Assembly (NCBI GenBank): GCA_029932675.1
Contig: JAOZPP010000001.1
Location: 1 to 64,000, forward strand
Reading direction: 5' to 3'
DNA length: 64,000 nt
Source: a bacterium
GTDB lineage: Bacteria > SM23-81 > DAOVCL01
The position numbers and the translations under genes were made by a program. The notes beneath the pieces were generated by a model. That model saw only the letters and a list, made by a program, of their open reading frames with translations, was not told the DNA's origin and did no database searches. Shown one piece after another: positions 1 through 64,000 of the stretch; within the stretch, counting starts at the first letter, position 1; the number at the start of each line of letters is the position of its first letter.

Positions 1-1
1 G

Positions 2-283
2 GCTTATCAGCTTTGGTTCAACTACAAGAGGAAGAATAGGCACAGGGGGAGGAAGACACCGCTGGAGATATTTGGGGAGCTACCCCATAAAGGGATATCC
101 CCTGAGGTCTTCAACCTTGCTCCCGTAATCGTTGACCAGCTTCTGCCTGCCTGGATGAAAGAGAGAGAATCTATCCAGGGTGGTTACCATGTGGGGTCAT
201 CAGCCAGGTGGGCTCCCTCAAAAAACTGTTGCATTTTCCAAGAGGATTGTTACCTTTTGTACCGCCTTGCTTTTGATTTATGA
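2..283 (+). CDS. Transposase/integrase-core protein, C-terminal part (cut by window edge)
   Basis: An open frame runs in from the window start for about 93 codons and stops at 281-283. Its first residues (AYQLWFNYKRKNRHRGRKTP followed by LEIF) match the C-terminal end of DDE integrase-core transposases, where a 'YN..R.H.G....TP.E.F' stretch follows the last catalytic glutamate. The remaining 60 residues resemble no family I know and may be an out-of-element extension. The catalytic domain lies outside the window, so IS family and intactness cannot be judged. No terminal inverted repeat is recognisable before sppA, which begins 54 bp downstream, so the element edge may lie inside this ORF. Confidence 0.6.
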   Translation, partial: AYQLWFNYKRKNRHRGRKTPLEIFGELPHKGISPEVFNLAPVIVDQLLPAWMKERESIQGGYHVGSSARWAPSKNCCIFQEDCYLLYRLAFDL

Positions 284-337
284 AACCTTAATCTCCAAAA
301 ATCCGTTTTGCAAATTAAACCAACAAAAGGGGGTAAG

Positions 338-2767
338 ATGCATAGGTTTAACTTTCTCCTGTTGGCCTTAAGCCTTCTTCTATTCTCGGTTCCAGCTCAG
401 GCCAGTGATTCTCATCTGGCAATGAGGGACTGCCTTAGCCTGGTTTCAGTTGCTCACTGCGATGACGCCAGGGGTGTAGTCTTAAACCCCGCTCTTATGG
501 CAACAAACCAAGGGTTTTCTGGCCTCTTTTATCACCAATTCTCCGATACCGCCTACCAGGCAGGTAACTCCCTCTTCTTCTCCACAGGGGGATTGGGTTT
601 TGCTGCCCAATGGCTAAAGACCCCTCAGAGGATAAGCTACCGAAGCTATACCCTATCCCTAAGCGGAAGGACAGGAGATCACCTCTATACCGGGCTCAGT
701 TTCACCTGGAAAAGATCAAGCTCATATCTCTTCGATGACTATTCGGCTTGGAACATAGGGATGCTCTATCGTCCTGGCAACCTCCTTTCCCTGGGGGCTG
801 TGGGCCGTAATCTAAATCGTCCAAAGAACTGGGACAAGGTGCGACCCAGGGAGTTTGACTTCGGATTGGCATTTAGACCTTTCACTACCAGGGTAACCCT
901 CTCCATCGATGGAAGGATGAGCGAAAAGGAGAACCTTAAGGAAATGGTGCCCGTATGGGGCCTGGAAGTGGAGCCGATCAATGGACTTGTCTTCAATGGT
1001 AGTAAGGATGAAGAAGGAAATTGGGGGGTGGGAGTCCAGTTCAACCTCACAACCATAGGTGGTGGGCTGCTTAGGCTTTACGACAAAAACTCCCACTATC
1101 AAGGAGGGGCTACCTATTTGAGGCTCTCCCAGGAGAGATATAGGACCTTTCTCCACAAGAGGCATCAGTTTGTGGAGTTGAAGCTGGCTGGAACCATCGT
1201 CGACGAAAAACCAAGGGGAATATTTGTCCCTGGAGGCATCCCTACTAAGGGTCTGCTGGATATCGTCGAAAAGGCAAAGAAGGACAAATCGGTTGACGGC
1301 ATCATCCTCAAGATAGGTTCCCTTTCTGCTGGTTGGGGGAAAATTCAAGAACTGCGGAACAAACTTCTCGATTTCAGAACTGCTGGTAAGAAGGTAATTT
1401 GCTATATGGAAACAGGTGGAAATCTTGAATATTACTTAGCTACTGCTGCAGATAAGATTGTCCTCTATCCATCAGGGGATCTATCGCTTGTTGGCTTGAG
1501 GTCTGAGGTCCCCTTTTTAAAAGGAACCTTAGAAAAGTTGGGGATAAAGGCCGATTTAGAACATATCGGCAAATATAAGACTGCCTCAGATCTTCTGACC
1601 AGAGACTCAATGTCTGAGGCACATCGGGAGGTGGTCAACTCTATCTTAGATGATTATTGGGACCAATTCACCAAATCCATAGCCCAGGCAAGGGGGTTAA
1701 GGGTTGAAGAGGTAAAGGAGAGAATAGATCAGGGGCCATATTTGGCCCCTGGGGCTCGAAAAGCGGATCTTGTGGATACCCTGGCCTACTATGACGAAAT
1801 AGAGGGGATAGCCGAAAAGTTGGTAGGGAGAAAGATATACAAGCTAAAGGGAAGGAAGTTTGTCAAGAGGAGAGAACGGAGATATGAATGGGGCACCCCC
1901 CCGAAGATCGCCCTTATCTACGCCTGTGGTACTATCTGGACTGGAGAGAGCGGTTATAACCCCTTCCCCATCCCCTTGATCGGGGGCAAATATATGGGCT
2001 CAGAGACGATCGCCAGGGCAATAAGAAAGGCCCGAAAGGATAAATCAATTAAGGCAATAGTCTTCAGGATAGATTCGCCAGGTGGGTCTGGTTTGGCCTC
2101 CGATATCATCTGGAGGGAGGTGACCCTGGCCAGTAAAGAAAAGCCTTTTATCGTCTCCATGTCCGATGTAGCCGGTTCTGGAGGATATTATATCGCCTGT
2201 GCCGCCGATACCATCGTAGCTGAGCCAGGGACGATTACTGGCTCCATAGGGATTATATCGGGCAAGTTCGATATGAGCGGGTTCTATAAGAAGATCGGGT
2301 TAAAAAAAGAGATCATCACCAGAGGGGAAAATGCAGCTCTCTATTCCGACTATCGCGGTTTCTCCGCGGAGGAGAGAGAGAAGGTGAAAAGAATGCTCAA
2401 GGAGGGTTACGACGACTTCGTCAACAAGGTGGCCGCAGGGAGGGGAATGAGCTACGCAGAAGTGGATGCCATAGGCCGTGGGAGGGTGTGGACAGGCAGA
2501 CAGGGTAAGAAAAACGGTCTGGTAGATGAGCTTGGTGGTCTGGAACGGGCGATTGAGATCGCCAAGGGAAAAGCAGGCATAGGGGAAAAGCAAGAGATAA
2601 GGGTTATCATCTACCCTCGCTATCGCCTTTTTGGAGGCCTTCCCTCTCCCCTCAGTTTCTACCACCTCTCCGATGCCCTCCCTGAATTTCGGGCCTGGAG
2701 GATGAGGGAACACCTCAAAGATGGATCTTTGCTCTACCTTATGCCCTATATACCAAAGGTAGAGTAG
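338..2767 (+). CDS. sppA: Signal peptide peptidase SppA (S49) with N-terminal outer-membrane barrel-like domain
   Basis: A protein of 809 aa. The start at 338 is chosen because a GGGGG box sits 5 bp upstream and a signal peptide follows (MHRFNFLLLALSLLLFSVPAQA). Residues ~25-280 carry an 'NPALMA' motif and alternating aromatic strands as in PorV/FadL-like barrels. Residues ~290-790 hold the two tandem S49 domains of long SppA. By comparison with E. coli SppA, the Lys-Ser dyad is Lys414 (in GKYKTA) and Ser614 (in AGSGGYY). S49 proteases degrade leftover signal peptides and membrane-associated peptides on the periplasmic side. The barrel-like extension makes this about 190 aa longer than ordinary long SppA and suggests outer-membrane attachment, which is inference. 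It stands alone on its strand and ends against convergent genes. Confidence 0.88.
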   Translation: MHRFNFLLLALSLLLFSVPAQASDSHLAMRDCLSLVSVAHCDDARGVVLNPALMATNQGFSGLFYHQFSDTAYQAGNSLFFSTGGLGFAAQWLKTPQRISYRSYTLSLSGRTGDHLYTGLSFTWKRSSSYLFDDYSAWNIGMLYRPGNLLSLGAVGRNLNRPKNWDKVRPREFDFGLAFRPFTTRVTLSIDGRMSEKENLKEMVPVWGLEVEPINGLVFNGSKDEEGNWGVGVQFNLTTIGGGLLRLYDKNSHYQGGATYLRLSQERYRTFLHKRHQFVELKLAGTIVDEKPRGIFVPGGIPTKGLLDIVEKAKKDKSVDGIILKIGSLSAGWGKIQELRNKLLDFRTAGKKVICYMETGGNLEYYLATAADKIVLYPSGDLSLVGLRSEVPFLKGTLEKLGIKADLEHIGKYKTASDLLTRDSMSEAHREVVNSILDDYWDQFTKSIAQARGLRVEEVKERIDQGPYLAPGARKADLVDTLAYYDEIEGIAEKLVGRKIYKLKGRKFVKRRERRYEWGTPPKIALIYACGTIWTGESGYNPFPIPLIGGKYMGSETIARAIRKARKDKSIKAIVFRIDSPGGSGLASDIIWREVTLASKEKPFIVSMSDVAGSGGYYIACAADTIVAEPGTITGSIGIISGKFDMSGFYKKIGLKKEIITRGENAALYSDYRGFSAEEREKVKRMLKEGYDDFVNKVAAGRGMSYAEVDAIGRGRVWTGRQGKKNGLVDELGGLERAIEIAKGKAGIGEKQEIRVIIYPRYRLFGGLPSPLSFYHLSDALPEFRAWRMREHLKDGSLLYLMPYIPKVE

Positions 2768-2846
2768 ATCGGTCGATCAGGGGATCTGACCGCTCAGCTA
2801 TTGGCAGTTTGCAGCTAAGTGCAGGTTTTTTATGAATACTTCAGGT

Positions 2847-2963
2847 GATGGTACGGCGAAAACCATAGGATCGGTAGCCGCAGGCTTTAGTAAGCGAAAA
2901 GAAGCCCTATAAATCAATTGCTTACGCAACCTTCTCTATTTTTCGACTTTTTGCCTAACTATC
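2847..2963. mobile_element. MITE-like element, copy 1 (117 bp)
   Basis: The left end reads GATGGTACGGCGAAAA. The right end, reverse-complemented, reads GATAGTTAGGCAAAAAGTC. The 7-bp direct repeat TTCAGGT (2840-2846 and 2964-2970) flanks the element as expected for a target-site duplication; it becomes 8 bp if the adjoining C is counted. The same ends occur in better condition at 49837-49968. There is no coding capacity. It sits in the sppA/UPF0282 convergent gap. Confidence 0.65.
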
Positions 2964-3003
2964 TTCAGGTAAATCCTCCTCGGCACAAGCCAAGGCTATA
3001 ATA

Positions 3004-3035
3004 AAAGCCGTCAGAACCATGGTTCTGACGGCTTT
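3004..3035. terminator. Perfect 32-bp palindrome, probable bidirectional terminator
   Basis: The sequence AAAGCCGTCAGAACC plus its exact reverse complement forms a loop-less palindrome centred on CCATGG. It lies 22 bp past the minus-strand stop at 3058 and downstream of plus-strand sppA. On the minus strand it is followed by TATTATA. Position between convergent genes favours a terminator, although a perfect palindrome could also be a protein-binding site. Confidence 0.6.
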
Positions 3036-3057
3036 ACAAATTTCCATCTTCTCAAAG

Positions 3058-4158
3058 CTAAGATTTGCCCCTTCTTTGATTGACTTTGATGATGAGAGGC
3101 TCTTCACCATACCACTCAGCAGCCGTGAGAAGATTTTTTCCCTGGCTTTCCGCCATGCGGTAGACATCCCTCAACCTCTCCCTGTATCTGGCTTCCCTGA
3201 GGTTGTGATGGTCATAGATGATCAACCTAACCGTTGATTCCTTGATTATCTTGCACATATTTTCAATCGCCCTCCGTAGGTTGATCTGGTTGAGCATATA
3301 GCCAAGAAGATAGGTTGTTGGGCCATCGGCGATGAGCAGTTCCGGTTTTTCCTCCACTATCCACTGGGCATAATCCTCAACTTGGGGACCTTGGAGGTCT
3401 GAGGTATAGAGGAGCTTATGTCCATCATACTCAACAACCAGCCCCACAACCCACCCCAACCTGGCGTACTCTATCCCATGGAAGAGGGGAAGGGTGAACC
3501 TAATCTTAGTTCGGCCCGCGGTAAAGGTCTGTCCATCGGCAAATCTCACCTCTACCTTTGCCGTTTTAAACTCCTTCAACCAAGGTTCTTCTATCCACTT
3601 TCTCCTCTGACGGCAAAACCACTTTCTCCCTTTCTTAGAAAGTTCCTCCTTTCTCCCTCGGTAGTTACCCCAATCCTTTCCCTTAACCAGGGGAAGCCCA
3701 TCTAAGGGGTCGGGATATTCTGCCTCCTTAGGGGGAGTGAGCATATCCCTTGGGTCTCCTCCGCCCAATGCCAGGTAAAGTTCCCCTAAGAACAACCTCC
3801 CCCTCTCCCATTGGGAGCTGTTTATCCACTGGTTCGGGTCTTTGACCCATAACCTCTTCCCCCTATATATCCCCTCCGCTCCCCTGGGAAGGGTGTGATG
3901 GTCATAATGGTAATGGGAGATAAAAACTGTATCAGCCTCTTCGGCCCCCTCCTCGATCTTCTGGAATGCCTCCTCGGCCAGCCTCCCCTTCTCCTCCTCT
4001 GGCAAGGGATAACTTGGTTGCATAACCGCCACCCCAGGGTCTACCAGGAGCTTCAGATCCGGGGTCATCACCAGGAATGAGGAGGATTTCGCCCCCATAG
4101 AGTCAAACCAGAGGAGATAAATCTCCATTCTCCCCAATTTTATCGGCTTATTCATCAT
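3058..4158 (-). CDS. UPF0282-family metallo-beta-lactamase-fold hydrolase
   Basis: A protein of 366 aa with the metal-binding motif SHYHYDHH (His82, His84, Asp86, His87) after a 'LLVDPGVAV' strand, the layout of UPF0282 proteins in the metallo-beta-lactamase superfamily. Later 'SDLQGP' and 'YDHH' segments probably supply the remaining metal ligands. The family is best known from archaea and its substrate is unknown. Met11 is an alternative start and fits the usual family N-terminus better. The gene is third in a minus-strand set after an S9 peptidase and an isochorismatase-type hydrolase, with a 79-bp gap to the latter. No signal peptide is seen, so it is probably cytoplasmic. Confidence 0.75.
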   Translation of the reverse strand: MMNKPIKLGRMEIYLLWFDSMGAKSSSFLVMTPDLKLLVDPGVAVMQPSYPLPEEEKGRLAEEAFQKIEEGAEEADTVFISHYHYDHHTLPRGAEGIYRGKRLWVKDPNQWINSSQWERGRLFLGELYLALGGGDPRDMLTPPKEAEYPDPLDGLPLVKGKDWGNYRGRKEELSKKGRKWFCRQRRKWIEEPWLKEFKTAKVEVRFADGQTFTAGRTKIRFTLPLFHGIEYARLGWVVGLVVEYDGHKLLYTSDLQGPQVEDYAQWIVEEKPELLIADGPTTYLLGYMLNQINLRRAIENMCKIIKESTVRLIIYDHHNLREARYRERLRDVYRMAESQGKNLLTAAEWYGEEPLIIKVNQRRGKS

Positions 4159-4237
4159 ACCTACCGAAAACTAAAACCACCAATACGGAGTCATCGAGAA
4201 TGGGATTCTCCCCCTCCTTCCCAATTATTGCTTAGGG

Positions 4238-4777
4238 CTACTTCATTATCTGAAGGATCTCTTTGAATCTCTCCCCCTCGGCAACCCTCAGCAGTTCAAA
4301 TATGGCGGTCTCCGTGCTGGTCAACCTCCCCCCACCATCTCTCACCTTCTCCAACCCAATCCGCTTATTCCCTGCGACCCGGGAGGAAACGGCATCGGCG
4401 ACAACCTCAACTTCATATCCCAAGCCGAGCAGGTCCATAGCTGTCTGATAGACACAGATGTGTGCCTCAATACCTGTGATCAGGATCTGTTTCCGATTCT
4501 GTCTCCTCAGCTCTTCCATAAAATCCCCTTCTCCGCAGCAACTGAAGCTAAATTTGGTTATCGGCCGATTGTCTGGAAGAAGCTCCTTGATCTCCGGTAT
4601 CGTGGGTCCTAACCCTCGCGGATTCTGCTCAGTCCAAATGATGGGAATCCCCAGGACTTGTGCTCCCTTGATCACCTTTCGGAGGTTCTCAACGAACTCC
4701 TCCTTTCCATACATCAGATGGGCCAGTTTGACCTGTACATCGATAACCAGTAAAGCAGTATTCCCTACTGTAAACAT
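4238..4777 (-). CDS. Isochorismatase-family cysteine hydrolase
   Basis: A protein of 179 aa. The catalytic triad of the isochorismatase/nicotinamidase superfamily is visible: Asp13 in 'LLVIDVQ', Lys75 in 'ITKFSF' and Cys108 in 'GIEAHICV', with the usual cis-peptide region before the Cys. Length and motif order resemble the YcaC/YecD-like branch rather than pncA, since the metal-binding 'DxHxxxH' of nicotinamidases is not seen. The likely reaction is amide or vinyl-ether hydrolysis of a small cytoplasmic metabolite; the substrate is unknown. It begins 11 bp after the stop of the S9 peptidase gene and is probably co-transcribed with it. Confidence 0.82.
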   Translation of the reverse strand: MFTVGNTALLVIDVQVKLAHLMYGKEEFVENLRKVIKGAQVLGIPIIWTEQNPRGLGPTIPEIKELLPDNRPITKFSFSCCGEGDFMEELRRQNRKQILITGIEAHICVYQTAMDLLGLGYEVEVVADAVSSRVAGNKRIGLEKVRDGGGRLTSTETAIFELLRVAEGERFKEILQIMK

Positions 4778-4788
4778 CGATACTCTTA

Positions 4789-6723
4789 CTAAAGGGAATC
4801 TGAGGCCGCTGGCTCAAATCGACCACCCAAGTGCTTGGCAAGGAACTCCTCCGCGGCAGCATAGAATTTCAGGCGGTTTTCCGGTTTGGCAAATCCATGC
4901 CCTTCATCAGGGAAGAGCATATACTTGTAATCGATCCCCCTCTCCTTCATCGCCTCCACTATCTGTTCTGCCTCCGCTTGTTTGACCCGAGGATCATTGG
5001 CTCCCTGGGCGATCAGCATCGGTATCTCTATCTGATCGACCTTGAAGAGGGGGGAACGGGACTTCAAGAACTCCTCCTCGGTATCCGGATCGCCAATCCT
5101 CTTGTGGAAGATCGTCAGCAGACTTGACCAATATGGGGGAACTGACCTAATAAAGGTTATCAAATTGCTTGGGCCACAGGCATCTACTGCACAGCAGAAG
5201 AGGTGAGGAGTAAATGTGGCCCCCACCAAGGCAGCATATCCCCCATAGGACCACCCAAATATAGCCACCCTCTTAGGGTCGGCAATCCCCTGCTTAATAG
5301 CCCATTTCACCCCATCGACCAGGTCATCGTGCATCTTCCCACCCCACTCCTTGTTCCCGGCATTAAGGAACTTCTTGCCATAACCTGTAGAACCGCGAAA
5401 GTTCACCTGAAGGCAGACCCAGCCACGGTTGGCAAACCACTGGGCCTCCGGATTGTAACCCCAAGAGTCCCGATACCATGGTCCACCGTGTACATTTAAA
5501 ACCATAGGGAGGTCTTTCCTCCCCTTTCCGGGAGGATAGGTGATATACCCATGGATGGTGAACCCATCCCGAGACCTAAAGGAAATCGGCTCCATAGGGG
5601 CAAGGGTATAATTCCTCAGATCCGGTCTATGGTCGAAGAGGAAAGTTGCCCTCTTGGTTTTTCGATCATAGGCATAAAAGGACACCGGACCATTGTCCTT
5701 GGTGAAGCCCACAAGCCAAGTGACATCCGCATTGTCCCGATTATAGACAAAAAAGTCCCCGCGGTCAAGCTTAGCAATCCTCTGGAAATCGTCCTTTATC
5801 GACTCATCCAAGACCACCCACTCCTTCCTGGCCTTGGTAAAGGAGACAGCCTGCACTTTATAGGTATCCGGATGAACCATCACATCGCTGACGTCATATT
5901 GGGGATCCTCGGCGACAACCTCCACCACCTTGCCACTGGCCACCTCCATCTTTACCAAACGACTGGCGTTGACCTCCCTTGAGTCGAGAAGGTAGATAAA
6001 CTTCCCATCCTTGGAGAAGCTCACCGGCCCGCTGTTCAGGCTGTTCTCTGCATCCCAGGAAACAAGCCTTCTCCAGTCAGCACCATCATTTTCCCGAACC
6101 ATTAGATCAAATCCCCCTTCAGCCGTTGCCGCCATTGCCCCCCGCACTTGGAGGTTTGCATCGGTTACCCAGCCTACGATATTGCCTGGATTCTTGGCGA
6201 CCAATCTTAGCTTTCCGGAGGTCAAATCAAGGTGATAGACATCGTGGGACCGAGGGTTTTCCTTGTTCATAGCAATGAGCATCTCATTGGGGTAATGTTT
6301 GTTAGTATCGACGATGCGCACCTGCACCCCCTCAAATGGTGTCAGATCCCTCACCCCCTCGGTCCCTAAGTCCACGGCATAGAGCCTCCAGTTCTCGTTG
6401 CCACCGACATCTTGGAGATACATTATGTGCTTGCTATCCTGTGCCCAGAAGTAACGTCTTATCCCCCGATTGTTGTCCTTGGTCACTGCTCGATCATCTT
6501 CGGCGCCAATGGTCTTCACCCAGACATTCAAAACGCCCTCCACCGGGGCAAGGTAGGCCATTAGCTTTCCGTCCGGCGAAATCTTGGGCGCGGTCTTCAC
6601 CGGGTTTCCAAAAAGCACCTCTCTGGGAATAAGCTTAGGTTCACGGGTAACACAGGAGGAGAGGAGAATTGTTATCACTCCTCCCAAAAGCCCAGCGACG
6701 AAAACACGTTTAAGAGATCTCAT
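4789..6723 (-). CDS. S9 prolyl-oligopeptidase-family lipoprotein peptidase
   Basis: A protein of 644 aa with a lipoprotein signal (positively charged start, hydrophobic stretch, lipobox LSSC), so it is predicted to be lipid-anchored and extracytoplasmic. The N-terminal ~380 residues have the repeating 'SxDGKxIYL' pattern of a beta-propeller. The C-terminal ~240 residues are an alpha/beta-hydrolase with Ser492 (GWSYGGY), Asp577 (GANDPRV) and His609 (DEGHGF). This is the dipeptidyl/acylaminoacyl-peptidase type that cleaves short peptides. An AGGAGG ribosome site sits a few bases before the ATG. It heads a three-gene minus-strand set and is divergent from the M16 peptidase genes, making this a local peptide-degradation region. 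Confidence 0.88.
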   Translation of the reverse strand: MRSLKRVFVAGLLGGVITILLSSCVTREPKLIPREVLFGNPVKTAPKISPDGKLMAYLAPVEGVLNVWVKTIGAEDDRAVTKDNNRGIRRYFWAQDSKHIMYLQDVGGNENWRLYAVDLGTEGVRDLTPFEGVQVRIVDTNKHYPNEMLIAMNKENPRSHDVYHLDLTSGKLRLVAKNPGNIVGWVTDANLQVRGAMAATAEGGFDLMVRENDGADWRRLVSWDAENSLNSGPVSFSKDGKFIYLLDSREVNASRLVKMEVASGKVVEVVAEDPQYDVSDVMVHPDTYKVQAVSFTKARKEWVVLDESIKDDFQRIAKLDRGDFFVYNRDNADVTWLVGFTKDNGPVSFYAYDRKTKRATFLFDHRPDLRNYTLAPMEPISFRSRDGFTIHGYITYPPGKGRKDLPMVLNVHGGPWYRDSWGYNPEAQWFANRGWVCLQVNFRGSTGYGKKFLNAGNKEWGGKMHDDLVDGVKWAIKQGIADPKRVAIFGWSYGGYAALVGATFTPHLFCCAVDACGPSNLITFIRSVPPYWSSLLTIFHKRIGDPDTEEEFLKSRSPLFKVDQIEIPMLIAQGANDPRVKQAEAEQIVEAMKERGIDYKYMLFPDEGHGFAKPENRLKFYAAAEEFLAKHLGGRFEPAASDSL

Positions 6724-6878
6724 CGTTCCCTCCTTTTCCCCCTTTGATTAAACTTACTGACTTTTGTATCAGCATCTATAAACGATCCAGACCAGCCTCC
6801 CTCCCTAAACACCCAAAAGAATCAGTATTAACTCTTCATCGTTCACCTCCCTGCATGAAGGGCCCCCCATTTTTGGGC

Positions 6879-6907
6879 TTGACCAGAGGAGAATTGGGGG
6901 CTATATT
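6879..6907 (+). promoter_or_regulatory. Candidate sigma70-type promoter for the M16 peptidase pair
   Basis: TTGACC at 6879-6884 and TATATT at 6902-6907 are separated by exactly 17 bp, giving a leader of about 140 nt before the ATG at 7056. It lies in the 332-bp divergent region 6724-7055 between the S9 peptidase and M16 genes. I see no other conserved structure in that stretch. Confidence 0.45.
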
Positions 6908-7055
6908 ATTTCAAAGAATTGAAAGGACTATCAAAACCTTTAAATGAATATAAAGGGGTCATCCCAAAGAGTCAAGCCAAATCAAAACTTCGCCCATTTG
7001 GGGATTGGTCTCTGACCAATCGATGGAGAAACTTCAACCTTTACTAGGAGGTAAA

Positions 7056-8393
7056 ATGAAAAAGTGGCTACCCCTTATCGTATTCCTTCTTTTAGTCCCG
7101 CTGGCCAGGGGAGCGGATATTGCCCAAAGGATGTTGGACAACGGCCTCCAGGTGATCCTGGTCCGTAACCCCACCGTTCCCTTAGTAACGGTTGAAATCG
7201 TGGTAAAGACCGGGGCCACCTGTGAGTCCCCCGAGTATGACGGCCTTGCTCACCTCTATGAACACATGTTCTTCAAGGGCAACAAGATCCTCCCCACCCA
7301 GGAGGCCTACAAGAAGAGGGTAAGGGAGTTGGGGATAATCTATAACGGGATGACCAGCACTGAGTCGGTGCGTTATTTCATTAGCCTACAGAAGGATAAG
7401 TTAGAGCAGGGGTTAAAGTTTATGAACGATGCCATCCGCTTCCCCCTCTTCAATAGGGAGGAACTGGAGAAGGAGAGGAACGTCATCCTTAACGAATATG
7501 CCCGGGATGAGGCCCAACCTGATTTTCACTTCCGCCGCAATATGGACAAACTCATCTATTGGGAGTATTTCTCCCGCTACAACACCATTGGCTTTCGGGA
7601 TGTGATCAAATCAGCCACCCCAGAGAAGATGCGCTACTTCAAAAACAGGTACTACAACCCCAACAACTCTGCCCTGATCATCTGCGGGGACATTGATCCG
7701 AGCAATGCATTTAGGTTGGCCACCAAATACTTCTCCACCTGGGAGAGGGGACCAGAATCGGATTACACCAAGCTCCCCCAGCATCCAGCCATCGAGGATA
7801 AGGCGATAGTGATAACCGAGAAGCCAACAAAGGGAATTGCAACCATGGCATTGAGATTGAAAGGGCCCCAAGTGGGGCTTGATCCCCAGGCAACCTATGC
7901 TGCAGATCTCTTCAACACCGCCTTAAACCTCCCCGGCTCGAAGTTTCAGAAGGCACTGGTCGACTCCGGCCTCTTCTTCAGCGCCCGGATGGGCTACTAC
8001 ACCCAGAGGTATGGAGGAGAGATAAGCTTCCAGGGCACCCTACTTCCAGAGAAGATAGCCGAAGCAAGGGATGCCCTATTCTCCCAGCTTGCCCGGTTCA
8101 AGGACCCGGACTATGTAACCGATGAGGAGCTGGAGTTGGCGAAGAGGAGACTGGAGATCGATATGCTTTTTCAAGAGGAGAGAAGCCAGGAGTTCGCCCT
8201 CACCCTGGGGTTCTGGTGGGATGTGGGCGGAGGAAGCCTCGATTACTACCTGGGCTATTTAGATAATGTGAAGAAAGTTACCAGGGAGGAGATAGACCGC
8301 TATTTAACCGAGTATCTCTTGGGCAAAAATTATATCCTCGGCCTAATGGTCCCCGAGGGAACCAAGGTTTCTTTCCATCGGCCAGAGCTGTAA
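7056..8393 (+). CDS. M16 zinc peptidase, catalytic subunit
   Basis: A protein of 445 aa; the start at 7056 is fixed by an AGGAGG box 5-9 bp upstream and a signal peptide (MKKWLPLIVFLLLVPLARGA). The inverted zinc motif HxxEH is intact (His66, Glu69, His70 in HLYEH), and the third ligand Glu147 lies in 'NVILNE' with the family spacing. It is a periplasmic metallopeptidase of the mitochondrial-processing-peptidase/PqqL class. A second, motif-less M16 protein follows after 13 bp, the usual two-subunit arrangement in which one half catalyses and the other closes the chamber. Probable substrates are unfolded peptides. Confidence 0.9.
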   Translation: MKKWLPLIVFLLLVPLARGADIAQRMLDNGLQVILVRNPTVPLVTVEIVVKTGATCESPEYDGLAHLYEHMFFKGNKILPTQEAYKKRVRELGIIYNGMTSTESVRYFISLQKDKLEQGLKFMNDAIRFPLFNREELEKERNVILNEYARDEAQPDFHFRRNMDKLIYWEYFSRYNTIGFRDVIKSATPEKMRYFKNRYYNPNNSALIICGDIDPSNAFRLATKYFSTWERGPESDYTKLPQHPAIEDKAIVITEKPTKGIATMALRLKGPQVGLDPQATYAADLFNTALNLPGSKFQKALVDSGLFFSARMGYYTQRYGGEISFQGTLLPEKIAEARDALFSQLARFKDPDYVTDEELELAKRRLEIDMLFQEERSQEFALTLGFWWDVGGGSLDYYLGYLDNVKKVTREEIDRYLTEYLLGKNYILGLMVPEGTKVSFHRPEL

Positions 8394-8406
8394 AAGGGGG
8401 TACAAG

Positions 8407-9723
8407 ATGGGCAAGAGAATTATATACGGCCTACTTCTCCTTTTGCTCCTTCTTCCATCAATTAGGGCAGAGGAGCAAAGGGGGGAGTTCCACCTGAAAA
8501 ACGGAATTAAAGTGATCTATCGTCGGATAGAGCCTTCTCAGATCGGTTCCTTAGGCCTATTTATCAGAGGGGGCAGCCTCAACCTTAACCAGGAGCTGAT
8601 GGGCCTGGAGGAACTCACCCTGAAACTAATGCTCAAGGGATCGAAGAAGTTCCCCAAGGAGAGGCTAGAGGGTGAGCTGAACCGGATGGGCACCCGTTTC
8701 TCCACCGATTCTCGCTATGACTACTCCCGGCTTAGCATGACCTTCTTGGAAAGGTACTTCGACCGCTCCTTAGAGATCTTCTCCGACTGCGTTATGGAGC
8801 CCACATTTGACCTCAAGGAGCTTGAACTCCTGAAGGGGAAACTTGTGGCCGGGCTGAAGAGGAAATATGCCAATCCAGATGATATGGTCTGGTATAAGGC
8901 GAACGAGACCTTGATGAAGGGCCATCCCTACATCAACTATCAGGAAGGAACCCCGGAGACCATCGGGAAGTTCACCAGGGAGGACCTCCTCCAATATAAG
9001 GCTAAAATTATAAATGCGGGCCAGGTCTTCTTGGTCTATGTGGGCCGAGTTGACAAGGAAGATCTGCAGAAGAAACTGAACAGATCCTTCGGTAAAATCC
9101 CCCAGGCTGTCTATAACCCTCCCCCCCTTCCTCCGTTCACCGATGGGAAGACGGAGATCCGCATCGCTGATGATCCTGGCCTTCCTACCGCTTACATTGC
9201 TGGGAAGTTCGCTGCCCCCCCTCCCTCCCATCCCGACTTCCCCGCCTTGTGGGTAGGGATGAGGCTTTTGAGCACAAACCTTGACCTCAGCTTACGCACA
9301 AAACATGCCCTTACCTATGCAACCTGGAGCTTTGCCACCAACTACAAGAGGCCGTGGGGCGGAGTTTACATCAGCACATCAAAGCCAAATGAGGCGATAA
9401 GGCTCATCTACTCAGAGATAGAGGGGATGAAGAAAGACCCTCCCCCTGCAGATGAGCTCAGAAACCAGATAACCCGCTACATCACCCTCTTCTACCTGCG
9501 GAACGAGACTGCGGAGAGCCAGGTCCAGAACCTTGGTCAAGCAGAGATCTCCTATGGGGACTGGCGCTACAACTACCGCTGGGTCGAAAAGCTGAGGAAG
9601 GTTACCCCTGAAGATGTGCGCAGGGTAATGAGGAAATACTTTACCTACTTGAAGCTGGGGATCTATACGGATTCCCAGAAGATGCCCATCCAGAGAGAGC
9701 TCTTTTTGAGCTTTGGAAGCTGA
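8407..9723 (+). CDS. M16 peptidase-like non-catalytic partner subunit
   Basis: A protein of 438 aa with a signal peptide ending near 'LLPSIRA' and a GGGGG ribosome site 7 bp before the ATG. The overall M16 pattern is kept (N-terminal 'HLKNGIKVIYRR', central 'VYVGRVDKEDLQKKL', C-terminal 'VTPEDVRRVMRKYF'). At the place of HxxEH it has 'LEELTLKLM', so the zinc site is lost. It probably pairs with the catalytic subunit immediately upstream in the periplasm. Its stop codon overlaps the start of a degenerate ABC-transporter remnant. Confidence 0.85.
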   Translation: MGKRIIYGLLLLLLLLPSIRAEEQRGEFHLKNGIKVIYRRIEPSQIGSLGLFIRGGSLNLNQELMGLEELTLKLMLKGSKKFPKERLEGELNRMGTRFSTDSRYDYSRLSMTFLERYFDRSLEIFSDCVMEPTFDLKELELLKGKLVAGLKRKYANPDDMVWYKANETLMKGHPYINYQEGTPETIGKFTREDLLQYKAKIINAGQVFLVYVGRVDKEDLQKKLNRSFGKIPQAVYNPPPLPPFTDGKTEIRIADDPGLPTAYIAGKFAAPPPSHPDFPALWVGMRLLSTNLDLSLRTKHALTYATWSFATNYKRPWGGVYISTSKPNEAIRLIYSEIEGMKKDPPPADELRNQITRYITLFYLRNETAESQVQNLGQAEISYGDWRYNYRWVEKLRKVTPEDVRRVMRKYFTYLKLGIYTDSQKMPIQRELFLSFGS

Positions 9724-10034
9724 GTCTATCGAGGGGCTGCGCTCACCTGACGAGGGGGAGATGAGGCTCTTGGGGGTCAATCCAGAGGATGGCCCTCTAT
9801 GGGAGGATCTGGGTAAAAAGGAAGCCATCGATCTCTTTGGGAGTTACTACCCCAACCAACTCCCTACCTCTGAGGTTTTGGAGATCGTCTCCCTTAGGGA
9901 CAAAGAAAAAGCCTTTGTGCAAAACCTTTCCGGAGGGCAGAGGCTTCAGCTCTTGCGAGATGGGCCTGTTATCCCTCCTTGCTTGGTTCGTAATCTGTTT
10001 TGTCATCTCAGCAAGACATTTCAGGTGGGAATAG
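9713..10034 (+). pseudogene. Collapsed ABC exporter: ATPase fragment joined to permease C-terminus
   Basis: In one frame, 9713-~9960 reads 'ESIEGLRSPDEGEMRLLGV', then 'DLFGSYYPNQLP', then 'LSGGQR'. These are the post-Walker-A segment, helical region and signature motif of an ABC-2-type exporter ATPase. Walker A, the Q-loop and Walker B are all missing. From 9960 another frame reads 'LAWFVICFVISARHFRWE' to a stop at 10034, like the last membrane helix and 'FRW' tail of an ABC-2 permease. Two genes therefore seem to have been reduced to about 320 bp by internal deletions. The ATPase part starts directly at the end of the upstream M16 gene. Confidence 0.7.
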
Positions 10035-10044
10035 GAGCCTTCCA

Positions 10045-11580
10045 GTGATAGGGGAAAGGATCGAACTTACCGCGGAAAATATCTACGACCTCCATTACCC
10101 CACCTATTGCCCCCGCAGGTTGTTCTACCGTTTTTACGGCTGGGAAGAGGGGCCTTCTGGCCCCTTTGAACAGCTCATCTTTGAGCTCGCCCAACGACAC
10201 GAGGTGTGTCACCTTAACTCCACAGGCGAATACACTGACCTCTCCTCAGGGGGTCTCAGGGAAAGAGCAGCGATAACCATCGATTTGATCGAAAAGGGAA
10301 CCCCCTTCATCTATCAGGGGGTCCTCTCCTCAACCCTTATAGTCGAAGGCCGTGCAGTCCAGGCTTGGGGGATTCCGGATCTCTTGGTCCACAAAGGTCC
10401 CTGCTGGGTGATCAGGGATTGCAAGCTCACGAGGAAGGTGAGTGAAGAAAAACATCCAGAGATCAAAGCACAGCTACAGTTTTACGGATTCCTCTTCGAA
10501 AGGAGTATAAGGGAAAAGCCAGGAAAGCTCGAGGTCTTCTTAGGAGACGGGTCAATGGTCGATTTCCCCTATGATGACGGTCGCTCGGCAACCGAATCGC
10601 TGAAGGAGATCATCTCCACAGTGACCGCTAAGGAGGCTCCCTACTCCCCGGTTAACTGGTCCAAGTGTCAAGGCTGTGGTTTCCACCAGCTCTGTTGGGA
10701 GGAGGCTCGGGCCAGAGGCGATGTTTCCCTCCTCTACGGGGTTGATCAAAATTTAGCCTTGGCCTTAAGGGAAAATGGGACATCAACCGTAGATCAGTTG
10801 CTCGCCAACTGGGATGAATCCTCCCTTAGCAAGCTTAGCCGCCCTTGGGGGAGCAGTTCGAGAAAGGTGGGTAAGGAGGCTTCCCGTATCTTACTTCAAG
10901 CCAAGGCAATGAAAGATAAACGAAACATCCCCTTAGCCAGGGTTAAGCTACCGGAGAGCCCCAACTTCGTCGGGTTCGACTTAGAGGGTTTCCCGCCTTA
11001 TTTAAACCAAATCGAAAGGGTTTACCTCTGGGGGACAAAGGTTTATGGGGAAAACCCCAGCCCCTACCGACCCTCCCTCTCCCCCATCGAGGAGGATGGC
11101 GACCTCAAGGGATGGAAGAAATTCCTCTCGATCTGTGAGGAGATATTCGCCAAATATGGTGACATCCCCTTCATCCACTGGGCACCTTATGAAACCAGTA
11201 AGATCAAGCTTTATCGGAGGAGATATGGGGACCCAGAGGGCATCGCCGAAAGGGTCCTTGGCAACCTAGTCGATCTCCTCCCCTTAGCCAGAAGGGCAAT
11301 TGTCCTTGCTGAACCAAGCTATAGCCTAAAGGTGGTGGAGAGGGTTGCTGGCTTTAAGAGGAGCCAGGATGAATATGGGGGAGATTGGTCGATGGCCAAA
11401 TACTTCCAGGCGGTGGAGACACAAGATAAATCATTGAGAAAGGAGATATTTACCCAGATCCTCCGCTACAACGAGGAGGACCTCGATGCCACCTGGGCCG
11501 TCTTCCAATGGTTAAGAGGGCAAAACGAGGCCCATAGGGGTTCTAAACTGGGTTGTTCCTCCTCTGTTCCTCCAGCTTAG
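10045..11580 (+). CDS. TM0106-type RecB-like nuclease with Fe-S cysteines and RNase H-like domain
   Basis: A protein of 511 aa from GTG at 10045, chosen because AGGAG lies 7 bp upstream and the preceding ABC-permease remnant ends at 10034. An ATG at 10000 would add 15 residues read through that remnant. The N-terminal half is a Cas4/RecB-family nuclease with Asp112 (GIPDLLV) and Asp125-x-Lys127 (RDCK). Four cysteines (Cys22, Cys208, Cys211, Cys217) are spaced as for a 4Fe-4S cluster. The C-terminal half has a 'VGFDLEG' start (Asp312, Glu314) and 'YNEEDLDAT', as in YprB/RNase H-like exonucleases. This is the architecture called 'TM0106 family RecB-like putative nuclease'. The role is unknown, and no cas genes are nearby. 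Confidence 0.8.
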   Translation: MIGERIELTAENIYDLHYPTYCPRRLFYRFYGWEEGPSGPFEQLIFELAQRHEVCHLNSTGEYTDLSSGGLRERAAITIDLIEKGTPFIYQGVLSSTLIVEGRAVQAWGIPDLLVHKGPCWVIRDCKLTRKVSEEKHPEIKAQLQFYGFLFERSIREKPGKLEVFLGDGSMVDFPYDDGRSATESLKEIISTVTAKEAPYSPVNWSKCQGCGFHQLCWEEARARGDVSLLYGVDQNLALALRENGTSTVDQLLANWDESSLSKLSRPWGSSSRKVGKEASRILLQAKAMKDKRNIPLARVKLPESPNFVGFDLEGFPPYLNQIERVYLWGTKVYGENPSPYRPSLSPIEEDGDLKGWKKFLSICEEIFAKYGDIPFIHWAPYETSKIKLYRRRYGDPEGIAERVLGNLVDLLPLARRAIVLAEPSYSLKVVERVAGFKRSQDEYGGDWSMAKYFQAVETQDKSLRKEIFTQILRYNEEDLDATWAVFQWLRGQNEAHRGSKLGCSSSVPPA

Positions 11581-11675
11581 GTTTTCCACCTCGATAAGCA
11601 TCACCGCCTTCCACAAACGGGTGGGATAGCTTTGCCCGCAAAGCCTTAACTTATTTCCTACTTCCGGAGGAGAGA

Positions 11676-11894
11676 ATGCCTGGATTCGACTCGCCGAAGC
11701 TCTTTCAGCCCCTCTCCTCTTCAGAAAAATCAGTATCCCTTCTCTCTAAGTCGGAAGTTATCGATGGTTGTCTTCGGGGATTTGAGGTTTATTTAAGGGA
11801 TGGGCTAAAAAGCGGTTATGCCCACCTCTCCTGCTCAGGTGAAAAACTTGTCGAAGAGAATTGTCGGGATGAAGGGGATAAAGAAATCTGGTAA
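11676..11894 (+). CDS. Possible small protein, function unknown
   Basis: A 72-codon frame preceded by a strong GGAGGAG box 4 bp before the ATG. The product is polar and slightly acidic, with no membrane segment, no motif I recognise and a C-terminus running into a dispersed repeat. It could be a real small gene or the start of a degraded one. It is the only coding candidate in the 504-bp stretch 11581-12084, which otherwise holds a repeat at 11893 and a hairpin at 11934. Confidence 0.3.
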   Translation: MPGFDSPKLFQPLSSSEKSVSLLSKSEVIDGCLRGFEVYLRDGLKSGYAHLSCSGEKLVEENCRDEGDKEIW

Positions 11895-11912
11895 ATCCTG
11901 TCCATCCCGTCT
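11893..11912. repeat. Dispersed 'AATCCTGTCCATCCTGTC' repeat copy
   Basis: AAATCCTGTCCATCCCGTCT matches the degenerate unit seen at 45768, 57551, 58300 and 63295 (C-rich strand on plus here). It begins at the stop codon of the small ORF ending at 11894. Confidence 0.5.
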
Positions 11913-11933
11913 AATAAAGCATCAGAGAGATTT

Positions 11934-11963
11934 AAAAGCCACCGGAGAGAGCCGCTGGCTTTT
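11934..11963 (+). terminator. Hairpin, probable terminator
   Basis: AAAAGCCA pairs with TGGCTTTT, extended inward by CGG/CCG after one mismatch, with an AGAGAG loop. The 3' arm ends in TTTT followed by C-TT. It lies downstream of the plus-strand nuclease gene and small ORF and before the convergent Yip1 gene. Confidence 0.5.
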
Positions 11964-12084
11964 CTTCGTAATCGGCTCCAAGAGAGAGATAGATCCAAAG
12001 ATCTCCCTCTACCGGTAATTGAAAACTTTCTAACGGCTTATAAAGTTCTGGTCAAAATCGACAACCACACCTCCCGGAGCTCCC

Positions 12085-12627
12085 TCATCTGCCGAAGAAC
12101 ATTCCCCCACCTAAGAGGAAGGAGAGAACGACCATCACCAACGCGGTTAGTATTATCACCACCCCAGCCTTCCCCCTATCCAGGTTATGCACCTCCATTA
12201 TGCCCAGAGCAGAAACATAAATCCCATAAAGGGCAGCAAGGACCCCAACCACCGGTATCCATCCAAAGAGGCTCACCGCATTAGTATAGGCCAAGACTCT
12301 AAATGAAGCCTCATAACTTCCCTTACCCGGAAACAGTTGGGTAGAGAAGAGGTAGAGAACGGCGGCAATCAGGAAAGTTAGCAACGTTGCTCCCACGAAG
12401 GTTGAGAAGAAACCCCTAATCCCCCCACCAAAGATTCCCTTCAACAGGCCATCAGCGCCCAGACAGACCAACATAAAGAGGGAGGGAGGAATAAATCCCC
12501 CTTCAGTGGGCATCTCCCGGAAGAAGAGAGAAGGTTTAGTGATCACCCTCTTCCAAGTTTCCCAGAAGCTTTGTAAAAAGTTAGCCGGATCGAACTCATT
12601 TGTCATAGCCTTATCTATCTCATCCAT
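12085..12627 (-). CDS. Yip1-domain integral membrane protein
   Basis: A protein of 180 aa beginning with a soluble ~45-residue segment ('FWETWKRVITKPSLFFREMP'), the usual lead-in of bacterial Yip1-domain proteins. About four to five hydrophobic helices follow, with 'FGWIPVVGVLAALYGIYV' near the middle. An AGGAGG site precedes the ATG. Bacterial members are inner-membrane proteins of undefined role. It is the last gene of the long minus-strand run, 62 bp after the UbiA-like gene, and may simply be co-transcribed with that membrane enzyme. Confidence 0.7.
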   Translation of the reverse strand: MDEIDKAMTNEFDPANFLQSFWETWKRVITKPSLFFREMPTEGGFIPPSLFMLVCLGADGLLKGIFGGGIRGFFSTFVGATLLTFLIAAVLYLFSTQLFPGKGSYEASFRVLAYTNAVSLFGWIPVVGVLAALYGIYVSALGIMEVHNLDRGKAGVVIILTALVMVVLSFLLGGGMFFGR

Positions 12628-12689
12628 AAACCCCTCCTTTGGTTACTTCCATCATAAGTCAACTAGCAAGCCGATCACTGGAACTGCGT

Positions 12690-13718
12690 TTATGATCCTC
12701 TTAAACTGGGGTAGGCCAAGCCGAATCTCCTCCGATAATAGAGCCTGGACCCTATATACCCCCCCATAAGAAGCAGAAGATACCAGGGAAAGAGGAGGGA
12801 GGCGACCCCGGAGAGGACCAGGATGGAGGCCTTAGTGGCCCTCACCACCCCTCCCAAACCTGAGCCGAAGTTGGCCCGCACAAAGAAGGGAAGAACTATG
12901 AGCGAAGAGGCCAGAAGAGGAAGATCCCTGTTCAGGTAGCTCCCCCCAGCGGCAAGAAGGACGAAGAGGGTGGAGAGCAATACCACCTTTCTCCTCCCCC
13001 ACAAGACCCCTAATGTGCGCTTCCCCATAATCCTATCCCCCTCCCTGTCCGGCAAGGTGGTGTGTAGGTAAATTGCCCCAACGGCCAACCCATAGGGGAG
13101 GGAATAACGGAGAAGCTTGAGACCAAGGATGGAGGAGACCGTCAGCCAGCCGAAGGAGAAGGCCAAAAGCCCATGACCGAACATATTGGCCAGTAGCCCT
13201 CCCCAGGGGCGGTCCTTAAGGGAGAAGGGAGGAAGACTGTAGGCAATCCCTAAAATTATTGCCAAAAGGAAGACAAAGCCCAAAAGGGAGGATATCCTAA
13301 AGGCCCCAAAACAGGCCAAGAGGAAAAGGATAATAGCTTCAGCCCAGGCAGAGTGACTGCTCACCAATCCCTCGGTAAGGAGGAAGAGCTTCCTGTTTAC
13401 CCTATCTGACTCCACATCCCTCAGTTGATTGAGGATGTATATAGCCCCGACCAGGAAGGTAGAGAAGAGGAAGGTCCGGCCTAAGGGGCCTACTCGGTTG
13501 AAATTTTCCCTCCCCTGATAATAGCCGAGCAGGAGGATTGTCCATAAGGGAGGCATAAGCACAGGCCTAAGGAGAAATAGGTGGTCCAAAAGCTTCCACA
13601 ACCAACTAAACATCTCGCTAAACCAACCTCCTATGGAAGAAAAATATTCCTTGGGAGTATCTTCATAGCACCATCTCCTCTCAGGGAAGAGGGTTGGAGG
13701 GGCATCCATAATTTTCAA
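12690..13718 (-). CDS. UbiA-family prenyltransferase
   Basis: A protein of 342 aa with eight to nine predicted membrane helices. Two Asp-rich prenyl-diphosphate/Mg2+ motifs are present. The first is NQLRDVESD (Asn97, Asp101, Asp105); the second is 'LPDREGDR' about 130 residues later, with 'GKRTLGVLWG' following as in chlorophyll-synthase and homogentisate-type members. The enzyme moves a polyprenyl group onto an aromatic or sugar-phosphate acceptor in the inner membrane. The acceptor cannot be read from the sequence, and no quinone genes lie nearby. The first ~45 residues are an unusual soluble extension and might be trimmed by a later start. Confidence 0.78.
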   Translation of the reverse strand: MKIMDAPPTLFPERRWCYEDTPKEYFSSIGGWFSEMFSWLWKLLDHLFLLRPVLMPPLWTILLLGYYQGRENFNRVGPLGRTFLFSTFLVGAIYILNQLRDVESDRVNRKLFLLTEGLVSSHSAWAEAIILFLLACFGAFRISSLLGFVFLLAIILGIAYSLPPFSLKDRPWGGLLANMFGHGLLAFSFGWLTVSSILGLKLLRYSLPYGLAVGAIYLHTTLPDREGDRIMGKRTLGVLWGRRKVVLLSTLFVLLAAGGSYLNRDLPLLASSLIVLPFFVRANFGSGLGGVVRATKASILVLSGVASLLFPWYLLLLMGGYIGSRLYYRRRFGLAYPSLRGS

Positions 13719-13771
13719 TCCTGAAATCCACTCCCAAAGGGGATAAACGAGGTTTCACCAACCGATTCTCC

Positions 13772-15325
13772 CTATTTTGGGTTCAGGGTGACTATCGGGA
13801 GGATCATCTCCTCTAAGGAGACACCACCGTGTTGAAAACTATTCCGATATCGGTTAAGGTATTCATGGTAGTGGGTGGGATAGACAAAGTAATAGTCCTC
13901 CTTAGCTATTATGTAATTGGTGCTCAGGTTCAACTTAGGCAACTTATACTGGGCCGGATCCCTAATCAGGATGGCCTCCTTTGGATCACAGTTCAGGTTG
14001 TCCCCATATTTATAACGAAGGTTGGTGGAGGTATCCTTCTTCCCATAGGCCTTTGTTCCCCTTGTTCCCAAGATACTTCCATGATCTGTGGTGATGACCA
14101 CAACTGCTTTCCTTTTGGAGAGGTACCTTAATATTTCAAAAAGGGAAGAGTGCTCAAACCAGGATCTCATCACCGAGCGAAAGGCCGACTCATCAGGGGC
14201 AAGCTCCTTTAAAAGGTCTGATTCCGATCTACCATGGGTTAAAAGATCCAAAAAATTGAACACCAGGGAGACCAGAGGCACTTGGGCAAAGGAGGAAATC
14301 CTCTGCACCAACTCCTCACCTTCTGAGGCCCTCACCACTTTGACATACTTGGGCCCGAGCCTAAACTTCAGCCCCATCTTCCTCAATTGATTATCCAAAA
14401 GATCCCGCTCGTACCTGTTTCGGCTCCTCTCGTCATCTGCACCCTCAGACCAGAGTCGAGGATAGATCTCCAGTATCTCTGAGGGGAAGAGACCACTAAA
14501 GATGGCATTCCGAGAATAGGGAGTAGCAGTGGGAATTATTGAGTAATAGTAATCCCTCTTCAGGTCAAAATAATCTCTGAGAACGGGCTCAATCTTTAGC
14601 CATTGATCCAGTCTCATACAGTCAACCACTATGAAGTAAACCTGTTTCTGGGAGGCCAAGAGGGGGTAGAGGTAATCAGCCACCAGATCCACGGATAGAG
14701 GAGGTGGATCTTCATCCTGGAGCCACTTAGGGTACCAAGTTTCAATGTATTTGCCGAATTCCAGGTTAAATTCCCTCCTCTGATCTCTCTGGGCTTGCTC
14801 CAGGCCTGCATCCCTGTGCTCATCTAACTCTAAATCCCACTCAGAGAGCATCCGGTGCACCTCTATCCAGTCCTTCCAGTGGGGTCCACTCATGAGCAGG
14901 GTTCTCAGTCGGCCAGATTGAACTACATAGTCTTGAGGGAGTTTGCCCTCTACAATCCTCTTCCCCTCTATAAGCCTCTTACAGATAGAGAGGACCTGAC
15001 TGGGGTTCACCGGCTTAGTGAGAAAATCGGTGATCCTTTTGGCAATAGCCTCTTCCATCAACTCTTCTTCCTCGCTTTTGGTAACCATCACCACCGGAAC
15101 ATTGGGGGCTACCTCCCTAAGTTTCTCTAAGGTATAGAGGCCATCGAGTCCTGGCATCACTTGGTCAAGGAGGATGAGATTATACCCCCCTCGCCCAGCC
15201 ATATCGACCGCATCCTCCCCGTTGGTTGCCGTCTCCACCTGATACCCCTTCTCAGTGAGGAGGATAATATGGGGGCGGAGTTGTTCTATCTCATCGTCTA
15301 CCCAAAGAATCCTTTTCTTAGCCAT
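13772..15325 (-). CDS. PorX-like response regulator (REC + PglZ)
   Basis: A protein of 517 aa. Residues 1-120 are a receiver domain with the acidic pocket 'VDDE' (Asp10-Asp11), phosphoacceptor Asp54 (LILLDQVMPG) and conserved Lys in 'FLTKPVNP'. A helical linker follows. From ~210 on there is a PglZ/alkaline-phosphatase-superfamily domain with 'VVDCMRLDQW' and 'TTDHGSI' as probable metal sites. This is the layout of PorX, the regulator of type IX secretion in Bacteroidetes, whose PglZ domain has phosphodiesterase activity. The upstream kinase gene overlaps it by 8 bp, so they are a cognate pair. FlgD-domain cargo-like proteins are encoded at 40 and 47 kb. Whether it controls secretion here is inference. 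Confidence 0.85.
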   Translation of the reverse strand: MAKKRILWVDDEIEQLRPHIILLTEKGYQVETATNGEDAVDMAGRGGYNLILLDQVMPGLDGLYTLEKLREVAPNVPVVMVTKSEEEELMEEAIAKRITDFLTKPVNPSQVLSICKRLIEGKRIVEGKLPQDYVVQSGRLRTLLMSGPHWKDWIEVHRMLSEWDLELDEHRDAGLEQAQRDQRREFNLEFGKYIETWYPKWLQDEDPPPLSVDLVADYLYPLLASQKQVYFIVVDCMRLDQWLKIEPVLRDYFDLKRDYYYSIIPTATPYSRNAIFSGLFPSEILEIYPRLWSEGADDERSRNRYERDLLDNQLRKMGLKFRLGPKYVKVVRASEGEELVQRISSFAQVPLVSLVFNFLDLLTHGRSESDLLKELAPDESAFRSVMRSWFEHSSLFEILRYLSKRKAVVVITTDHGSILGTRGTKAYGKKDTSTNLRYKYGDNLNCDPKEAILIRDPAQYKLPKLNLSTNYIIAKEDYYFVYPTHYHEYLNRYRNSFQHGGVSLEEMILPIVTLNPK

Positions 15326-16490
15326 CTTCCTCGGTATTTAGAGTGATCTCAAAGGTCGTCCCCTGGGGAGAGCTTTCCACCAAGGAGAGCTTCCCTCGGT
15401 GATATTCCTCCACTATCCTTTGGGCTAAAGTCAACCCCAGGCCCCATCCCCCCTTTTTAGTTGTAAAGCCTGGGGTGAAGATATTTCCTCGTATCCGGGA
15501 AGGTATACCCTTACCTTCATCCTTGACCCTTATCCACACTTTTCCCTCCCCCCTCCTCGCCGAAACGATGATCCTCCCCTTCTTCCCTTTAAGGGAGTCT
15601 AAGGAATTCTTAATCAAATTCTCTACAGCCCAAAAGAGAAGCTCTTTGTTGGCCTTTATCATACCCAGTTCTTCATAGTCTTCGAGGAGCTCCACCTTTT
15701 GTGAACTTCTATTACGGAAATAGTGCACTACACCCCTCAGCAGGGGTAGGAGCTCTATGGGCTTCAAATCGGGGGCTGAACCTATCTGACCAAACCGGGA
15801 GGCGATCCTGGAAAGCCTTTCCACATCCCCTTCCATCTCCCCAATGATCTCGCTAGCCGGGGGGATTCCCTCCTCCCTCCCCTTGAGGAGCTCCAGCCAT
15901 CCCCACAGGGAAGATATAGGTGTCCCTAACTGGTGGGCCGTCTCCTTGGCCATTCCCACCCAGATAGAATTCTGTTCATTCCGCTTTATGTTTCTGTAAC
16001 TGACCATCCCCAAAAGGAGAAATAGGCCCACCACCCCTATCTCCACGAAGGGCATCCATTTCAACTGATTAACGATCCAGGAATCCCCATAGTGGAGTTC
16101 CCCCAAGGGGAGGTCCCCTAAGGTAACTGGAACGGGTTGGTGACCGGAATCCATCTTGTCGACTATCCTCCTTAACCTCTTCCGATCCTCATCGCTGGGG
16201 TCTTTCCAAGAGATCCCCACCCCCCGCCAGAATTTCGGTTCGCCCTGGGGGTCGGTCATAATGATAGGGAAGTTAGCCCTCTTAATTATCTCCTCAAAGA
16301 TGAGGTTGATCTCCTTATCTGTTGCACCTTCGGAGACAGCCAGTGACCAAAGTTTGGCATAAGTACGGGAGACCCTACTACTATCCTCCCTGAGTTTATG
16401 CACCATCCATTGCGTATACCCTAAGAAACCCATCACAATAAACACCGCACCCCAAATGAGGAAAGTCTTGAGATATCTCTTAGTGACCAC
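15318..16490 (-). CDS. Membrane sensor histidine kinase (PorY-like partner)
   Basis: A protein of 390 aa starting at GTG. Two membrane helices (residues ~9-28 and ~148-165) bracket a ~120-residue periplasmic sensor. The dimerisation/phosphoacceptor helix has His186 in 'KETAHQLGTP', a variant frequent in FCB kinases. The ATPase domain shows the N box 'ENLIKNSLDS', G1 'DEGKGIP' and G2 'GGWGLGL'. Its start overlaps the serS stop by 1 bp and its end overlaps the REC-PglZ regulator by 8 bp, implying translational coupling. The periplasmic ligand is unknown, and equivalence to PorY rests on the partner rather than on sensor similarity. Confidence 0.85.
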   Translation of the reverse strand: MVTKRYLKTFLIWGAVFIVMGFLGYTQWMVHKLREDSSRVSRTYAKLWSLAVSEGATDKEINLIFEEIIKRANFPIIMTDPQGEPKFWRGVGISWKDPSDEDRKRLRRIVDKMDSGHQPVPVTLGDLPLGELHYGDSWIVNQLKWMPFVEIGVVGLFLLLGMVSYRNIKRNEQNSIWVGMAKETAHQLGTPISSLWGWLELLKGREEGIPPASEIIGEMEGDVERLSRIASRFGQIGSAPDLKPIELLPLLRGVVHYFRNRSSQKVELLEDYEELGMIKANKELLFWAVENLIKNSLDSLKGKKGRIIVSARRGEGKVWIRVKDEGKGIPSRIRGNIFTPGFTTKKGGWGLGLTLAQRIVEEYHRGKLSLVESSPQGTTFEITLNTEEDG

Positions 16491-17755
16491 TATCCTATCC
16501 TCTCCCTCCCTCCTAAATAGGGCCTGAGAGGAGGGGGAAGGAGAACCTCCGCTTCCTTAGTCTGATAGGTCTCTACTAAAGCAACAAGCAACCTGGCCGT
16601 GGCTAACCCGGAACCGTTGAGCGTATGTACAAACCTTACTTTCCCCCCTTCCCTAAACCTTATCCCTGCACGTCGGGCCTGAAAATCCTCGTAGTTGCTG
16701 CAGGAGGAAACCTCCAAATACTTTCCCTCAGCCGGAGCCCAGACATCTATGTCATAACATTTGGAGGCGGCAAAGCTGAGATCCCCCGTGCAGAGAAGCC
16801 GCACGCGGTAAGCCAGCCCCAGTAGCCTGAGCACCTCTTCGGCTTCCCCAAGAAGCTCTTCCAGCTCCTGATAGGAGGATTCAGGTCTACAAAACTTCAC
16901 TAGTTCCACCTTGTCAAATTGGTGCACCCGGAGGAACCCCCTTGTCTCCTTACCATAAGAACCAGCTTCCCTGCGGAAGCAGGGGGTATAGGCTACATAT
17001 TTGAGGGGAAGCCTATCCCCTTCTAAGACCTCCCCCCGATGGAGGTTGGTAAGCGGGACTTCAGCGGTAGGGATGAGGAAAAGATCATCATGCTCACAGA
17101 GATACATGTCCTCTTCAAGTTTAGGAAGTTGACCAGTCCCTTCCATACACCCTCGGTTGGCCAAGAAGGGGGGGGAAACCTCCAAGTAACCATGCTTCCC
17201 GGTATGGAGATCAAGCATAAAGTTGATCAACGCCCTCTCCAACTGAGCACCAAGGCCTTTGTAAAGGGGGAAACCGGAACCAGCTAACTTGCTACCGCGG
17301 GAAAAGTCAAAGAGGCTTAAAAGCTCTCCCAATTGGAGGTGGTCCCGCGGAGGAAAGTCAAACGATGGCTTCTCCCCCCAGGTCTTTACCACCACATTAT
17401 CCTCATCCCCTCCCCCTCGGGGAACGGATTCATGGGGGAGATTGGGAATGGAAAGCATAACTTCCCTTAGTTTGCCTTCAATCCCTTTCACTTCCTCATC
17501 AAGCACCTTTATCCTCTGACTAAGTCCCTTCATTTCCGCTATCTCATCACCTGCCCCCTTCCCATCTCTTATCAATTCTCCAATCCTTTTGGAGGCCACA
17601 TTTCTTTGATGTTTGAGGCCATCCCGTTGGGCTAAGAGCCTCCTCCATCTTTGGTCAAGTTCTGAAAAGAGTTTCAGGTCAACCTTTTCCCCCTTGGCCT
17701 TAGCCCCCCTTTCCACCAATTCTATATTCTCCCTTATGAAACCTTGGTCAAGCAT
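16490..17755 (-). CDS. serS: Seryl-tRNA synthetase
   Basis: A protein of 421 aa, standard length. The N-terminal long coiled-coil arm (residues ~25-105) binds the tRNA-Ser variable arm. The class II core has 'LIPTAEVPLTNLH', motif 2 'FRREAGSYGKETRG' and motif 3 'NGSGLATARLLVALVE'. It charges tRNA-Ser, and Sec-tRNA if present, in the cytoplasm. The first 8 bp of the gene overlap the end of the upstream 4,6-dehydratase gene and its stop overlaps the kinase start. An essential gene thus sits between polysaccharide and signalling genes without room for its own promoter nearby. Confidence 0.95.
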   Translation of the reverse strand: MLDQGFIRENIELVERGAKAKGEKVDLKLFSELDQRWRRLLAQRDGLKHQRNVASKRIGELIRDGKGAGDEIAEMKGLSQRIKVLDEEVKGIEGKLREVMLSIPNLPHESVPRGGGDEDNVVVKTWGEKPSFDFPPRDHLQLGELLSLFDFSRGSKLAGSGFPLYKGLGAQLERALINFMLDLHTGKHGYLEVSPPFLANRGCMEGTGQLPKLEEDMYLCEHDDLFLIPTAEVPLTNLHRGEVLEGDRLPLKYVAYTPCFRREAGSYGKETRGFLRVHQFDKVELVKFCRPESSYQELEELLGEAEEVLRLLGLAYRVRLLCTGDLSFAASKCYDIDVWAPAEGKYLEVSSCSNYEDFQARRAGIRFREGGKVRFVHTLNGSGLATARLLVALVETYQTKEAEVLLPPPLRPYLGGRERIG

Positions 17756-20021
17756 CTTTCTCCCTAGTAAAGTTCACAGTGGGTTTATAGGCAGGGATCA
17801 TCTCTTTCAGCTTCTTTATAATCTCTTCTCTTTTTACCTGGTGAGCTAATTCTTCCAGACCCTGCACATCGGACTCCAACTTCTCCCAATCATAGTAAAC
17901 CGGTTGGGCAACGAGTATCTTCTCATGGGAAGTAGGTTGCACACCCTCCCCTTCCACAAAGAGTTCTTCGTGGAGCTTTTCCCCCTTGCGCAGGCCGCAG
18001 AACTTGATCTGCACATCCTCATCTGGGTCGAGGCCAGACAAGGAGATCATATCCCTAGCCAGATCGACTATCTTTAATGGTTCCCCCATATCTAAGAGAA
18101 GGATGTCCCCCCCTCTCCCTAAGGCACCCGCCTGCATCACTAACTGGGCGGCTTCGGAGAGGGTCATAAAATACCTGGTCACCTCCGGATGGGTAACGGT
18201 AATTGGCCCCCCTCTAGCGATCTGGTGTTGAAAGATGGGAACCACCGAGCCTTGGCTGCCCAAAACATTTCCAAACCTTACAGTAACAAACTGAGTTTGG
18301 CTCTGCTTAGAAAAGCCCTGCACATAAAGTTCAGCTATTCTTTTGGTTGCTCCCATAACCGATGAGGGCCTCACTGCCTTGTCTGTGGAGATCATTACAA
18401 ATTTCTCAACCTTAGCTTGATGGGCAATTAGGACAATCCTTTTTGTGCCCAAGATGTTATTTAAGACGGCCTCCTCTGGATGATCTTCCATCAGGGGAAC
18501 GTGCTTATAGGCAGCGGAGTGGAAGATAACCTGGGGATTAAGGTTGTTCATGATCCTCTTCAGCTTCTCCCCGTTGTTGATGTCACAGATGAGCGGGCAG
18601 AGGTAAAGATCGGGGAACTTCTCCCTCAACTCCATCTCAATATAGAAAAGGCTGTTCTCCGCTCGATCCAAAAGGATCAATTTGGCGGGATGGAAACCAG
18701 CCACCTGGCGACAGAGCTCTGAGCCAATTGATCCCCCTGCTCCGGTAATCAAGACAGCCTTCCCCTCCAAGTACTTGCGAATCAATTCCATATCTAAATC
18801 TACAGGTTCCCTCCCCAGGAGGTCTTCCATCCTTACCTCTCTCACCTGATTGAAGTGTACCTCTCCCCCGATGATCTCCTTAAGAGGGGGGATGGTCAGA
18901 AACTTGGCCCGGGACCTCCGGCAATAGCCAAAGATCCTCCTCATCTGAGCCCCGGTGGCCGAGGGGATGGCAATGATTATCTCCTCCACCCCCCGGGAAT
19001 TTATGAGCTCTGGTATATCCTCACATCTCCCCAATACCGGAACCCCATGGATCTTAACCCCAGCTTTGTTAAGATCATCATCCACAAACCCCACCGGATT
19101 GTAGTCCAAACCCTTGTTCTTCTTTATCTCCCGCAGCAGCATATCCCCGGCGTCTCCCGCTCCCACGATCAGAAGCCTTTTCCCTGAAGATTTAGAGAGA
19201 GGGGGGGTCTCCCGAACTGCCCTGAGGGCAAACCTCATACCCCCAGTTAAAAGAACCACTAACGCCCAGTCGATGACAAAGACAGAACGGGGATACCCGG
19301 CTACCCGTAAGAAATAGATAGGAGCCATAATCACCAAGGAACTGGCCAGAGTCGCCTTTAATATAGAAATTAGTTCATTTATCCCTGCATACTTCCATAT
19401 TCCCCGATAGAGGCCAAAATAGTAAAATGCACCAAACCTAATAATCAACACCAAAGGGAGGGTATTGAGAAATGTGGAGAAATCGTTAGAGGGTATCCTT
19501 CCGCCGAACCTGAGCAGAAAGGCAGAATAGTAACAGATAGCGAAGATAACCAGATCCCCTCCTAGAACTCCCAACCTTTTAATGGTGAGATTGTTAGCCC
19601 TAGCCCCCCCCTTTCCCCTTTCCCCCTTGTAGGCGATCATAAACCTCCAGGAGCCCAAGAAGCCGATGAGGAGAAGCCAGTAAGAGAAGATAACCATCCG
19701 GGTACGGGGGAAAGGATCGGAGAGATCAAATGTAAGCAGAACCAGGATGAAGACGCCAAAGGTAATGGTTCCTGCTAAGGCAATTATCTGATTATAGACA
19801 GAGGCTCCCCGCTTTCTATAGAGGCCAAAGAGGGTAAAGAGGAAAAGCCAAAAACCGGTGACCACCGCAGCGGGCACCAGATAATTGCTCGGGGAGACAG
19901 GTAGCTTCTCCCCAGGCAACAATCCTGATTGGAACCTCAACCAAAAGACGCCAAAGAAGGCCAGATTAACCAATACAGCATCGATTGCTATCTTCTCAAA
20001 CAAATAAAGTTTCCCCTTCAT
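17748..20021 (-). CDS. CapD/FlaA1-type nucleotide-sugar 4,6-dehydratase with duplicated membrane module
   Basis: A protein of 757 aa, about 130 longer than usual PglF/WbpM-type enzymes. There are two successive N-terminal four-helix membrane modules (residues ~1-125 and ~145-270). A first Rossmann segment ('VGAGDAGD', from Val286) and the catalytic SDR domain with 'TGAGGSIG' (426-433) follow. The active-site pattern Asp547-Lys548, Met556, Lys560 has the spacing seen in membrane UDP-GlcNAc 4,6-dehydratases, where Met replaces the usual Tyr. It should make a 4-keto-6-deoxy sugar nucleotide that the nearby DegT aminotransferase could aminate. The extra first module resembles the membrane part of PHPT-type initiating transferases, which the adjacent transferase lacks. 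Confidence 0.85.
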   Translation of the reverse strand: MKGKLYLFEKIAIDAVLVNLAFFGVFWLRFQSGLLPGEKLPVSPSNYLVPAAVVTGFWLFLFTLFGLYRKRGASVYNQIIALAGTITFGVFILVLLTFDLSDPFPRTRMVIFSYWLLLIGFLGSWRFMIAYKGERGKGGARANNLTIKRLGVLGGDLVIFAICYYSAFLLRFGGRIPSNDFSTFLNTLPLVLIIRFGAFYYFGLYRGIWKYAGINELISILKATLASSLVIMAPIYFLRVAGYPRSVFVIDWALVVLLTGGMRFALRAVRETPPLSKSSGKRLLIVGAGDAGDMLLREIKKNKGLDYNPVGFVDDDLNKAGVKIHGVPVLGRCEDIPELINSRGVEEIIIAIPSATGAQMRRIFGYCRRSRAKFLTIPPLKEIIGGEVHFNQVREVRMEDLLGREPVDLDMELIRKYLEGKAVLITGAGGSIGSELCRQVAGFHPAKLILLDRAENSLFYIEMELREKFPDLYLCPLICDINNGEKLKRIMNNLNPQVIFHSAAYKHVPLMEDHPEEAVLNNILGTKRIVLIAHQAKVEKFVMISTDKAVRPSSVMGATKRIAELYVQGFSKQSQTQFVTVRFGNVLGSQGSVVPIFQHQIARGGPITVTHPEVTRYFMTLSEAAQLVMQAGALGRGGDILLLDMGEPLKIVDLARDMISLSGLDPDEDVQIKFCGLRKGEKLHEELFVEGEGVQPTSHEKILVAQPVYYDWEKLESDVQGLEELAHQVKREEIIKKLKEMIPAYKPTVNFTREKDA

Positions 20022-20601
20022 TGAATAATACTCGAAAGATTGTCCTCCAGATTAGCTTGCAATCCCCCCAGAGGGAACTCTGTTCAATATATCTCAAGTT
20101 CAATTTAAGCTTTTCGGGCATAACTGTCAACAGATATTCAGTTTCCACATCTTCATCATTGTTAAGCATTTCGGATTCGTTGAGATATTGAAGGGAGGCC
20201 AAGTCAGTGATACCTGGTTTGACCTGAAGAACCTTCCTCTGTTCCGCGGTATATCTCTCCACATATCGGGGGACCTCAGGCCTTGGCCCTACCAAACTCA
20301 TCTCCCCTCTTAACACATTCATCAATTGAGGCAATTCATCGAGTTTGTATCTGCGAAGGACTCTGCCGACTCGGGTTATACGCACATCATCTTTAATGGT
20401 AACCTGGAGTCCCTCTGTATTTCGCATAGTGCGAAACTTAAAAATCCTGAACCTTTTACCATCCTTGCCCACCCTCCATTGTCGAAAAAATACAGGACCC
20501 TTAGACTCAAGTTTTATAAAAAAAGAAATAAGCAAGAAGGGGAGAGACAAAAACAGCAAACCGAAAAACGAAAACAAGAGATCAAAAATCCTCTTTTTCA
20601 T
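19996..20601 (-). CDS. Initiating sugar-1-phosphate transferase (PglC/WcaJ catalytic type)
   Basis: A protein of 201 aa consisting of the catalytic unit only: a re-entrant membrane helix near residues 8-30, then 'FRIFKFRTM', the Asp88-Glu89 dyad in 'KLDELPQL', and 'SLVGPRPE'. This is the small monotopic phosphoglycosyl transferase form. It transfers a sugar phosphate from UDP-sugar to undecaprenyl phosphate on the cytoplasmic face, starting glycan assembly. Its end overlaps the dehydratase gene by 26 bp and its start overlaps the DegT gene by 4 bp. The three form an initiation cassette that fits a UDP-diNAcBac-like or other 4-amino-6-deoxy sugar; the exact sugar is inferred, and no acetyltransferase is seen beside them. 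Confidence 0.87.
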   Translation of the reverse strand: MKKRIFDLLFSFFGLLFLSLPFLLISFFIKLESKGPVFFRQWRVGKDGKRFRIFKFRTMRNTEGLQVTIKDDVRITRVGRVLRRYKLDELPQLMNVLRGEMSLVGPRPEVPRYVERYTAEQRKVLQVKPGITDLASLQYLNESEMLNNDEDVETEYLLTVMPEKLKLNLRYIEQSSLWGDCKLIWRTIFRVLFNEGETLFV

Positions 20602-21794
20602 TTTCTGTAAGTTTTGACAATCTTCCTCACTGCCCTGATTACATCCCCCACATCATCCTCAGTCATCTTAGGATATAAGGGCAGGGAGACCACCCGTTGG
20701 TATAGATCAAAAGCATTGGGAAAATCCTTTGCTCGATAACCGAAACGCTCCCGGTAATACGGATGGAGGTGAAGGGGAATAAAATGCACGCTTGAGCCAA
20801 TTTTCTCCGCTTTCAATGCCTTAATAAACTCAGCCCGATTGATTCTTAACCTCTCTAAAACCAACTGAATAACATAAAGATGCCAAGAATGCTCGACATC
20901 GGGTTTAACCCAAGGGGTAACGAGCTCCGGAAGATCTTTAAATCCTTCATTATACATTTGAGCATATTTTGCCCTTATTTGATGGAAGTCATTTATCCTT
21001 TGGAGTTGATGGATACCAATAGCTGCCTGAATATCGGTGAAGTTATACTTATACCCAAGCCGAACGATCTCGTAATACCAGGACCCCTCCGCTGAATACC
21101 TCATCCAGGCATCTTTGCTTATCCCATGAAGGCTCTTAATTCTCATCATCGCAGTCAAATCCTCATTATCCGTAGCGATCATTCCCCCTTCACCTGTAGT
21201 CAAATTTTTTGTGGCATAGAAACTAAAACAGGTAATATCCCCTATGGTCCCAATCATCCTCCCTTTATATCTAGCGGGAAACGCGTGGGCTGCATCTTCT
21301 ATTACCTTTAAATTATGGCTTTTGGCAATTTCCAAAATCTCATCCATACAGCAGGGCTGCCCCGCAAAATGAACGGGAATAATGGCCTTTGTCTTTGGGG
21401 TTATCTTCGGTAGAATCTCCTCGGGGTCTATATTGAAGGTATCCTTTCTACAATCCACGAAGATTGGTCTTGCTTTAAGATATAGCACAGCCTCAGCAGT
21501 GGAGGTAAAGGTGTAGGGAGTGGTTATCACCTCGTCGCCCTCTTTTACTCCAATCGCATCCAAGGCTAAGTGCAGGGCAGCAGTACAGGAACTGACCGCT
21601 ATGGCATATCGACATCCTATAAATTTGGCAAACTCACTCTCAAACCGCTTTGTCTTCGGTCCAGTGGTAATCCAGCCGGATTGGAGGGTATCTACCACCT
21701 CTTCTATGGCATCTGCATCAATTGAGGGGAGGGAAAAAGGAAGAATAGCCTTCCTTGATACTTTGACATCTAACTCCTTACCTTCCTTATTCAT
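20598..21794 (-). CDS. DegT/DnrJ/EryC1/StrS sugar aminotransferase
   Basis: A protein of 398 aa. PLP-binding Lys196 lies in 'FYATKNLTTGEGG', with the upstream 'VIEDAAHAF' aspartate that contacts the pyridine nitrogen and 'VSSCTAALHLAL' for phosphate binding. The family transaminates keto-sugar nucleotides using glutamate. A 4-keto-6-deoxy sugar from the downstream dehydratase is the likely substrate. A clear AAGGAG site precedes the ATG. Its stop overlaps the sugar-transferase start by 4 bp. A 134-bp gap without visible features separates it from the GT2 gene upstream in the run. Confidence 0.88.
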   Translation of the reverse strand: MNKEGKELDVKVSRKAILPFSLPSIDADAIEEVVDTLQSGWITTGPKTKRFESEFAKFIGCRYAIAVSSCTAALHLALDAIGVKEGDEVITTPYTFTSTAEAVLYLKARPIFVDCRKDTFNIDPEEILPKITPKTKAIIPVHFAGQPCCMDEILEIAKSHNLKVIEDAAHAFPARYKGRMIGTIGDITCFSFYATKNLTTGEGGMIATDNEDLTAMMRIKSLHGISKDAWMRYSAEGSWYYEIVRLGYKYNFTDIQAAIGIHQLQRINDFHQIRAKYAQMYNEGFKDLPELVTPWVKPDVEHSWHLYVIQLVLERLRINRAEFIKALKAEKIGSSVHFIPLHLHPYYRERFGYRAKDFPNAFDLYQRVVSLPLYPKMTEDDVGDVIRAVRKIVKTYRK

Positions 21795-21928
21795 CTTTCT
21801 CCTTGGGGTTCTCTCATAATTTTTATAGAGGGATTATTTCTAAAACTTCATGTATCCCTTTGAACAATAGCAGAACGGATAGACCTTATGGTTTCTGATG
21901 ATATCCTCCACCTATCGTTTACAGTTCT

Positions 21929-22978
21929 TCAAAGCCATTTATGAGCGAATCTCACAAGCCCAACCACGAAGCCTAACCCATAGCTGAGATGAAGCACCGA
22001 AAAAGTCAAAGGCAAAAATAAGAGATACTTCCATCCTCTCTTTTTTGCGATTTGAAAAGAAAAAAATAGTGAACTACAAATGTAACAAACAACAATTAAA
22101 CCAAACAAGTATATAAATTCAGACTTGATTATTCCTAATGTAAGAGTAACGATTAGGCCTAAAACAAATGTGGGAGGCACAAAGTGCCTTAGCATCATCA
22201 TCTTTGGATGTTTCTGTAAAACCCTAACTTTCCAGAAACCATATTGGAAATATTGCTTCCAGAGTTTGCGAAGCGAAGGACGAGCATAATAAAAGGAGAC
22301 GATCTCTGGCCTCAAGAGAATTTTGCCACCTCTCTCCCGAAGCCTATAGTTAAACTCGTCGTCCTGACACCTTACGAGCTCTTCCTCAAATAATCCAATC
22401 TTCTCAAAAACCTCTTTTTTATAACATCCAAAGGGAACGGTGTCCACAAATCTCGATTCCTTACTCCCTATCCTGAAATACACATTACCTACTCCAAAAG
22501 GCGAGGATAAAGCATACGCAATGGCCTTGGCAGAATCAGAATCTTCTGCCGGAAGAGTTATCCATAATCCACCTACATTATTAGCCTCGGCATTTTGCAA
22601 ATGCTTAACACATTTGAAAACATAATTTGGGGCATATCTATTATGAGCATCCATTCTCATTATTATTTCCCCTTTGGCGTTTTTTATCCCAATATTCAGA
22701 CCACAAGATACAATCCTCTGTGGATTATCCAGAAGCCTAATAAATGCATACTCTTTAACAAATTTCTCTACGATTTCTCTTGTAGAATCTTCACTCATCC
22801 CATCAACAATAAGAATTTCCATCTTGTCGTGAGGAAAATCGTTTGCAAGAATGGATTCTAAACAACCCTTGATATGTTCCCCCTCATTACGGGTCGGGAT
22901 AATAATGGATACTTTTATTGCTTGCTTTTTGTCCTCACTAACTCTATATATTTTTCCTCTATCACCCTCATGTTCCAT
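21929..22978 (-). CDS. Family 2 glycosyltransferase with C-terminal membrane helices
   Basis: A protein of 349 aa. The GT-A fold opens with 'VSIIIPTRNEGEHI' and 'ILIVDGMSED', followed by a metal-site region 'MRMDAHNRY' and the acceptor-side 'CQDDEFNYRLRERGG'. Three hydrophobic helices close the protein (from ~265), placing it at the inner membrane, as in ExoA-like succinoglycan transferases. The only possible start gives a 64-bp overlap with the GT4 gene upstream in the operon, so the first ~20 residues may be read only inefficiently. Donor and acceptor cannot be assigned. Confidence 0.8.
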   Translation of the reverse strand: MEHEGDRGKIYRVSEDKKQAIKVSIIIPTRNEGEHIKGCLESILANDFPHDKMEILIVDGMSEDSTREIVEKFVKEYAFIRLLDNPQRIVSCGLNIGIKNAKGEIIMRMDAHNRYAPNYVFKCVKHLQNAEANNVGGLWITLPAEDSDSAKAIAYALSSPFGVGNVYFRIGSKESRFVDTVPFGCYKKEVFEKIGLFEEELVRCQDDEFNYRLRERGGKILLRPEIVSFYYARPSLRKLWKQYFQYGFWKVRVLQKHPKMMMLRHFVPPTFVLGLIVTLTLGIIKSEFIYLFGLIVVCYICSSLFFSFQIAKKRGWKYLLFLPLTFSVLHLSYGLGFVVGLVRFAHKWL

Positions 22979-24000
22979 CTATAAGATGCCCTTTCCTTAA
23001 TGATTCTAATATTCCTCACTTCTGCCATCATCCTTAATCGCTCTCTTTTTAAAGCTTCTATTATTTTCTCAGCAAGTAGTTGGGAATCATTAGGAGGAAC
23101 CAGGAACCCGTTTTCATTGTCCTGGATCCATTCCCTATTTCCAGCTATGTCTGTGACAACGGGGAATGAACCACAGGCCATTGCCTCTAATAAAGCCATT
23201 GAAGTACTATCTGATAGTGAGGTAGATACATAAACCGGTGATGAAAGTAAGTATTTTATCACCTCCGTATGAGAAATCTTGCCCAAAAATCTAATATGGT
23301 TTTGCATCCCTAGCTTTTCCGCTAAATTCTCTAGGCTCTCCCTTTGTGAACCATCACCTACTAAAATAAATTCAGCTTGAGGAATTCTTTTTATTACTAT
23401 AGGAACAGCAAAGAGGAGACAGGTAAGATTATATAAAGGTTCAAATGCCCTCGTGCTTATGATTAGATTATTTCTTCGGTTGATTCTCTTTCTTTTCACT
23501 TCCTCCAAATCCACCCCATATTGTATTGTAATAATCCTACTGTTACTTGCTCCAAGAGCAAGCAACTTTTCTGAAACGTGGTGAGCAGGGGATGTAATTA
23601 AGTCTGCATTGGAGATGGTCCGGTTCACAAAAAATCTTAAAAGAAACGACTGTTCTGGCGCCATGAGGACATCCGAACCATGTGCAGTTACTACATAAGG
23701 ATGAAAACCAGTGAATGACCCAATAAATCCATAACTAGTGAGATAGTGGGCATGAACCAAATCAGGTTGCACCTCATTCTTTACCAGATCCTTAATTAAC
23801 CCAATCTTTAAAAGATACCTCCAGTTACTAATGCCCCCTTTATAGGAAACTTCACTTACACCTATAAAGTGAACCCCAACGTTCTCTATTTTTGCTGGTC
23901 TAAATGAAATAACATCTACCTTGTGTCCCCTCTGTGCAAAATATCTTGCCCACTTTTGAGTATGGATACTTGGAGCATCAGCTAATAGGCATATTTTCAT
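22915..24000 (-). CDS. Family 4 glycosyltransferase
   Basis: A protein of 361 aa of GT-B fold. The N-terminal acceptor domain begins 'KICLLADAPSIHTQKWARYF'. The C-terminal donor domain contains 'FILVGDGSQRESL', 'FLGKISHTEVIKYL' and the glutamate pair region 'SMALLEAMACGSFPVV', which in GT4 enzymes holds the nucleotide-sugar phosphate. A cytoplasmic retaining enzyme adding one residue to the lipid-linked oligosaccharide is expected; the sugar is unknown. Local base composition is AT-rich, as in its neighbours. Confidence 0.82.
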   Translation of the reverse strand: MKICLLADAPSIHTQKWARYFAQRGHKVDVISFRPAKIENVGVHFIGVSEVSYKGGISNWRYLLKIGLIKDLVKNEVQPDLVHAHYLTSYGFIGSFTGFHPYVVTAHGSDVLMAPEQSFLLRFFVNRTISNADLITSPAHHVSEKLLALGASNSRIITIQYGVDLEEVKRKRINRRNNLIISTRAFEPLYNLTCLLFAVPIVIKRIPQAEFILVGDGSQRESLENLAEKLGMQNHIRFLGKISHTEVIKYLLSSPVYVSTSLSDSTSMALLEAMACGSFPVVTDIAGNREWIQDNENGFLVPPNDSQLLAEKIIEALKRERLRMMAEVRNIRIIKERASYRWNMRVIEEKYIELVRTKSKQ

Positions 24001-24034
24001 AATTGATTACGCTCTATCTCCCTAACGGAATACT

Positions 24035-25165
24035 TTAGATTTCTTTAGAGAGCAATTTTTCATACAGGTTCTCAATCCTTTTAACCATTATTTTTGAATC
24101 ATATTTTTCATATACAAGCCTCTTCGCTCTTTGTCCCATTGCATTAGCTAAATTCGGGTTCCGTAATAACCATAAGATAGCCTCGGCAAGGGGCTCAGGT
24201 TGAGCCACTGGGACAATAAAACCACATTTATTCTTTTCTAGTAATTGCCGATTTCCCCCTACATCAGTGGCAACCACAGGTTTGCCACAGGCCATTACCT
24301 CCAAAATAGCCAAAGAAAGCCCCTCCTGCAAGGAGGGGAAAACTGCTAAATCAAATGTCTGAATGATTTCTTCGATGTTATCCCTGTGGCCAAGAAATCT
24401 AAAATAAGGCTCCAATCCCAATTTAACTACCAGATTGAAAAGTTCGCCTTTCAGTTCACCAGCCCCTGCTATAATGAATCTGGTTTGAGGAAATTGGCTG
24501 ACCACTTTTTGTACGGCCTTTATTAAGTATTCTTGACCCTTCACTTTTGTCAAGCGACCAATAGTTCCAACTACAAATGCATTTTCCTCTATTCTTAAAG
24601 AGTTCCTTTCCACCTGAGTGCTAACCTTTTTCTTAAATCTACTCAAGTCTATTCCATTGGGGATAACCACAATTTTTTTTGCATTTATTCTGGCCCTCGA
24701 TATTAGAAATGCCTTTGTCTTTTCGTCCGGGACGATTATTATTTCAGAAAAAGAACTCTTAAACCGGTCATACAAATTCCTCACAAATTGGTTTCCCAAA
24801 TCTTCCCTACCTATTCCATGCCTCGTCTCAATTCTTACTGGAACCCGCTCCAAAGCAGCAGCTAACAGGGCCAATCTGGCTGTATGTGTATGTAATAATT
24901 CGAACTTCTTTAATCTCAAGAATTTCACAAAATTGGGGAAAATGTTTAAAAAAAGATGTTTATTTCTTGGAAAAACAGTAGTTTGAATCCCCAATTCTCT
25001 TACCTTTCTAACAAAAGGACCCTGCGTAAAACAAGCCACCTCCACCAAAAACTTCTCTTTGTCAATTCCCTCAAGCAATGTTATCAAATGCCTTTCTGTT
25101 CCGCCAGATTGAGTAGGTCCGATAGTCTCCAAGATTTTATGTCTTGCTTTTCTCACTTTTTCCAT
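24035..25165 (-). CDS. Family 4 glycosyltransferase
   Basis: A protein of 376 aa. The N-terminal half has the glycine-rich 'GPTQSGGTERHLITLLEG' typical of GT4 acceptor domains and 'LLHTHTARLALLAA'. The C-terminal half has 'VGTIGRLTKVKGQEYLI', 'FIIAGAGELKGEL' and 'EGLSLAILEVMACGKPVV'. It differs enough from the adjacent GT4 gene that recent duplication is unlikely. Its start lies within the last 13 bp of the GT2 gene upstream in the operon, suggesting coupled translation. Confidence 0.83.
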   Translation of the reverse strand: MEKVRKARHKILETIGPTQSGGTERHLITLLEGIDKEKFLVEVACFTQGPFVRKVRELGIQTTVFPRNKHLFLNIFPNFVKFLRLKKFELLHTHTARLALLAAALERVPVRIETRHGIGREDLGNQFVRNLYDRFKSSFSEIIIVPDEKTKAFLISRARINAKKIVVIPNGIDLSRFKKKVSTQVERNSLRIEENAFVVGTIGRLTKVKGQEYLIKAVQKVVSQFPQTRFIIAGAGELKGELFNLVVKLGLEPYFRFLGHRDNIEEIIQTFDLAVFPSLQEGLSLAILEVMACGKPVVATDVGGNRQLLEKNKCGFIVPVAQPEPLAEAILWLLRNPNLANAMGQRAKRLVYEKYDSKIMVKRIENLYEKLLSKEI

Positions 25166-26145
25166 TGGGTTAAAGGGTGAGGTCGAAAAACAAAAACAAA
25201 TAATTTAATAAAAGAGGAAAGTATACCCAAAATAGTGATCAAAACCGCACTTCGCAAATCTTTAGAAATCCTCAAATATTTCAACAACAAACAGAGAAAA
25301 GCTAAAATAAGAAAAGAGATAGAAAGTAACCCCCCGATCTTAATTCCTCCCCAAATAAAAAGAAAACCGATAATAAACAAAATTGTCACTGTCCTTTTCA
25401 AATGAAATATAAAACCATAATCTTTCAATTTTTTTTGTTTGAACTTTTTCCTTGCAATTAGATCCCAGCAGGTAAATCTATAACTCCTTTTTAAAAATTT
25501 TGATAGAGTATCTGGTAAGGGATGAAAAACTATCAAATCCGAAATGTACTTTATTTTCGACCCTTCTTCAATGGCCTTATATATGAAAGCACGGTCATAT
25601 CCGATTCTTAGAGTGGTATCAAATCCTCCTAAGCGATAAAAAATAGCCTTTTTATAAAAAAAATTCGTTCCAACAGGTGGAAACCGCTTTACGCAATCCT
25701 CCATATAGTTACAACTATTTTGAGGGAAGGAAATCGTGGAAGCTAAGGTCCTCTCAAAAAAATTTCTTGGATGGCAAACAAATGGTCCAAAAATTATGTC
25801 ATTATCTTCAAATTTCTCACTGGCTTTTGATAACCAGTTCCTACTGGCTACTGCATCTCCATCAATAATGGCAATTCGGTCGTATCTGGCTTTCTCAGTA
25901 CCTAAATTCATACAGGACGCAGCGCCTCTGTTCTCCTCTCTAAAGTAAATTCTGACATTTTTGTAATTTACAAACTCACTTAAAATTTCGTCAGAGGAGT
26001 CGGTAGATCCATCATCAACTATAATCAATTCAAACAAGTGGTAATCTTGATCTAATACAGATAAAACGGTATCCCTTACCGTTGAGGCATTGTTAAATAC
26101 TGGTAGTATTACGGATATTCCCGATTTGATATTCATTGTCATCAC
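25153..26145 (-). CDS. Family 2 glycosyltransferase with C-terminal membrane segments
   Basis: A protein of 330 aa. 'SVILPVFNNASTVRDTVLSV' and 'IIVDDGSTDSSDEI' give the nucleotide-binding half, 'AIIDGDAVASRNWL' the DxD-like metal site, and 'YDRAFIYKAIEEGSKI' the acceptor side. Two to three hydrophobic helices at residues ~250-310 anchor it to the membrane. The first residues, MMTMNIK, offer several starts; the longest overlaps the O-antigen-ligase gene by 53 bp. It probably extends the same lipid-linked glycan as the neighbouring GT4 enzymes. Confidence 0.82.
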   Translation of the reverse strand: MMTMNIKSGISVILPVFNNASTVRDTVLSVLDQDYHLFELIIVDDGSTDSSDEILSEFVNYKNVRIYFREENRGAASCMNLGTEKARYDRIAIIDGDAVASRNWLSKASEKFEDNDIIFGPFVCHPRNFFERTLASTISFPQNSCNYMEDCVKRFPPVGTNFFYKKAIFYRLGGFDTTLRIGYDRAFIYKAIEEGSKIKYISDLIVFHPLPDTLSKFLKRSYRFTCWDLIARKKFKQKKLKDYGFIFHLKRTVTILFIIGFLFIWGGIKIGGLLSISFLILAFLCLLLKYLRISKDLRSAVLITILGILSSFIKLFVFVFRPHPLTQWKK

Positions 26146-27499
26146 AAATTTTACACTCTGAAATTCTTTTCAATACACTCGATAACGCCAGCATAATAAA
26201 AAATATCTTATATTCTTGTACTGATAAGAAAAAACCTGAAATTAGAAACCCAATAAACCCTACCATCAGCCCTCTTGAAATGGCTAACATTTCAAATTCT
26301 TGAAGATCCGAGAATCCCACAGACCCTTTTTGAAAATTCCTTAATGCTAACCAAATAATACCTATGAATGGAATGAATCCAATTACGCCCATCTCGGCAA
26401 GCACTTCTAAATACATATTATGAGCTAAACCTCCAAAAAGCCCAATATATCCTTCAGAAGCGTTAACAAAATTTCCCCAACCTATTCCAAGAAAAGGATG
26501 ATGTAAGAACATGGAGATGCCAGTCTTAAATAACATTAATCTCTTTATGATTGAAAGATCGGCTTGGAAATTTACAATTGATTTAACTCTTAACCAAAAT
26601 TGCGGAGGGACAACCTGAGAGAGAACAAAGGCAATTAGGAAAATACTGAGGAGATTTCGCTTTAGGTTTCGCCGATTGAACAACAATATACCTAAGACTG
26701 AGACCAGGCCAACAACCCCTCCTCGGGAATAAGAGAAAACAATCCCCATAAAAAAAAGGAGAAATAGAACACTGAGGGCTATCCGTTTCCATATTATGAT
26801 CTCTTTCACAAGTAAAGTAAAAATGAGTGGAATGATCATGACTAAAGTAATTGCAAAATAATTAGGATCTGTACTAAAACCTCTCATTCGAAGCAAGTGA
26901 AAAACGTGTATGTATGTCCCCAACCCACTGCTGCAAAAACCATAAACAACACTAAAAGTTAAAATTCCAATAATTACAGAGAGGATTTCATTAATATGTT
27001 TGGACTTAGACACTAAGTTAATAACCAAAATAAAGAAAAAAAAGTCTTTTGACCACGTAAAAAGTGTTTTGAATCCGGTCTCAAAATTCCCTGTATTCAA
27101 AATTGAAAGACACCCTGCAAATAAGAAAACTAATAAGTATTTGCCTTGTTGGTCAAAATAAATGCGGGCTTCGCCGCGATGGACCAAGCGAATTATCCAA
27201 GCGGTGAAAGTAACTATAGCCAAAAAAGCGAATAAACCCTTAATCGAGAATCCATATTCAATCCCAGAAAACCTTATCGCGGCACAACTATATAAACCAA
27301 ATTCCGGTTTGAGGTAGATAATACCAATGGTTGCCAAAATTGCCAAAAAAATTAGGAATTTAATTGGATAGGTGAATAAAAAATAAAAACAGCATATTTC
27401 AAGGAACACTAAACATAGAATGCTCCTGGCCCCATGATCCTTTGTGAGATACAGGTGTCTACCAGATGAGTAACCTTCAGCTTTATTTAGAGTTACCAT
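26093..27499 (-). CDS. O-antigen ligase/polymerase-like membrane protein (Wzy_C/WaaL family)
   Basis: A protein of 468 aa with about eleven membrane helices and a long periplasmic loop containing 'HHPFLGIGWGNF', the conserved patch of the O-antigen ligase superfamily. Upstream, the 'SYSRGGVVGLV' motif is also characteristic. Such proteins either polymerise repeat units or ligate finished glycan to lipid A core or protein on the periplasmic face, and sequence alone does not say which. A second, divergent member of the family lies at 59567-60976, so this window may carry one ligase and one polymerase, or serve two glycans. Confidence 0.8.
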   Translation of the reverse strand: MVTLNKAEGYSSGRHLYLTKDHGARSILCLVFLEICCFYFLFTYPIKFLIFLAILATIGIIYLKPEFGLYSCAAIRFSGIEYGFSIKGLFAFLAIVTFTAWIIRLVHRGEARIYFDQQGKYLLVFLFAGCLSILNTGNFETGFKTLFTWSKDFFFFILVINLVSKSKHINEILSVIIGILTFSVVYGFCSSGLGTYIHVFHLLRMRGFSTDPNYFAITLVMIIPLIFTLLVKEIIIWKRIALSVLFLLFFMGIVFSYSRGGVVGLVSVLGILLFNRRNLKRNLLSIFLIAFVLSQVVPPQFWLRVKSIVNFQADLSIIKRLMLFKTGISMFLHHPFLGIGWGNFVNASEGYIGLFGGLAHNMYLEVLAEMGVIGFIPFIGIIWLALRNFQKGSVGFSDLQEFEMLAISRGLMVGFIGFLISGFFLSVQEYKIFFIMLALSSVLKRISECKICDDNEYQIGNIRNTTSI

Positions 27500-27542
27500 T
27501 CTCCTATCTTTACAAATATTCTTTCATGAAAACACTACCCCT

Positions 27543-28400
27543 CTATGCTGGTCCAATGTGAGAGGAGGAGTTTCCAAAAAGCTGCAGATAGCGATTACGG
27601 ATTTCTTCCCTCTTTACTATTCTCAGAGCATGATAAACACACAGTAGGGGAAATAATAAACCATAAAATAAAAGCACTGTGAGATATAGAAAAGGACGGA
27701 GATTGTTTAATGGAGGAACAAATACTGTAATCAAGACAATGGCCGTGACCAAAATCACTACTATTGTGTAATTAAAGGGCTTAATCAAGACATAGGAAAG
27801 TAGATTTTTCAATTGACTCGGCCTTGGGGAGGAAGAAAACTTAGAGTTAATACTTGTATTCACCGTAGGAACGCTGCGGTTACTTTTGCCAATCGCCTTT
27901 TTATACACCTCAATAATCGCTGAATCTTGGCAACCTAAATCCAACTGTTTATTGATGAACATAGAGATTGATGCCGAAAACGCCAGGGCGAAGATGCCCA
28001 CCTTTGGTATCCCCTGATATGCGGCAAAGGCTAAACAGATAAAAGTTAAAGGATCAACTACACAATGGCCCACAAGGTCTAAGAATAAACCGTTTATGCT
28101 TGATTGGTTCCTTACCCGCGCTATCTCCCCATCGACACAGTCGAAGACGAACCAAAGCTGAAGGAGGAAAATACCTAAAAGCGATAACCCCGCCTTATTA
28201 AAGGCTAACAGAATACTTCCAGCCACCCCAAAGCCAATAGAAAAGAGGGTAGCCTGGTTGGCGGTTATACCAAGGGGGAGGAGGAACTTGGTAAAATAGA
28301 CGGAGATCTTCCTCCCTACAAGTTTACCATACCACCCGTCGTGAGTACGTGCTGGTTCCTGCCCCAGCTTTTTCAAATCCTTAATGGAATAAGCACCCAT
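27543..28400 (-). CDS. CDP-alcohol phosphatidyltransferase-family membrane enzyme
   Basis: A protein of 285 aa with about six membrane helices. The catalytic signature D-x2-DG-x2-AR-x8-G-x3-D-x3-D is present as Asp87, Asp90-Gly91, Ala94-Arg95, Gly104 and Asp108, but the last position is His112 instead of Asp. That position is usually the general base, so chemistry may be altered or the residue may be a subfamily trait. Family enzymes move a phospho-alcohol from a CDP carrier to a hydroxyl acceptor in the membrane. The gene lies between a glycan cluster and a heptose kinase, suggesting a head-group or glycan modification rather than core phospholipid synthesis. Confidence 0.78.
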   Translation of the reverse strand: MGAYSIKDLKKLGQEPARTHDGWYGKLVGRKISVYFTKFLLPLGITANQATLFSIGFGVAGSILLAFNKAGLSLLGIFLLQLWFVFDCVDGEIARVRNQSSINGLFLDLVGHCVVDPLTFICLAFAAYQGIPKVGIFALAFSASISMFINKQLDLGCQDSAIIEVYKKAIGKSNRSVPTVNTSINSKFSSSPRPSQLKNLLSYVLIKPFNYTIVVILVTAIVLITVFVPPLNNLRPFLYLTVLLFYGLLFPLLCVYHALRIVKREEIRNRYLQLFGNSSSHIGPA

Positions 28401-28511
28401 CTTTGAGTCTGGATTATATCTCCTAAGAGCTAAACCAAGTCCCAGAGGGCTATGTGGTCCCCTACCGTTGATTCCCCTCTTAGAGGATTTTGACGAGACA
28501 ATTGGGGGAAA

Positions 28512-29492
28512 TTATGTGACCACAAGATTTAGGTCATCAATCAACAACTCCCTATTAACTGCCCTAGTCCCAATCCCACCAATGACAATCCCTGCCGCAT
28601 GATTAGATAACTTTGCTGCTTCCCGGAGTGAGGCCCCGGCCAATCTGCTCACGACAAAAGTGGCGATAACTGTATCCCCAGCACCGGTGACATCGTAGAC
28701 CTCTTTGGCGACCGTAGGAAAGTGGGTAAAAACGCGTTTGGGCTCAAAAAGGGCCATCCCCCTTTCTCCCAAAGTGATCAACAAAACATCCACCCCAACC
28801 TTCCTCCAAAGATCCCATCCCACCTCCTGCAGGTTCTCCTCATCTATGATGGGACGACCAGCGATCTCCTCTGCCTCCCGTCGATTAGGGGTGAGCAAGG
28901 TAGCCCCTTTATACATTTCCCCATGTCCCCTGGTGGGATCAACGGCTATAAAAACACCTTTCTCCCTGGCTAAGGAGATCGCCTCCTTGAGAAGATTAGG
29001 GCTTAGTGTCCCCTTCCCATAATCGGAGATTATCACCCCCTGAACGGAGTTCAGCTCCTTCTTAAATGAGTCCCACATCCTGTTTGAGATCTCCTCTCCT
29101 ACCTCCGAAATCTCCTCCCTATCCACCCGCACAACCTGCTGCTGATGGGCTATGATCCTTGTCTTTGTGGTTGTCGGCCTGGAATCATCCTTGACAAGAG
29201 AGTAATCTTCAATCCTTTCCTTGCGTAAAAGGGAGTGGATACGCCTTCCCTCCCTATCATTCCCCACAACACCGATCAGAATAGGTTTAGCACCTAACTG
29301 TTTGATATTATAGGCAACATTTGCCGCCCCCCCCAACTTTAGGGATTCACTCCTCACCCGCACAATAGGAACCGGCGCCTCTGGTGATACCCTCTCGACC
29401 TCACCCCAGACATAGGCATCCAACATCACATCCCCCAAAATGAGCACTTTAACCAGAGGAAATCCCTCCACTATCCCCTTAAGACTTCCCAT
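28512..29492 (-). CDS. rfaE1: D-glycero-beta-D-manno-heptose-7-phosphate kinase (RfaE domain I)
   Basis: A protein of 326 aa of the PfkB/ribokinase fold. 'GDVMLDAYVWGEVERVSPEA' at the N-terminus is the typical RfaE1/HldE kinase opening, and 'GAGDTVIATF' carries the catalytic Asp273 and anion hole. It phosphorylates heptose-7-phosphate at C1 on the way to ADP-L-glycero-D-manno-heptose. The cytidylyltransferase-like domain II is absent and must be separate. It sits 1 bp after the stop of a family 9 heptosyltransferase gene, so both probably serve LPS-core or glycan heptose. Confidence 0.88.
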   Translation of the reverse strand: MGSLKGIVEGFPLVKVLILGDVMLDAYVWGEVERVSPEAPVPIVRVRSESLKLGGAANVAYNIKQLGAKPILIGVVGNDREGRRIHSLLRKERIEDYSLVKDDSRPTTTKTRIIAHQQQVVRVDREEISEVGEEISNRMWDSFKKELNSVQGVIISDYGKGTLSPNLLKEAISLAREKGVFIAVDPTRGHGEMYKGATLLTPNRREAEEIAGRPIIDEENLQEVGWDLWRKVGVDVLLITLGERGMALFEPKRVFTHFPTVAKEVYDVTGAGDTVIATFVVSRLAGASLREAAKLSNHAAGIVIGGIGTRAVNRELLIDDLNLVVT

Positions 29493-29493
29493 C

Positions 29494-30555
29494 TTAGCTC
29501 CTTCCCATCAGTTTCTCTATCCCTTCTAAGACCTCCTCCACGGAAATAGATTCAATACAGCGAAAATCCCCATACTGACAAGAAAGGGGTCTGGCAGAAT
29601 AAAAAAAACAAGGGCTACACGAAAAATCCCTCCTAATGATTTCATACTTAGTCTTCCATGGGTGAACCCACCCTGGATTTGTAGGTCCGAAGATGGCTAC
29701 AGTGGGCAAACCTACGGCGGCGGCAATATGCATTAAACCAGAGTCATTGGTAACGAAGAGGTCACATCTTTTCATCAGTGCAGCAGTCTGCTTAATCGTG
29801 GTCCCTTTTACCATGTAGCCATCCCCCTCCAAGGACTGATCTATTCGCTGGTTTGTTTGCACCTCATCCGGGCCTCCGAAGATGAGGATCTTGGCCTTAT
29901 ATCTCTGAACAAGAGCCTTCCCCAACTGGATGAACTTCCCCTCAGCCCATCTCCTCTTCGCTTGATTCTTGAAACGAGCACATCCAGCATGGAACCCCAC
30001 TTTAAAATCCCTGGCAATCCCCCTCTTCACCAACCAATCCCCCGCAAATTTCTCATCCCCCTCATCCAAGAATATCTCCAATTTCCCCGGGGAATCATCC
30101 CTTATCCCTAAAAGACCGATCAGAGCCAAATTCTCCTCTACATCATGGCGTGGGTAGGATTCAGATACCCTTCTGTTGTTGAGAAAATTTAGGCTCAAAA
30201 GATCCAAATGATCATACCTGTGCCCCAACCTCAGTTTTGCCCCCACGAGTAGGCTGATCAGATTATATTCCCTCCGATTAGCTGGATAGGCGTTGATGGA
30301 GATATCATACCTGCAGGCTCTAAGCTGGGTTAGGAACTTAAGTGAGCGAAAGGCACCCTCCTTAATAAAATTCCAATGAATTACTTCATTTAGATGGGGA
30401 TTTCCCTCCAGAATCTCGGCGGCGCCCTTGAACATGACCAAAGCGACAATATAAGCTGCGGGGAACCCCCTTCTGAGCAACCTCAAGGCAGGAGTGAATA
30501 AAAGGGTGTTTCCAATTCCAGCAAGACTTATTACCAATATCTTCTTCACGCTCAC
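29494..30555 (-). CDS. Family 9 glycosyltransferase (ADP-heptose:LPS heptosyltransferase type)
   Basis: A protein of 353 aa. It opens 'KILVISLAGIGNTLLFTPAL' as RfaF/RfaC-like enzymes do. Its C-terminal donor site 'FVTNDSGLMHIAAAVGLPTV', followed by 'AIFGPTNPGWVHPW', is the GT9 signature. It transfers heptose from ADP-heptose to an LPS core or other acceptor at the inner face of the cytoplasmic membrane. The directly adjoining heptose-phosphate kinase supports heptose as donor. Four cysteines near the C-terminus ('CSPCFFYSARPLSCQYGDFRC') form a cluster also seen in some GT9 members. Confidence 0.85.
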   Translation of the reverse strand: MSVKKILVISLAGIGNTLLFTPALRLLRRGFPAAYIVALVMFKGAAEILEGNPHLNEVIHWNFIKEGAFRSLKFLTQLRACRYDISINAYPANRREYNLISLLVGAKLRLGHRYDHLDLLSLNFLNNRRVSESYPRHDVEENLALIGLLGIRDDSPGKLEIFLDEGDEKFAGDWLVKRGIARDFKVGFHAGCARFKNQAKRRWAEGKFIQLGKALVQRYKAKILIFGGPDEVQTNQRIDQSLEGDGYMVKGTTIKQTAALMKRCDLFVTNDSGLMHIAAAVGLPTVAIFGPTNPGWVHPWKTKYEIIRRDFSCSPCFFYSARPLSCQYGDFRCIESISVEEVLEGIEKLMGRS

Positions 30556-30613
30556 CAGACTGCCAGTTCACCGAGGTAAAGGGGACTACTTCCCCATTTT
30601 AAGAACAATCTGC

Positions 30614-31606
30614 TCACCTTTTCTCCTGAACTGCCTTTGGGGTGATACCTCCCTTCACTACACCCTTTATGTCGACCAATGCGAATAGTATCCCCCCCAT
30701 CACCCCCACCAAAAGGGTAACAATGTAAGTCAACAACTGCATAGAGGCTGCCTGGGTGGCGACGACACCCACCTTTTGGAAAAGGATCATCCCTGAGCTT
30801 TCCCTCACCCCGATGCCGGCAATGGAGATGGGAAGGGCAATGGCTAAAGCGATAAGGGGAATGATGAGAAAAAAATAGAGAAGTTCAATCCTGATACCAA
30901 TGGAAAGCGCTATCATATAGTTTATCAGAATCCTAATCGATTGAATTACTAAAGAGAGGCCAAGAAATTTAAAAAAGAACCCTGTGTTCCCCTTAAAGGA
31001 GTAGATTGAACCATAGATCTCTCTCAAAGTCCCCCTCAATCCAGAGGGGAGGAAATGAAAGAAAAACCTATCCCCCATCCTGGCCACCCATCGATTAAAG
31101 AAAACGAAAAATATAGAGAGGAGGATGAAAAGGGAAGCCAAAGTCAAGCTCAAGAGCTGGAGGCGCTGGAGGTTTCTTATAGAGAGCAGAGTAGCTAAAA
31201 GGGCTAAGGCAACTAAGGCCACAAACCCCATCAGCCTATCCATTATGGTGGCAGCAATCACCCCTTCCTTTCTCCTTACCCTCTTCGAGAGATCGTATGC
31301 TTTGTAAACATCCCCACCAATATTGGTGGGGAGAAAGTTGTTGAAGAAAAGGCCGACAAAATAATAGTAGAGAGCCGCCTTTGGGGTTATCTCTATCCCC
31401 TGGATCTTCAGAAGTAACCACCACTGAATGGTCCCCAGCACGTTGCTGAGGGCAAAGAGGAAAACCCCTCCCAGGAAGAGAAATTTGTCCGCCTGGAGTA
31501 GTTGCTCAAGGATCTGCCCCACCCCAACCTTATAAAAGACCCAAGAGAGAAGAGCAATACTGAGGAGAGCCTTGAGTGAAGTAGTGAGAAATTTTTTAGA
31601 ACTCAC
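30614..31606 (-). CDS. YbhN/AglD-type flippase-like membrane protein (UPF0104)
   Basis: A protein of 330 aa with about eight membrane helices. Conserved patches are 'NNFLPTNIGGDVYKAY' in the second half of the first third and 'SIAGIGVRESSGMILF' before the last helices. These mark the lysylphosphatidylglycerol-synthase TM/'flippase-like' family, whose members are proposed to move lipid-linked sugars or aminoacyl lipids across the membrane. No transport activity can be shown from sequence. A second paralogue is encoded at 61104-62078 in the other glycan cluster, one per cluster. Confidence 0.78.
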   Translation of the reverse strand: MSSKKFLTTSLKALLSIALLSWVFYKVGVGQILEQLLQADKFLFLGGVFLFALSNVLGTIQWWLLLKIQGIEITPKAALYYYFVGLFFNNFLPTNIGGDVYKAYDLSKRVRRKEGVIAATIMDRLMGFVALVALALLATLLSIRNLQRLQLLSLTLASLFILLSIFFVFFNRWVARMGDRFFFHFLPSGLRGTLREIYGSIYSFKGNTGFFFKFLGLSLVIQSIRILINYMIALSIGIRIELLYFFLIIPLIALAIALPISIAGIGVRESSGMILFQKVGVVATQAASMQLLTYIVTLLVGVMGGILFALVDIKGVVKGGITPKAVQEKR

Positions 31607-31619
31607 TCACCTCCCCCCA

Positions 31620-34088
31620 TCATCCGCTACCTCCCTTCTGAGCCGTATCCGCTTCTCCCTTGTTAATCAGGTTCTGCAGCAGCCCCTTAGCCCCTTTATC
31701 ATCAGGATGCCTCCCTACCCACTCCTCAAGCTGGCTTACCGCATCACTATCCCTCTTGGCCGCTAAATAGAGGCCAATCAGCCTCTTCATCCCCTCCTCG
31801 AAGTCTGGATCGATCTCTAAGGATTTCTTCAGACTGCTAATTGCCTCTTCTTCCTGGCCGAGTTGGTGTTGGATCATAGCTAAATTGACATAGTTGTTCA
31901 ACTTCTCTGGCCATTTCCCTATCTCTTCCTGCACAACTTCCAAGGCTTTATCAAACTGCTTGTTTTTCACATATATCTGAGCGAGAAGTTCATAAGGCCT
32001 AAAGTCATCTGGCAGCACCTCAATGCATTTCTCCAGGGCAGCTACAGCTTCTTCGGTCCTCCCCTGCTGGTCATACTCATAGGCCAAAAAGACAAAGGCC
32101 GTCGTATAGTTGGCCAAAAGTTTCTTCATATTCTCGTTCTTGTAAACCGCGGGATCGGCCAGCCCCCTGAACTTGTAGACATCCCAGAGGTTGTGGTGCA
32201 TCCTCTCCACATCAATCTGATGAGGCTTCTTCTCTGAGACCAACCTGTAGACCAACCCCTCCATCCTCAGGTAGTCCTGTAAACCAACCTTGTTGTCATC
32301 GGAAACAGTAACCGCAAAGAAGATGGGTTTCCTCCACTCATTGGTAGTAATTATATTTTTCACCATGATGTCCTGCACCCTGATGATCTTTCCATTCTTC
32401 AACCTATAGGCCATAAGCCTCTCAATTTGATCGTCAGAAAGGCTAATGGGTACCTTAGGCTCCTGGTGCTTTAACTGAAGGATATACCAGGGTGTATTCA
32501 ACAGGCTGAGGTTAACCACTCGTACGTCCTTCCTCACCCCCTCTACCTCCTGGATATACCAGAGGGGAAATGTGTCATTATCCCCGTTGGTGAAGATTAT
32601 CCCATTTCGATCACAGGATTCCAGCATATTATAGGCGTAATCATGGGCAATATAGTTGCCGGTGCGATTATGGGTTCTATAGTTATGGACAAAAGGGATC
32701 ACCGGAGTGACCAAAAAAACTACAGAGGCAAAGGCGATAAAACTTCTGCCCCCATTGTGAACCCTCTTCAGCCTCGACTTCAACCATTCGAGAATGGTGG
32801 AAACCCCTATACCTATCCAGAGGGCGAAGTAGACGAATCCTGGGGTATAGAAGTAGTCCCTATCCCTTACTTCCAGCCTCACCCCCTTTGTCCCATCAGA
32901 GAAGTTCATATAGAGGATGAGGCCCATAGTACCAATAAAGAGAAGGGAGAAGAGAAAGACGCCTAACCTCCTCCTCCTCTTCAGGAGAGAGGGTATTCCA
33001 ATGAGGCCCAAAATGACTGGGAGGATCCAAAACCTCGCCGGGGTATACTGCTGGCGAAAGAAACCCCAGAAACCCATATGCCGATAGACCCCAAACTGAT
33101 GCGCCCAGGTCCCCTTGCGTTGGAACATCCCCTTCATCATCCCGGTTTGGCCATACTGTTTTCTCTCCAAGAACATCTTGAACCGCGTCCAGTTGGCTGG
33201 GTCGTTTTCGTCTATGGCCGGGTTGAGATGGGAACGGATGGGGATGTAGGCATTGGTCGAATAGCCTAAGAGGGCAACAAAAACGATCCAAAAGGCAAAC
33301 CGCCACCGCCTTTTCCTTTCTCCAGTTGTAGAAAGGGACATAAGCAGGGTGAGGATGAGGGCCCCGCTGGAGAGCACAAAGAAGGGCTCAATTCCCTCCG
33401 AATAGGAGACAAAGGCCAAAGGAATGATTGCCAGCCAGAACCTGAAGTCTCCAGCCTTCCTCCGATCGACAAGGAGAACTAAGAGAAGAAGTGCTGGGGC
33501 GGCCAAGAAGACCGTCATATGAAAACCTATCCCCACAAAGAGTAGGTAGACCATCAAGAGCAAAAGTTTGTCGCTCTGAGGTTTCTCCCAGTTCTGGTAC
33601 CAGCGCAGGGCTAACCAGCTAAGGAAGACCATAAGAAACATTGCCACTCCATAGACCTCAGCTTCCGTGGAATTGAACCAATAGGTGTCAGAGAAGGCCA
33701 TAAACAGGCTCCCCACAATCCCCCCTACCGCGGGGACTACCTGGTTCCATCCCTTCCGCAACTCAGAGGAATAGAGCTTGACAACTCCGGAGATAAAGAG
33801 ATAAGCAAAAGCTACTGTCCCTGCGCTGAAGAGAACGGAGATAAAGTTAACCCTCCTGGCCACAGAGCTAAAGATGGGCAGAAGGGTAAAGAGTCTGCCC
33901 AAAAGGACAAAGAGAGGAGTTCCCGGTGGATGGGGTATTCCTAAGATATACGAACAGGCGATAAACTCCCCACAGTCCCAGAAGGGGACAGATGGAGCCA
34001 TAGTCCTCAGATAGACAATCAAGCTAATGAGAAAGACTAATCCAGCCAAACAAAGATCTAATGCCCATTCCCTTCTCTTTGTTTCCAT
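31620..34088 (-). CDS. DUF2723 membrane protein with C-terminal TPR repeats
   Basis: A protein of 822 aa. The N-terminal ~430 residues hold about twelve membrane helices; the first periplasmic loop carries 'FWDCGEFIACSYILGIPHPP', the hallmark of DUF2723 and likened to the catalytic loop of PMT/GT-C glycosyltransferases. A soluble middle region ('TNGDNDTFPLWYIQ') follows. The last ~150 residues contain three to four TPR helices-pairs ('EAVAALEKCIEVLPDDF', 'EAISSLKKSLEIDPDFEEG'). The family is prominent in FCB bacteria and is a candidate O-glycosyltransferase acting on exported proteins. It starts 14 bp after the phosphoesterase gene stop and is followed after 13 bp by the flippase-like gene. 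Confidence 0.83.
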   Translation of the reverse strand: METKRREWALDLCLAGLVFLISLIVYLRTMAPSVPFWDCGEFIACSYILGIPHPPGTPLFVLLGRLFTLLPIFSSVARRVNFISVLFSAGTVAFAYLFISGVVKLYSSELRKGWNQVVPAVGGIVGSLFMAFSDTYWFNSTEAEVYGVAMFLMVFLSWLALRWYQNWEKPQSDKLLLLMVYLLFVGIGFHMTVFLAAPALLLLVLLVDRRKAGDFRFWLAIIPLAFVSYSEGIEPFFVLSSGALILTLLMSLSTTGERKRRWRFAFWIVFVALLGYSTNAYIPIRSHLNPAIDENDPANWTRFKMFLERKQYGQTGMMKGMFQRKGTWAHQFGVYRHMGFWGFFRQQYTPARFWILPVILGLIGIPSLLKRRRRLGVFLFSLLFIGTMGLILYMNFSDGTKGVRLEVRDRDYFYTPGFVYFALWIGIGVSTILEWLKSRLKRVHNGGRSFIAFASVVFLVTPVIPFVHNYRTHNRTGNYIAHDYAYNMLESCDRNGIIFTNGDNDTFPLWYIQEVEGVRKDVRVVNLSLLNTPWYILQLKHQEPKVPISLSDDQIERLMAYRLKNGKIIRVQDIMVKNIITTNEWRKPIFFAVTVSDDNKVGLQDYLRMEGLVYRLVSEKKPHQIDVERMHHNLWDVYKFRGLADPAVYKNENMKKLLANYTTAFVFLAYEYDQQGRTEEAVAALEKCIEVLPDDFRPYELLAQIYVKNKQFDKALEVVQEEIGKWPEKLNNYVNLAMIQHQLGQEEEAISSLKKSLEIDPDFEEGMKRLIGLYLAAKRDSDAVSQLEEWVGRHPDDKGAKGLLQNLINKGEADTAQKGGSG

Positions 34089-34102
34089 CTCTTCTCCTTT
34101 CT

Positions 34103-34828
34103 CTACCTCCCCAACGCCAGCCTATCGGCCAGGTAAACAGGCAGTTTTACTTCCGCCATCTTCTCCTGTGTCCGCCCCACATCATAAGCATATCTCTTCA
34201 ACTCCATAAAACCTTTCTTGGTGTCATAAATACAAGCGGCGGCTCTGAAGTCCCCATCCCTGGGCTGACCTACACTACCCACATTAACTATATACCTCAG
34301 ATCAGGATTCAGCTTCAGTCCATCAAATCCCATCTTATGGCAACCATCCTCCTGCTGGGTAAAGAGAACAGGCTGATGGGAATGGCCAATAAGACATATC
34401 CTCTCCGAGAAGGTTCTGAATTCCTGGCAAGCTTCCTCCGGAGAGAGCACATAGTTCCAAAGACTCGGCTCGGAGGGGGCAGAGTGAACCATAAGGATAT
34501 CCCCCTCTATCCACCTCAGGGGAAGGCCTTTAAGATATGCCTTGTTCTCCTCACTCAAGACCTCTGATGTCCACCTTATGGCCATGCGGGCAAAAGTATT
34601 AAAGTATTCTATTCCTGTTTTCCCCACCGCGGCCCAATCATGATTACCGGCGATTACCACTCCATTGGTCTCTCTAATCAATTGACAACATTCATTGGGA
34701 TTAGGCCCGTACCCTACTAAGTCCCCTAAACAGAGAAGGAGATCATATCCTGTCCTTTGAAGGTTGTCGAGAACGGTCTCCAAAGCCTCTAAGTTCCCAT
34801 GCACATCCGAAACTATAGCATATCTCAC
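34103..34828 (-). CDS. Calcineurin-like metallophosphoesterase (MJ0936/YfcE type)
   Basis: A protein of 241 aa with the ordered metal-binding motifs 'SDVHGNLEAL' (Asp8, His10), 'CLGDLVGYGPNP', 'AGNHDWA' and 'LIGHSHQP', ending with 'NVGSVGQPRDGD'. These define the small cytoplasmic phosphodiesterases of the MJ0936/YfcE class, active on simple diesters in vitro with unclear natural substrates. The ATG overlaps the nusB stop by 4 bp (ATGA), and the next gene starts 14 bp after its end, so it belongs to the rib-nusB transcription unit. Confidence 0.85.
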   Translation of the reverse strand: MRYAIVSDVHGNLEALETVLDNLQRTGYDLLLCLGDLVGYGPNPNECCQLIRETNGVVIAGNHDWAAVGKTGIEYFNTFARMAIRWTSEVLSEENKAYLKGLPLRWIEGDILMVHSAPSEPSLWNYVLSPEEACQEFRTFSERICLIGHSHQPVLFTQQEDGCHKMGFDGLKLNPDLRYIVNVGSVGQPRDGDFRAAACIYDTKKGFMELKRYAYDVGRTQEKMAEVKLPVYLADRLALGR

Positions 34829-35262
34829 TGTTCTTCTCCCTTTCCTTCATGTTTTTCCACCACCTGTTTAGCTATCGAATCAAGTATTCCGTTTACAAAC
34901 CTACCCGATTCCTTAGTGCTGTACTTTTTGGCCAGCTCAATAGCTTCATTTATAGAAACCTTGGCTGGGATATCTGGAAACCAAAGGAGTTCACAGATGG
35001 CCAACCTGAGGATGTTTCGATCCACGGTAGCAATTCGCCGCAACTCCCAGTGTTTAGCCACCTTACCGATCAGTGCGTCGATCTCCTCCCGATGAGAAAA
35101 GGCCTTCTGGCTCAGCTCAACAAGGAATGATTTGGTCCTCTCACCAAGTTCATTGTTGTTTAAAAGATACTCCAAAATGGTAGGCAATTCTACCTCACCT
35201 ACCTCTATGGCATATAAGGCCTGGAGGACAACCTCCCTGGCTTTCCTCCTTCTCCCCTCCAT
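34825..35262 (-). CDS. nusB: Transcription antitermination factor NusB
   Basis: A protein of 145 aa. The start at 35262 (MEGRRRKAREVVLQ) is preferred over the longer frame because it gives the normal NusB N-terminus 'RRKAREVVLQALYAIE' and begins 5 bp after the ribH stop. All-helical, with 'VDRNILRLAICEL' and 'INEAIELAKKYSTKESGRFVNGILD', the conserved NusB core and C-terminal helices. It binds boxA RNA with NusE to prevent termination in rRNA operons. The ribH-nusB order is common in bacteria. Confidence 0.92.
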   Translation of the reverse strand: MEGRRRKAREVVLQALYAIEVGEVELPTILEYLLNNNELGERTKSFLVELSQKAFSHREEIDALIGKVAKHWELRRIATVDRNILRLAICELLWFPDIPAKVSINEAIELAKKYSTKESGRFVNGILDSIAKQVVEKHEGKGEEQ

Positions 35263-35267
35263 AATTT

Positions 35268-35735
35268 CTATTTCAACTTGGAGATAAGATCGATCATCTC
35301 TATTGCAGAAAGCGCTGCATCCCAACCCTTATTCCCCACCTTAGCCCCCGCCCTATCCAGAGCTTGATCTAAACTATCTGCGGTGATCACCCCAAATCCC
35401 ACCGGAACCCCACTCTCCATCCCCACCTGCGCTACCCCCCGGGAAACCTCTTTGGCCACAAAGTCGAAATGCGGGGTCTCCCCCCTAATCACTGCGCCTA
35501 AGCAGATGAGAGCATCATACCTCCCCGTGTGGGCTAACCTTTTGGCTAAAAGCGGAAGCTCAAAGGCCCCTGGCACCCAAAAGATATCCAGTCCCTTTTC
35601 CTCCGCTCCATGCCTGCGGAGGCAATCCAAGGCCCCCTCTAAAAGACGGACACTAATCAGCTCATTGAACCTCCCTACCACTATGGCAAACCTTCTTCCT
35701 TCTGCCCTTAGTTGCCCTTTAATCTCCTTGCCCAT
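35268..35735 (-). CDS. ribH: 6,7-dimethyl-8-ribityllumazine synthase
   Basis: A protein of 155 aa, standard length. Diagnostic segments are '[17 protein letters not shown]', '[14 protein letters not shown]', '[15 protein letters not shown]' with catalytic His, and '[17 protein letters not shown]'. It condenses the ribityl-aminouracil from RibD with the dihydroxybutanone phosphate from RibBA, forming an icosahedral or pentameric complex in the cytoplasm. It is separated from ribBA by 211 bp (35736-35946) holding only a short TTTCGG/CCGAAA hairpin, and is tightly followed by nusB. Confidence 0.94.
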
Positions 35736-35946
35736 TTCTCCTCCTTCTCAGGGGGGTTAATCCACTCTATTCATAAATTGCCGCTGTTCACCCTCCACCA
35801 CCGTTGAGCCCTGTTTTTCGGCCTTGCCCGAAAGAGGCGGAGAACCATAAATAGCTAAAAAAGGTTAGGCCTATTGTTAATCAGTTTATGAATAATTGGG
35901 TTAATTACCAAGTCCATCCTCCCATTTACTCTCCCTGACCCTAATA

Positions 35947-37152
35947 TTAGATATTAAGGAGATGCCCCAATTTCTCTCTCTTTGTCCTCAGATATTTAAG
36001 GTTCTCCCGATTGGGAGGAACCTCTATGGGGACCCTCTCCACCACCTTCAGGCCATATCCTTCTAAACCAGCGATCTTTTTAGGATTATTGGTCATTATC
36101 CTTACCGTTGTCAGGCCCAAATCAGCCAATATTTGGGCACCTATCCCATAGTCCCTTAGATCCGGGGGGAAACCCAGGGCTTGATTAGCTTCCACCGTAT
36201 CCTTTCCCTCATCTTGCAGCACATAAGCCCTAAGCTTGTTAGCCAGACCAATACCCCTTCCCTCCTGTCTCATATATAAAAATACACCCAGCCCCTCTTT
36301 TTCTATCATCCCCAGGGCATAGGCCAACTGCTCGCCGCAATCACACCTTAAAGAACCAAAAATATCCCCTGTGAGACACTGGGAATGAACCCTGACCAAA
36401 ACATTCTTCTTACCAGCAACCTCACCCTTGACCAAGGCAATGTGGTGGTTGCCGGTAATCAGGCTCTCGTAGAGGTGAAGTTTAAAATTACCAAATTTGC
36501 TGGGCAAATTGGTAGTTACAACCCTAACTACCAACTTCTCGGTGCGGCGACGATAGCTGATTAGATCTTTTATGCTAATAAGCCTTAAGCCATGCTTCTG
36601 AGCCAATTCTTTCAGTCTGGGTAATTTGGCCATCGAACCATCATCATCCATTATCTCACAGAGGATACCTGCCGGGTAAAGACCAGCTAACTTAGCCAGG
36701 TCAACCACTGCCTCGGTGTGACCCGCCCTGCGTAATACGCCTCCATCCATAGCCTTCAGGGGAAAGATGTGGCCTGGCCGGGCCAGATCCTCCGGTCGGG
36801 TTTGCGGATCAATCAAGACCTTAATGGTCTCTGCTCGATCATATGCAGAAATCCCCGTAGTAGTGTTTCTAATAGCGTCAACAGAAACTGTAAAAGGCGT
36901 CCCCCATTTTGCCGTATTCTCAGCGACCATAGGGGAGAGCTTCAACTCCTCCAGCCTCTCCTTAGTCATCGGCACACAGATGAGGCCTCTCCCATACTTG
37001 GTCATAAAATTAATGGCCTCAGGGGTAACCTTTTCAGCGGCCATAATAAAATCCCCTTCATTCTCCCTATCCTCATCATCGACTACTATCACCATTTTCC
37101 CCTTCTTTACATCCTCAATGGCCTCAGCTATCTGGCTAAATATCTTTTCCAT
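35947..37152 (-). CDS. ribBA: Bifunctional DHBP synthase / GTP cyclohydrolase II
   Basis: A protein of 401 aa. The start at 37152 ([19 protein letters not shown]) has an AGAGGA site just upstream; a longer frame adds 26 residues unlike the family. The N-terminal half is DHBP synthase ('[19 protein letters not shown]', '[16 protein letters not shown]'). The C-terminal half is GTP cyclohydrolase II with the zinc cysteines in '[20 protein letters not shown]' and '[11 protein letters not shown]'. It supplies both entry substrates of riboflavin synthesis. It overlaps the end of ribE by 17 bp. Confidence 0.94.
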
Positions 37153-37726
37153 AATTCCTCTGGATAGCTTGCAGGTACTTGACGAAAAGGTCAAACTCCA
37201 CATTAACCCTATCTCCCACCTTCTTCTCACCCAAGTTTGTAGCCATCAAGGTATAGGGAATAAGAAAGATAGAGAACCGATCCCCTGCGATCTTCCCTAC
37301 GGTGAGGTTGACCCCATTTATGGCCACAGAGCCCTTCTCCACTAAGAAGGGAATGAACTTTCGGTCTACCTCTATGGTTAGGGAAGTATCTATCTTTCCC
37401 CTTATCCTTCCCACCGTATCAATATGTCCGCTGAAAATCCAACCTCCGAGGCGGGAGGCAAGGGAGAGGGATCTCTCTAAGTTTAATTTCTCCCCAACCT
37501 TCACCCTCCCCAACGTAGTCTCCTCAAGGGTATTCTTCACCACTTGCACTGAGAAGGAGGATCTACCTACTTCGGTCACTGTGAGGCAAACCCCATCTAC
37601 GGCTAAGCTCTCTCCCTCCTCTAATCCATCTAAAACCAAATCAGCCCCTATCCTCAACTGGCTCCCCCTGGCAATGGAAGAGATCCCCTCTAATCTTCCC
37701 AGTTCTTCAACTATTCCGGTGAACAT
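37136..37726 (-). CDS. ribE: Riboflavin synthase, alpha chain
   Basis: A protein of 196 aa with two tandem lumazine-binding barrels: the first begins '[15 protein letters not shown]' with '[10 protein letters not shown]', and the second begins near '[11 protein letters not shown]' with '[13 protein letters not shown]'. It dismutates two dimethyl-ribityllumazine molecules into riboflavin and the RibBA/RibH precursor. It overlaps ribD by 20 bp and ribBA by 17 bp in a tightly packed riboflavin operon. Confidence 0.93.
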
Positions 37727-38804
37727 AGGCAGTTATGAGAAGGTCTTCACCTATCTTTCGGACCTTCATATTATAAAGTCTGTAAAGCGAGGAAAGTTCC
37801 CTCACCCCCAGATCCCCAAATCCCCCCCTGCCCTCCCCCATAATCTTTGGGGAGAGGAAGATGAGCACTTTGTCCACTATACCCTCCCGCAGAGCGGAGG
37901 TAAAAACTTCCCTTCCCCCTTCTATCAACAGGGAAGTTATCCCTTTGGCGCCTAAGACCTTTGCAGCCTCCCTCAGATCTATCATACCATCACTGGTTGC
38001 GGGTACCTCCCATATCTTTGCCCCCCTCTTTTCCATCTTCTCCTTCCACGCAGGGGAAGCCTGCGAAGTAGTCATTATAATCAATTTACCATCAGAGGAG
38101 AGCACATTGGCCCCCGGAGGGGTCCTTCCTTTACTATCCAACACGATCCTCAAAGGGGACTTACCCTTGATATGCCTCACGGTCAATTGGGGATCATCCT
38201 GCAAAACGGTTCCAATGCCGACAACAACAGCATCTACCCCACTGCGCAGGCGATGTACGCTGCGCCGTGACTCAAAGGAGGTAATATATCTTGAGATCCC
38301 CTCTGTGGTGGCGATCTTACCGTCCAGGGTCTGGGCTACCTTCAGGATAACAAAAGGCAATTTAGTGCGCACATACTTAAGATATGCTTCATTTAACTGG
38401 GTCGCCTCTTCAGCCAAAAGTCCCACCTCTACAGCAATGCCCTGGGAAGAGAGCTCGGCGAATCCCTTGCCATCAACGAGGGGATTCGGGTCCCTAATTG
38501 AGGCTACCACCTTAGATATCTTCGCCCTGAGGATGGCCTCAGTACAGGGGGGGGTCCTTCCCCAATGACAACATGGCTCTAAATTGACATAAAGAACAGC
38601 ACCCTCGGCCCTTCCACCCGCTTCCTTCAAGGCGACCACTTCAGCGTGAGGCTCACCAACTGCTCGGTGATAACCCTTCCCCACCACCTCTCCATCATTC
38701 ACTATTACCGCGCCCACTAAAGGGTTGGGGCTGGTCTTGCCCCATCCTCTCCTGGCCAACCTGATGGCCAACCGCATATATCTCAAATCGAGGTGATTCT
38801 TCAC
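37707..38804 (-). CDS. ribD: Bifunctional pyrimidine deaminase/reductase RibD
   Basis: A protein of 365 aa from GTG. The deaminase half has the zinc site 'GEPHAEVVAL' and 'NLEPCCHWGRTPPC' with 'TSPNPLVGAVIV' upstream. The reductase half begins near 'PFVILKVAQTLDGKIA' and contains 'LLIEGGREVFTSAL'. It performs the second and third steps of riboflavin synthesis. It is the first gene of the long minus-strand run. No FMN riboswitch could be found in the 271 bp between it and the divergent outer-membrane gene, only an ATCGAT-containing inverted repeat (38822 and 38892 region). Confidence 0.93.
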   Translation of the reverse strand: MKNHLDLRYMRLAIRLARRGWGKTSPNPLVGAVIVNDGEVVGKGYHRAVGEPHAEVVALKEAGGRAEGAVLYVNLEPCCHWGRTPPCTEAILRAKISKVVASIRDPNPLVDGKGFAELSSQGIAVEVGLLAEEATQLNEAYLKYVRTKLPFVILKVAQTLDGKIATTEGISRYITSFESRRSVHRLRSGVDAVVVGIGTVLQDDPQLTVRHIKGKSPLRIVLDSKGRTPPGANVLSSDGKLIIMTTSQASPAWKEKMEKRGAKIWEVPATSDGMIDLREAAKVLGAKGITSLLIEGGREVFTSALREGIVDKVLIFLSPKIMGEGRGGFGDLGVRELSSLYRLYNMKVRKIGEDLLITAYVHRNS

Positions 38805-39027
38805 AGAATCTCACGGAAGGAGCTCCATCGATGATTAACAACATTTGAGAACTTAAGGCAAATCAGAGATCCTAAGGTGCGTGCCGTTTTTCATCGATGG
38901 TTGCTCATTGATCATTGACCATCTCCATTTCGGTATCTACTCATCCCCTGGAGGCCATTCATTTACAAAGGCCAATTTACCTCAAAATATAAGCCACTCT
39001 TCCCTAAAGTCAAGCCTTTTTCTCCCC

Positions 39028-39056
39028 TTGACATCCATATCAGGCCCCTATATCTT
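39028..39056 (+). promoter_or_regulatory. Sigma70-type promoter for the outer-membrane protein gene
   Basis: TTGACA at 39028-39033 and TATCTT at 39051-39056 are spaced by 17 bp. About 10 bp further comes AAGGAGGA and then the ATG at 39076, so start site, ribosome site and gene fit closely. Confidence 0.6.
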
Positions 39057-39075
39057 CTCTAAAAAAGGAGGAGTG

Positions 39076-39702
39076 ATGAAAAAATGGACAATTGGGCTGT
39101 TTTCCCTCACTTTAATTCTGATTAGCTCAGCCCAGGGGGGAATTGTTTTGGGGATAAGGCCTTCTGCCAAGTATGGAACCAACTACATCGGGCTGGAACT
39201 TTCCCCCCGATTTTCCCTCTATGGGGGAGCGGACCTTTTACAAATCGATTTTAGGGAGGAATACTTGGGCGGGCAGGCCACAGCCTCTCTCTTCGTCCCC
39301 AATTTAGGCTTTAAGTTACTTCTGGGGGAGAAGGAATTGAAGGAGATTACTCCCTATTTTTCCTTGATGTTGCTCAAATCCTTTGCCACTTTGGAGATCG
39401 ATGATAACTCATCCTTAGGGGATTATCTAAGCGAAGCCGATGAAAAAGTGATGGAAGAGTTATTAGGGTTTTGGGGGGTAAGCCCGGCAGTGGGAGCTGA
39501 ATACCCCTTCTCCCCTAAGTTCAGTTTAGGTGGAGAGATCGGGTACAGGATCTTCTTCGCCCAGGGAAAACTGGAAAGGGCAAGATGGGGAGGCTACTAT
39601 CTCTTTTCTGATCCTGAAATCAATCCTCCCAGCAACGAGGCTGTGATTAAAATGGATATGACCCGTACCTACGCAACTGCCTGCCTCAACTTCAGGTTCT
39701 AA
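39076..39702 (+). CDS. Small outer-membrane beta-barrel protein, function unknown
   Basis: A protein of 208 aa; the start at 39076 is set by an AAGGAGGA site 5 bp upstream and a signal peptide (MKKWTIGLFSLTLILISSAQGG). The mature part consists of alternating hydrophobic/polar strands ('SPRFSLYGGADLLQIDF', 'PKFSLGGEIGYRIFFAQG') and ends in 'CLNFRF', a terminal aromatic as needed for Bam-mediated insertion. Size suits an eight- to ten-strand barrel. It resembles no specific porin or adhesin I can name. It is a single-gene unit with its own promoter and a strong terminator hairpin. Confidence 0.7.
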   Translation: MKKWTIGLFSLTLILISSAQGGIVLGIRPSAKYGTNYIGLELSPRFSLYGGADLLQIDFREEYLGGQATASLFVPNLGFKLLLGEKELKEITPYFSLMLLKSFATLEIDDNSSLGDYLSEADEKVMEELLGFWGVSPAVGAEYPFSPKFSLGGEIGYRIFFAQGKLERARWGGYYLFSDPEINPPSNEAVIKMDMTRTYATACLNFRF

Positions 39703-39706
39703 ACCA

Positions 39707-39739
39707 AAGAGGCGGAATTTCTTAGAAATTCCGCCTCTT
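39707..39739. terminator. Strong hairpin terminator
   Basis: A 15-bp perfect stem (AAGAGGCGGAATTTC with its complement) and a TTA loop begin 4 bp after the outer-membrane gene stop. The symmetric A/T flanks suit bidirectional use. The following 39740-40017 stretch is AT-rich and shows no gene or recognisable structure. Confidence 0.8.
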
Positions 39740-40017
39740 GACATAAAACTGCCATCAATCTATACAAAAACTACAAATAGTGGGTAATTCTCATAGATTA
39801 GAGATACTCTACAGAATATCGATGTTTTTCACAATTGGAGCAGGTGTAAATATCTCTATAAATAATCTCGTGGTCTTCTGGATGTTTTGCGATTTATCAT
39901 TACTCAATCTTCAGTGTCTACAAGCGCACGATCATTGGGAGCAATTATCTATAAAAGAGGAACGCGCAAAGAATCAAAAGTCTCCTCCTACTCCATTCTA
40001 TTATAACCTTCTTCCAC

Positions 40018-43000
40018 TCATCTAATCAACACCATTTTCCTACTCTTTATCATCTTACCCCTATCACCTATCACCTGTAACCTACAAATGTATACCCCAC
40101 TGGCTACTGGTTTGCCCCAGCTATCCCTTCCATCCCAAAGGACCCGATAGTAACCAGGTTTTTGCTCTTCATCCACCAGCGTCCTCACCAGTCCCCCCAA
40201 TACATTATAGACCTTCAAACTAACGTGGATCGTGCTCGTAGCCCCTGCTCGTGAACCCCCAATGGCTGAGGGTTGGTAACGGTCTCCGGGTAACGAGTAA
40301 CGAATCACGGTTGTTGGATTAAAAGGATTGGGATAGTTCTGGGCAAGGCCAAATTCCTTAGGAAGATTGGCAGTTAACCCTTGGTTGTCCACCCCCTCCG
40401 GAGGCAAGATGATAAACGAAGAGTCACTTTCATCCATCCCCACATTCCCTGACCTGTCATAGGCCAAAATTCTGACGATACAGCTATCAGAAGTCAGACT
40501 ATCAGTAATCTCCCAGACAAATAAGGAATCAGCTACTACACCTCGAGCTATTGTATCCCCATAGGTCCTCCCTCCATCATAGGAGAGGAAAACACTCAGA
40601 CTCTCAATCCCTATATTGTCTTCAGCCTTAAACTTAATGGTATCCCTCTCCCCTACCCTCCACCTCTCCCCCCCATTGGGCACCAAAACCTGAACCTGGG
40701 GAGGGGTTCTATCCACTATGCTGAAAAAACCTTTGGTTTGGCCCTGTCCGCTGTTGTGCAGGAAATCATAAGCTACCACCCTCAACTGGCAGCTATCCGA
40801 AACAATATTGGGAACTTGCCATAGGTATGTGCTGTCACTGCCTTCAACGACTGCTATGGAGTCCCATTCCGTTTCTTCTTGGAATTTATAGAAAATGTGA
40901 AGTGTCAGGATGTCATTCTCATCTGTGGCGCTCCAGAGAATTTGGGTTTGAGCTCCACAGCTTAAAGTCTCGCCAGGCGATGGGGAATAGATGGTAACCA
41001 CAGGGCCTTTTGTGTCCACCAAGGTTGAGCCTTCGGGAGCATCGGTGAAGGCTTCCACATTCCCGGCGCTATCCTGGGCAATGGTCTGAAACCAATAGTA
41101 CCCATCTCCGCTATCGGCAGAAAAGTAAAAGGTGCTCCCTGATGCAGCCTCCCCGGAAAGTATCCAGTCTACCTCTTTCCACTTGTACTTGTAGAATAGC
41201 TGTATTTGGTAAATACCACTTGATGGTTGAGAATCCGTGGCTGCAAAGTGAATTTCAAAAAAGGAAGCATTAGAGGAGTCCGGAACCTCTGTCACCCAGG
41301 ATGTTGGGTTCACTCGATCCAGGAAGATGCTGTCATTTGCTACAGGGCTTAGATTGTCGGCAACATCCTTAACCTGGGCATATACCCTGCGCCAGCCATC
41401 ACCCAAGGAGGGGGAGAGAACAAACATCAAGGTGTCTTGGAGGGGGATCCACCCAGTAGAATTCATATTAAAGGAGGGATCCTCTGCCAGCCTTACTGAA
41501 TTGGGGTAACCACCATAACCAAGGGCAACAACTACGGTATCGCCGTTCGTGTATCGACTGGAGGAAGGGGGGCGGTTGGACAAGCTAATAGAACAAGATA
41601 GTCGATCAGTTTTCACCACCACCGAATCCTCAGCCAGGAAACTCCTCTCCTCCCAATTTCCCGCTGAATCCTCGGCAATCATCTCAAAGAGATAAAGCGT
41701 ATCGCCGGTAGCATTGAAAATAATAGGATTACCAGGGGAGGCACTACCATAAAGATGCCACTCCCCCCCCTTCTTCCTATAATAAAGCTTCACTTGGGCT
41801 ACACCGCTTGAAGGAGCTGGGTCGGAGTAGGTATAAGGAATTTGGAAATTGACCTGGTTGATATAATCTGGCAAACCGGAAACCTCAGCCTGTGGTGGTG
41901 CCTTATCTAAAAAAATGCTCTTGCTCAAAATAGAGCTTCTATTACCTGCTGGATCTCTCACTTGAGCAAAAACACTCCGCCATCCCTCGGCACCTGGAGT
42001 TAGAATATACAAGTAGCTTTCGGCTATATCGATCCACCCAGTCGAATTCACGGAAAAACTGGGGTCCTCAGCCAATCTCATCTGGCTCGGTGAACCGGTA
42101 TAGAAAAGGGAAAGGGCAAGGGAGTCGCTATTGGTAAACCGGGGTGAACCCGAACTTATGTCCCCCATTATCAGACTCTCCAGCACAGGAGCCGTAGTAT
42201 CTACAACCACGGAATCCTCGGCCTCAAAGATCTGGTTCTCGATGTTGCCCGCCGAATCTTCCGCCACCACCACAAAGAAGTAGGTCCCCTCCCTCCCTGA
42301 ATGGAAAGAAAAGCTCCCATCAGGGCTCTCAGTTCCATAACTTACCCAACCCTCACCATTCTTCTTATAGAAAAGCTCCACTTGGGTCACACCACTTGAA
42401 GGATATGGATCGGAATAGGTATAGGGTATCTGAAAAGAGAGGGTATTAATATAATCAGGCAACCCTGAGACCTTGGCCTGCGGTGGAGCCGTATCCAAGA
42501 AGATACTCTCGCAAACCACCTGACTCGTGTACCCTAGAGAATCTCGCAACTGGGTATAAATCTCCCTTAACCCATCCCCAGAAGTGAGCATATAGGATAA
42601 TTCAGGAGTGAGCTCTTGCCAATCTGTGGAATTAATGGAGAAGAGGGCATCCTGTGCCAATCTCATCTCAGTTATGCCCCCTTTATACTCCTCTATCTTG
42701 ACCCTCACTGATTCTTCGTTGGAGTATTTGGGAGAACCGGAATCCAGGTCCTCTAAGGTAACTCTTGTTAAGGTTAGCACTGTATAGGAAGGTGACTCTG
42801 GAGAGAGGGGTCCAACATTACCAATAGAATCTACTGCCGCTACCCGCACCTTATAGGTGTGGCCTCGTAAACCCTCTATGGAAGAACAAGTATCCGTCGC
42901 TGTTGCCACCTCTACATACTCCGAACTATCAACTGATTCGTAAATGTTATAGTGATCCACTGGTGATCCTTGAGTAGGAGGTGACCAACAGAAGCCAATA

Positions 43001-43089
43001 GAGAGGGAATCGGCGAGAAGGGATTTCACCCCCAAAGAAAGGCTAAGGAGGAAGATAACAAAAGGAACCGTGGCTTTTTTTAACTTCAT
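40018..43089 (-). CDS. Large secreted multi-domain protein with FlgD-like C-terminal sorting domain
   Basis: A protein of 1023 aa with a signal peptide ending near 'LGVKSLLA' and a GGAGG site upstream. Residues ~30-110 are fibronectin-III-like ('CWSPPTQGSPVDHYNIYE'). Three long repeats of about 196 aa follow, starting near residues 202, 398 and 593; the first two share 'PPQAxVSGLPDYIN' and 'PSSGVxQVxLxYxKxG'. Ig-like segments fill ~690-900. From ~915 it ends in 'NYPNPFNPTTVIRYSL', 'SLKVYNVLGGLVRTLVD', 'VLWDGRDSWGKPVASGVY' and 'KMVLIR', the FlgD/type IX sorting-like domain. A surface or extracellular protein is expected. Its C-terminal domain carries an in-frame repeat insertion at 40224-40310. 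Confidence 0.8.
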   Translation of the reverse strand: MKLKKATVPFVIFLLSLSLGVKSLLADSLSIGFCWSPPTQGSPVDHYNIYESVDSSEYVEVATATDTCSSIEGLRGHTYKVRVAAVDSIGNVGPLSPESPSYTVLTLTRVTLEDLDSGSPKYSNEESVRVKIEEYKGGITEMRLAQDALFSINSTDWQELTPELSYMLTSGDGLREIYTQLRDSLGYTSQVVCESIFLDTAPPQAKVSGLPDYINTLSFQIPYTYSDPYPSSGVTQVELFYKKNGEGWVSYGTESPDGSFSFHSGREGTYFFVVVAEDSAGNIENQIFEAEDSVVVDTTAPVLESLIMGDISSGSPRFTNSDSLALSLFYTGSPSQMRLAEDPSFSVNSTGWIDIAESYLYILTPGAEGWRSVFAQVRDPAGNRSSILSKSIFLDKAPPQAEVSGLPDYINQVNFQIPYTYSDPAPSSGVAQVKLYYRKKGGEWHLYGSASPGNPIIFNATGDTLYLFEMIAEDSAGNWEERSFLAEDSVVVKTDRLSCSISLSNRPPSSSRYTNGDTVVVALGYGGYPNSVRLAEDPSFNMNSTGWIPLQDTLMFVLSPSLGDGWRRVYAQVKDVADNLSPVANDSIFLDRVNPTSWVTEVPDSSNASFFEIHFAATDSQPSSGIYQIQLFYKYKWKEVDWILSGEAASGSTFYFSADSGDGYYWFQTIAQDSAGNVEAFTDAPEGSTLVDTKGPVVTIYSPSPGETLSCGAQTQILWSATDENDILTLHIFYKFQEETEWDSIAVVEGSDSTYLWQVPNIVSDSCQLRVVAYDFLHNSGQGQTKGFFSIVDRTPPQVQVLVPNGGERWRVGERDTIKFKAEDNIGIESLSVFLSYDGGRTYGDTIARGVVADSLFVWEITDSLTSDSCIVRILAYDRSGNVGMDESDSSFIILPPEGVDNQGLTANLPKEFGLAQNYPNPFNPTTVIRYSLPGDRYQPSAIGGSRAGATSTIHVSLKVYNVLGGLVRTLVDEEQKPGYYRVLWDGRDSWGKPVASGVYICRLQVIGDRGKMIKSRKMVLIR
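40058..40083. repeat. 'CCTATCACCT' dispersed repeat inside a CDS
   Basis: CCCTATCACCTATCACCTG and following bases match the units around the four-helix-bundle gene (46691-47225). Here they encode 'VIGDRGK' just before the C-terminal 'RKMVLIR' of the 1023-aa protein. Confidence 0.5.
40224..40310. repeat. In-frame mini-element bounded by inverted 'CGTGGATCG...CTCG' copies
   Basis: The left end CGTGGATCGTGCTCGTAG and the right end, reverse-complemented CCGTGATTCGTTACTCG, are imperfect inverted copies. The same unit is dispersed at 57425 and 59391. The 87 bp equals 29 codons and falls between the 'IRYSL' and 'SLKVYN' strands of the FlgD-like domain, where homologues have only a few loop residues. 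Confidence 0.55.
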
Positions 43090-43109
43090 CTCCTTTACCT
43101 CCTATTTGA

Positions 43110-43171
43110 ACGCAGATAAATGCAGGTTGTCCCAATTTAAGACGACTGCGGTTATCAGCGAAAAGCTGCGT
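43110..43171. repeat. Imperfect inverted 'ACGCAGATAAATGCAG / CTGCGGTTATCAGCG' repeat
   Basis: Two opposing copies of an 'ACGCAGAT' type unit form an imperfect palindrome upstream of the 1023-aa protein gene. A related 'ACACAGATGACCGCAGATTT' unit forms the 3' end of the exosortase gene near 45844. The rest of the 43090-43348 gap holds only a weak 'TTAACAGAATTAACGAGATAAAC' type unit. Confidence 0.4.
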
Positions 43172-43348
43172 CCCAATTAATTCTACAAACTCCTTTTTAA
43201 CAGAATTAACGAGATAAACTGAGTAGGCATCTTCGAGGAAGCAGAACCCCGATTCTGCCACCTCATTTTGTTTCAATCAAATTTATACAAATTTTCGTGA
43301 TATTTCAAATGAACACAATAAAAGTTCTACAGAAAGGAACTGCTTCTC

Positions 43349-44803
43349 TTAATTTCCAATTCTAAATACGCTTGCCACCTCATCCCTATACAAAAAGGTG
43401 GTGGTCTCCTTGAGAAACTGCTCCAACCGTTTTTCATGGCCAAAAACTAAAACATAATCATATTGGGGCAAAAATTCCTTCCAGTCAATAGCTCCTTTGA
43501 ACTTATAGTAAAATTCGTCTGGAGCATAGTATGCTTTTCTATATCTCAATGGCTGTTGACCCCTGTAAGCAAACAGATAAGGGGTAATACCCGCTTTTTC
43601 AATTACATAGTAAGCCCAAAAATGCTGGTAAGGATTGATACGGCCCTTTTCCGCGATGCAATTGATGGGTAAAATGACCTTGTAGGGCGGATTTTTCATC
43701 ATCGCCTCATAAGAAGGCTCTAACTCCTTATCAATAGATCTATAATTGACAAATGTCGTGCCGACCTGTAAGAATTGTATAGTTACAACAGCAGGAAGAA
43801 AATATTTGATCATTTTCTCTTCTGGAGGTTTCACTAAAACAAGACCAATAAACATAAGAAATGGCAACATACGAACATCTACGTCCCCTCCTCCATGGAA
43901 CCCATAGGGGAGAATCAGATACACTATAAATAGGGATATGAATACCCATAGCCATTTGCTTTTCCTTAAGGGAGAACGATGGAACCAGTCTGAGCTAAAG
44001 CCCATTATCAACACCACGGTGCACATCAGCAAGAAAATATCCTTTAACGGAGAAAAGTTTATATACATTCCTCCTAATGCTAAAAGCTTTTTGTAAAGTG
44101 TGCGGAAATAAATCCGCTGACTCCCCCCACCAGAACTCATATAGAAAATAAATAAAGCCAAGGAGGGAAGAGCTGTCAGAAAAATTTTTATAACCCTTCG
44201 ACGATCTTCAAAGATCTTGAATACCACAAACAGGGGGAGAGTAAGCATCATCAAGGTGTAAGAAAACAGATGCGAAAAGTAAAGGACAACCCAGCTCATC
44301 AAAAGGATAATCCACTTTCTAATCGATGGTTTTCCATAATATCTCAATCCGAGGGATAAACATAAGAAGAATATGGAAATACTTGCATAGTAATTCAAAT
44401 ACCCCATATTAAAAAACCAATTATAAGCCCATAATACCGCAATCATAGCATAAGATAGATTTCTGGGTTCCACGGTGGCAACAAAGCAGGCAACAGCCAA
44501 TGGTAGCAAAAGCAAATAAAAACTAAGCAGTAATTTACCAGCAAGTAAAGGGGAAACAAAACGGACAAGGGGGACTAAGATGAAATCAGAAATTAAATTG
44601 GGCAGAGGGTAATAGCTTATAGAGAAATTCCGCTGGTATATGCTCTCGGAACTGTAGTCGGCAATTATCTTCGCTCGGGCTAAATGGTTAGGGTAATCCT
44701 GCAACGGCGGAAACTTCACAGACCACAGAGGAATCAAGTTAGACAGGAGAAGCAGGATAAATACAATAAGAATGTATCTTCTATGTTCAAAAGGTTCTTC
44801 CAT
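43349..44803 (-). CDS. Polytopic membrane protein, GT-C-like, function unknown
   Basis: A protein of 484 aa with about twelve membrane helices and a soluble C-terminal ~110 residues. The first extracytoplasmic loop contains 'FPPLQDYPNHLARA', an acidic-residue loop in the position used for catalysis by GT-C glycosyltransferases. Helices rich in Phe/Tyr and the overall length also fit that class, but I recognise no specific family. It could be a mannosyl- or arabinosyl-type transferase using polyprenyl-phosphate sugars, or another lipid-linked-sugar protein. It stands alone, 259 bp and 191 bp from its neighbours. Confidence 0.6.
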   Translation of the reverse strand: MEEPFEHRRYILIVFILLLLSNLIPLWSVKFPPLQDYPNHLARAKIIADYSSESIYQRNFSISYYPLPNLISDFILVPLVRFVSPLLAGKLLLSFYLLLLPLAVACFVATVEPRNLSYAMIAVLWAYNWFFNMGYLNYYASISIFFLCLSLGLRYYGKPSIRKWIILLMSWVVLYFSHLFSYTLMMLTLPLFVVFKIFEDRRRVIKIFLTALPSLALFIFYMSSGGGSQRIYFRTLYKKLLALGGMYINFSPLKDIFLLMCTVVLIMGFSSDWFHRSPLRKSKWLWVFISLFIVYLILPYGFHGGGDVDVRMLPFLMFIGLVLVKPPEEKMIKYFLPAVVTIQFLQVGTTFVNYRSIDKELEPSYEAMMKNPPYKVILPINCIAEKGRINPYQHFWAYYVIEKAGITPYLFAYRGQQPLRYRKAYYAPDEFYYKFKGAIDWKEFLPQYDYVLVFGHEKRLEQFLKETTTFLYRDEVASVFRIGN

Positions 44804-44994
44804 TCGTATCTTTATTCACTGGAGAGACAGATATTTATTATCTCTCCGCATCCTTCAGATTCTAATAGCTGGAGCTCGCGGCTATAAGGAGTAAAATCTC
44901 TCCGCCCTGTACTATATCATATTCTCGAAGAACTTCCAAGTCCTTTCTTTAAGAAATTGAATTGAGGACCTCGTGGCAGAATATCAACAATCGT

Positions 44995-45636
44995 TCAATG
45001 CGGTAAGGATTCACATATATAGGGGAAAATCTGTTGAATGAACTCCTTTTCTAACTTCAAGGTTGCCTGCGGGTTACCCCCCATAACTGGTGCAGAGATC
45101 CGAATTAGAGCCCTATCACTTCGCTTGCCTAAAATTCTCTTCATAATTAATTTGATCCTTTGCCTCAGTTCGTCACTGGTCACCTTGTCTCCGGATTGAA
45201 ACCAATACAGGACGAGCCGAGTCTGGTCACCTTTGCGAAGGAGGAGTTTATCAACCTTGATTTTTTTTTCGCTTATATTTATCGGTTCCCTTCCTTTCTC
45301 AAGCACCGTCCATCCCAAAGCAGGATAACAGGTGCCCGGGGTATGCTCCAAAAATGATCCGCTTTGTTGCGAATAGTAACCTAAATAGAAGTAAATACTT
45401 TCGTCCCCCCCGTTAGTATACCTCCTGAAGAAAGTAGTATCTGCCCTCACCGCCGCATAGACATAATCGTCGAACTCAAGCTCTATGCCTTCCCAATCCC
45501 CAAGTCTCTCTGGTAAATTCCCAAAAGAGGAAACCACCTTGGAAGACTCAGCAAAGTAAGTCAGATAGTTAGTATAAAACCCAGTCAGGGCAACAATGGC
45601 AAGTGCTACCCAGTAACTTTTCTGCACTCTATTCAT
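44995..45636 (-). CDS. epsI: EpsI-family exosortase-associated protein
   Basis: A protein of 213 aa with one N-terminal membrane helix (residues ~8-28), then 'LPERLGDWEG', 'YFYLGYYSQQ', 'EHTPGTCYPALGW' and 'LVLYWFQSG'. These match the EpsI (DUF3485) family found beside or fused to exosortases in extracellular-polysaccharide loci. The exact biochemical role of EpsI is unknown; a periplasmic partner of the exosortase is the usual view. The exosortase itself is encoded next upstream in the transcription direction, 207 bp away across a repeat-rich gap. Confidence 0.85.
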   Translation of the reverse strand: MNRVQKSYWVALAIVALTGFYTNYLTYFAESSKVVSSFGNLPERLGDWEGIELEFDDYVYAAVRADTTFFRRYTNGGDESIYFYLGYYSQQSGSFLEHTPGTCYPALGWTVLEKGREPINISEKKIKVDKLLLRKGDQTRLVLYWFQSGDKVTSDELRQRIKLIMKRILGKRSDRALIRISAPVMGGNPQATLKLEKEFIQQIFPYICESLPH

Positions 45637-45767
45637 CCTTTTGCCACAGAAAGTGAAATATTTCAGAGAAAGTTGGACTTTTTAGGGCTTTTAAAATGTT
45701 GTGGTTCCCTAACGCATAACGCAGGATTTTTATTCGGTGACCTTCGGTGCTGAATGAATGTTATTTA

Positions 45768-45793
45768 CCCTGTTCATCCTGTCAATCCTGTCT
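45768..45793. repeat. Dispersed 'CCTGTTCATCCTGTCAATCCTGTCT' repeat copy
   Basis: A near-consensus copy, preceded by 'CCCTAACGCATAAC' and 'TTCGGTGCTGAATGAATGTTATTTA' blocks. The same order of blocks recurs at 57507-57577, so the conserved unit is about 90 bp, not just the short tandem part. It lies in the 45637-45843 gap between epsI and the exosortase gene. Confidence 0.6.
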
Positions 45794-45843
45794 AAAAATG
45801 GAAGTTCTCACGATTTAAGGTTCAAAATCTACAAAATCTGCGG

Positions 45844-46680
45844 TCATCTGTGTTCTTCAGTGGCAGTCTTCCCCTTTAAGATAGCCCCAAATATAGCTAA
45901 CAAAATCAGGGAAAAGGCAAAGACCGTAATCCCGGAGAATTTATGAAAAAAGCCCTCTGCCATCTCTCTTCCAAAAAGATGTGAAAGAACCCCGGTAAGG
46001 GAGATTCTCGCTATGTTGGCAGCAATGGCTATAGGGATAGTAAAAAGAAATAGAACCGCTCTCTTCCAAAGAATCTTCTGATGAAGATAAGAAAAGATGG
46101 CGCCAAGAGCCATCAATGAAATCAGAGACCTGAGCCCACTGCAGGCAGTTGCCACTTCCATAGTAAGATTAGGCAGATAGATGACATTCCCCTCCCTAAC
46201 GGCGGAGACACCAAGAGAGGAAAGAATTATCATCGATAATCTGCTGGCAAAAAGTTTAAGGGGAAGGGTGATTTGATTGTAGAGACTATCCGGGAAAGGG
46301 AAGAGGAAAACAAGATATAACCAGGGGAAAAGGAGCTCTGTGGTCATCTCTCTTCCAGTGAGCCAAAGGAGCAGTCCCCCTAAGACCATCAAGAAAGAGA
46401 TGTTTGTACCAGTTGAAGACCAGGTTAACGTGCTCAAAATATATAAAAGACAACCGAATATCAACACGGGTAACCCAAACTCCGCTGGATCATTTCCAAT
46501 GGATGATATTCTCCCTCTCTTTCGCCAGACGATAAAAAGGGAAATGGGAAGGATGAGAAAACCATGGGAGTAGTCAGGATCCCAATGCCATCTATCCACC
46601 AAACTAAAGAACATCGGATGATAGGCAAAGATCACCAAGAGAGAGATTAAAAATATTCTCCAGAATTTCTTTATAGACAT
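45844..46680 (-). CDS. Exosortase
   Basis: A protein of 278 aa with about eight membrane helices. The proposed catalytic triad of exosortases/archaeosortases is intact: Cys180 in 'EVATACSGLRSL', Arg225 in 'ANIARISL' and His246 in 'GFFHKFSG'. These integral-membrane transpeptidases cleave C-terminal PEP-CTERM-type signals and are linked to polysaccharide loci. EpsI lies next and a FemAB-like protein of the same system at 58341, but no PEP-CTERM protein is visible. The last codons and stop come from an 'ACACAGATGACCGCAGATTT' repeat, so the native C-terminus may have been replaced. Confidence 0.88.
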   Translation of the reverse strand: MSIKKFWRIFLISLLVIFAYHPMFFSLVDRWHWDPDYSHGFLILPISLFIVWRKRGRISSIGNDPAEFGLPVLIFGCLLYILSTLTWSSTGTNISFLMVLGGLLLWLTGREMTTELLFPWLYLVFLFPFPDSLYNQITLPLKLFASRLSMIILSSLGVSAVREGNVIYLPNLTMEVATACSGLRSLISLMALGAIFSYLHQKILWKRAVLFLFTIPIAIAANIARISLTGVLSHLFGREMAEGFFHKFSGITVFAFSLILLAIFGAILKGKTATEEHR

Positions 46681-46690
46681 TTCCTATGGA

Positions 46691-47225
46691 TAGGAAGGTG
46701 TTAGGTTTTAGGAAATAGCTTAGAGAAGACGGGTGATAGGTGTTAGGTGTTAAGTGGAGAGGCGATGCTCATCCTTCCATTTGAGCAAGGATTTCTCCAA
46801 TGCTCTCAGCATCTTTCCACACTCCTCGTAGGACTTACTCAACCTCTCGTATTGCCCCCTGGTCAAATAATCCTTGCGAAAAGCTATGAACAAGTGATGC
46901 AGAGTCTCTTGGAGCTCCCCAAGAGAACGATTTATCCCCTCCAAGTAGATATTTATGTGCTTGTTATTCCAGCCCTCAGCTAAATTAGCTGCTATGGAAT
47001 TAGAAGACCTTCTTATCTGCGATCCTAATTCATAAAGCTCAAACTTAGGGAACTTAAGAGAGAACTTGCTAATCTCCAAATGCAGATCACAAAGCCTTTT
47101 GTATACCTCCAAATCCCCAAAGCTCTCTATCTTCTTATTGTCTTTTACCTTAAACCTACCACCTTCCACCTTCTACCTTCTACCTTCTACCTATCACCTC
47201 TAACCTATCACTCACCTATCACCTG
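46691..47225. mobile_element. Candidate repeat-bounded element carrying a four-helix-bundle gene
   Basis: On the plus strand, 46691-46757 is built of AGGTGATAGG/AGGTGTTAGG-type units. 47146-47225 is built of their reverse complements (ACCTTCTACC, ACCTATCACC). The two arrays are inverted relative to each other and bracket one gene. The right array runs into the stop codon of the next gene (TGA in AGGTGATAGG at 47219-47221). Smaller copies occur at 40058 and 47420. Mobility is inference; no transposase is inside. Confidence 0.45.
46750..47169 (-). CDS. Four-helix-bundle protein (S23/bAvd-like family)
   Basis: A protein of 139 aa. From residue ~14 it matches the family first found in 23S rRNA intervening sequences: 'SFGDLEVYKRLCDLHLEI', 'LGSQIRRSSNSIAANLAEGW', 'YLEGINRSLGELQETLHHL', ending in a long basic helix. 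Members include the Avd accessory protein of diversity-generating retroelements, but no reverse transcriptase is near. The GTG start and first ~10 residues (MEGGRFKVK) are translated from the flanking repeat array, and the stop lies in the other array. Probably a nucleic-acid-binding pentamer or dimer; function unknown. Confidence 0.75.
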   Translation of the reverse strand: MEGGRFKVKDNKKIESFGDLEVYKRLCDLHLEISKFSLKFPKFELYELGSQIRRSSNSIAANLAEGWNNKHINIYLEGINRSLGELQETLHHLFIAFRKDYLTRGQYERLSKSYEECGKMLRALEKSLLKWKDEHRLST

Positions 47226-48031
47226 ATTACCACCATCCTTTTCGTCTTTCTCGCCTTTAACCTATCACCTACCACCTCTAACCTATAAAAATATACCCCA
47301 CTGCAAACCTCTTCCCCAAAATTGTCCCTTCCATCCCACACGACCCTATAATAACCCGGCTCCTTTTCTCCGTCAATCAGATCTCTCACCTTCTCTCCCA
47401 AGCTATTGTAAACTTTTAAGGTTATGGGTATGAGGTGAGAGGCGTTAGGTTCCCCTTTCACCTTAAACCTTTCACCTATCACCTGGGGGACGGTGTAGCG
47501 GATGGTGGTGGACGAATTGAACGGATTGGGGAAATTTTGACTTAGTGAAAATCTTTTAGGCAATTCTTTCCCTTGAGTCTCATCAACACCCGATAAGGTA
47601 GTATCAGGAGAGGCTTCAGACAATGGCCCCTCCACTCCATCTGAGTCCACAGCAGAGACTTTAACCCAATAGGTATGCCCGGCTGAGCCGACAATAGAAG
47701 ATATAGTATCATAAGCAATCTTTACGAACTTATAGCTCGTATCATTGTTTACATCTACCGCCCTATAGACCTTATAATGGTCAACAGGAGCCCCAGTTTT
47801 CGGAGGCGACCAGTGAAAAACAAGTGCATTTTCCTGCCCCAACGCAGAGGTGTTCCCAGGAGACAAAACAGAGTAGAGAACCACGATAGTCAGTAGAAAA
47901 AATGGCAACATCCGCAATTTTTGGGTCAATTTCCCCTCTCTCAAAAGTATAGCAGGAACAGGCATTAGGTTCGTGGACTGTTCCTTCCCTAACGCTTGGA
48001 TATTACTCGTCTTACGGACTCTTCTCCTCAT
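47219..48031 (-). CDS. Secreted fibronectin-III / FlgD-like C-terminal domain protein
   Basis: A protein of 270 aa with a long N-terminus: ~42 residues before a hydrophobic export segment ('MLPFFLLTIVVLYSVL'), so a later start is possible, although the first ATG has a GAGG box and lies 9 bp after the beta-helix gene stop. Residues ~72-150 are a fibronectin-III-like domain close to that of the 1023-aa protein ('HWSPPKTGAPVDHYKVY'). The rest is the FlgD/type IX sorting-like domain ('NFPNPFNSSTTIRYTVP', 'TLKVYNSLG', 'VVWDGRDNFG'). A 22-residue repeat-derived insertion and a repeat-derived stop codon disturb this domain. Confidence 0.75.
   Translation of the reverse strand: MRRRVRKTSNIQALGKEQSTNLMPVPAILLREGKLTQKLRMLPFFLLTIVVLYSVLSPGNTSALGQENALVFHWSPPKTGAPVDHYKVYRAVDVNNDTSYKFVKIAYDTISSIVGSAGHTYWVKVSAVDSDGVEGPLSEASPDTTLSGVDETQGKELPKRFSLSQNFPNPFNSSTTIRYTVPQVIGERFKVKGEPNASHLIPITLKVYNSLGEKVRDLIDGEKEPGYYRVVWDGRDNFGEEVCSGVYFYRLEVVGDRLKARKTKRMVVIR
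47420..47485. repeat. In-frame mini-element of the 'AGGTGATAGG' family
   Basis: The left arm GGTTATGGGTATGAGGTGAG and the right arm, reverse-complemented CAGGTGATAGGTGAAAGG, are inverted family copies. The 66 bp encodes 22 extra residues (QVIGERFKVKGEPNASHLIP then IT) in the loop between 'IRYTVP' and 'LKVYN' of the FlgD-like domain. The 1023-aa protein has its insertion in the same loop. Confidence 0.55.
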
Positions 48032-48040
48032 AGTACACCT

Positions 48041-49723
48041 CTATCGCCATTGGGGTTGACCTGGTTGACCGATGGGCCACAAGGTATCACACATAACCCT
48101 AACTTCTTGACCCTTCTTTGGTAGGTCCGTAGCTCGTATAATTACAGGATAAGCGTTTGAGGTAGGAAAGGTATAATCAAGATAGTATTCCTTTGCTCTC
48201 TTGCTATCTTCTGTAATGGAAGGATGAACAGCAACCGTATCCCCATCCCCAAAGTCAACTTTCATTACAATGGTAGCGCTATCAACCCCTATACCTTTGT
48301 CCCGAATAGCAAAATGAATATGGGGTAGATTTCCATCCGATGTCCAGCTCGTGTCCGCAATATAAGGCGGGTTTGTGTCATCCCAACCGTCGTAAGGGAG
48401 TGCCCCTATATCTCCCCCATCATCAGCAGCCCTGATGCAGGGTGAACCCTCACGCAAGCGGTAGTCATCACTGGCAGGGTCAACAAACATAGGATCAGCT
48501 TTCATCCCATGGATTTCACACCCTTTAGATGTTCTAATACCGCTTAAAGTATAATTTGTATAATGGTTCCATTGCTGGATATATTCCGAGGCATCATAAT
48601 AACAATTATAATCGACATAATAGGAATCAGGTTGACTGGCGTCTGGATTTTCCGTCCACATCTCTAACCCCCTATACCCCCCATATATGTAGCATATATT
48701 ATTTTTGACGGTGACACCGTTAGCGCCACCTGGGGGGTTAGATGGACTCTCCTCGGGGATGCTAATACTCGCCTGAGTCATATTCACCACAGTATTATGT
48801 TCTACCTTGGAATAATCACCACCAGTAACATCTCCCAAATCAAAACCAATCTGGATTCCATAAGATTCGCTCCCTCGTCCATCGTAAATCAAATTGTTTT
48901 TAACTATTGTCGAGTCATAACGAGCGTGGATACCTATTATTATATCGTGAATTTTATTGTTTAAACAATAGAAATGCCCTGGTTCTCCTGGTTCTTTATA
49001 TTTTATCCCAACATTCATATCGTAAAATTCGCAATTTTCAATTCGGATTTCCCTTGTCCTCCGAGGTGTAGGATCGTGAGAACTGCTTCCATATATTGTT
49101 ATGCCCGTATTGTTCATTTTAACTGGCTCAAAAGCCAATGTATCCTCTCGGTTATGAAATATGGTGCAATTTTTTATCGTTATCGAATCGGAAAATTGGA
49201 TAAAAAAAGCTCCAACATTGTCGTCCCCTTGAGTGCTGCAGATAACACAATTTTTAAACTCTAATTTTTTACATTCCCAGATGAAGATTGCCTGTCCTCC
49301 CCAGTCGTTGGTTTTAGTGACATCACCACTGTTAACTATGTTTACAGAGTCCACAGTGATATAATTTCTTGCACTATCGGGCTGGTGATCCTTGCCGAAC
49401 CGCCAGACATGATGGATACTATGCTGAGCATCTATCCATACATCGGCTCCTGGGTATGCTTTATAGACTATCCTATTAGAGTATGTACCCGAATTTGCTG
49501 GAATAATGTTACTCTCATAGTATCTTCCCTCCATAATCAGCACTGTATCCCCAGCCTGCAGAGTCTGAGCGGCGTGGTTTATCGTGGCCCAGGCGTTGGC
49601 CGTGTCCAGTCCAGAGTTGGCATCGTTGCCAGTCTTGGATACATAATAAGTTGTGGAGCTTACCTCACCCCACGAGAAGAAAACTGCTAACATTACAATA
49701 CCGAAAACCGGGAATTTCTTCAT
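48041..49723 (-). CDS. Secreted parallel beta-helix repeat protein
   Basis: A protein of 560 aa from the ATG at 49723, which has a GGGAGG site and yields a signal peptide ('KKFPVFGIVMLAVFFSWGEVSS'). The mature start 'TTYYVSKTGNDANSG', followed by 'LQAGDTVLIMEGRYYE', is the DUF1565 opening of polysaccharide-active or surface beta-helices. Residues ~130-380 hold PbH1-type strands ('VEHNTVVNMTQASI', 'VKNNLIYDGRG', 'IKNCTIF'). It may be a lyase, epimerase or non-enzymatic surface protein. It lacks the FlgD-like tail, but the next gene, 9 bp downstream, encodes one, so the two products might act together. Confidence 0.75.
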   Translation of the reverse strand: MKKFPVFGIVMLAVFFSWGEVSSTTYYVSKTGNDANSGLDTANAWATINHAAQTLQAGDTVLIMEGRYYESNIIPANSGTYSNRIVYKAYPGADVWIDAQHSIHHVWRFGKDHQPDSARNYITVDSVNIVNSGDVTKTNDWGGQAIFIWECKKLEFKNCVICSTQGDDNVGAFFIQFSDSITIKNCTIFHNREDTLAFEPVKMNNTGITIYGSSSHDPTPRRTREIRIENCEFYDMNVGIKYKEPGEPGHFYCLNNKIHDIIIGIHARYDSTIVKNNLIYDGRGSESYGIQIGFDLGDVTGGDYSKVEHNTVVNMTQASISIPEESPSNPPGGANGVTVKNNICYIYGGYRGLEMWTENPDASQPDSYYVDYNCYYDASEYIQQWNHYTNYTLSGIRTSKGCEIHGMKADPMFVDPASDDYRLREGSPCIRAADDGGDIGALPYDGWDDTNPPYIADTSWTSDGNLPHIHFAIRDKGIGVDSATIVMKVDFGDGDTVAVHPSITEDSKRAKEYYLDYTFPTSNAYPVIIRATDLPKKGQEVRVMCDTLWPIGQPGQPQWR

Positions 49724-49836
49724 TGATGCTCCCTCCCAGATTTTTTGACTCACCCACTGAAAGTTAAGCTTCTGATTCTAAAATATTTATGCAATTCTTG
49801 TGCCAAGCGACAGAAAACGATTTTAAGGACTTAACT

Positions 49837-49968
49837 GATAGTACGGCAAAAAGTCCAATTAAAAGCTATAACTGGTTAAGCCTCAAAATGTAACCCATTT
49901 ATTTTCAATGCGATGCATTTTGCATCTGTAGTGCCCTAGAGCAAATTTTGACTTTTTGCCGTACCATC
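49837..49968. mobile_element. MITE-like element, copy 2 (132 bp)
   Basis: Terminal inverted repeats GATAGTACGGCAAAAAGTC (left) and GATGGTACGGCAAAAAGTC (right, reverse-complemented) differ at one of 19 positions. TTAACT flanks both ends (49831-49836, 49969-49974) as a likely target duplication. There is no ORF inside. The internal part differs from copy 1 at 2847-2963. The remainder of the 49724-50123 gap is AT-rich and shows nothing else. Confidence 0.75.
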
Positions 49969-50123
49969 TTAACTTACTTATTAACAAAATCATAGTCATC
50001 CTCTCTGTAATTGTGCTTTTCTATTAAGTGCCTATTTTTAGACCACTCTGTTCTAAAAATTACCAAATCACCATACAAAATTGAGGTATCTAAACTCAAT
50101 AAGTAACACTCAGATTTTATGCC

Positions 50124-51515
50124 TTAAGAAATAAGAGATACAAAGTTTCTCAATTTGCCCGATTTTTCTCTTGGAATCAGGTTAACAAATTCATAGTCAA
50201 TATTCATAGATTCACCAAAATATTGGTGAATTTTTATATCCAAATATTCAATGGTTTGCTTTGAGAAATTACTATCTTTGACTATTTCCATTTTTATTTT
50301 ATTGACGGTTTCTTGATAAATCTTAAATTGCCGAATTCCCCCATCTCTATTGATTAAATCTTTTATAATGTAATCAAAAATATAGCTATGGAGATGCTTT
50401 CCATCTGGGGTAATTACTACATCGTCTGTCCTACCCACTATCTTTTCAATAAGGGGCAAACCTCTTCCGCATTTACAAATTTTACTTGAAGCCGTACCCA
50501 TATCACCAATATCATATCTGATGATGGGAAAGGAGTAGTTGTTTAAATCCGTTACAATTATTTTCTTGAGATTGGCATCATTTTTTAAGTCAGTTTCCAG
50601 AAACTCGGTATAGGTACAGTCGGCCATAAGATGATGACCACCTGATGGACATTGGAAAGCTATTAGACCTGTCTCTGCGGCCCCATATTCGCTCACAAGC
50701 TGACATCCGAAAACTGACTCAATTAAATCTCTTTGAAACTCACTAATAGTCTCTGAAGTACATTTAACCATTTTGAAATTTAGAATCTTACCATTTAAAG
50801 CATTTTCTTTTATAAAAAGGGCAAATTGATAAACCATAGAGGTATAACCCGTAAGGTATTCTGGTTTTTTTCTCAACATCATTTGATAAAAGCGATTTAA
50901 AGTTTCAGGATATAAATTATATTCTTTCTCTCTAAATCTGTTAAGAAGTAAGTCCTTTGCCTTTGTTTTTAGCCTTTCCTTCCAATTTACAGGAACACCC
51001 CACAACATAGCTTCTTTTGCACCGATATCCAAGCCATACCACCTATGCCCTCTATACATAGCGGCATTGGCATATCCTGTAGCTCTCCTATCTTTGTAAA
51101 ATTCTAGAGGTATACCAGTAGAACCAGAGGTTTCAGCTAAGGTAAGAGGCTTACTATGGTTAACCGCCAACATATTTTGCACATTCTTCCTTAAAGTTTC
51201 CTTAGTTAAAATAGGAATCTTAGCGAAATCCTCTGGATTACTTATATCATTCGGATATATGTTATGTTTTTTAAACAAGTTGTGATAATAGCGCACATTT
51301 TCATAGGCATGTTCCATTAACTTCAATAACTTTCTCCATTGCAATTCCCTAATCTCATCTGGGGAGAGCCATTGATTTTCTTCAAGTTCCTTTAAATATC
51401 TAAATAAAGGCTCTCTGCGCAGCTTCTCAATTATGTAGAATGTAGTCTTTGCTATTTTTTGATTCATTGTCTCTGATGCCGTCTCTGATTCCAGCTTCTT
51501 CGCAATAGGCGGCAT
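50124..51515 (-). CDS. CapK/PaaK-like AMP-binding protein of a polysaccharide cluster
   Basis: A protein of 463 aa. The adenylation P-loop 'AETSGSTGIPLEFY', 'SEYGAAETGLIAFQCP' and 'IIRYDIGDMG' with later 'GRTDDVVITPDG' place it with phenylacetate-CoA-ligase-like enzymes. Members in capsule loci (CapK, 'coenzyme F390 synthetase-like') are thought to activate an acid for glycan decoration. The catalytic C-terminal Lys region is shorter than in true CoA ligases. It is the first gene of the second, AT-rich glycan region in map order, and lies last in its transcription direction, 9 bp after a glycosyltransferase gene. Confidence 0.78.
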   Translation of the reverse strand: MPPIAKKLESETASETMNQKIAKTTFYIIEKLRREPLFRYLKELEENQWLSPDEIRELQWRKLLKLMEHAYENVRYYHNLFKKHNIYPNDISNPEDFAKIPILTKETLRKNVQNMLAVNHSKPLTLAETSGSTGIPLEFYKDRRATGYANAAMYRGHRWYGLDIGAKEAMLWGVPVNWKERLKTKAKDLLLNRFREKEYNLYPETLNRFYQMMLRKKPEYLTGYTSMVYQFALFIKENALNGKILNFKMVKCTSETISEFQRDLIESVFGCQLVSEYGAAETGLIAFQCPSGGHHLMADCTYTEFLETDLKNDANLKKIIVTDLNNYSFPIIRYDIGDMGTASSKICKCGRGLPLIEKIVGRTDDVVITPDGKHLHSYIFDYIIKDLINRDGGIRQFKIYQETVNKIKMEIVKDSNFSKQTIEYLDIKIHQYFGESMNIDYEFVNLIPREKSGKLRNFVSLIS

Positions 51516-51524
51516 ATAATTTAG

Positions 51525-52508
51525 TCAAGAAGATATGGTTAAACGGAGTAACAGTTTTTTGAAGTCTGCTTCCCACATTTTTTGCTTTATGGTTTTGATA
51601 TATGCAATTTCTTTACATATAGTTTTCTTCTTTTTAAGTACTGTATTTATTGATCTCGCTATGTCTGATGGAGTATTCGCTGTAAAAACTGCGCCAGAAT
51701 TAAAATAGTCCCTTAAAGCTTTCTTATCAGAAAGTATCAAAGATTTCTCAACAGCAAGTGCTTCATACATTCCACAAACCAGGCAATCTTCAGATTTTGT
51801 CAAATCCATAATCAAATCAACAGAATGAAGCATTTGAATGTATTTCTCCTCTGGAAGATAACCAGTAAAGATTACATTTGTGGGTATTTTTTCAGGAAGT
51901 TTTTGCAAGTATCTCCTGTAATTTCCAGTGATGTAAATAAATATATTTTTATCAAGTCTTTTGGCCGCACCAATTACCTCTTCTATGGGTTCATCCTCAC
52001 CAAAAGACGAGATATAAAGGATATTGTATCTCCCCTTCAGTCTAATAGGTTCGATCTTAGGAAAATGAGGTATCGGGTCCGGTAAAACAAATCCCTTGCC
52101 ACTGTATTTTTCAATCTCGTTTTTGAGATTACTATTCGTTACGATGGTCAAATCGGTGTTACGAATTATGTATTTAGTTAAATTAGTCAACAAAGGTTCT
52201 CTTGAATTCAAATGGTCGATAACTGAATTATGGGCATCGACGACTGCTTTAGCTCTAGTGATTTTTTTATATATTACTGCAAGTAAAGCAAGGACGATTG
52301 AAGGATTTTCAACAAATAAAGTCCTTGGCCTTTTTATAATAAGCAGGTATACCGTTCTAAAAATGAGAACTGGATATCTAAGGCAACGAGGACCCTTGAG
52401 ATCAAATTCATACAATTTAATATTTAACCTTTCACTCAGCGAAATATTTCTGCGTTGGTGTTCCCAGGTCACCCAAATTGTTTTATCTTTCGCTTTAAAA
52501 GTTCCCAT
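51525..52508 (-). CDS. Glycosyltransferase, GT-B fold
   Basis: A protein of 327 aa. The N-terminal part ('IWVTWEHQRRNISLSERL', 'VENPSIVLALLAVIYKK', 'AVVDAHNS') resembles the GumK/GT4-like acceptor domain. The C-terminal part has 'NILYISSFGEDEPIEEVIGA', 'VIFTGYLPEEKYIQML' and 'CLVCGMYEALAVEKSLIL', the donor-site glutamate region. Sequence is divergent, so the family number is uncertain. Role by context: addition of one sugar to the second cluster's glycan. Confidence 0.72.
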   Translation of the reverse strand: MGTFKAKDKTIWVTWEHQRRNISLSERLNIKLYEFDLKGPRCLRYPVLIFRTVYLLIIKRPRTLFVENPSIVLALLAVIYKKITRAKAVVDAHNSVIDHLNSREPLLTNLTKYIIRNTDLTIVTNSNLKNEIEKYSGKGFVLPDPIPHFPKIEPIRLKGRYNILYISSFGEDEPIEEVIGAAKRLDKNIFIYITGNYRRYLQKLPEKIPTNVIFTGYLPEEKYIQMLHSVDLIMDLTKSEDCLVCGMYEALAVEKSLILSDKKALRDYFNSGAVFTANTPSDIARSINTVLKKKKTICKEIAYIKTIKQKMWEADFKKLLLRLTISS

Positions 52509-52549
52509 CTATTCATCTCTCTATTGTGTGTATTTACCCTCACCAATCC

Positions 52550-52783
52550 TTAAAACCAAGGGTTCTTTAACCTGGCAATTTGAGTAAGCAATAACAACAA
52601 CTCCTTGGCCACTTTATATCTTCCCAATTTGTTAAGATGACAACCGTCATTGGCAATTCGAATAAATTCTTGGTCGTGATCAACTTTAGGTGGTTTAAAC
52701 ATCGACTCCCCCCGCTTGCAAGCTACTAAGGCTGCTGCAAGTAAAGATAACATGATAAGAAAGTCTTTTAGAAATCTATGCAT
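52550..52783 (-). pseudogene. Internally deleted SGNH/GDSL-hydrolase lipoprotein remnant
   Basis: A frame of 77 codons. The N-terminus is a lipoprotein signal ('LIMLSLLAAALVAC'), then ~15 residues lead directly into 'NDGCHLNKLGRYKVAKELL'. The latter looks like block V of SGNH esterases (D-x2-H followed by N..G....A..L), where Asp and His complete the catalytic triad at the extreme C-terminus of a ~200-residue domain. The GDS nucleophile block, Gly and Asn blocks are missing, so the gene seems to have lost its middle in frame. Alternatively it is a genuine small lipoprotein with a chance match. Confidence 0.45.
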
Positions 52784-52842
52784 TTCTCCACATTACTGTA
52801 CCATACCATTCTGATACCTACGGCAGGATTTATTCGCTTTCC

Positions 52843-53676
52843 TCAAGGCAACAAAAGATGAGGGCATCTGCAAATAAGCTGATTTAGATGATCAGGTGTA
52901 AGAAAAAAGTAGTTAACAGACTTGTTACCAATTAAATGTTCTCTTAGCTTGTATCCATCAAACCAGTAGGATTTGTACCCAACCTCATAGAGAATGTGTA
53001 AAAGCTCCCAGGCTGTTGAACCTTCCTTATCTGGATCCGAAGAAAGCTCGATGAGCCAAGCAGGCTTAAATCTTGTAATAATTTCTGAAGCGCCCTTGAT
53101 AACCGCCAATTCATGACCCTCCACATCACACTTAATGAACGAGACCCCCTTTTTGAAACTTGTAATCAAACTATCAAGAGATTTGAGCTTCACAGTAAAA
53201 TTCCTGGAGGTGCTATCTCGTTTCTTTCCATTTACAAGCCTAGCCTGATAGAAATTAGACCCACCAAAATCATATTTAGGTACCTCCATCTTACCTAAAC
53301 CTTCTTTGTCCGAGATCGCATAATTAAAGAGCTCAACATTGGGTAGAGAAAGCCTCTTGACACACCAAGATAATATTGTGAATGTTTCTGGAACTGGCTC
53401 TATACTGATAACATGTCCCGAACTGGAAACTAAATCTGAAAGCACCGTAGTATACCAACCAACATTGGCTCCAATATCAATAACGGTTTCGCCCTTACCT
53501 ACAATATATCTAAGGATTTTTAAGTCAGGTTCGTTCCTATTCCCAAATTTCTTAAGTGAGTTAAGATAGTGTAACCTTTTTAGCCAGATTATTGCTCTAT
53601 TTGGCAATATACTCAGAAAAATCCCCTTAAGTTTTCGCTCGATTGGCATGTCTTTCACGAATCTAATTTGACTCAT
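52843..53676 (-). CDS. FkbM-family methyltransferase
   Basis: A protein of 277 aa. The SAM-binding motif 'VIDIGANVGWYTTVLSDL', with 'VISIEPVPETF' about 20 residues on, and 'SFIKCDVEGHELAVIKGA' are diagnostic of the FkbM family. Members O-methylate sugar hydroxyls in secreted polysaccharides or antibiotics. It lies 8 bp after a GT4 gene's stop and in the middle of the glycan cluster, supporting sugar methylation as its job. Confidence 0.85.
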   Translation of the reverse strand: MSQIRFVKDMPIERKLKGIFLSILPNRAIIWLKRLHYLNSLKKFGNRNEPDLKILRYIVGKGETVIDIGANVGWYTTVLSDLVSSSGHVISIEPVPETFTILSWCVKRLSLPNVELFNYAISDKEGLGKMEVPKYDFGGSNFYQARLVNGKKRDSTSRNFTVKLKSLDSLITSFKKGVSFIKCDVEGHELAVIKGASEIITRFKPAWLIELSSDPDKEGSTAWELLHILYEVGYKSYWFDGYKLREHLIGNKSVNYFFLTPDHLNQLICRCPHLLLP

Positions 53677-53684
53677 CTATAGGC

Positions 53685-54836
53685 TCAAATTGTATTATGC
53701 TTAACTAAAAGTTCGCTATAAACCTCTTCATATTTTTGGGTCATAACTTCTGCCGAAAATTCATTTAACACTAATTGGTAACCTCTATCAGCCAATTCAC
53801 AAGATTTTTTCTCATCACCAAGAAGTTCAAGAGTAGAATTAGTCAAAGCATCTACATCTTTGGGTTCCAATAAAATACCAGTTCTTCCGTTCTGAACAAT
53901 TTTTGAAACGGCTCCTACATTAGTAGCAATTACCGGAACTTTTGCCGCTAATGCTTCAAGAACAACCATCGGTAATCCTTCATCAAGAGAAGTGGAAACA
54001 AAGAGATCTATTGTATTATATATTTCATTGATGTCGCTCCTTACTCCAGTGAAAATCACTTTGCTCGCAATACCCAAATTTTCAGTTAACCTTTCTAAAT
54101 CTTTCCTCAATATCCCATCCCCCACTATCAAAAAGATAACATCGTTTCTAATAGCTAATACACGCTTAGCAGCCTGAAGTAGATATTTATATCCTTTCTG
54201 CTCAGTTAGACGCCCCACAGTTCCCACTATTTTGCATCTTTTTTCATCTATCTGAAATTCCTTTATAAGTTTTCGTGATTTCCTATCGTTTGAGGTGAAT
54301 TTCCCTGTATCAACTCCATTATAGATAGTCCGTATTTTCACATCCGAAACCCCTCTATCTAACAAATCCTGATGAATGGCATCTGACACCGCTATTATCT
54401 TATCGAAAAACTTGAGAGTAAGAGAATCTATTGCTCTATAAAAGGCCATTTTGCCGCTTTTGTTTGGCCACAGGTGGTCAGTAGAAATCAATTTGAGTTT
54501 TAAACCCACAGATGCGAGTAATCCTATGAGATTTGCTTTATAATCATGGCAGTGTAATATTTTAATCTTGTTGGTCTTTATGATCTCTCGAACTGCCTTA
54601 ACACAGGTTAAGTCATACGGAGACCTCAAATCAATCCTGAAATTAGTGATATTCAAGTTCTCCGCGTAGTCCAACATCTCTACTCTTTCATCCCTTGGAT
54701 CTTTGAAGCAAAGGACTATAGGTTTAAACTTTCGTGGGCTGGCAAACTTTGTCAAAGCTAAAATTACATTTTCAGCCCCAAATAATCCACCACTACTTCT
54801 CAAATGCATTATATTAACCATATAGATCTTAGACAA
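53685..54836 (-). CDS. Family 4 glycosyltransferase
   Basis: A protein of 383 aa. The acceptor domain has 'MHLRSSGGLFGAENVILAL' and 'ILHCHDYKANLIGLLA'. The donor domain has 'KIVGTVGRLTEQKGYKYLL', 'FLIVGDGILRKDL' and 'DEGLPMVVLEALAAKVPVIA'. Full length and all GT4 landmarks are present. It resembles the protein at 62092-63210 in overall motif wording and could be a distant paralogue. It starts 12 bp after the GT2 gene upstream in the operon. Confidence 0.85.
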   Translation of the reverse strand: MSKIYMVNIMHLRSSGGLFGAENVILALTKFASPRKFKPIVLCFKDPRDERVEMLDYAENLNITNFRIDLRSPYDLTCVKAVREIIKTNKIKILHCHDYKANLIGLLASVGLKLKLISTDHLWPNKSGKMAFYRAIDSLTLKFFDKIIAVSDAIHQDLLDRGVSDVKIRTIYNGVDTGKFTSNDRKSRKLIKEFQIDEKRCKIVGTVGRLTEQKGYKYLLQAAKRVLAIRNDVIFLIVGDGILRKDLERLTENLGIASKVIFTGVRSDINEIYNTIDLFVSTSLDEGLPMVVLEALAAKVPVIATNVGAVSKIVQNGRTGILLEPKDVDALTNSTLELLGDEKKSCELADRGYQLVLNEFSAEVMTQKYEEVYSELLVKHNTI

Positions 54837-54848
54837 TCTATGTTGCAG

Positions 54849-55991
54849 CTAAGTTCTGCTTGAGGGTTCCCACGCAGCAAATTTCTTTCCGCATAGCAGC
54901 TTTATCCACGCAGAAAGAATTGCTAAATTAGAAATAAAGAAAAAAAGTGGAATCTTGTAGATAGCTGAGAGTTGTTTCCCTTCCTTCTCTCTGATGTAGC
55001 CAAAAATAGTCAGGGCAAAAAAGAGAAGTTGGATTAGAAAAATCAACACATAGAAAATACTATTTTTCTCACAAAAAGTCAAACACATACTGCTGAGGAA
55101 AAAGATTATGTATAAAAATGGGACAACCCATCTCATCAGTTTATGACTTAGTAGTTGGATAGAGAAAAAACCATACCTCAAGGGGTTCAATAGCTCTCTC
55201 TTAGCGACTAATACCCTCAGCCCCCTTGCTACTGTCCTCACCTTTCTTTGAAACTCTGCGGTTGAGGAAGAAAGAACCCTATAGTATCCTATTGCTTGAT
55301 GATCAATAATACTTCGGTACCCTTTCTTGACAGTTGACAAAACTGCAAGGAAATCACTAGGTAGTTCCGATGGCCACTCTTGACATAGTCCCTTGCGTAT
55401 TACAAAAAATGAACCACTTAATCCCACCAAAGAGTAGATTTTACTTTCCAATTTTCTCAAGAACATCTCGTATCTTACATAAAAGCCTTCACCTTCTGAT
55501 TCGGAATTTAAAATTTTATCTACACTACTTACACAGCCAACTGTTCTGTCATTGAAATTTCTTACTATATTGCGAAGAGCATCCTTATTTAGCATTATGG
55601 AAGCATCGGTGAGAACCAATATTTCTCCTTTGGCCTCCTTTATCGCTTCCCTTTGAGCGGATTCTTTCCCTCTTCTTTCTGGTATGGAAATGAGTTTAAC
55701 TCCTCTCTTTTCAAATTCAGAAACAATTTCGTCTGTTTTATCATCTGAGCAATCAGAGGCAACTATTATCTCAAGTTTATCTTCAGGATAATCTTGAGAC
55801 AGGCTATTTTCGAGCTTTTCTCGGATAACTTTTTCTTCATTATGAACTGCTATAATCAAACTAACATCAGGGAAAATATCTGCCTGTTCGACATCTTGGT
55901 GCTTGAAAAGGGAAACAACCATCAACAGCAAAGGATAACCTAAGTAAGCGTAAAAAATGCCAAAAGCCGACAGCCAAAATAACCATTTCAA
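54849..55991 (-). CDS. Family 2 glycosyltransferase, processive-type membrane protein
   Basis: A protein of 380 aa with one N-terminal membrane helix (residues ~2-25), a GT-A domain ('VSLIIAVHNEEKVI', 'IIVASDCSDDKTDEIV', 'VLTDASIML'), then 'STAEFQRKVRTVARG', which occupies the place of the Q/RxxRW motif. Three to four C-terminal helices follow. This topology matches transferases of the hyaluronan/cellulose-synthase-like and ExoA/IcaA group. It may add several residues or use a lipid-linked acceptor. A 'caggat' repeat copy lies in its upstream gap (56021-56050). Confidence 0.82.
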   Translation of the reverse strand: MKWLFWLSAFGIFYAYLGYPLLLMVVSLFKHQDVEQADIFPDVSLIIAVHNEEKVIREKLENSLSQDYPEDKLEIIVASDCSDDKTDEIVSEFEKRGVKLISIPERRGKESAQREAIKEAKGEILVLTDASIMLNKDALRNIVRNFNDRTVGCVSSVDKILNSESEGEGFYVRYEMFLRKLESKIYSLVGLSGSFFVIRKGLCQEWPSELPSDFLAVLSTVKKGYRSIIDHQAIGYYRVLSSSTAEFQRKVRTVARGLRVLVAKRELLNPLRYGFFSIQLLSHKLMRWVVPFLYIIFFLSSMCLTFCEKNSIFYVLIFLIQLLFFALTIFGYIREKEGKQLSAIYKIPLFFFISNLAILSAWIKLLCGKKFAAWEPSSRT

Positions 55992-56020
55992 ACTTTGACC
56001 TCCTATATCTCATTCTCATT

Positions 56021-56050
56021 AGACAGGATTTACCGGATGATCAGGATAAT
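56021..56050. repeat. Dispersed 'GACAGGATTTACCGGATGATCAGGAT' repeat copy
   Basis: The G-rich strand of the 'AATCCTGTC' family lies on plus here, in the gap between the DegT-like and GT2 genes. Confidence 0.5.
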
Positions 56051-56070
56051 AGAAAATCAATTTAGTAATA

Positions 56071-57306
56071 CTACCCAAAATCTATAAGAAACTTAAAGAT
56101 AGACTCTATATCCGTGCTGGTGACATATTTATGTGTAGGTAAGGTCAAAATTCTTTCCGCCAAGAATTTCGCCTGGGGGCAATTTACTGCATTGCCAGCA
56201 AGATATTTTCCAATTCGAGGGATCTCAGCGATGGATTTTGGATACATCGTGGAGGCCCCTAAACCCGAACTGGAAAGAGTTTTATATAGTTTCGACCGCA
56301 AGCTCTCATTCTTAAGGATCAATGGAAATCTAAGGTAAACGGGATCGCCATTCTCAATTGGCAAAGGATATGAAATATTCTTGTTCTGTTTAATCCTCCT
56401 CATTATCAAATCAGCGATCCTTTTCCTCTGCTGATTAAGTCCATCTAACCTTTCTATTTGAGATATACCCAGAGCTGATTGGAACCTGCTGGGTTTTTGG
56501 ATTTTGAAATTAGGATCAAATTTGGAAACACCCAATTGAAGAAAAGGCAATTTTTCGGGGAACCAATAGAGCCGAGGGCGAAGAAACGCCGAATACAGCA
56601 AAGCCTTGATGAGAAACTCTACATCTTTCAGTAATCCCGCTTCTGGTAACTCCAATAGGTATTTCTCAATTAACGATGCAATCCTATCGGAATTGGTGAC
56701 TATAACTCCTCCTCCCAGAGTAGTAACATTTTTCCCTCTGCCCAGACTGAAGAAGCCTACATCCCCCAAGGTCCCACAGCATTTCTCCTCAATCTTTGCT
56801 CCAAACGCCTGAGCAGCATCATCAACCACAAACACATTGTTGTGCTGAGCTATCTCACAGATTCTCTTTAGATCACTGGGCAATCCAAATAGGCTGCTGG
56901 GAACAATACAGAGGACATCACTGTAGTCTGTCCCCTTTAGCTTCTCGTAATCAAAGTCCAAGGTTTTCAGATCAATATCGCACAATTTGATTTTTAACCC
57001 GGCTCTGACAATCGCTGAGGGGACAGAAAAACAGGTATAAGCGGGGATTAGAGCTATATTCCTATTTTTATCGGCTAATTGTGAAAGAGCTTTCAATATA
57101 AGGGTAAAACCGGCTCTACCGGAGGAAACTAAGAAAACATATTTGACTTGTAAGTAATCCCTTATCTCCTTTTTAAATCTCTCTCTGCAGGATTCCTTGG
57201 AAAAATAGAATTTTAAACTCTCCAATATCTCTTTGATAGCAATTGGTGTTCCTGCCGGCGGAAGGGACTTGAACATTCTTCTCCATCTATAGCTGACTTT
57301 ATTCAC
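56071..57306 (-). CDS. DegT/DnrJ/EryC1/StrS-family aminotransferase
   Basis: A protein of 411 aa. The PLP lysine is Lys192 in 'FFSLGRGKNVTTLGGG', preceded by 'VVDDAAQAFGA'. 'LVSSGRAGFTLILKAL' supplies phosphate contacts. Relative to the first DegT protein (20598) the sequence is distant, and the 'SLGRGKN' form belongs to a different subgroup in which some members are dehydratases or have sensory roles, so the substrate differs. No dedicated sugar dehydratase is in this cluster, unlike the first one. Confidence 0.82.
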   Translation of the reverse strand: MNKVSYRWRRMFKSLPPAGTPIAIKEILESLKFYFSKESCRERFKKEIRDYLQVKYVFLVSSGRAGFTLILKALSQLADKNRNIALIPAYTCFSVPSAIVRAGLKIKLCDIDLKTLDFDYEKLKGTDYSDVLCIVPSSLFGLPSDLKRICEIAQHNNVFVVDDAAQAFGAKIEEKCCGTLGDVGFFSLGRGKNVTTLGGGVIVTNSDRIASLIEKYLLELPEAGLLKDVEFLIKALLYSAFLRPRLYWFPEKLPFLQLGVSKFDPNFKIQKPSRFQSALGISQIERLDGLNQQRKRIADLIMRRIKQNKNISYPLPIENGDPVYLRFPLILKNESLRSKLYKTLSSSGLGASTMYPKSIAEIPRIGKYLAGNAVNCPQAKFLAERILTLPTHKYVTSTDIESIFKFLIDFG

Positions 57307-57333
57307 ATCGAAAGTTCCAATACCATTAACTCA

Positions 57334-57577
57334 TTTGACAGGATGAACAGGATTTACTGGATTTTTAATTTTCTCAAGGAAACACCGAAGGAGACGGAAA
57401 AGTTGACCTAAGAAGCGCAGATTCCGTAGATCGTAGTTCGTGGATCGTAAATCGCTGTTCGTCACTCGTAAATCGGCTAATAATTTCGTGAATTTTCGTG
57501 GCCCCCTAACGCATAATCCATATTTATCATTGTGCTTAATGAACGTTATTTATCCTATTCATCTTGTCAGCCCTGTT
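57334..57577. repeat. Composite inverted-repeat block left of the toxin-antitoxin pair
   Basis: The left edge TTTGACAGGATGAACAGGAT continues as 'TTACTGGATTTTT' then 'CTCAAGGAAACACCGAAGG'. The right edge 57551-57577 is the opposite strand ('TATCCTATTCATCTTGTCAG'). The left 60 bp recur almost unchanged at 58158. A separate 'CGTGGATCG' array is nested at 57425-57476. The 57307-57583 gap holds nothing else. Confidence 0.6.
57425..57476. repeat. 'CGTAGATCGTGGATCGTAAATCG' degenerate array
   Basis: Units of about 9-10 bp (CGTAGATCGTAGTTCGTGG and onwards) are related to 59391-59432 and to the ends of the in-frame element at 40224-40310. Confidence 0.55.
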
Positions 57578-57583
57578 ACACTA

Positions 57584-57823
57584 TCAGGATGAACTATATT
57601 CAAGGACCTTACCAATCTCCTTCAATCTTCTCCTACCTCCCTTCAATTCGCTTTCCACCTTTTCCAAATAACGAATGGTGCGTCGATCATAGTAATGCTC
57701 GCCACAACTCCGACAAACCGGGGTCTTAATGTTAACATAAACGACATCTTTACCAACTGAAATCACTTCTTTGACATCCATCACTTGAACATCTTCGCTA
57801 TGACAAATTACACACCTCATCAC
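57584..57823 (-). CDS. YgiT/MqsA-type zinc-finger antitoxin
   Basis: A protein of 79 aa. Two CxxC pairs (Cys4-Cys7 and Cys37-Cys40, 'CRSCGEHYYD') form the zinc finger of MqsA N-terminal domains. The short C-terminal helix region lacks the DNA-binding HTH of full MqsA, a common short form found with DUF4258 toxins. It should neutralise the upstream-encoded partner. Its ATG overlaps the toxin stop by 4 bp, and the pair is framed by dispersed repeat blocks. Confidence 0.82.
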   Translation of the reverse strand: MMRCVICHSEDVQVMDVKEVISVGKDVVYVNIKTPVCRSCGEHYYDRRTIRYLEKVESELKGGRRRLKEIGKVLEYSSS

Positions 57824-58143
57824 GTCCTCCTTCTCCGATAATCAATCCATAATTTAGGATTAGGATGATATACCGTAATGACGATTGTTAAATCTTCGTC
57901 TTTACCATATGCACATAGGATGTGCAATGGCCGGCTTTTGCGGGTCTTGCCAAACATCAAAACACTGGGATAGGGTTTATCCCTCGGGTATTCCCGAATT
58001 ACCTCCGCGCTACAGACCGCTTCGTAGACTTCGTTTTCTTTAATCTCACCAAACATCTCATTTCTCATCTCAACCCTTGCATGCTGAGTATAAAACACAC
58101 GATTACTCTCAAAGCATCGCTGAATCTTCTTAACCCACTCCAT
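57820..58143 (-). CDS. DUF4258 toxin-like protein
   Basis: A protein of 107 aa with 'YTQHARVEMRNE', 'EVYEAVCSAEVIREYPRDKP', 'SRPLHILCAYGKDEDLTIVI' and 'ITVYHPNPKLWIDYRRR'. This is the DUF4258 pattern (H.R..M, later ...P.H......D....I.TVY.P....W). The family is RelE/BrnT-like and is regularly followed by a YgiT-type zinc-finger protein, as here with a 4-bp overlap. Ribonuclease toxin activity is the family-based expectation. The toxin-first gene order matches MqsRA-like modules. Confidence 0.82.
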   Translation of the reverse strand: MEWVKKIQRCFESNRVFYTQHARVEMRNEMFGEIKENEVYEAVCSAEVIREYPRDKPYPSVLMFGKTRKSRPLHILCAYGKDEDLTIVITVYHPNPKLWIDYRRRRT

Positions 58144-58157
58144 TTCATTAACATTTA

Positions 58158-58330
58158 TTTTGACAGGATGAACAGGATTTACTGGATTTTTGACTTCCTC
58201 AAGGCAACACCAAATGGCACCGAAACGACCGAAAAATTATCACGCACATCCTTCCTTAGAACTTATTGATATTCAGTTGCTTTCGGTGTTTAATGAATAT
58301 TATCCTGTCAATCCCTGTCTATCCTGTCTG
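58158..58330. repeat. Composite inverted-repeat block right of the toxin-antitoxin pair
   Basis: The left arm starts TTTTGACAGGATGAACAGG and continues into 'CTCAAGGCAACACC...CACCGAAA'. The right arm (58276-58330) has 'TTCGGTGTTTAATGAA' and 'TATCCTGTCAATCCCTGTCT', the opposite strand of the same units. Its left arm is a direct copy of 57334-57400, so the two blocks flank the toxin-antitoxin genes. Confidence 0.6.
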
Positions 58331-58340
58331 AGTTTCCAAG

Positions 58341-59372
58341 TTAGGGAAAGTGTTTAACGATCTTTGGCCCAAAATGGTTTGCTACTGATAAGGGTAACTT
58401 CCTCCACAGTTTTATAGCCATTTTATACTTGGGATTGCTGGGGTTCAATGAGGGGATTTCGTCTATGGAGTTTAGATAATATTGCCAATGTAACTGCTTT
58501 ATCTCCCCGCCCCACTGCTTTTTAAATTTAAAAGTCCCTGAATCCCAACTGGACCTGCCGAAATCAAAATATTTGAAGCCATTTTCACATCCATATTTTA
58601 TTGCCTCCCAATATAATAAATCATTCGGACAATATCTAAAATAGGATCTTAAGGAAGAAGCAGAAGGAATATATACCCGGTCCTTCCATAGAAGCATTAG
58701 GGCACCGCCGACAACTTTCTTACCTAATTTAACCAAAATAACCTTGGTATCCAAAGGAAATTCTTGGATAATGTTTTTGAACAGACTGTAACCCCAGACT
58801 GGTGTCCCCAGATCCCTCATATTCTCCCCAAAGACCCTGTAGAAATGTTTTAAGTGAGTTTCACCTCCGATATCAACTTTCAATCCAGACTTTACGGCCT
58901 TCCTCACCTGGTTTCTTACCTTCGCCTTGAAACTTTTCCATATCTCCTCCGGGTTGGGTGTAAGGGGTAAAATAAATGTTACTTTGTCCTCTTTAGTTTT
59001 GAGACCCAAACCTGAACCATTAACAGACCTCATCTCCAAGAACTGGGCATTCTCCTTTTTGACAAATTCTATTGCCTTAGTTAAGAGCAGTTCCTCAATT
59101 TCCTGGCTATCAGCACAGATTCCCCCATAGTCAATCCAAGGGAGGGAGATGAACAGTTTTCGTCTCAAGATTCCTTTGATACAAACCATAGGGAAAATTC
59201 CTTTAATCCTCTCATTATCAATAGCCATAAGGTAGGAAGATTTGTGACCAAAGCTTCTCTCAAAAACTCTAAGCCAACCGATTCGATGGGCTATGGTGAC
59301 CCGTGGGGATTTAGCCACATACTGCTCCCATAGTTTTTCATATTTATCGGAATAACGGACGATTCGTAACAC
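58341..59372 (-). CDS. FemAB-like GNAT-fold protein of the exosortase/PEP-CTERM type
   Basis: A protein of 343 aa from GTG with an AAGGAG site. A double acyl-transferase fold is indicated by 'LPWIDYGGICADSQEIEELL' in the first half and 'ANDLLYWEA'-like 'CPNDLLYWEAIKYGCENG' with 'FDFGRSSWDSGTFKFKKQWG' in the second. This wording is that of FemAB-related proteins associated with exosortase and extracellular-polysaccharide loci, presumed to attach an amino acid or acyl group to glycan or peptide. It is 12 kb from the exosortase but in the same region. Confidence 0.82.
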   Translation of the reverse strand: MLRIVRYSDKYEKLWEQYVAKSPRVTIAHRIGWLRVFERSFGHKSSYLMAIDNERIKGIFPMVCIKGILRRKLFISLPWIDYGGICADSQEIEELLLTKAIEFVKKENAQFLEMRSVNGSGLGLKTKEDKVTFILPLTPNPEEIWKSFKAKVRNQVRKAVKSGLKVDIGGETHLKHFYRVFGENMRDLGTPVWGYSLFKNIIQEFPLDTKVILVKLGKKVVGGALMLLWKDRVYIPSASSLRSYFRYCPNDLLYWEAIKYGCENGFKYFDFGRSSWDSGTFKFKKQWGGEIKQLHWQYYLNSIDEIPSLNPSNPKYKMAIKLWRKLPLSVANHFGPKIVKHFP

Positions 59373-59390
59373 GACGATTAACTCCTTAAT

Positions 59391-59432
59391 CTCGTAGATC
59401 GTGGATCGTTGCTCGTTGCTTGTTACTCGTAG
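59391..59432. repeat. 'CGTAGATCGTGGATCGTTGCTCGTTGC' degenerate array
   Basis: CTCGTAGATCGTGGATCGTT and following GCTCG/ACTCG units form a second intergenic copy of the 57425 family, directly upstream of the FemAB-like gene start. The rest of 59433-59566 contains only 'CTGAAAACTGA' type units that continue into the ligase 3' end. Confidence 0.55.
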
Positions 59433-59566
59433 GGATTTTAAGGTTTAGGTCTCTATGTCATTCGTCATCAGGGTTTTGGCATTAACTTGAGGCCCACACC
59501 AAAGTGCGGTAGAAGTCCTCTACTCAAGGCAATCTGAAAACTGATCTCTGACCCTATTAACCGATT

Positions 59567-60976
59567 CTAAGAACTATGCTCTATTCCCTGTCCGCTGAAA
59601 ACTGAATTCTTAAGCATTACTGTTATTGCCGTAATTGTATATAAATGTGGATAATACAGAGCCGAGAGAAATGTGGATGCCACCAAGAAACCTATCATAC
59701 TCCCGTTAACGGAATTTCCCACATATTGACCAAATCCATACTGTGTATGTGATGAACTATAAATATGTGAAATGCGCCGGGTATCTCTGAAGTTAAAACA
59801 GAAAAAAGCTAAAAAGCAGAAAAACCCTATAATACCCAATTCTGACATCACCTGGGGAATTGTCCCGTGAAGGACTCGCCCCCATTGTGTATTTGGGTTA
59901 CTTTTCCCTTTATAATACAAGGGAAGATAAATCCCATCGTTGCCAGCACCAACCCCAATGATAGGATGGTCTTTGAACATCTTAAAACCGGCTTTCCAAT
60001 ATTCCCTCCTTGTTTCAGCCGTTCCTTGAGTGGTATTTCTTATAGATTTCAGTTCCTCCACATACTTCTTGGGAACAAGAACACTGAAAGCAATTATGAA
60101 AATTGAACCCACCAAGACAGCACGAATCTTTTGAGGACTTTTCCACCAACAGTACCCCAAAACTGCTACCAAGCCGATAAATCCGCCACGTGACATTGTA
60201 AAGACAATACAAAGTATATACAAAAAGAGCAGAAACAAAGCAGAAAGTCTTTTTAGCTGGGTCTTTGCATGAAAAACTAAGAAATAGGAAAAGGGTAGGA
60301 TAACAACTAATGCCAAAGCCAAATCATTTTCGTCACTGAGGAAATCACCTAAAACGATTCCAGTAGTCCCCCAAGGGTTCCCTGCTAAATATTGATAAAT
60401 ACCCTTAATAGCTATGTAACCATAAATGATCAGCAACATCCAGATAAACTTTTTTAGTTTGTCTTCGGTTTTTATCAAATTGGTAGCCAAGAAAAAGGTA
60501 ACAAAGAGCAACATCATTGAATAAAAGGTGCGGTAGGCCCAGAAATTGTTCCTGGCGGTAAGAACCGTCAAACCAATAAGTGCCATATAAAAAAGAAACA
60601 CCCAGCTTTGATTAGTCCAGATTACTCTCCTCTTTTTTGTAACGAAACTCAACAGAAAGGAGACAAAAACAACAATCGTAGTCAGCATTGCTATCCGCAA
60701 CGGAGCCAACTGAGGAAATTGGTCCTGGGGACGAGCATATTCAATGAAATAGACTGCCATAATTCCCCACACTGGATACTTTATTATCCAAAAAAAGATA
60801 ACTATCCCAGGAATTAAAACAATAGGCAAAACTGAAGAAAATTTAAGAGGCAAACGTAATAAGATAGCACCTAACAGTATGGAAAGTAGTATAATTAAAG
60901 GGATTTTTAGTTTAGACAAGGTAAGGTGCCAACTAAGACCAAACCCTCTACTTGCATTAGTATTCCTTTTATACAT
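59567..60976 (-). CDS. O-antigen ligase/polymerase-like membrane protein (second copy)
   Basis: A protein of 469 aa with about twelve membrane helices, 'FTMSRGGFIGLVAVLGY', and the large periplasmic loop with 'FKDHPIIGVGAGNDGIYLPL'. These match the Wzy_C/O-antigen-ligase superfamily. It follows the same plan as the protein at 26093-27499 but is clearly divergent. The long loop with 'GRVLHGTIPQVMSELG' resembles members of exosortase-linked extracellular-polysaccharide loci. The final residues 'VFSGQGIEHSS' are read from a 'CTGAAAACTGA' type repeat. Confidence 0.8.
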   Translation of the reverse strand: MYKRNTNASRGFGLSWHLTLSKLKIPLIILLSILLGAILLRLPLKFSSVLPIVLIPGIVIFFWIIKYPVWGIMAVYFIEYARPQDQFPQLAPLRIAMLTTIVVFVSFLLSFVTKKRRVIWTNQSWVFLFYMALIGLTVLTARNNFWAYRTFYSMMLLFVTFFLATNLIKTEDKLKKFIWMLLIIYGYIAIKGIYQYLAGNPWGTTGIVLGDFLSDENDLALALVVILPFSYFLVFHAKTQLKRLSALFLLFLYILCIVFTMSRGGFIGLVAVLGYCWWKSPQKIRAVLVGSIFIIAFSVLVPKKYVEELKSIRNTTQGTAETRREYWKAGFKMFKDHPIIGVGAGNDGIYLPLYYKGKSNPNTQWGRVLHGTIPQVMSELGIIGFFCFLAFFCFNFRDTRRISHIYSSSHTQYGFGQYVGNSVNGSMIGFLVASTFLSALYYPHLYTITAITVMLKNSVFSGQGIEHSS

Positions 60977-61103
60977 AGGTCAAGACGGAAAGAATCACCT
61001 TTCCCTTTCCAGCTCCCTCCGTAAATTTGCCAGCTCGATGAAAGAGCTAAATTTAGCACCATTACTTCAATGATCTCATTAACGCTCCTCAAAGTATCTA
61101 TAT

Positions 61104-62078
61104 CTATATTACTCTACTTGTCTTTCTACTGAAAACAAACAAAACAAATCCAAAAACAATAATACTCCAATAACTTATTACCCGATCCAAAATAGCCACT
61201 GAGAAGGCAACCTCCTTATCAAAGTTAAAAAATAACAAAATCCCCATTATGGCAAACTCAACTGCGCCCAACCCAGCAGGAGAAATGGGTATCGCTGTTA
61301 ATAACGCGGAGGCAAGGGCAACAAAGGTTATTAGCGACAACCGGACTTCCAAGTGTAAAGAGTGTGTTACGAAAAATAACCTTCCTATCTCCAGTAACCA
61401 GATGAGAAGGGTAAAACAGGCAAGCAACGGGACTCTTTTGATGGAATTGATTGTTCCCTCTTCAAAGCGACCATAAATATCTTCAATCTTGCCAGGAAGT
61501 ATTTTCCTTATAAATCTATCAAAATACCTCATAGACAAAAGAACGAGAACAAAAATTACTACGATTGAAAATCCGGCTCCAAAAAGAGAAAGAATTTTAG
61601 GAGGGAGTTTACTTCTAAAACTCAATAGACCAGCAAATCCAAATAGAACGAAAAGAATCAGCATATCAGAAACCCTCTCCACAAAGATTGATCCCATAGT
61701 CTTTGATAATGAAAAATCATAATTTTTTTTAACAAGATAAGCTCTATACAAATCTCCCAACTTAGCCGGTATAACACAATTGGTAAACCAGGAAATAAAA
61801 AGTATCTCAGTAGCATCTTTTCTCGAAGCCCTAAAACCTGCATTTGTCAAGATCATCCTCCACCTAATTCCCCTAATGGGCACGGTAAAATAGAACACTA
61901 CAAAAGCCATAAAATATAAAAACCAGTTTGTTTTCTCTAAAATTCTTATCGTTTTATGAGTGTCAATTCGGGTATATAAAAAATACAATATTATAAAAGC
62001 TGCCGAAAAGGAAATTAATGTTTTTAGGCTAAAGAATTTCTTCCTTAGCGAAACTCCTTTGACAGAACTATCATTCAT
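61104..62078 (-). CDS. YbhN/AglD-type flippase-like membrane protein (second copy)
   Basis: A protein of 324 aa from the ATG at 62078, which avoids overlapping the preceding GT4 gene; a longer frame adds 16 residues. About eight membrane helices with 'NCVIPAKLGDLYRAYLVKK' and 'ISPAGLGAVEFAIMGILLFF', the two signature patches of the flippase-like family. It is probably involved in moving or modifying a lipid-linked glycan intermediate of this cluster. It differs in wording from the copy at 30614-31606, so the two are not recent duplicates. Confidence 0.78.
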   Translation of the reverse strand: MNDSSVKGVSLRKKFFSLKTLISFSAAFIILYFLYTRIDTHKTIRILEKTNWFLYFMAFVVFYFTVPIRGIRWRMILTNAGFRASRKDATEILFISWFTNCVIPAKLGDLYRAYLVKKNYDFSLSKTMGSIFVERVSDMLILFVLFGFAGLLSFRSKLPPKILSLFGAGFSIVVIFVLVLLSMRYFDRFIRKILPGKIEDIYGRFEEGTINSIKRVPLLACFTLLIWLLEIGRLFFVTHSLHLEVRLSLITFVALASALLTAIPISPAGLGAVEFAIMGILLFFNFDKEVAFSVAILDRVISYWSIIVFGFVLFVFSRKTSRVI

Positions 62079-62091
62079 AATTAATATCTCG

Positions 62092-63210
62092 TTACCCGTA
62101 AAGATGCTTTTCGTATAACCTCTCATAGCTCTCCACCATCTTATCCACAGTGAATTTTTCTTTATATAATTGGAAAGCCTTTTGTCGCATTAAATCTCTT
62201 AAGTGGTCATCAAGCAAGATTTTTATTATCTTTTGAGCAAACTCTTTAGGCTCCCTGGTGTAGACGAGGTAGCCAGTTTCACCGTCTTTCACCGCTTCAG
62301 GAACTCCACCCACCGCAGTAGCCACAACCGGCTTTCCCGCAGCCATAGCCTCAAGCAAGACTATGGGTAGCCCCTCAGAACGAGAGGGGAGAGCAAAGAG
62401 ATCGAATATACGCATTATAGAGGGAACATCCAGACGAACCCCAGTGAAGATGACTTTATTAGCGATACCCAAAGAATGAGCAAGATTAAGCAATTTTGCC
62501 TTTTCCTTTCCATCACCTACGATTAAGAACTTTACATTGGGAATCTTCTTGACAACTAGTGGGACTGATCGAAGCAACAATTCATAACCCTTTACCTTAG
62601 TAAGACGAGAAATGGAGCCAACCACTTTTTCCTCAGGAATTATACCGAATTCTTCTCTGATTTCCTTTTCATTATTTGGATCAGCATTGACAGAAAAATT
62701 CGTACCATTGTAGATGACCCTTATCCTTCGGGGACTTATATGTTCGTATTTTATCAAATCATCTCTAAGGTGCTGAGACACAGCAACTATCTCACCAGTG
62801 AAGTGAGAAGCTACTCTCTCAGCCATCATATACCTCCCTTTATCTGGCCATTCTCTCATATGGTCAGTATGGATAAAAACTGGAGTTCCAGTAAGTCTTG
62901 TCGCAAGAAATCCGTCGAGAAAAGCCCCTGTGTTATGAGTGTGCACTATATCTATCTTTTCCCTTACCAATAGTTTTCTTACCTGCAACCAAACAAAATA
63001 TTTGCCATATTTTGACTTTCCCGAACAGAGAAATACCTTAAAGCCATCAGATTCTAACTGCTCAGCATATTCTCCCCCTTCTCTTAAACAGCAGACCATT
63101 ACCTGGAAACGGCGAGGATCCAGATAACGGCACAGATCCAGGATTACCTTTTCCAGACCACCAATTCCCATTCCCAGAGTTATTTGCAACACATTTATGC
63201 GTCCTGCCAT
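62092..63210 (-). CDS. Family 4 glycosyltransferase
   Basis: A protein of 372 aa. The glycine-rich acceptor-domain start is 'LQITLGMGIGGLEKVILDLC', with 'IDIVHTHNTGAFLDGFLA' and 'FIHTDHMREWPDKG'. The donor domain has 'KVVGSISRLTKVKGYELLL', 'FLIVGDGKEKAKLL' and 'SEGLPIVLLEAMAAGKPVVA'. All GT4 features are present at normal length. It likely starts with 'MAGRINVLQ' at 63210 and is followed 13 bp later by the flippase-like gene. Confidence 0.86.
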   Translation of the reverse strand: MAGRINVLQITLGMGIGGLEKVILDLCRYLDPRRFQVMVCCLREGGEYAEQLESDGFKVFLCSGKSKYGKYFVWLQVRKLLVREKIDIVHTHNTGAFLDGFLATRLTGTPVFIHTDHMREWPDKGRYMMAERVASHFTGEIVAVSQHLRDDLIKYEHISPRRIRVIYNGTNFSVNADPNNEKEIREEFGIIPEEKVVGSISRLTKVKGYELLLRSVPLVVKKIPNVKFLIVGDGKEKAKLLNLAHSLGIANKVIFTGVRLDVPSIMRIFDLFALPSRSEGLPIVLLEAMAAGKPVVATAVGGVPEAVKDGETGYLVYTREPKEFAQKIIKILLDDHLRDLMRQKAFQLYKEKFTVDKMVESYERLYEKHLYG

Positions 63211-63294
63211 ATTCCTTAACCTCCAAGAAACTAATATCGTTATTCGTTACTTAATCACGCTTACAAAAAAGGTCTGTTCCCCCCTCTCCTCTAT

Positions 63295-63321
63295 ATCCTG
63301 ACAATCCTGTTAATCCTGTCT
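63295..63321. repeat. Dispersed 'ATCCTGACAATCCTGTTAATCCTGTCT' repeat copy
   Basis: Three units of 9-11 bp. The copy overlaps the TAG stop (63320-63322) of the last glycosyltransferase gene, so the repeat supplies the translation end. Confidence 0.6.
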
Positions 63322-64000
63322 AAGAGTTCACAGTTTTCTTGACCATATCGTAGTATTTCTCAAGATAACACTCTTCAGAGAGGTATTTATGGACATAATG
63401 ATAACCGTTCTCAGCTAACTTACGGGCATAAACTCTATCAGACAATAGCTCCCGCATTTTTTCGGCGAGATCCTGGACATTTTCTGATTGAAAGAGGAGA
63501 CCATTATATCCATCCTTTATGTAAGTAGGAATCCCACCGACATTTGATGCAATTATAGGCTTTTTTGAAGCCATTGCTTCAAGAAGCACCCTTCCCATAG
63601 CTTCTGACCTTGATGGTAAAACAAACAGAGAGCATTCAGACATCAGTTGGATAGCCTCTTCATAAAAGACAGGATCACATAATTCAATTTTGTTATTGCC
63701 TCTCGCTAAGTCTGCAAAATATTCTTTATGACTGGGACACCAACCAACTATTTTCAAGCTATATTCAGGGAAATCAGGAGAAATAATCTTGAATGCCTTA
63801 ATCAATATATCAACCCCTTTTAGATACCAGGGGTAACCGAGAAACAGGATATATTTTTTATCCTTTTTACCTTCTTTGAATAAATTAAGAGGGATAAAAC
63901 CAGCGAAGCGATAGTATCCTTCCGGGTATTTTAATTTTTTATAAGATTTTATCTGATTTTTGTTTAAGAGTTTGACTGCATTCGCCCGATTTAACACGAA
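63320..64000 (-). CDS. Family 4 glycosyltransferase, C-terminal part (cut by window edge)
   Basis: About 226 codons are visible and the frame stays open to the window end, so the N-terminal acceptor domain is missing from view. The donor domain is complete: 'KKYILFLGYPWYLKGVDILI', 'SLKIVGWCPSHKEYF', 'SRSEAMGRVLLEAMASKKPI' and 'ASNVGGIPTYIKDGYNGLLF'. It belongs to the second glycan cluster, 109 bp from the next GT4 gene. The stop codon lies inside a dispersed repeat copy. Confidence 0.82.
   Translation of the reverse strand, partial: FVLNRANAVKLLNKNQIKSYKKLKYPEGYYRFAGFIPLNLFKEGKKDKKYILFLGYPWYLKGVDILIKAFKIISPDFPEYSLKIVGWCPSHKEYFADLARGNNKIELCDPVFYEEAIQLMSECSLFVLPSRSEAMGRVLLEAMASKKPIIASNVGGIPTYIKDGYNGLLFQSENVQDLAEKMRELLSDRVYARKLAENGYHYVHKYLSEECYLEKYYDMVKKTVNS

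What the first reader, a model, noticed from the sequence alone, without database searches (positions are those of the whole stretch)
46691..47225. Four-helix-bundle gene bracketed by inverted arrays of a degenerate 10-bp repeat
On plus, the left side has AGGTGATAGG-like units and the right side their reverse complements, so the gene is boxed by imperfect terminal inverted repeats. The gene's start codon and first residues are read from one array and its stop from the other. Smaller gene-less copies of the same family lie in two other genes. This resembles an autonomous/non-autonomous element pair in which the S23/Avd-like protein might be the repeat-handling factor. Four-helix-bundle proteins are known from rRNA intervening sequences and retroelements, but a role in spreading these repeats is my inference.
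Basis: partly seen in the sequence, partly recalled or inferred. Interest (0 to 1): 0.75.

Follow-up and report, generated by a model that had tools for sequence, protein, structure and literature searches.

The report
Mobile gene cassette framed by heptamers
A small four-helix-bundle gene sits between two mirror-image arrays of a degenerate 7-letter DNA repeat; the same gene-plus-arrays unit, with a different 7-letter word in each gene lineage, occurs across the bacteria and jumps into genes, which links a protein of unknown function to unexplained heptamer repeats in Nostoc and Xanthomonas.

Summary
The gene at 46750-47169(-) is a PF05635 protein (23S_rRNA_IVP/S23; Avd fold) between opposed AGGTNNN arrays. 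This is a general, apparently undescribed arrangement. In 77 testable loci from an independent scan of many phyla, 92% have inverted flank similarity above the 95th percentile of 568 control ORFs; direct similarity shows no excess, and the periodicity excess is at 7 and 14 nt (a few loci use 8 or 9). Each IVP lineage has its own word, co-inherited with the protein. The unit moves: in genome G057 four 97-99% identical copies lie in unrelated places, one splitting a ferritin gene that removal restores exactly, plus about 35-40 gene-less copies with the same ends. In Brevundimonas the aguA-aguB junction is empty in 14 loci read and filled in 14, by three IVP lineages with different words. IVP words match genome-wide heptamers (Nostoc, Xanthomonadaceae). 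I read it as a transposase-less mobile cassette whose pentameric protein probably recognises the repeats; that binding, and the mobilising enzyme, are inferred. No RT gene and no integron integrase were found in G057. Nearest known kind: S23-encoding intervening sequences of 23S rRNA.

The parts
46750..47169 (-). IVP/S23 four-helix-bundle gene (PF05635), 139 aa; GTG start and first residues lie in the right array, TAA stop at the edge of the left array
47144..47206 (-). gene-upstream heptamer array, 9 AGGTNNN units read on the minus strand
47211..47224 (-). outer 2 units of the upstream array, overlapping the TGA stop (47219-47221) of the neighbouring secreted-protein gene
46732..46756 (+). 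gene-downstream heptamer array, inner part, inverted relative to the upstream array
46696..46712 (+). gene-downstream array, outer part, about 16 nt before the exosortase ATG
46691..47225 (-). approximate whole unit; as RNA on the gene strand the two arrays pair (54 pairs, -175 kcal/mol predicted) with the ORF in the loop
   Evidence: outer borders not fixed by an empty site
47254..47284 (-). gene-less array of the same word, in frame 21 codons from the end of a secreted-protein gene (RLEVVGDRLK)
47454..47484 (-). second gene-less array in the same secreted-protein gene (VIGERFKVKG)
40060..40083 (-). gene-less array of the same word near the 3' end of another long ORF (21 codons before its end)

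Best explanation
The unit is a minimal mobile cassette: an IVP (S23/Avd-fold) gene between two inverted arrays of a private degenerate heptamer. Shown here: the arrangement is the rule for PF05635 genes; the word is co-inherited with the protein; whole units are present or absent at one site; near-identical units sit at unrelated sites; gene-less derivatives with the same ends multiply in the same genome; arrays of the IVP's word are dispersed in several IVP-bearing genomes. Inferred: the IVP homopentamer binds the heptamers (one unit per subunit would explain a fixed period) in single-stranded DNA or RNA, pairs or synapses the two arrays, and so lets host replication/repair or a trans-acting recombinase insert the unit, often at gene junctions where reading frames survive. 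Transcribed arrays would form a long stem with the ORF in the loop, as in 23S rRNA intervening sequences.
For:: 77 independent loci, inverted-flank score median 42 v 18 in 568 control ORFs, 92% above the control 95th percentile, direct similarity no different (p=0.46), periodicity excess only at lags 7 and 14 among lags 5-15; in the genome set nearly all of 88 IVP-like genes carry arrays, most with different words, some of period 8 or 9; words are shared in about 1% of pairs under 40% protein identity and in 95-100% of same-context pairs over 70%. Brevundimonas aguA-aguB site empty or filled by three IVP lineages; L270/L271 have 94% identical aguB but 54% identical IVP and different words, L270/L273 have 80% identical aguB but 83% identical IVP and similar words. 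G057 copies, ferritin gene (PF00210, 129 bits) restored by taking out 504 bp, gene-less copies in 201-bp tandem; dispersed arrays of IVP words, 41 v 3 control (own genome), 776 v 0 (Nostoc), 45-282 in 11 of 12 Xanthomonadaceae genomes whose IVP word fits the pattern. G-rich upstream in 58 of 68, p=2e-9; fold as 2GSC and 2RLD (five chains each) and Avd 4DWL (TM 0.81); arrays pair as RNA.
Against: No binding of IVP to any repeat has been shown, and no transposition has been observed. The unit encodes no recognisable recombinase, so another enzyme must act. Some IVP units are old operon residents in the same context in related species (L147/L150/L203, L153/L199). A few PF05635 genes lack clear arrays (L003, L130, L350, L352). 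One IVP-less Xanthomonadaceae genome (G134) still has 76 array hits, so arrays can persist or spread without a detected IVP. In the window's own genome most gene-less arrays sit at one place in one domain family, so they may have spread with that domain.
Confidence: 0.6

Rival explanations
1. IVP is a passenger. The unit is a non-autonomous element whose ends are recognised by an unrelated recombinase or transposase, and the heptamer arrays are only its terminal repeats.
For: In G057 insertions have precise ends, no target duplication, a G at most left junctions, and tandem head-to-tail copies without the gene; gene-less copies multiply more than gene-bearing ones.
Against: The words differ between IVP lineages and follow the IVP, not the host; the same protein family is the common factor across phyla. 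No integron integrase above cut-off was found in G057 or G000. No larger copy encoding a transposase was found among the 110 G057 matches.
Confidence: 0.18
2. The arrays are RNA-processing stems or translation signals (G-rich upstream units act as Shine-Dalgarno sequences), grown by polymerase slippage. The unit moves only by ordinary horizontal transfer and homologous recombination, and dispersed heptamers are independent microsatellites.
For: Upstream arrays are G-rich; arrays pair as RNA; in Coxiella the rRNA IVS is cut out by RNase III and its heptamer number varies between strains (PMC4990558); slippage has been proposed for heptamers (cited in PMC4692102).
Against: Slippage does not explain why both flanks share a private word in inverted orientation, why the word goes with the protein lineage, insertion inside a ferritin gene, or gene-less copies with identical ends.
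Confidence: 0.15
3. The unit is a retroelement in which IVP works with a reverse transcriptase in trans, as Avd does in diversity-generating retroelements.
For: IVP has the Avd fold (homology of PF05635 and Avd noted in PMC10053308); a transcribed unit would form a structured RNA.
Against: No RVT_1 match in 7 of 10 IVP-rich genomes, including G057 with recent copies; no template/variable repeat pair was recognised; the unit has no RT gene.
Confidence: 0.07

Closest known systems
S23-encoding intervening sequences (IVS) of 23S rRNA genes (Leptospira, Coxiella)
   Same: PF05635/S23 ORF between complementary ends, about 0.4-0.5 kb, suspected mobile; Coxiella's IVS has GACAGAT heptamers directly before the ORF, in strain-variable number (PMC4990558).
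   Different: The window's unit is not in rRNA but at an intergenic junction; there are arrays on both sides, a private word per lineage, and gene-less dispersed copies.
Avd of diversity-generating retroelements
   Same: Same four-helix-bundle fold, TM 0.81 to 4DWL.
   Different: Avd model far below cut-off (31.6 v 80 bits); no RT needed; no template/variable repeat seen.
Heptamer repeats: GGGAATC of Xanthomonas and GGGGA(C/T)T of Anabaena (PMC4692102), STRR of cyanobacteria, TAACTGA of Beggiatoaceae (PMC4679880)
   Different: The papers read name no associated protein or spreading mechanism; PMC4679880 only speculates about a repeat-binding protein.
REP/RAYT and MITE/transposase pairs
   Same: One gene-bearing form plus many gene-less copies with the same ends (G057).
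   Different: The protein has no transposase signature; arrays are degenerate heptamers, not fixed terminal repeats.

Membership tests
PF05635 / S23 IVP protein family | matches the curated model | tested here: met
   93 v 33.8 bits; TIGR02436 87.3 v 24; fold as 2GSC/2RLD
23S rRNA intervening sequence | lies within a 23S rRNA gene | tested here: not met
   no rRNA in the window at Rfam gathering scores
23S rRNA intervening sequence | ends complementary, forming a stem around the ORF | tested here: met
23S rRNA intervening sequence | excised by RNase III | not testable with these tools
   needs RNA work
Diversity-generating retroelement | reverse transcriptase with the element | tested here: not met
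   Pfam names none in the tested neighbouring ORFs; the only RVT_1 hit of the own genome is on another contig, and RT is absent from 7 of 10 IVP-rich genomes
Diversity-generating retroelement | Avd equivalog score | tested here: not met
   31.6 v 80 bits
Insertion sequence or MITE of a known transposase | encodes or is paired with a transposase sharing its ends | tested here: inconclusive
   none encoded; in G057 no larger copy with the same ends; trans-acting enzymes not surveyed exhaustively
Insertion sequence or MITE of a known transposase | target-site duplication | tested here: inconclusive
   none in the G057 ferritin copy; Brevundimonas lineage A shows none, L270 a possible imperfect 13-nt one
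Integron cassette | attC core pair and integron integrase | tested here: not met
   G057 junction G|TT resembles a core site, but I saw no partner core in the unit and no integrase above the 265-bit cut-off

The most novel reading that the evidence does not exclude
IVP proteins form a separate kind of mobile system: each lineage recognises its own degenerate heptamer, copies or inserts its own unit and, separately, seeds gene-less arrays of that word through the genome, so that the enigmatic heptamer repeats of cyanobacteria, xanthomonads and many uncultured phyla are the footprints of IVP elements and rRNA intervening sequences are the special case that landed in rRNA.
Probability: 0.4. Interest if true: 0.93.

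Novelty: new variant of a known kind. Interest (0 to 1): 0.84.

Why it matters
PF05635/S23 proteins have been known for decades as ORFs of unknown function in rRNA intervening sequences, and heptamer repeats in Nostoc, Xanthomonas and other bacteria have had no agreed origin. A strong association of the two across the bacteria, with the word following the protein, makes both questions directly testable with a small protein of solved fold and a 50-nt oligonucleotide. If the protein drives spread, it would be a very small mobility system with changeable sequence specificity and no known nuclease, and it would explain array-encoded stretches in proteins.

Tried and rejected
A 10-bp unit (period is 7). 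Chance repeats (2000 shuffles). RT-dependent Avd-like mechanism. Integron cassettes for the G057 tandem copies (no integrase above cut-off; I saw no second core site). An empty site for the window's own locus (G001-G003 gave only dispersed repeats). Period as a clean marker of protein clade: 12 of 110 assigned loci have period 8 or 9, several of them in one clade, but 11 changes on the tree, only weak clustering. Perfect hairpin conservation: unit order is mirrored beyond unit-shuffles in only 21 of 60 loci, so the arrays share a word rather than being exact palindromes. Broad alignments A1 and A2 could not be used for the genome scan. Open-access literature (8 searches) gave no paper that ties PF05635 to flanking heptamer arrays in general; subscription papers and recent preprints are not covered.

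Full report
Observation. The gene at 46750-47169 on the minus strand encodes a 139-aa PF05635 protein (93 bits against a cut-off of 33.8; TIGR02436 87 bits). It lies between the stop codon of a secreted-protein gene (47219-48031, FlgD_ig/CHU_C-like C-terminus) and the start of an exosortase gene (45844-46680), all on the minus strand. Read on that strand, the upstream flank is AGGTTAGAGGTGATAGGTAGAAGGTAGAAGGTAGAAGGTGGAAGGTGGTAGGTTTAAGG and the downstream flank CACTTAACACCTAACACCTATCACC...CCTAAAACCTAACACC: an AGGTNNN heptamer array and its inverted counterpart. The period is 7, not 10. Eleven heptamer-spaced core pairs in 535 bp compare with at most 2 in 2000 dinucleotide shuffles.

It is a general arrangement. 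The own genome has six PF05635 genes, and at least four of the other five are flanked by inverted arrays of other words: GAGCGAG/GAGTAAT, AAATGGA/AAATAGA, AAGAATT, CCTAAAT. Among 88 IVP-like genes from the own genome and 60 relatives, nearly all have such arrays, mostly of period 7, some of 8 or 9, most with different words. I then tested an independent set of 80 loci found by an A3 scan of genome contigs, from Planctomycetota, Chloroflexota, Proteobacteria, Bacteroidota, Cyanobacteria, Acidobacteriota, Patescibacteria and one archaeon. In 77 usable loci the similarity of the left flank to the reverse complement of the right flank had median 42 against 18 for 568 control ORFs in the same loci; 92% exceed the control 95th percentile (p=4e-39). 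Direct similarity does not differ (p=0.46). Excess periodicity is confined to lags 7 and 14 among lags 5-15. The coding-strand upstream array is G-rich in 58 of 68 loci with a skew (p=2e-9). In 48 of 67 testable loci the upstream neighbour, and in 48 the downstream one, is on the same strand.

The word goes with the protein. Over 157 loci, words are shared in about 1% of pairs below 40% protein identity, and in 95-100% of same-context pairs above 70%; at 60-69% identity in different contexts it is 25%. The cleanest case is one site in Brevundimonas (aguB confirmed). Of 30 loci read at the aguA-aguB junction, 14 are empty (GGAGCCCGCATGACC or a close variant), 14 hold an IVP unit and 2 hold another gene. 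The filled ones carry three IVP lineages with their own words: GAGTGGC (6 loci), GTGAGCAAG/GAGTAGT with shared outer ends GGTGAAAAGTGCTAGTGAG (5), and AGTGATT/AGTGGTT (3). L270 and L271 have aguB 94% identical but IVPs 54% identical with different words; L270 and L273 have aguB 80% identical but IVPs 83% identical with similar words. So gene and arrays come and go as one unit. In lineage A the arrays are read as protein: the IVP starts MSGEWRVASGEV and the downstream aguB gains MTSLATRHSPLATS.

The unit moves. Genome G057 has four IVP units 97-99% identical at unrelated places. Their common ends are TTAAGCGC... and ...GTGAATACAAGACG. One copy lies inside a ferritin gene; joining the flanks restores an uninterrupted ferritin (PF00210, 129 bits) exactly, with 504 bp removed and no target duplication. 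The same genome holds roughly 35-40 gene-less copies (count read) with the same two ends, many in 201-bp head-to-tail tandem with exact junctions AAGACG|TTAAGCGC. No longer copy with these ends was found, so IVP is the only recognisable protein the family encodes.

Dispersed arrays match the IVP word. AGGTNNN triples: 41 in the own genome against 3 for the reversed pattern. GGGGANT-type triples: 776 in a Nostoc whose IVP L317 has the word GGGGAGT, control 0. In Xanthomonadaceae the IVP words are GGGACTC, GGGACCC, GGGATTC and GGGAATC. GGGANNC arrays number 45-282 in 11 of 12 genomes whose IVP word fits (13 in G178, whose array is mixed), 2, 7 and 12 in IVP genomes with other words (G169, G276, G129), and 0, 76, 0, 0 in four genomes without an IVP match. 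Published heptamers GGGAATC (Xanthomonas) and GGGGA(C/T)T (Anabaena) are described as of unknown role (PMC4692102); the one solved xanthomonad IVP is X. campestris XCC0516 (2GSC). The Coxiella 23S rRNA IVS has three GACAGAT heptamers directly before its S23 ORF, in strain-variable number, is excised by RNase III, and has been suspected to be mobile (PMC4990558). I take rRNA IVSs to be the same kind of element in another place (inference).

In the window's own genome the gene-less arrays need care. In most cases they lie exactly 21 codons before the stop of their ORFs. The C-terminal end exists in the same genome in a 20-residue form without an array (YFYRLEAGNFCQVRKMVLLR) and a 24-residue form written by the array (YFYRLEVKGDGFEVTRTRKMVLLR). 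Arrays therefore appear to have entered coding sequence in frame, but they may have spread by copying of the domain.

Mechanism. The predicted fold (pLDDT 96.7) matches 2GSC (TM 0.9) and 2RLD, both with five chains per entry (the X. campestris protein is a homopentamer per PMC4990558), and Avd 4DWL (TM 0.81). My leading explanation is that the pentamer recognises the heptamers, one per subunit, in single-stranded DNA or RNA, and brings the two arrays together, so that the unit or a bare array is inserted by host replication/repair enzymes or a recombinase in trans. The predicted RNA of the window unit has 54 pairs between the arrays with the ORF inside, and flank pairing exceeds that of GC-matched mispaired flanks in the 77 loci. 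Steps shown: architecture, co-inheritance, presence/absence, mobility (from copies at unrelated sites), gene-less copies. Steps inferred: binding, synapsis, the enzyme. An RT is not required: no RVT_1 in G057 and six other IVP-rich genomes. Integron integrase was not found above cut-off.

Novelty. Protein, fold, rRNA IVS and heptamer repeats are each known. I found no paper in the open-access library that joins them (8 searches); subscription papers and recent preprints are not covered. I file the unit as a new variant of the S23-IVS kind, outside rRNA; the reading as a separate kind of word-specific mobile system is open at about 0.4.

Noticed in passing
L295, L297 (Brevundimonas aguA-aguB junction): In two genomes the same junction holds a different small gene without heptamer arrays, so the site may be a general insertion hotspot.
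   Followed up: no
window 45689-45870: A dispersed repeat (ACACAGATGACCGCAGATTTTG...) after the exosortase gene recurs about 20 times in the same-genus genome G001; it looks like another degenerate short-repeat family.
   Followed up: no
G000:C55 (L001/L002): Two IVP units with different words lie about 0.5 kb apart beside a CRISPR repeat (Rfam CRISPR-DR7).
   Followed up: no
G011 (L057, L105-L107): One genome has 19 short PF05635-like matches, mostly in oppositely oriented pairs a few hundred bp apart, a different layout from the single units.
   Followed up: partly
G057:C5:158245-159441 and others: Gene-less 201-bp units form exact head-to-tail tandem arrays, as if inserted repeatedly at their own end or made from circles.
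   Followed up: partly
L178, L200: In two Chromatiaceae, IVP units with different words sit directly upstream of the same gene, which looks like a BREX brxL (my reading of the sequence); L180 and L193 likewise both lie between carA and carB (my reading) with different words.
   Followed up: no
L048 and L077 (G057): Another repeat family (TCATCTCATCTCAAAGAGATCCC...) lies downstream of two further IVP units in G057.
   Followed up: no
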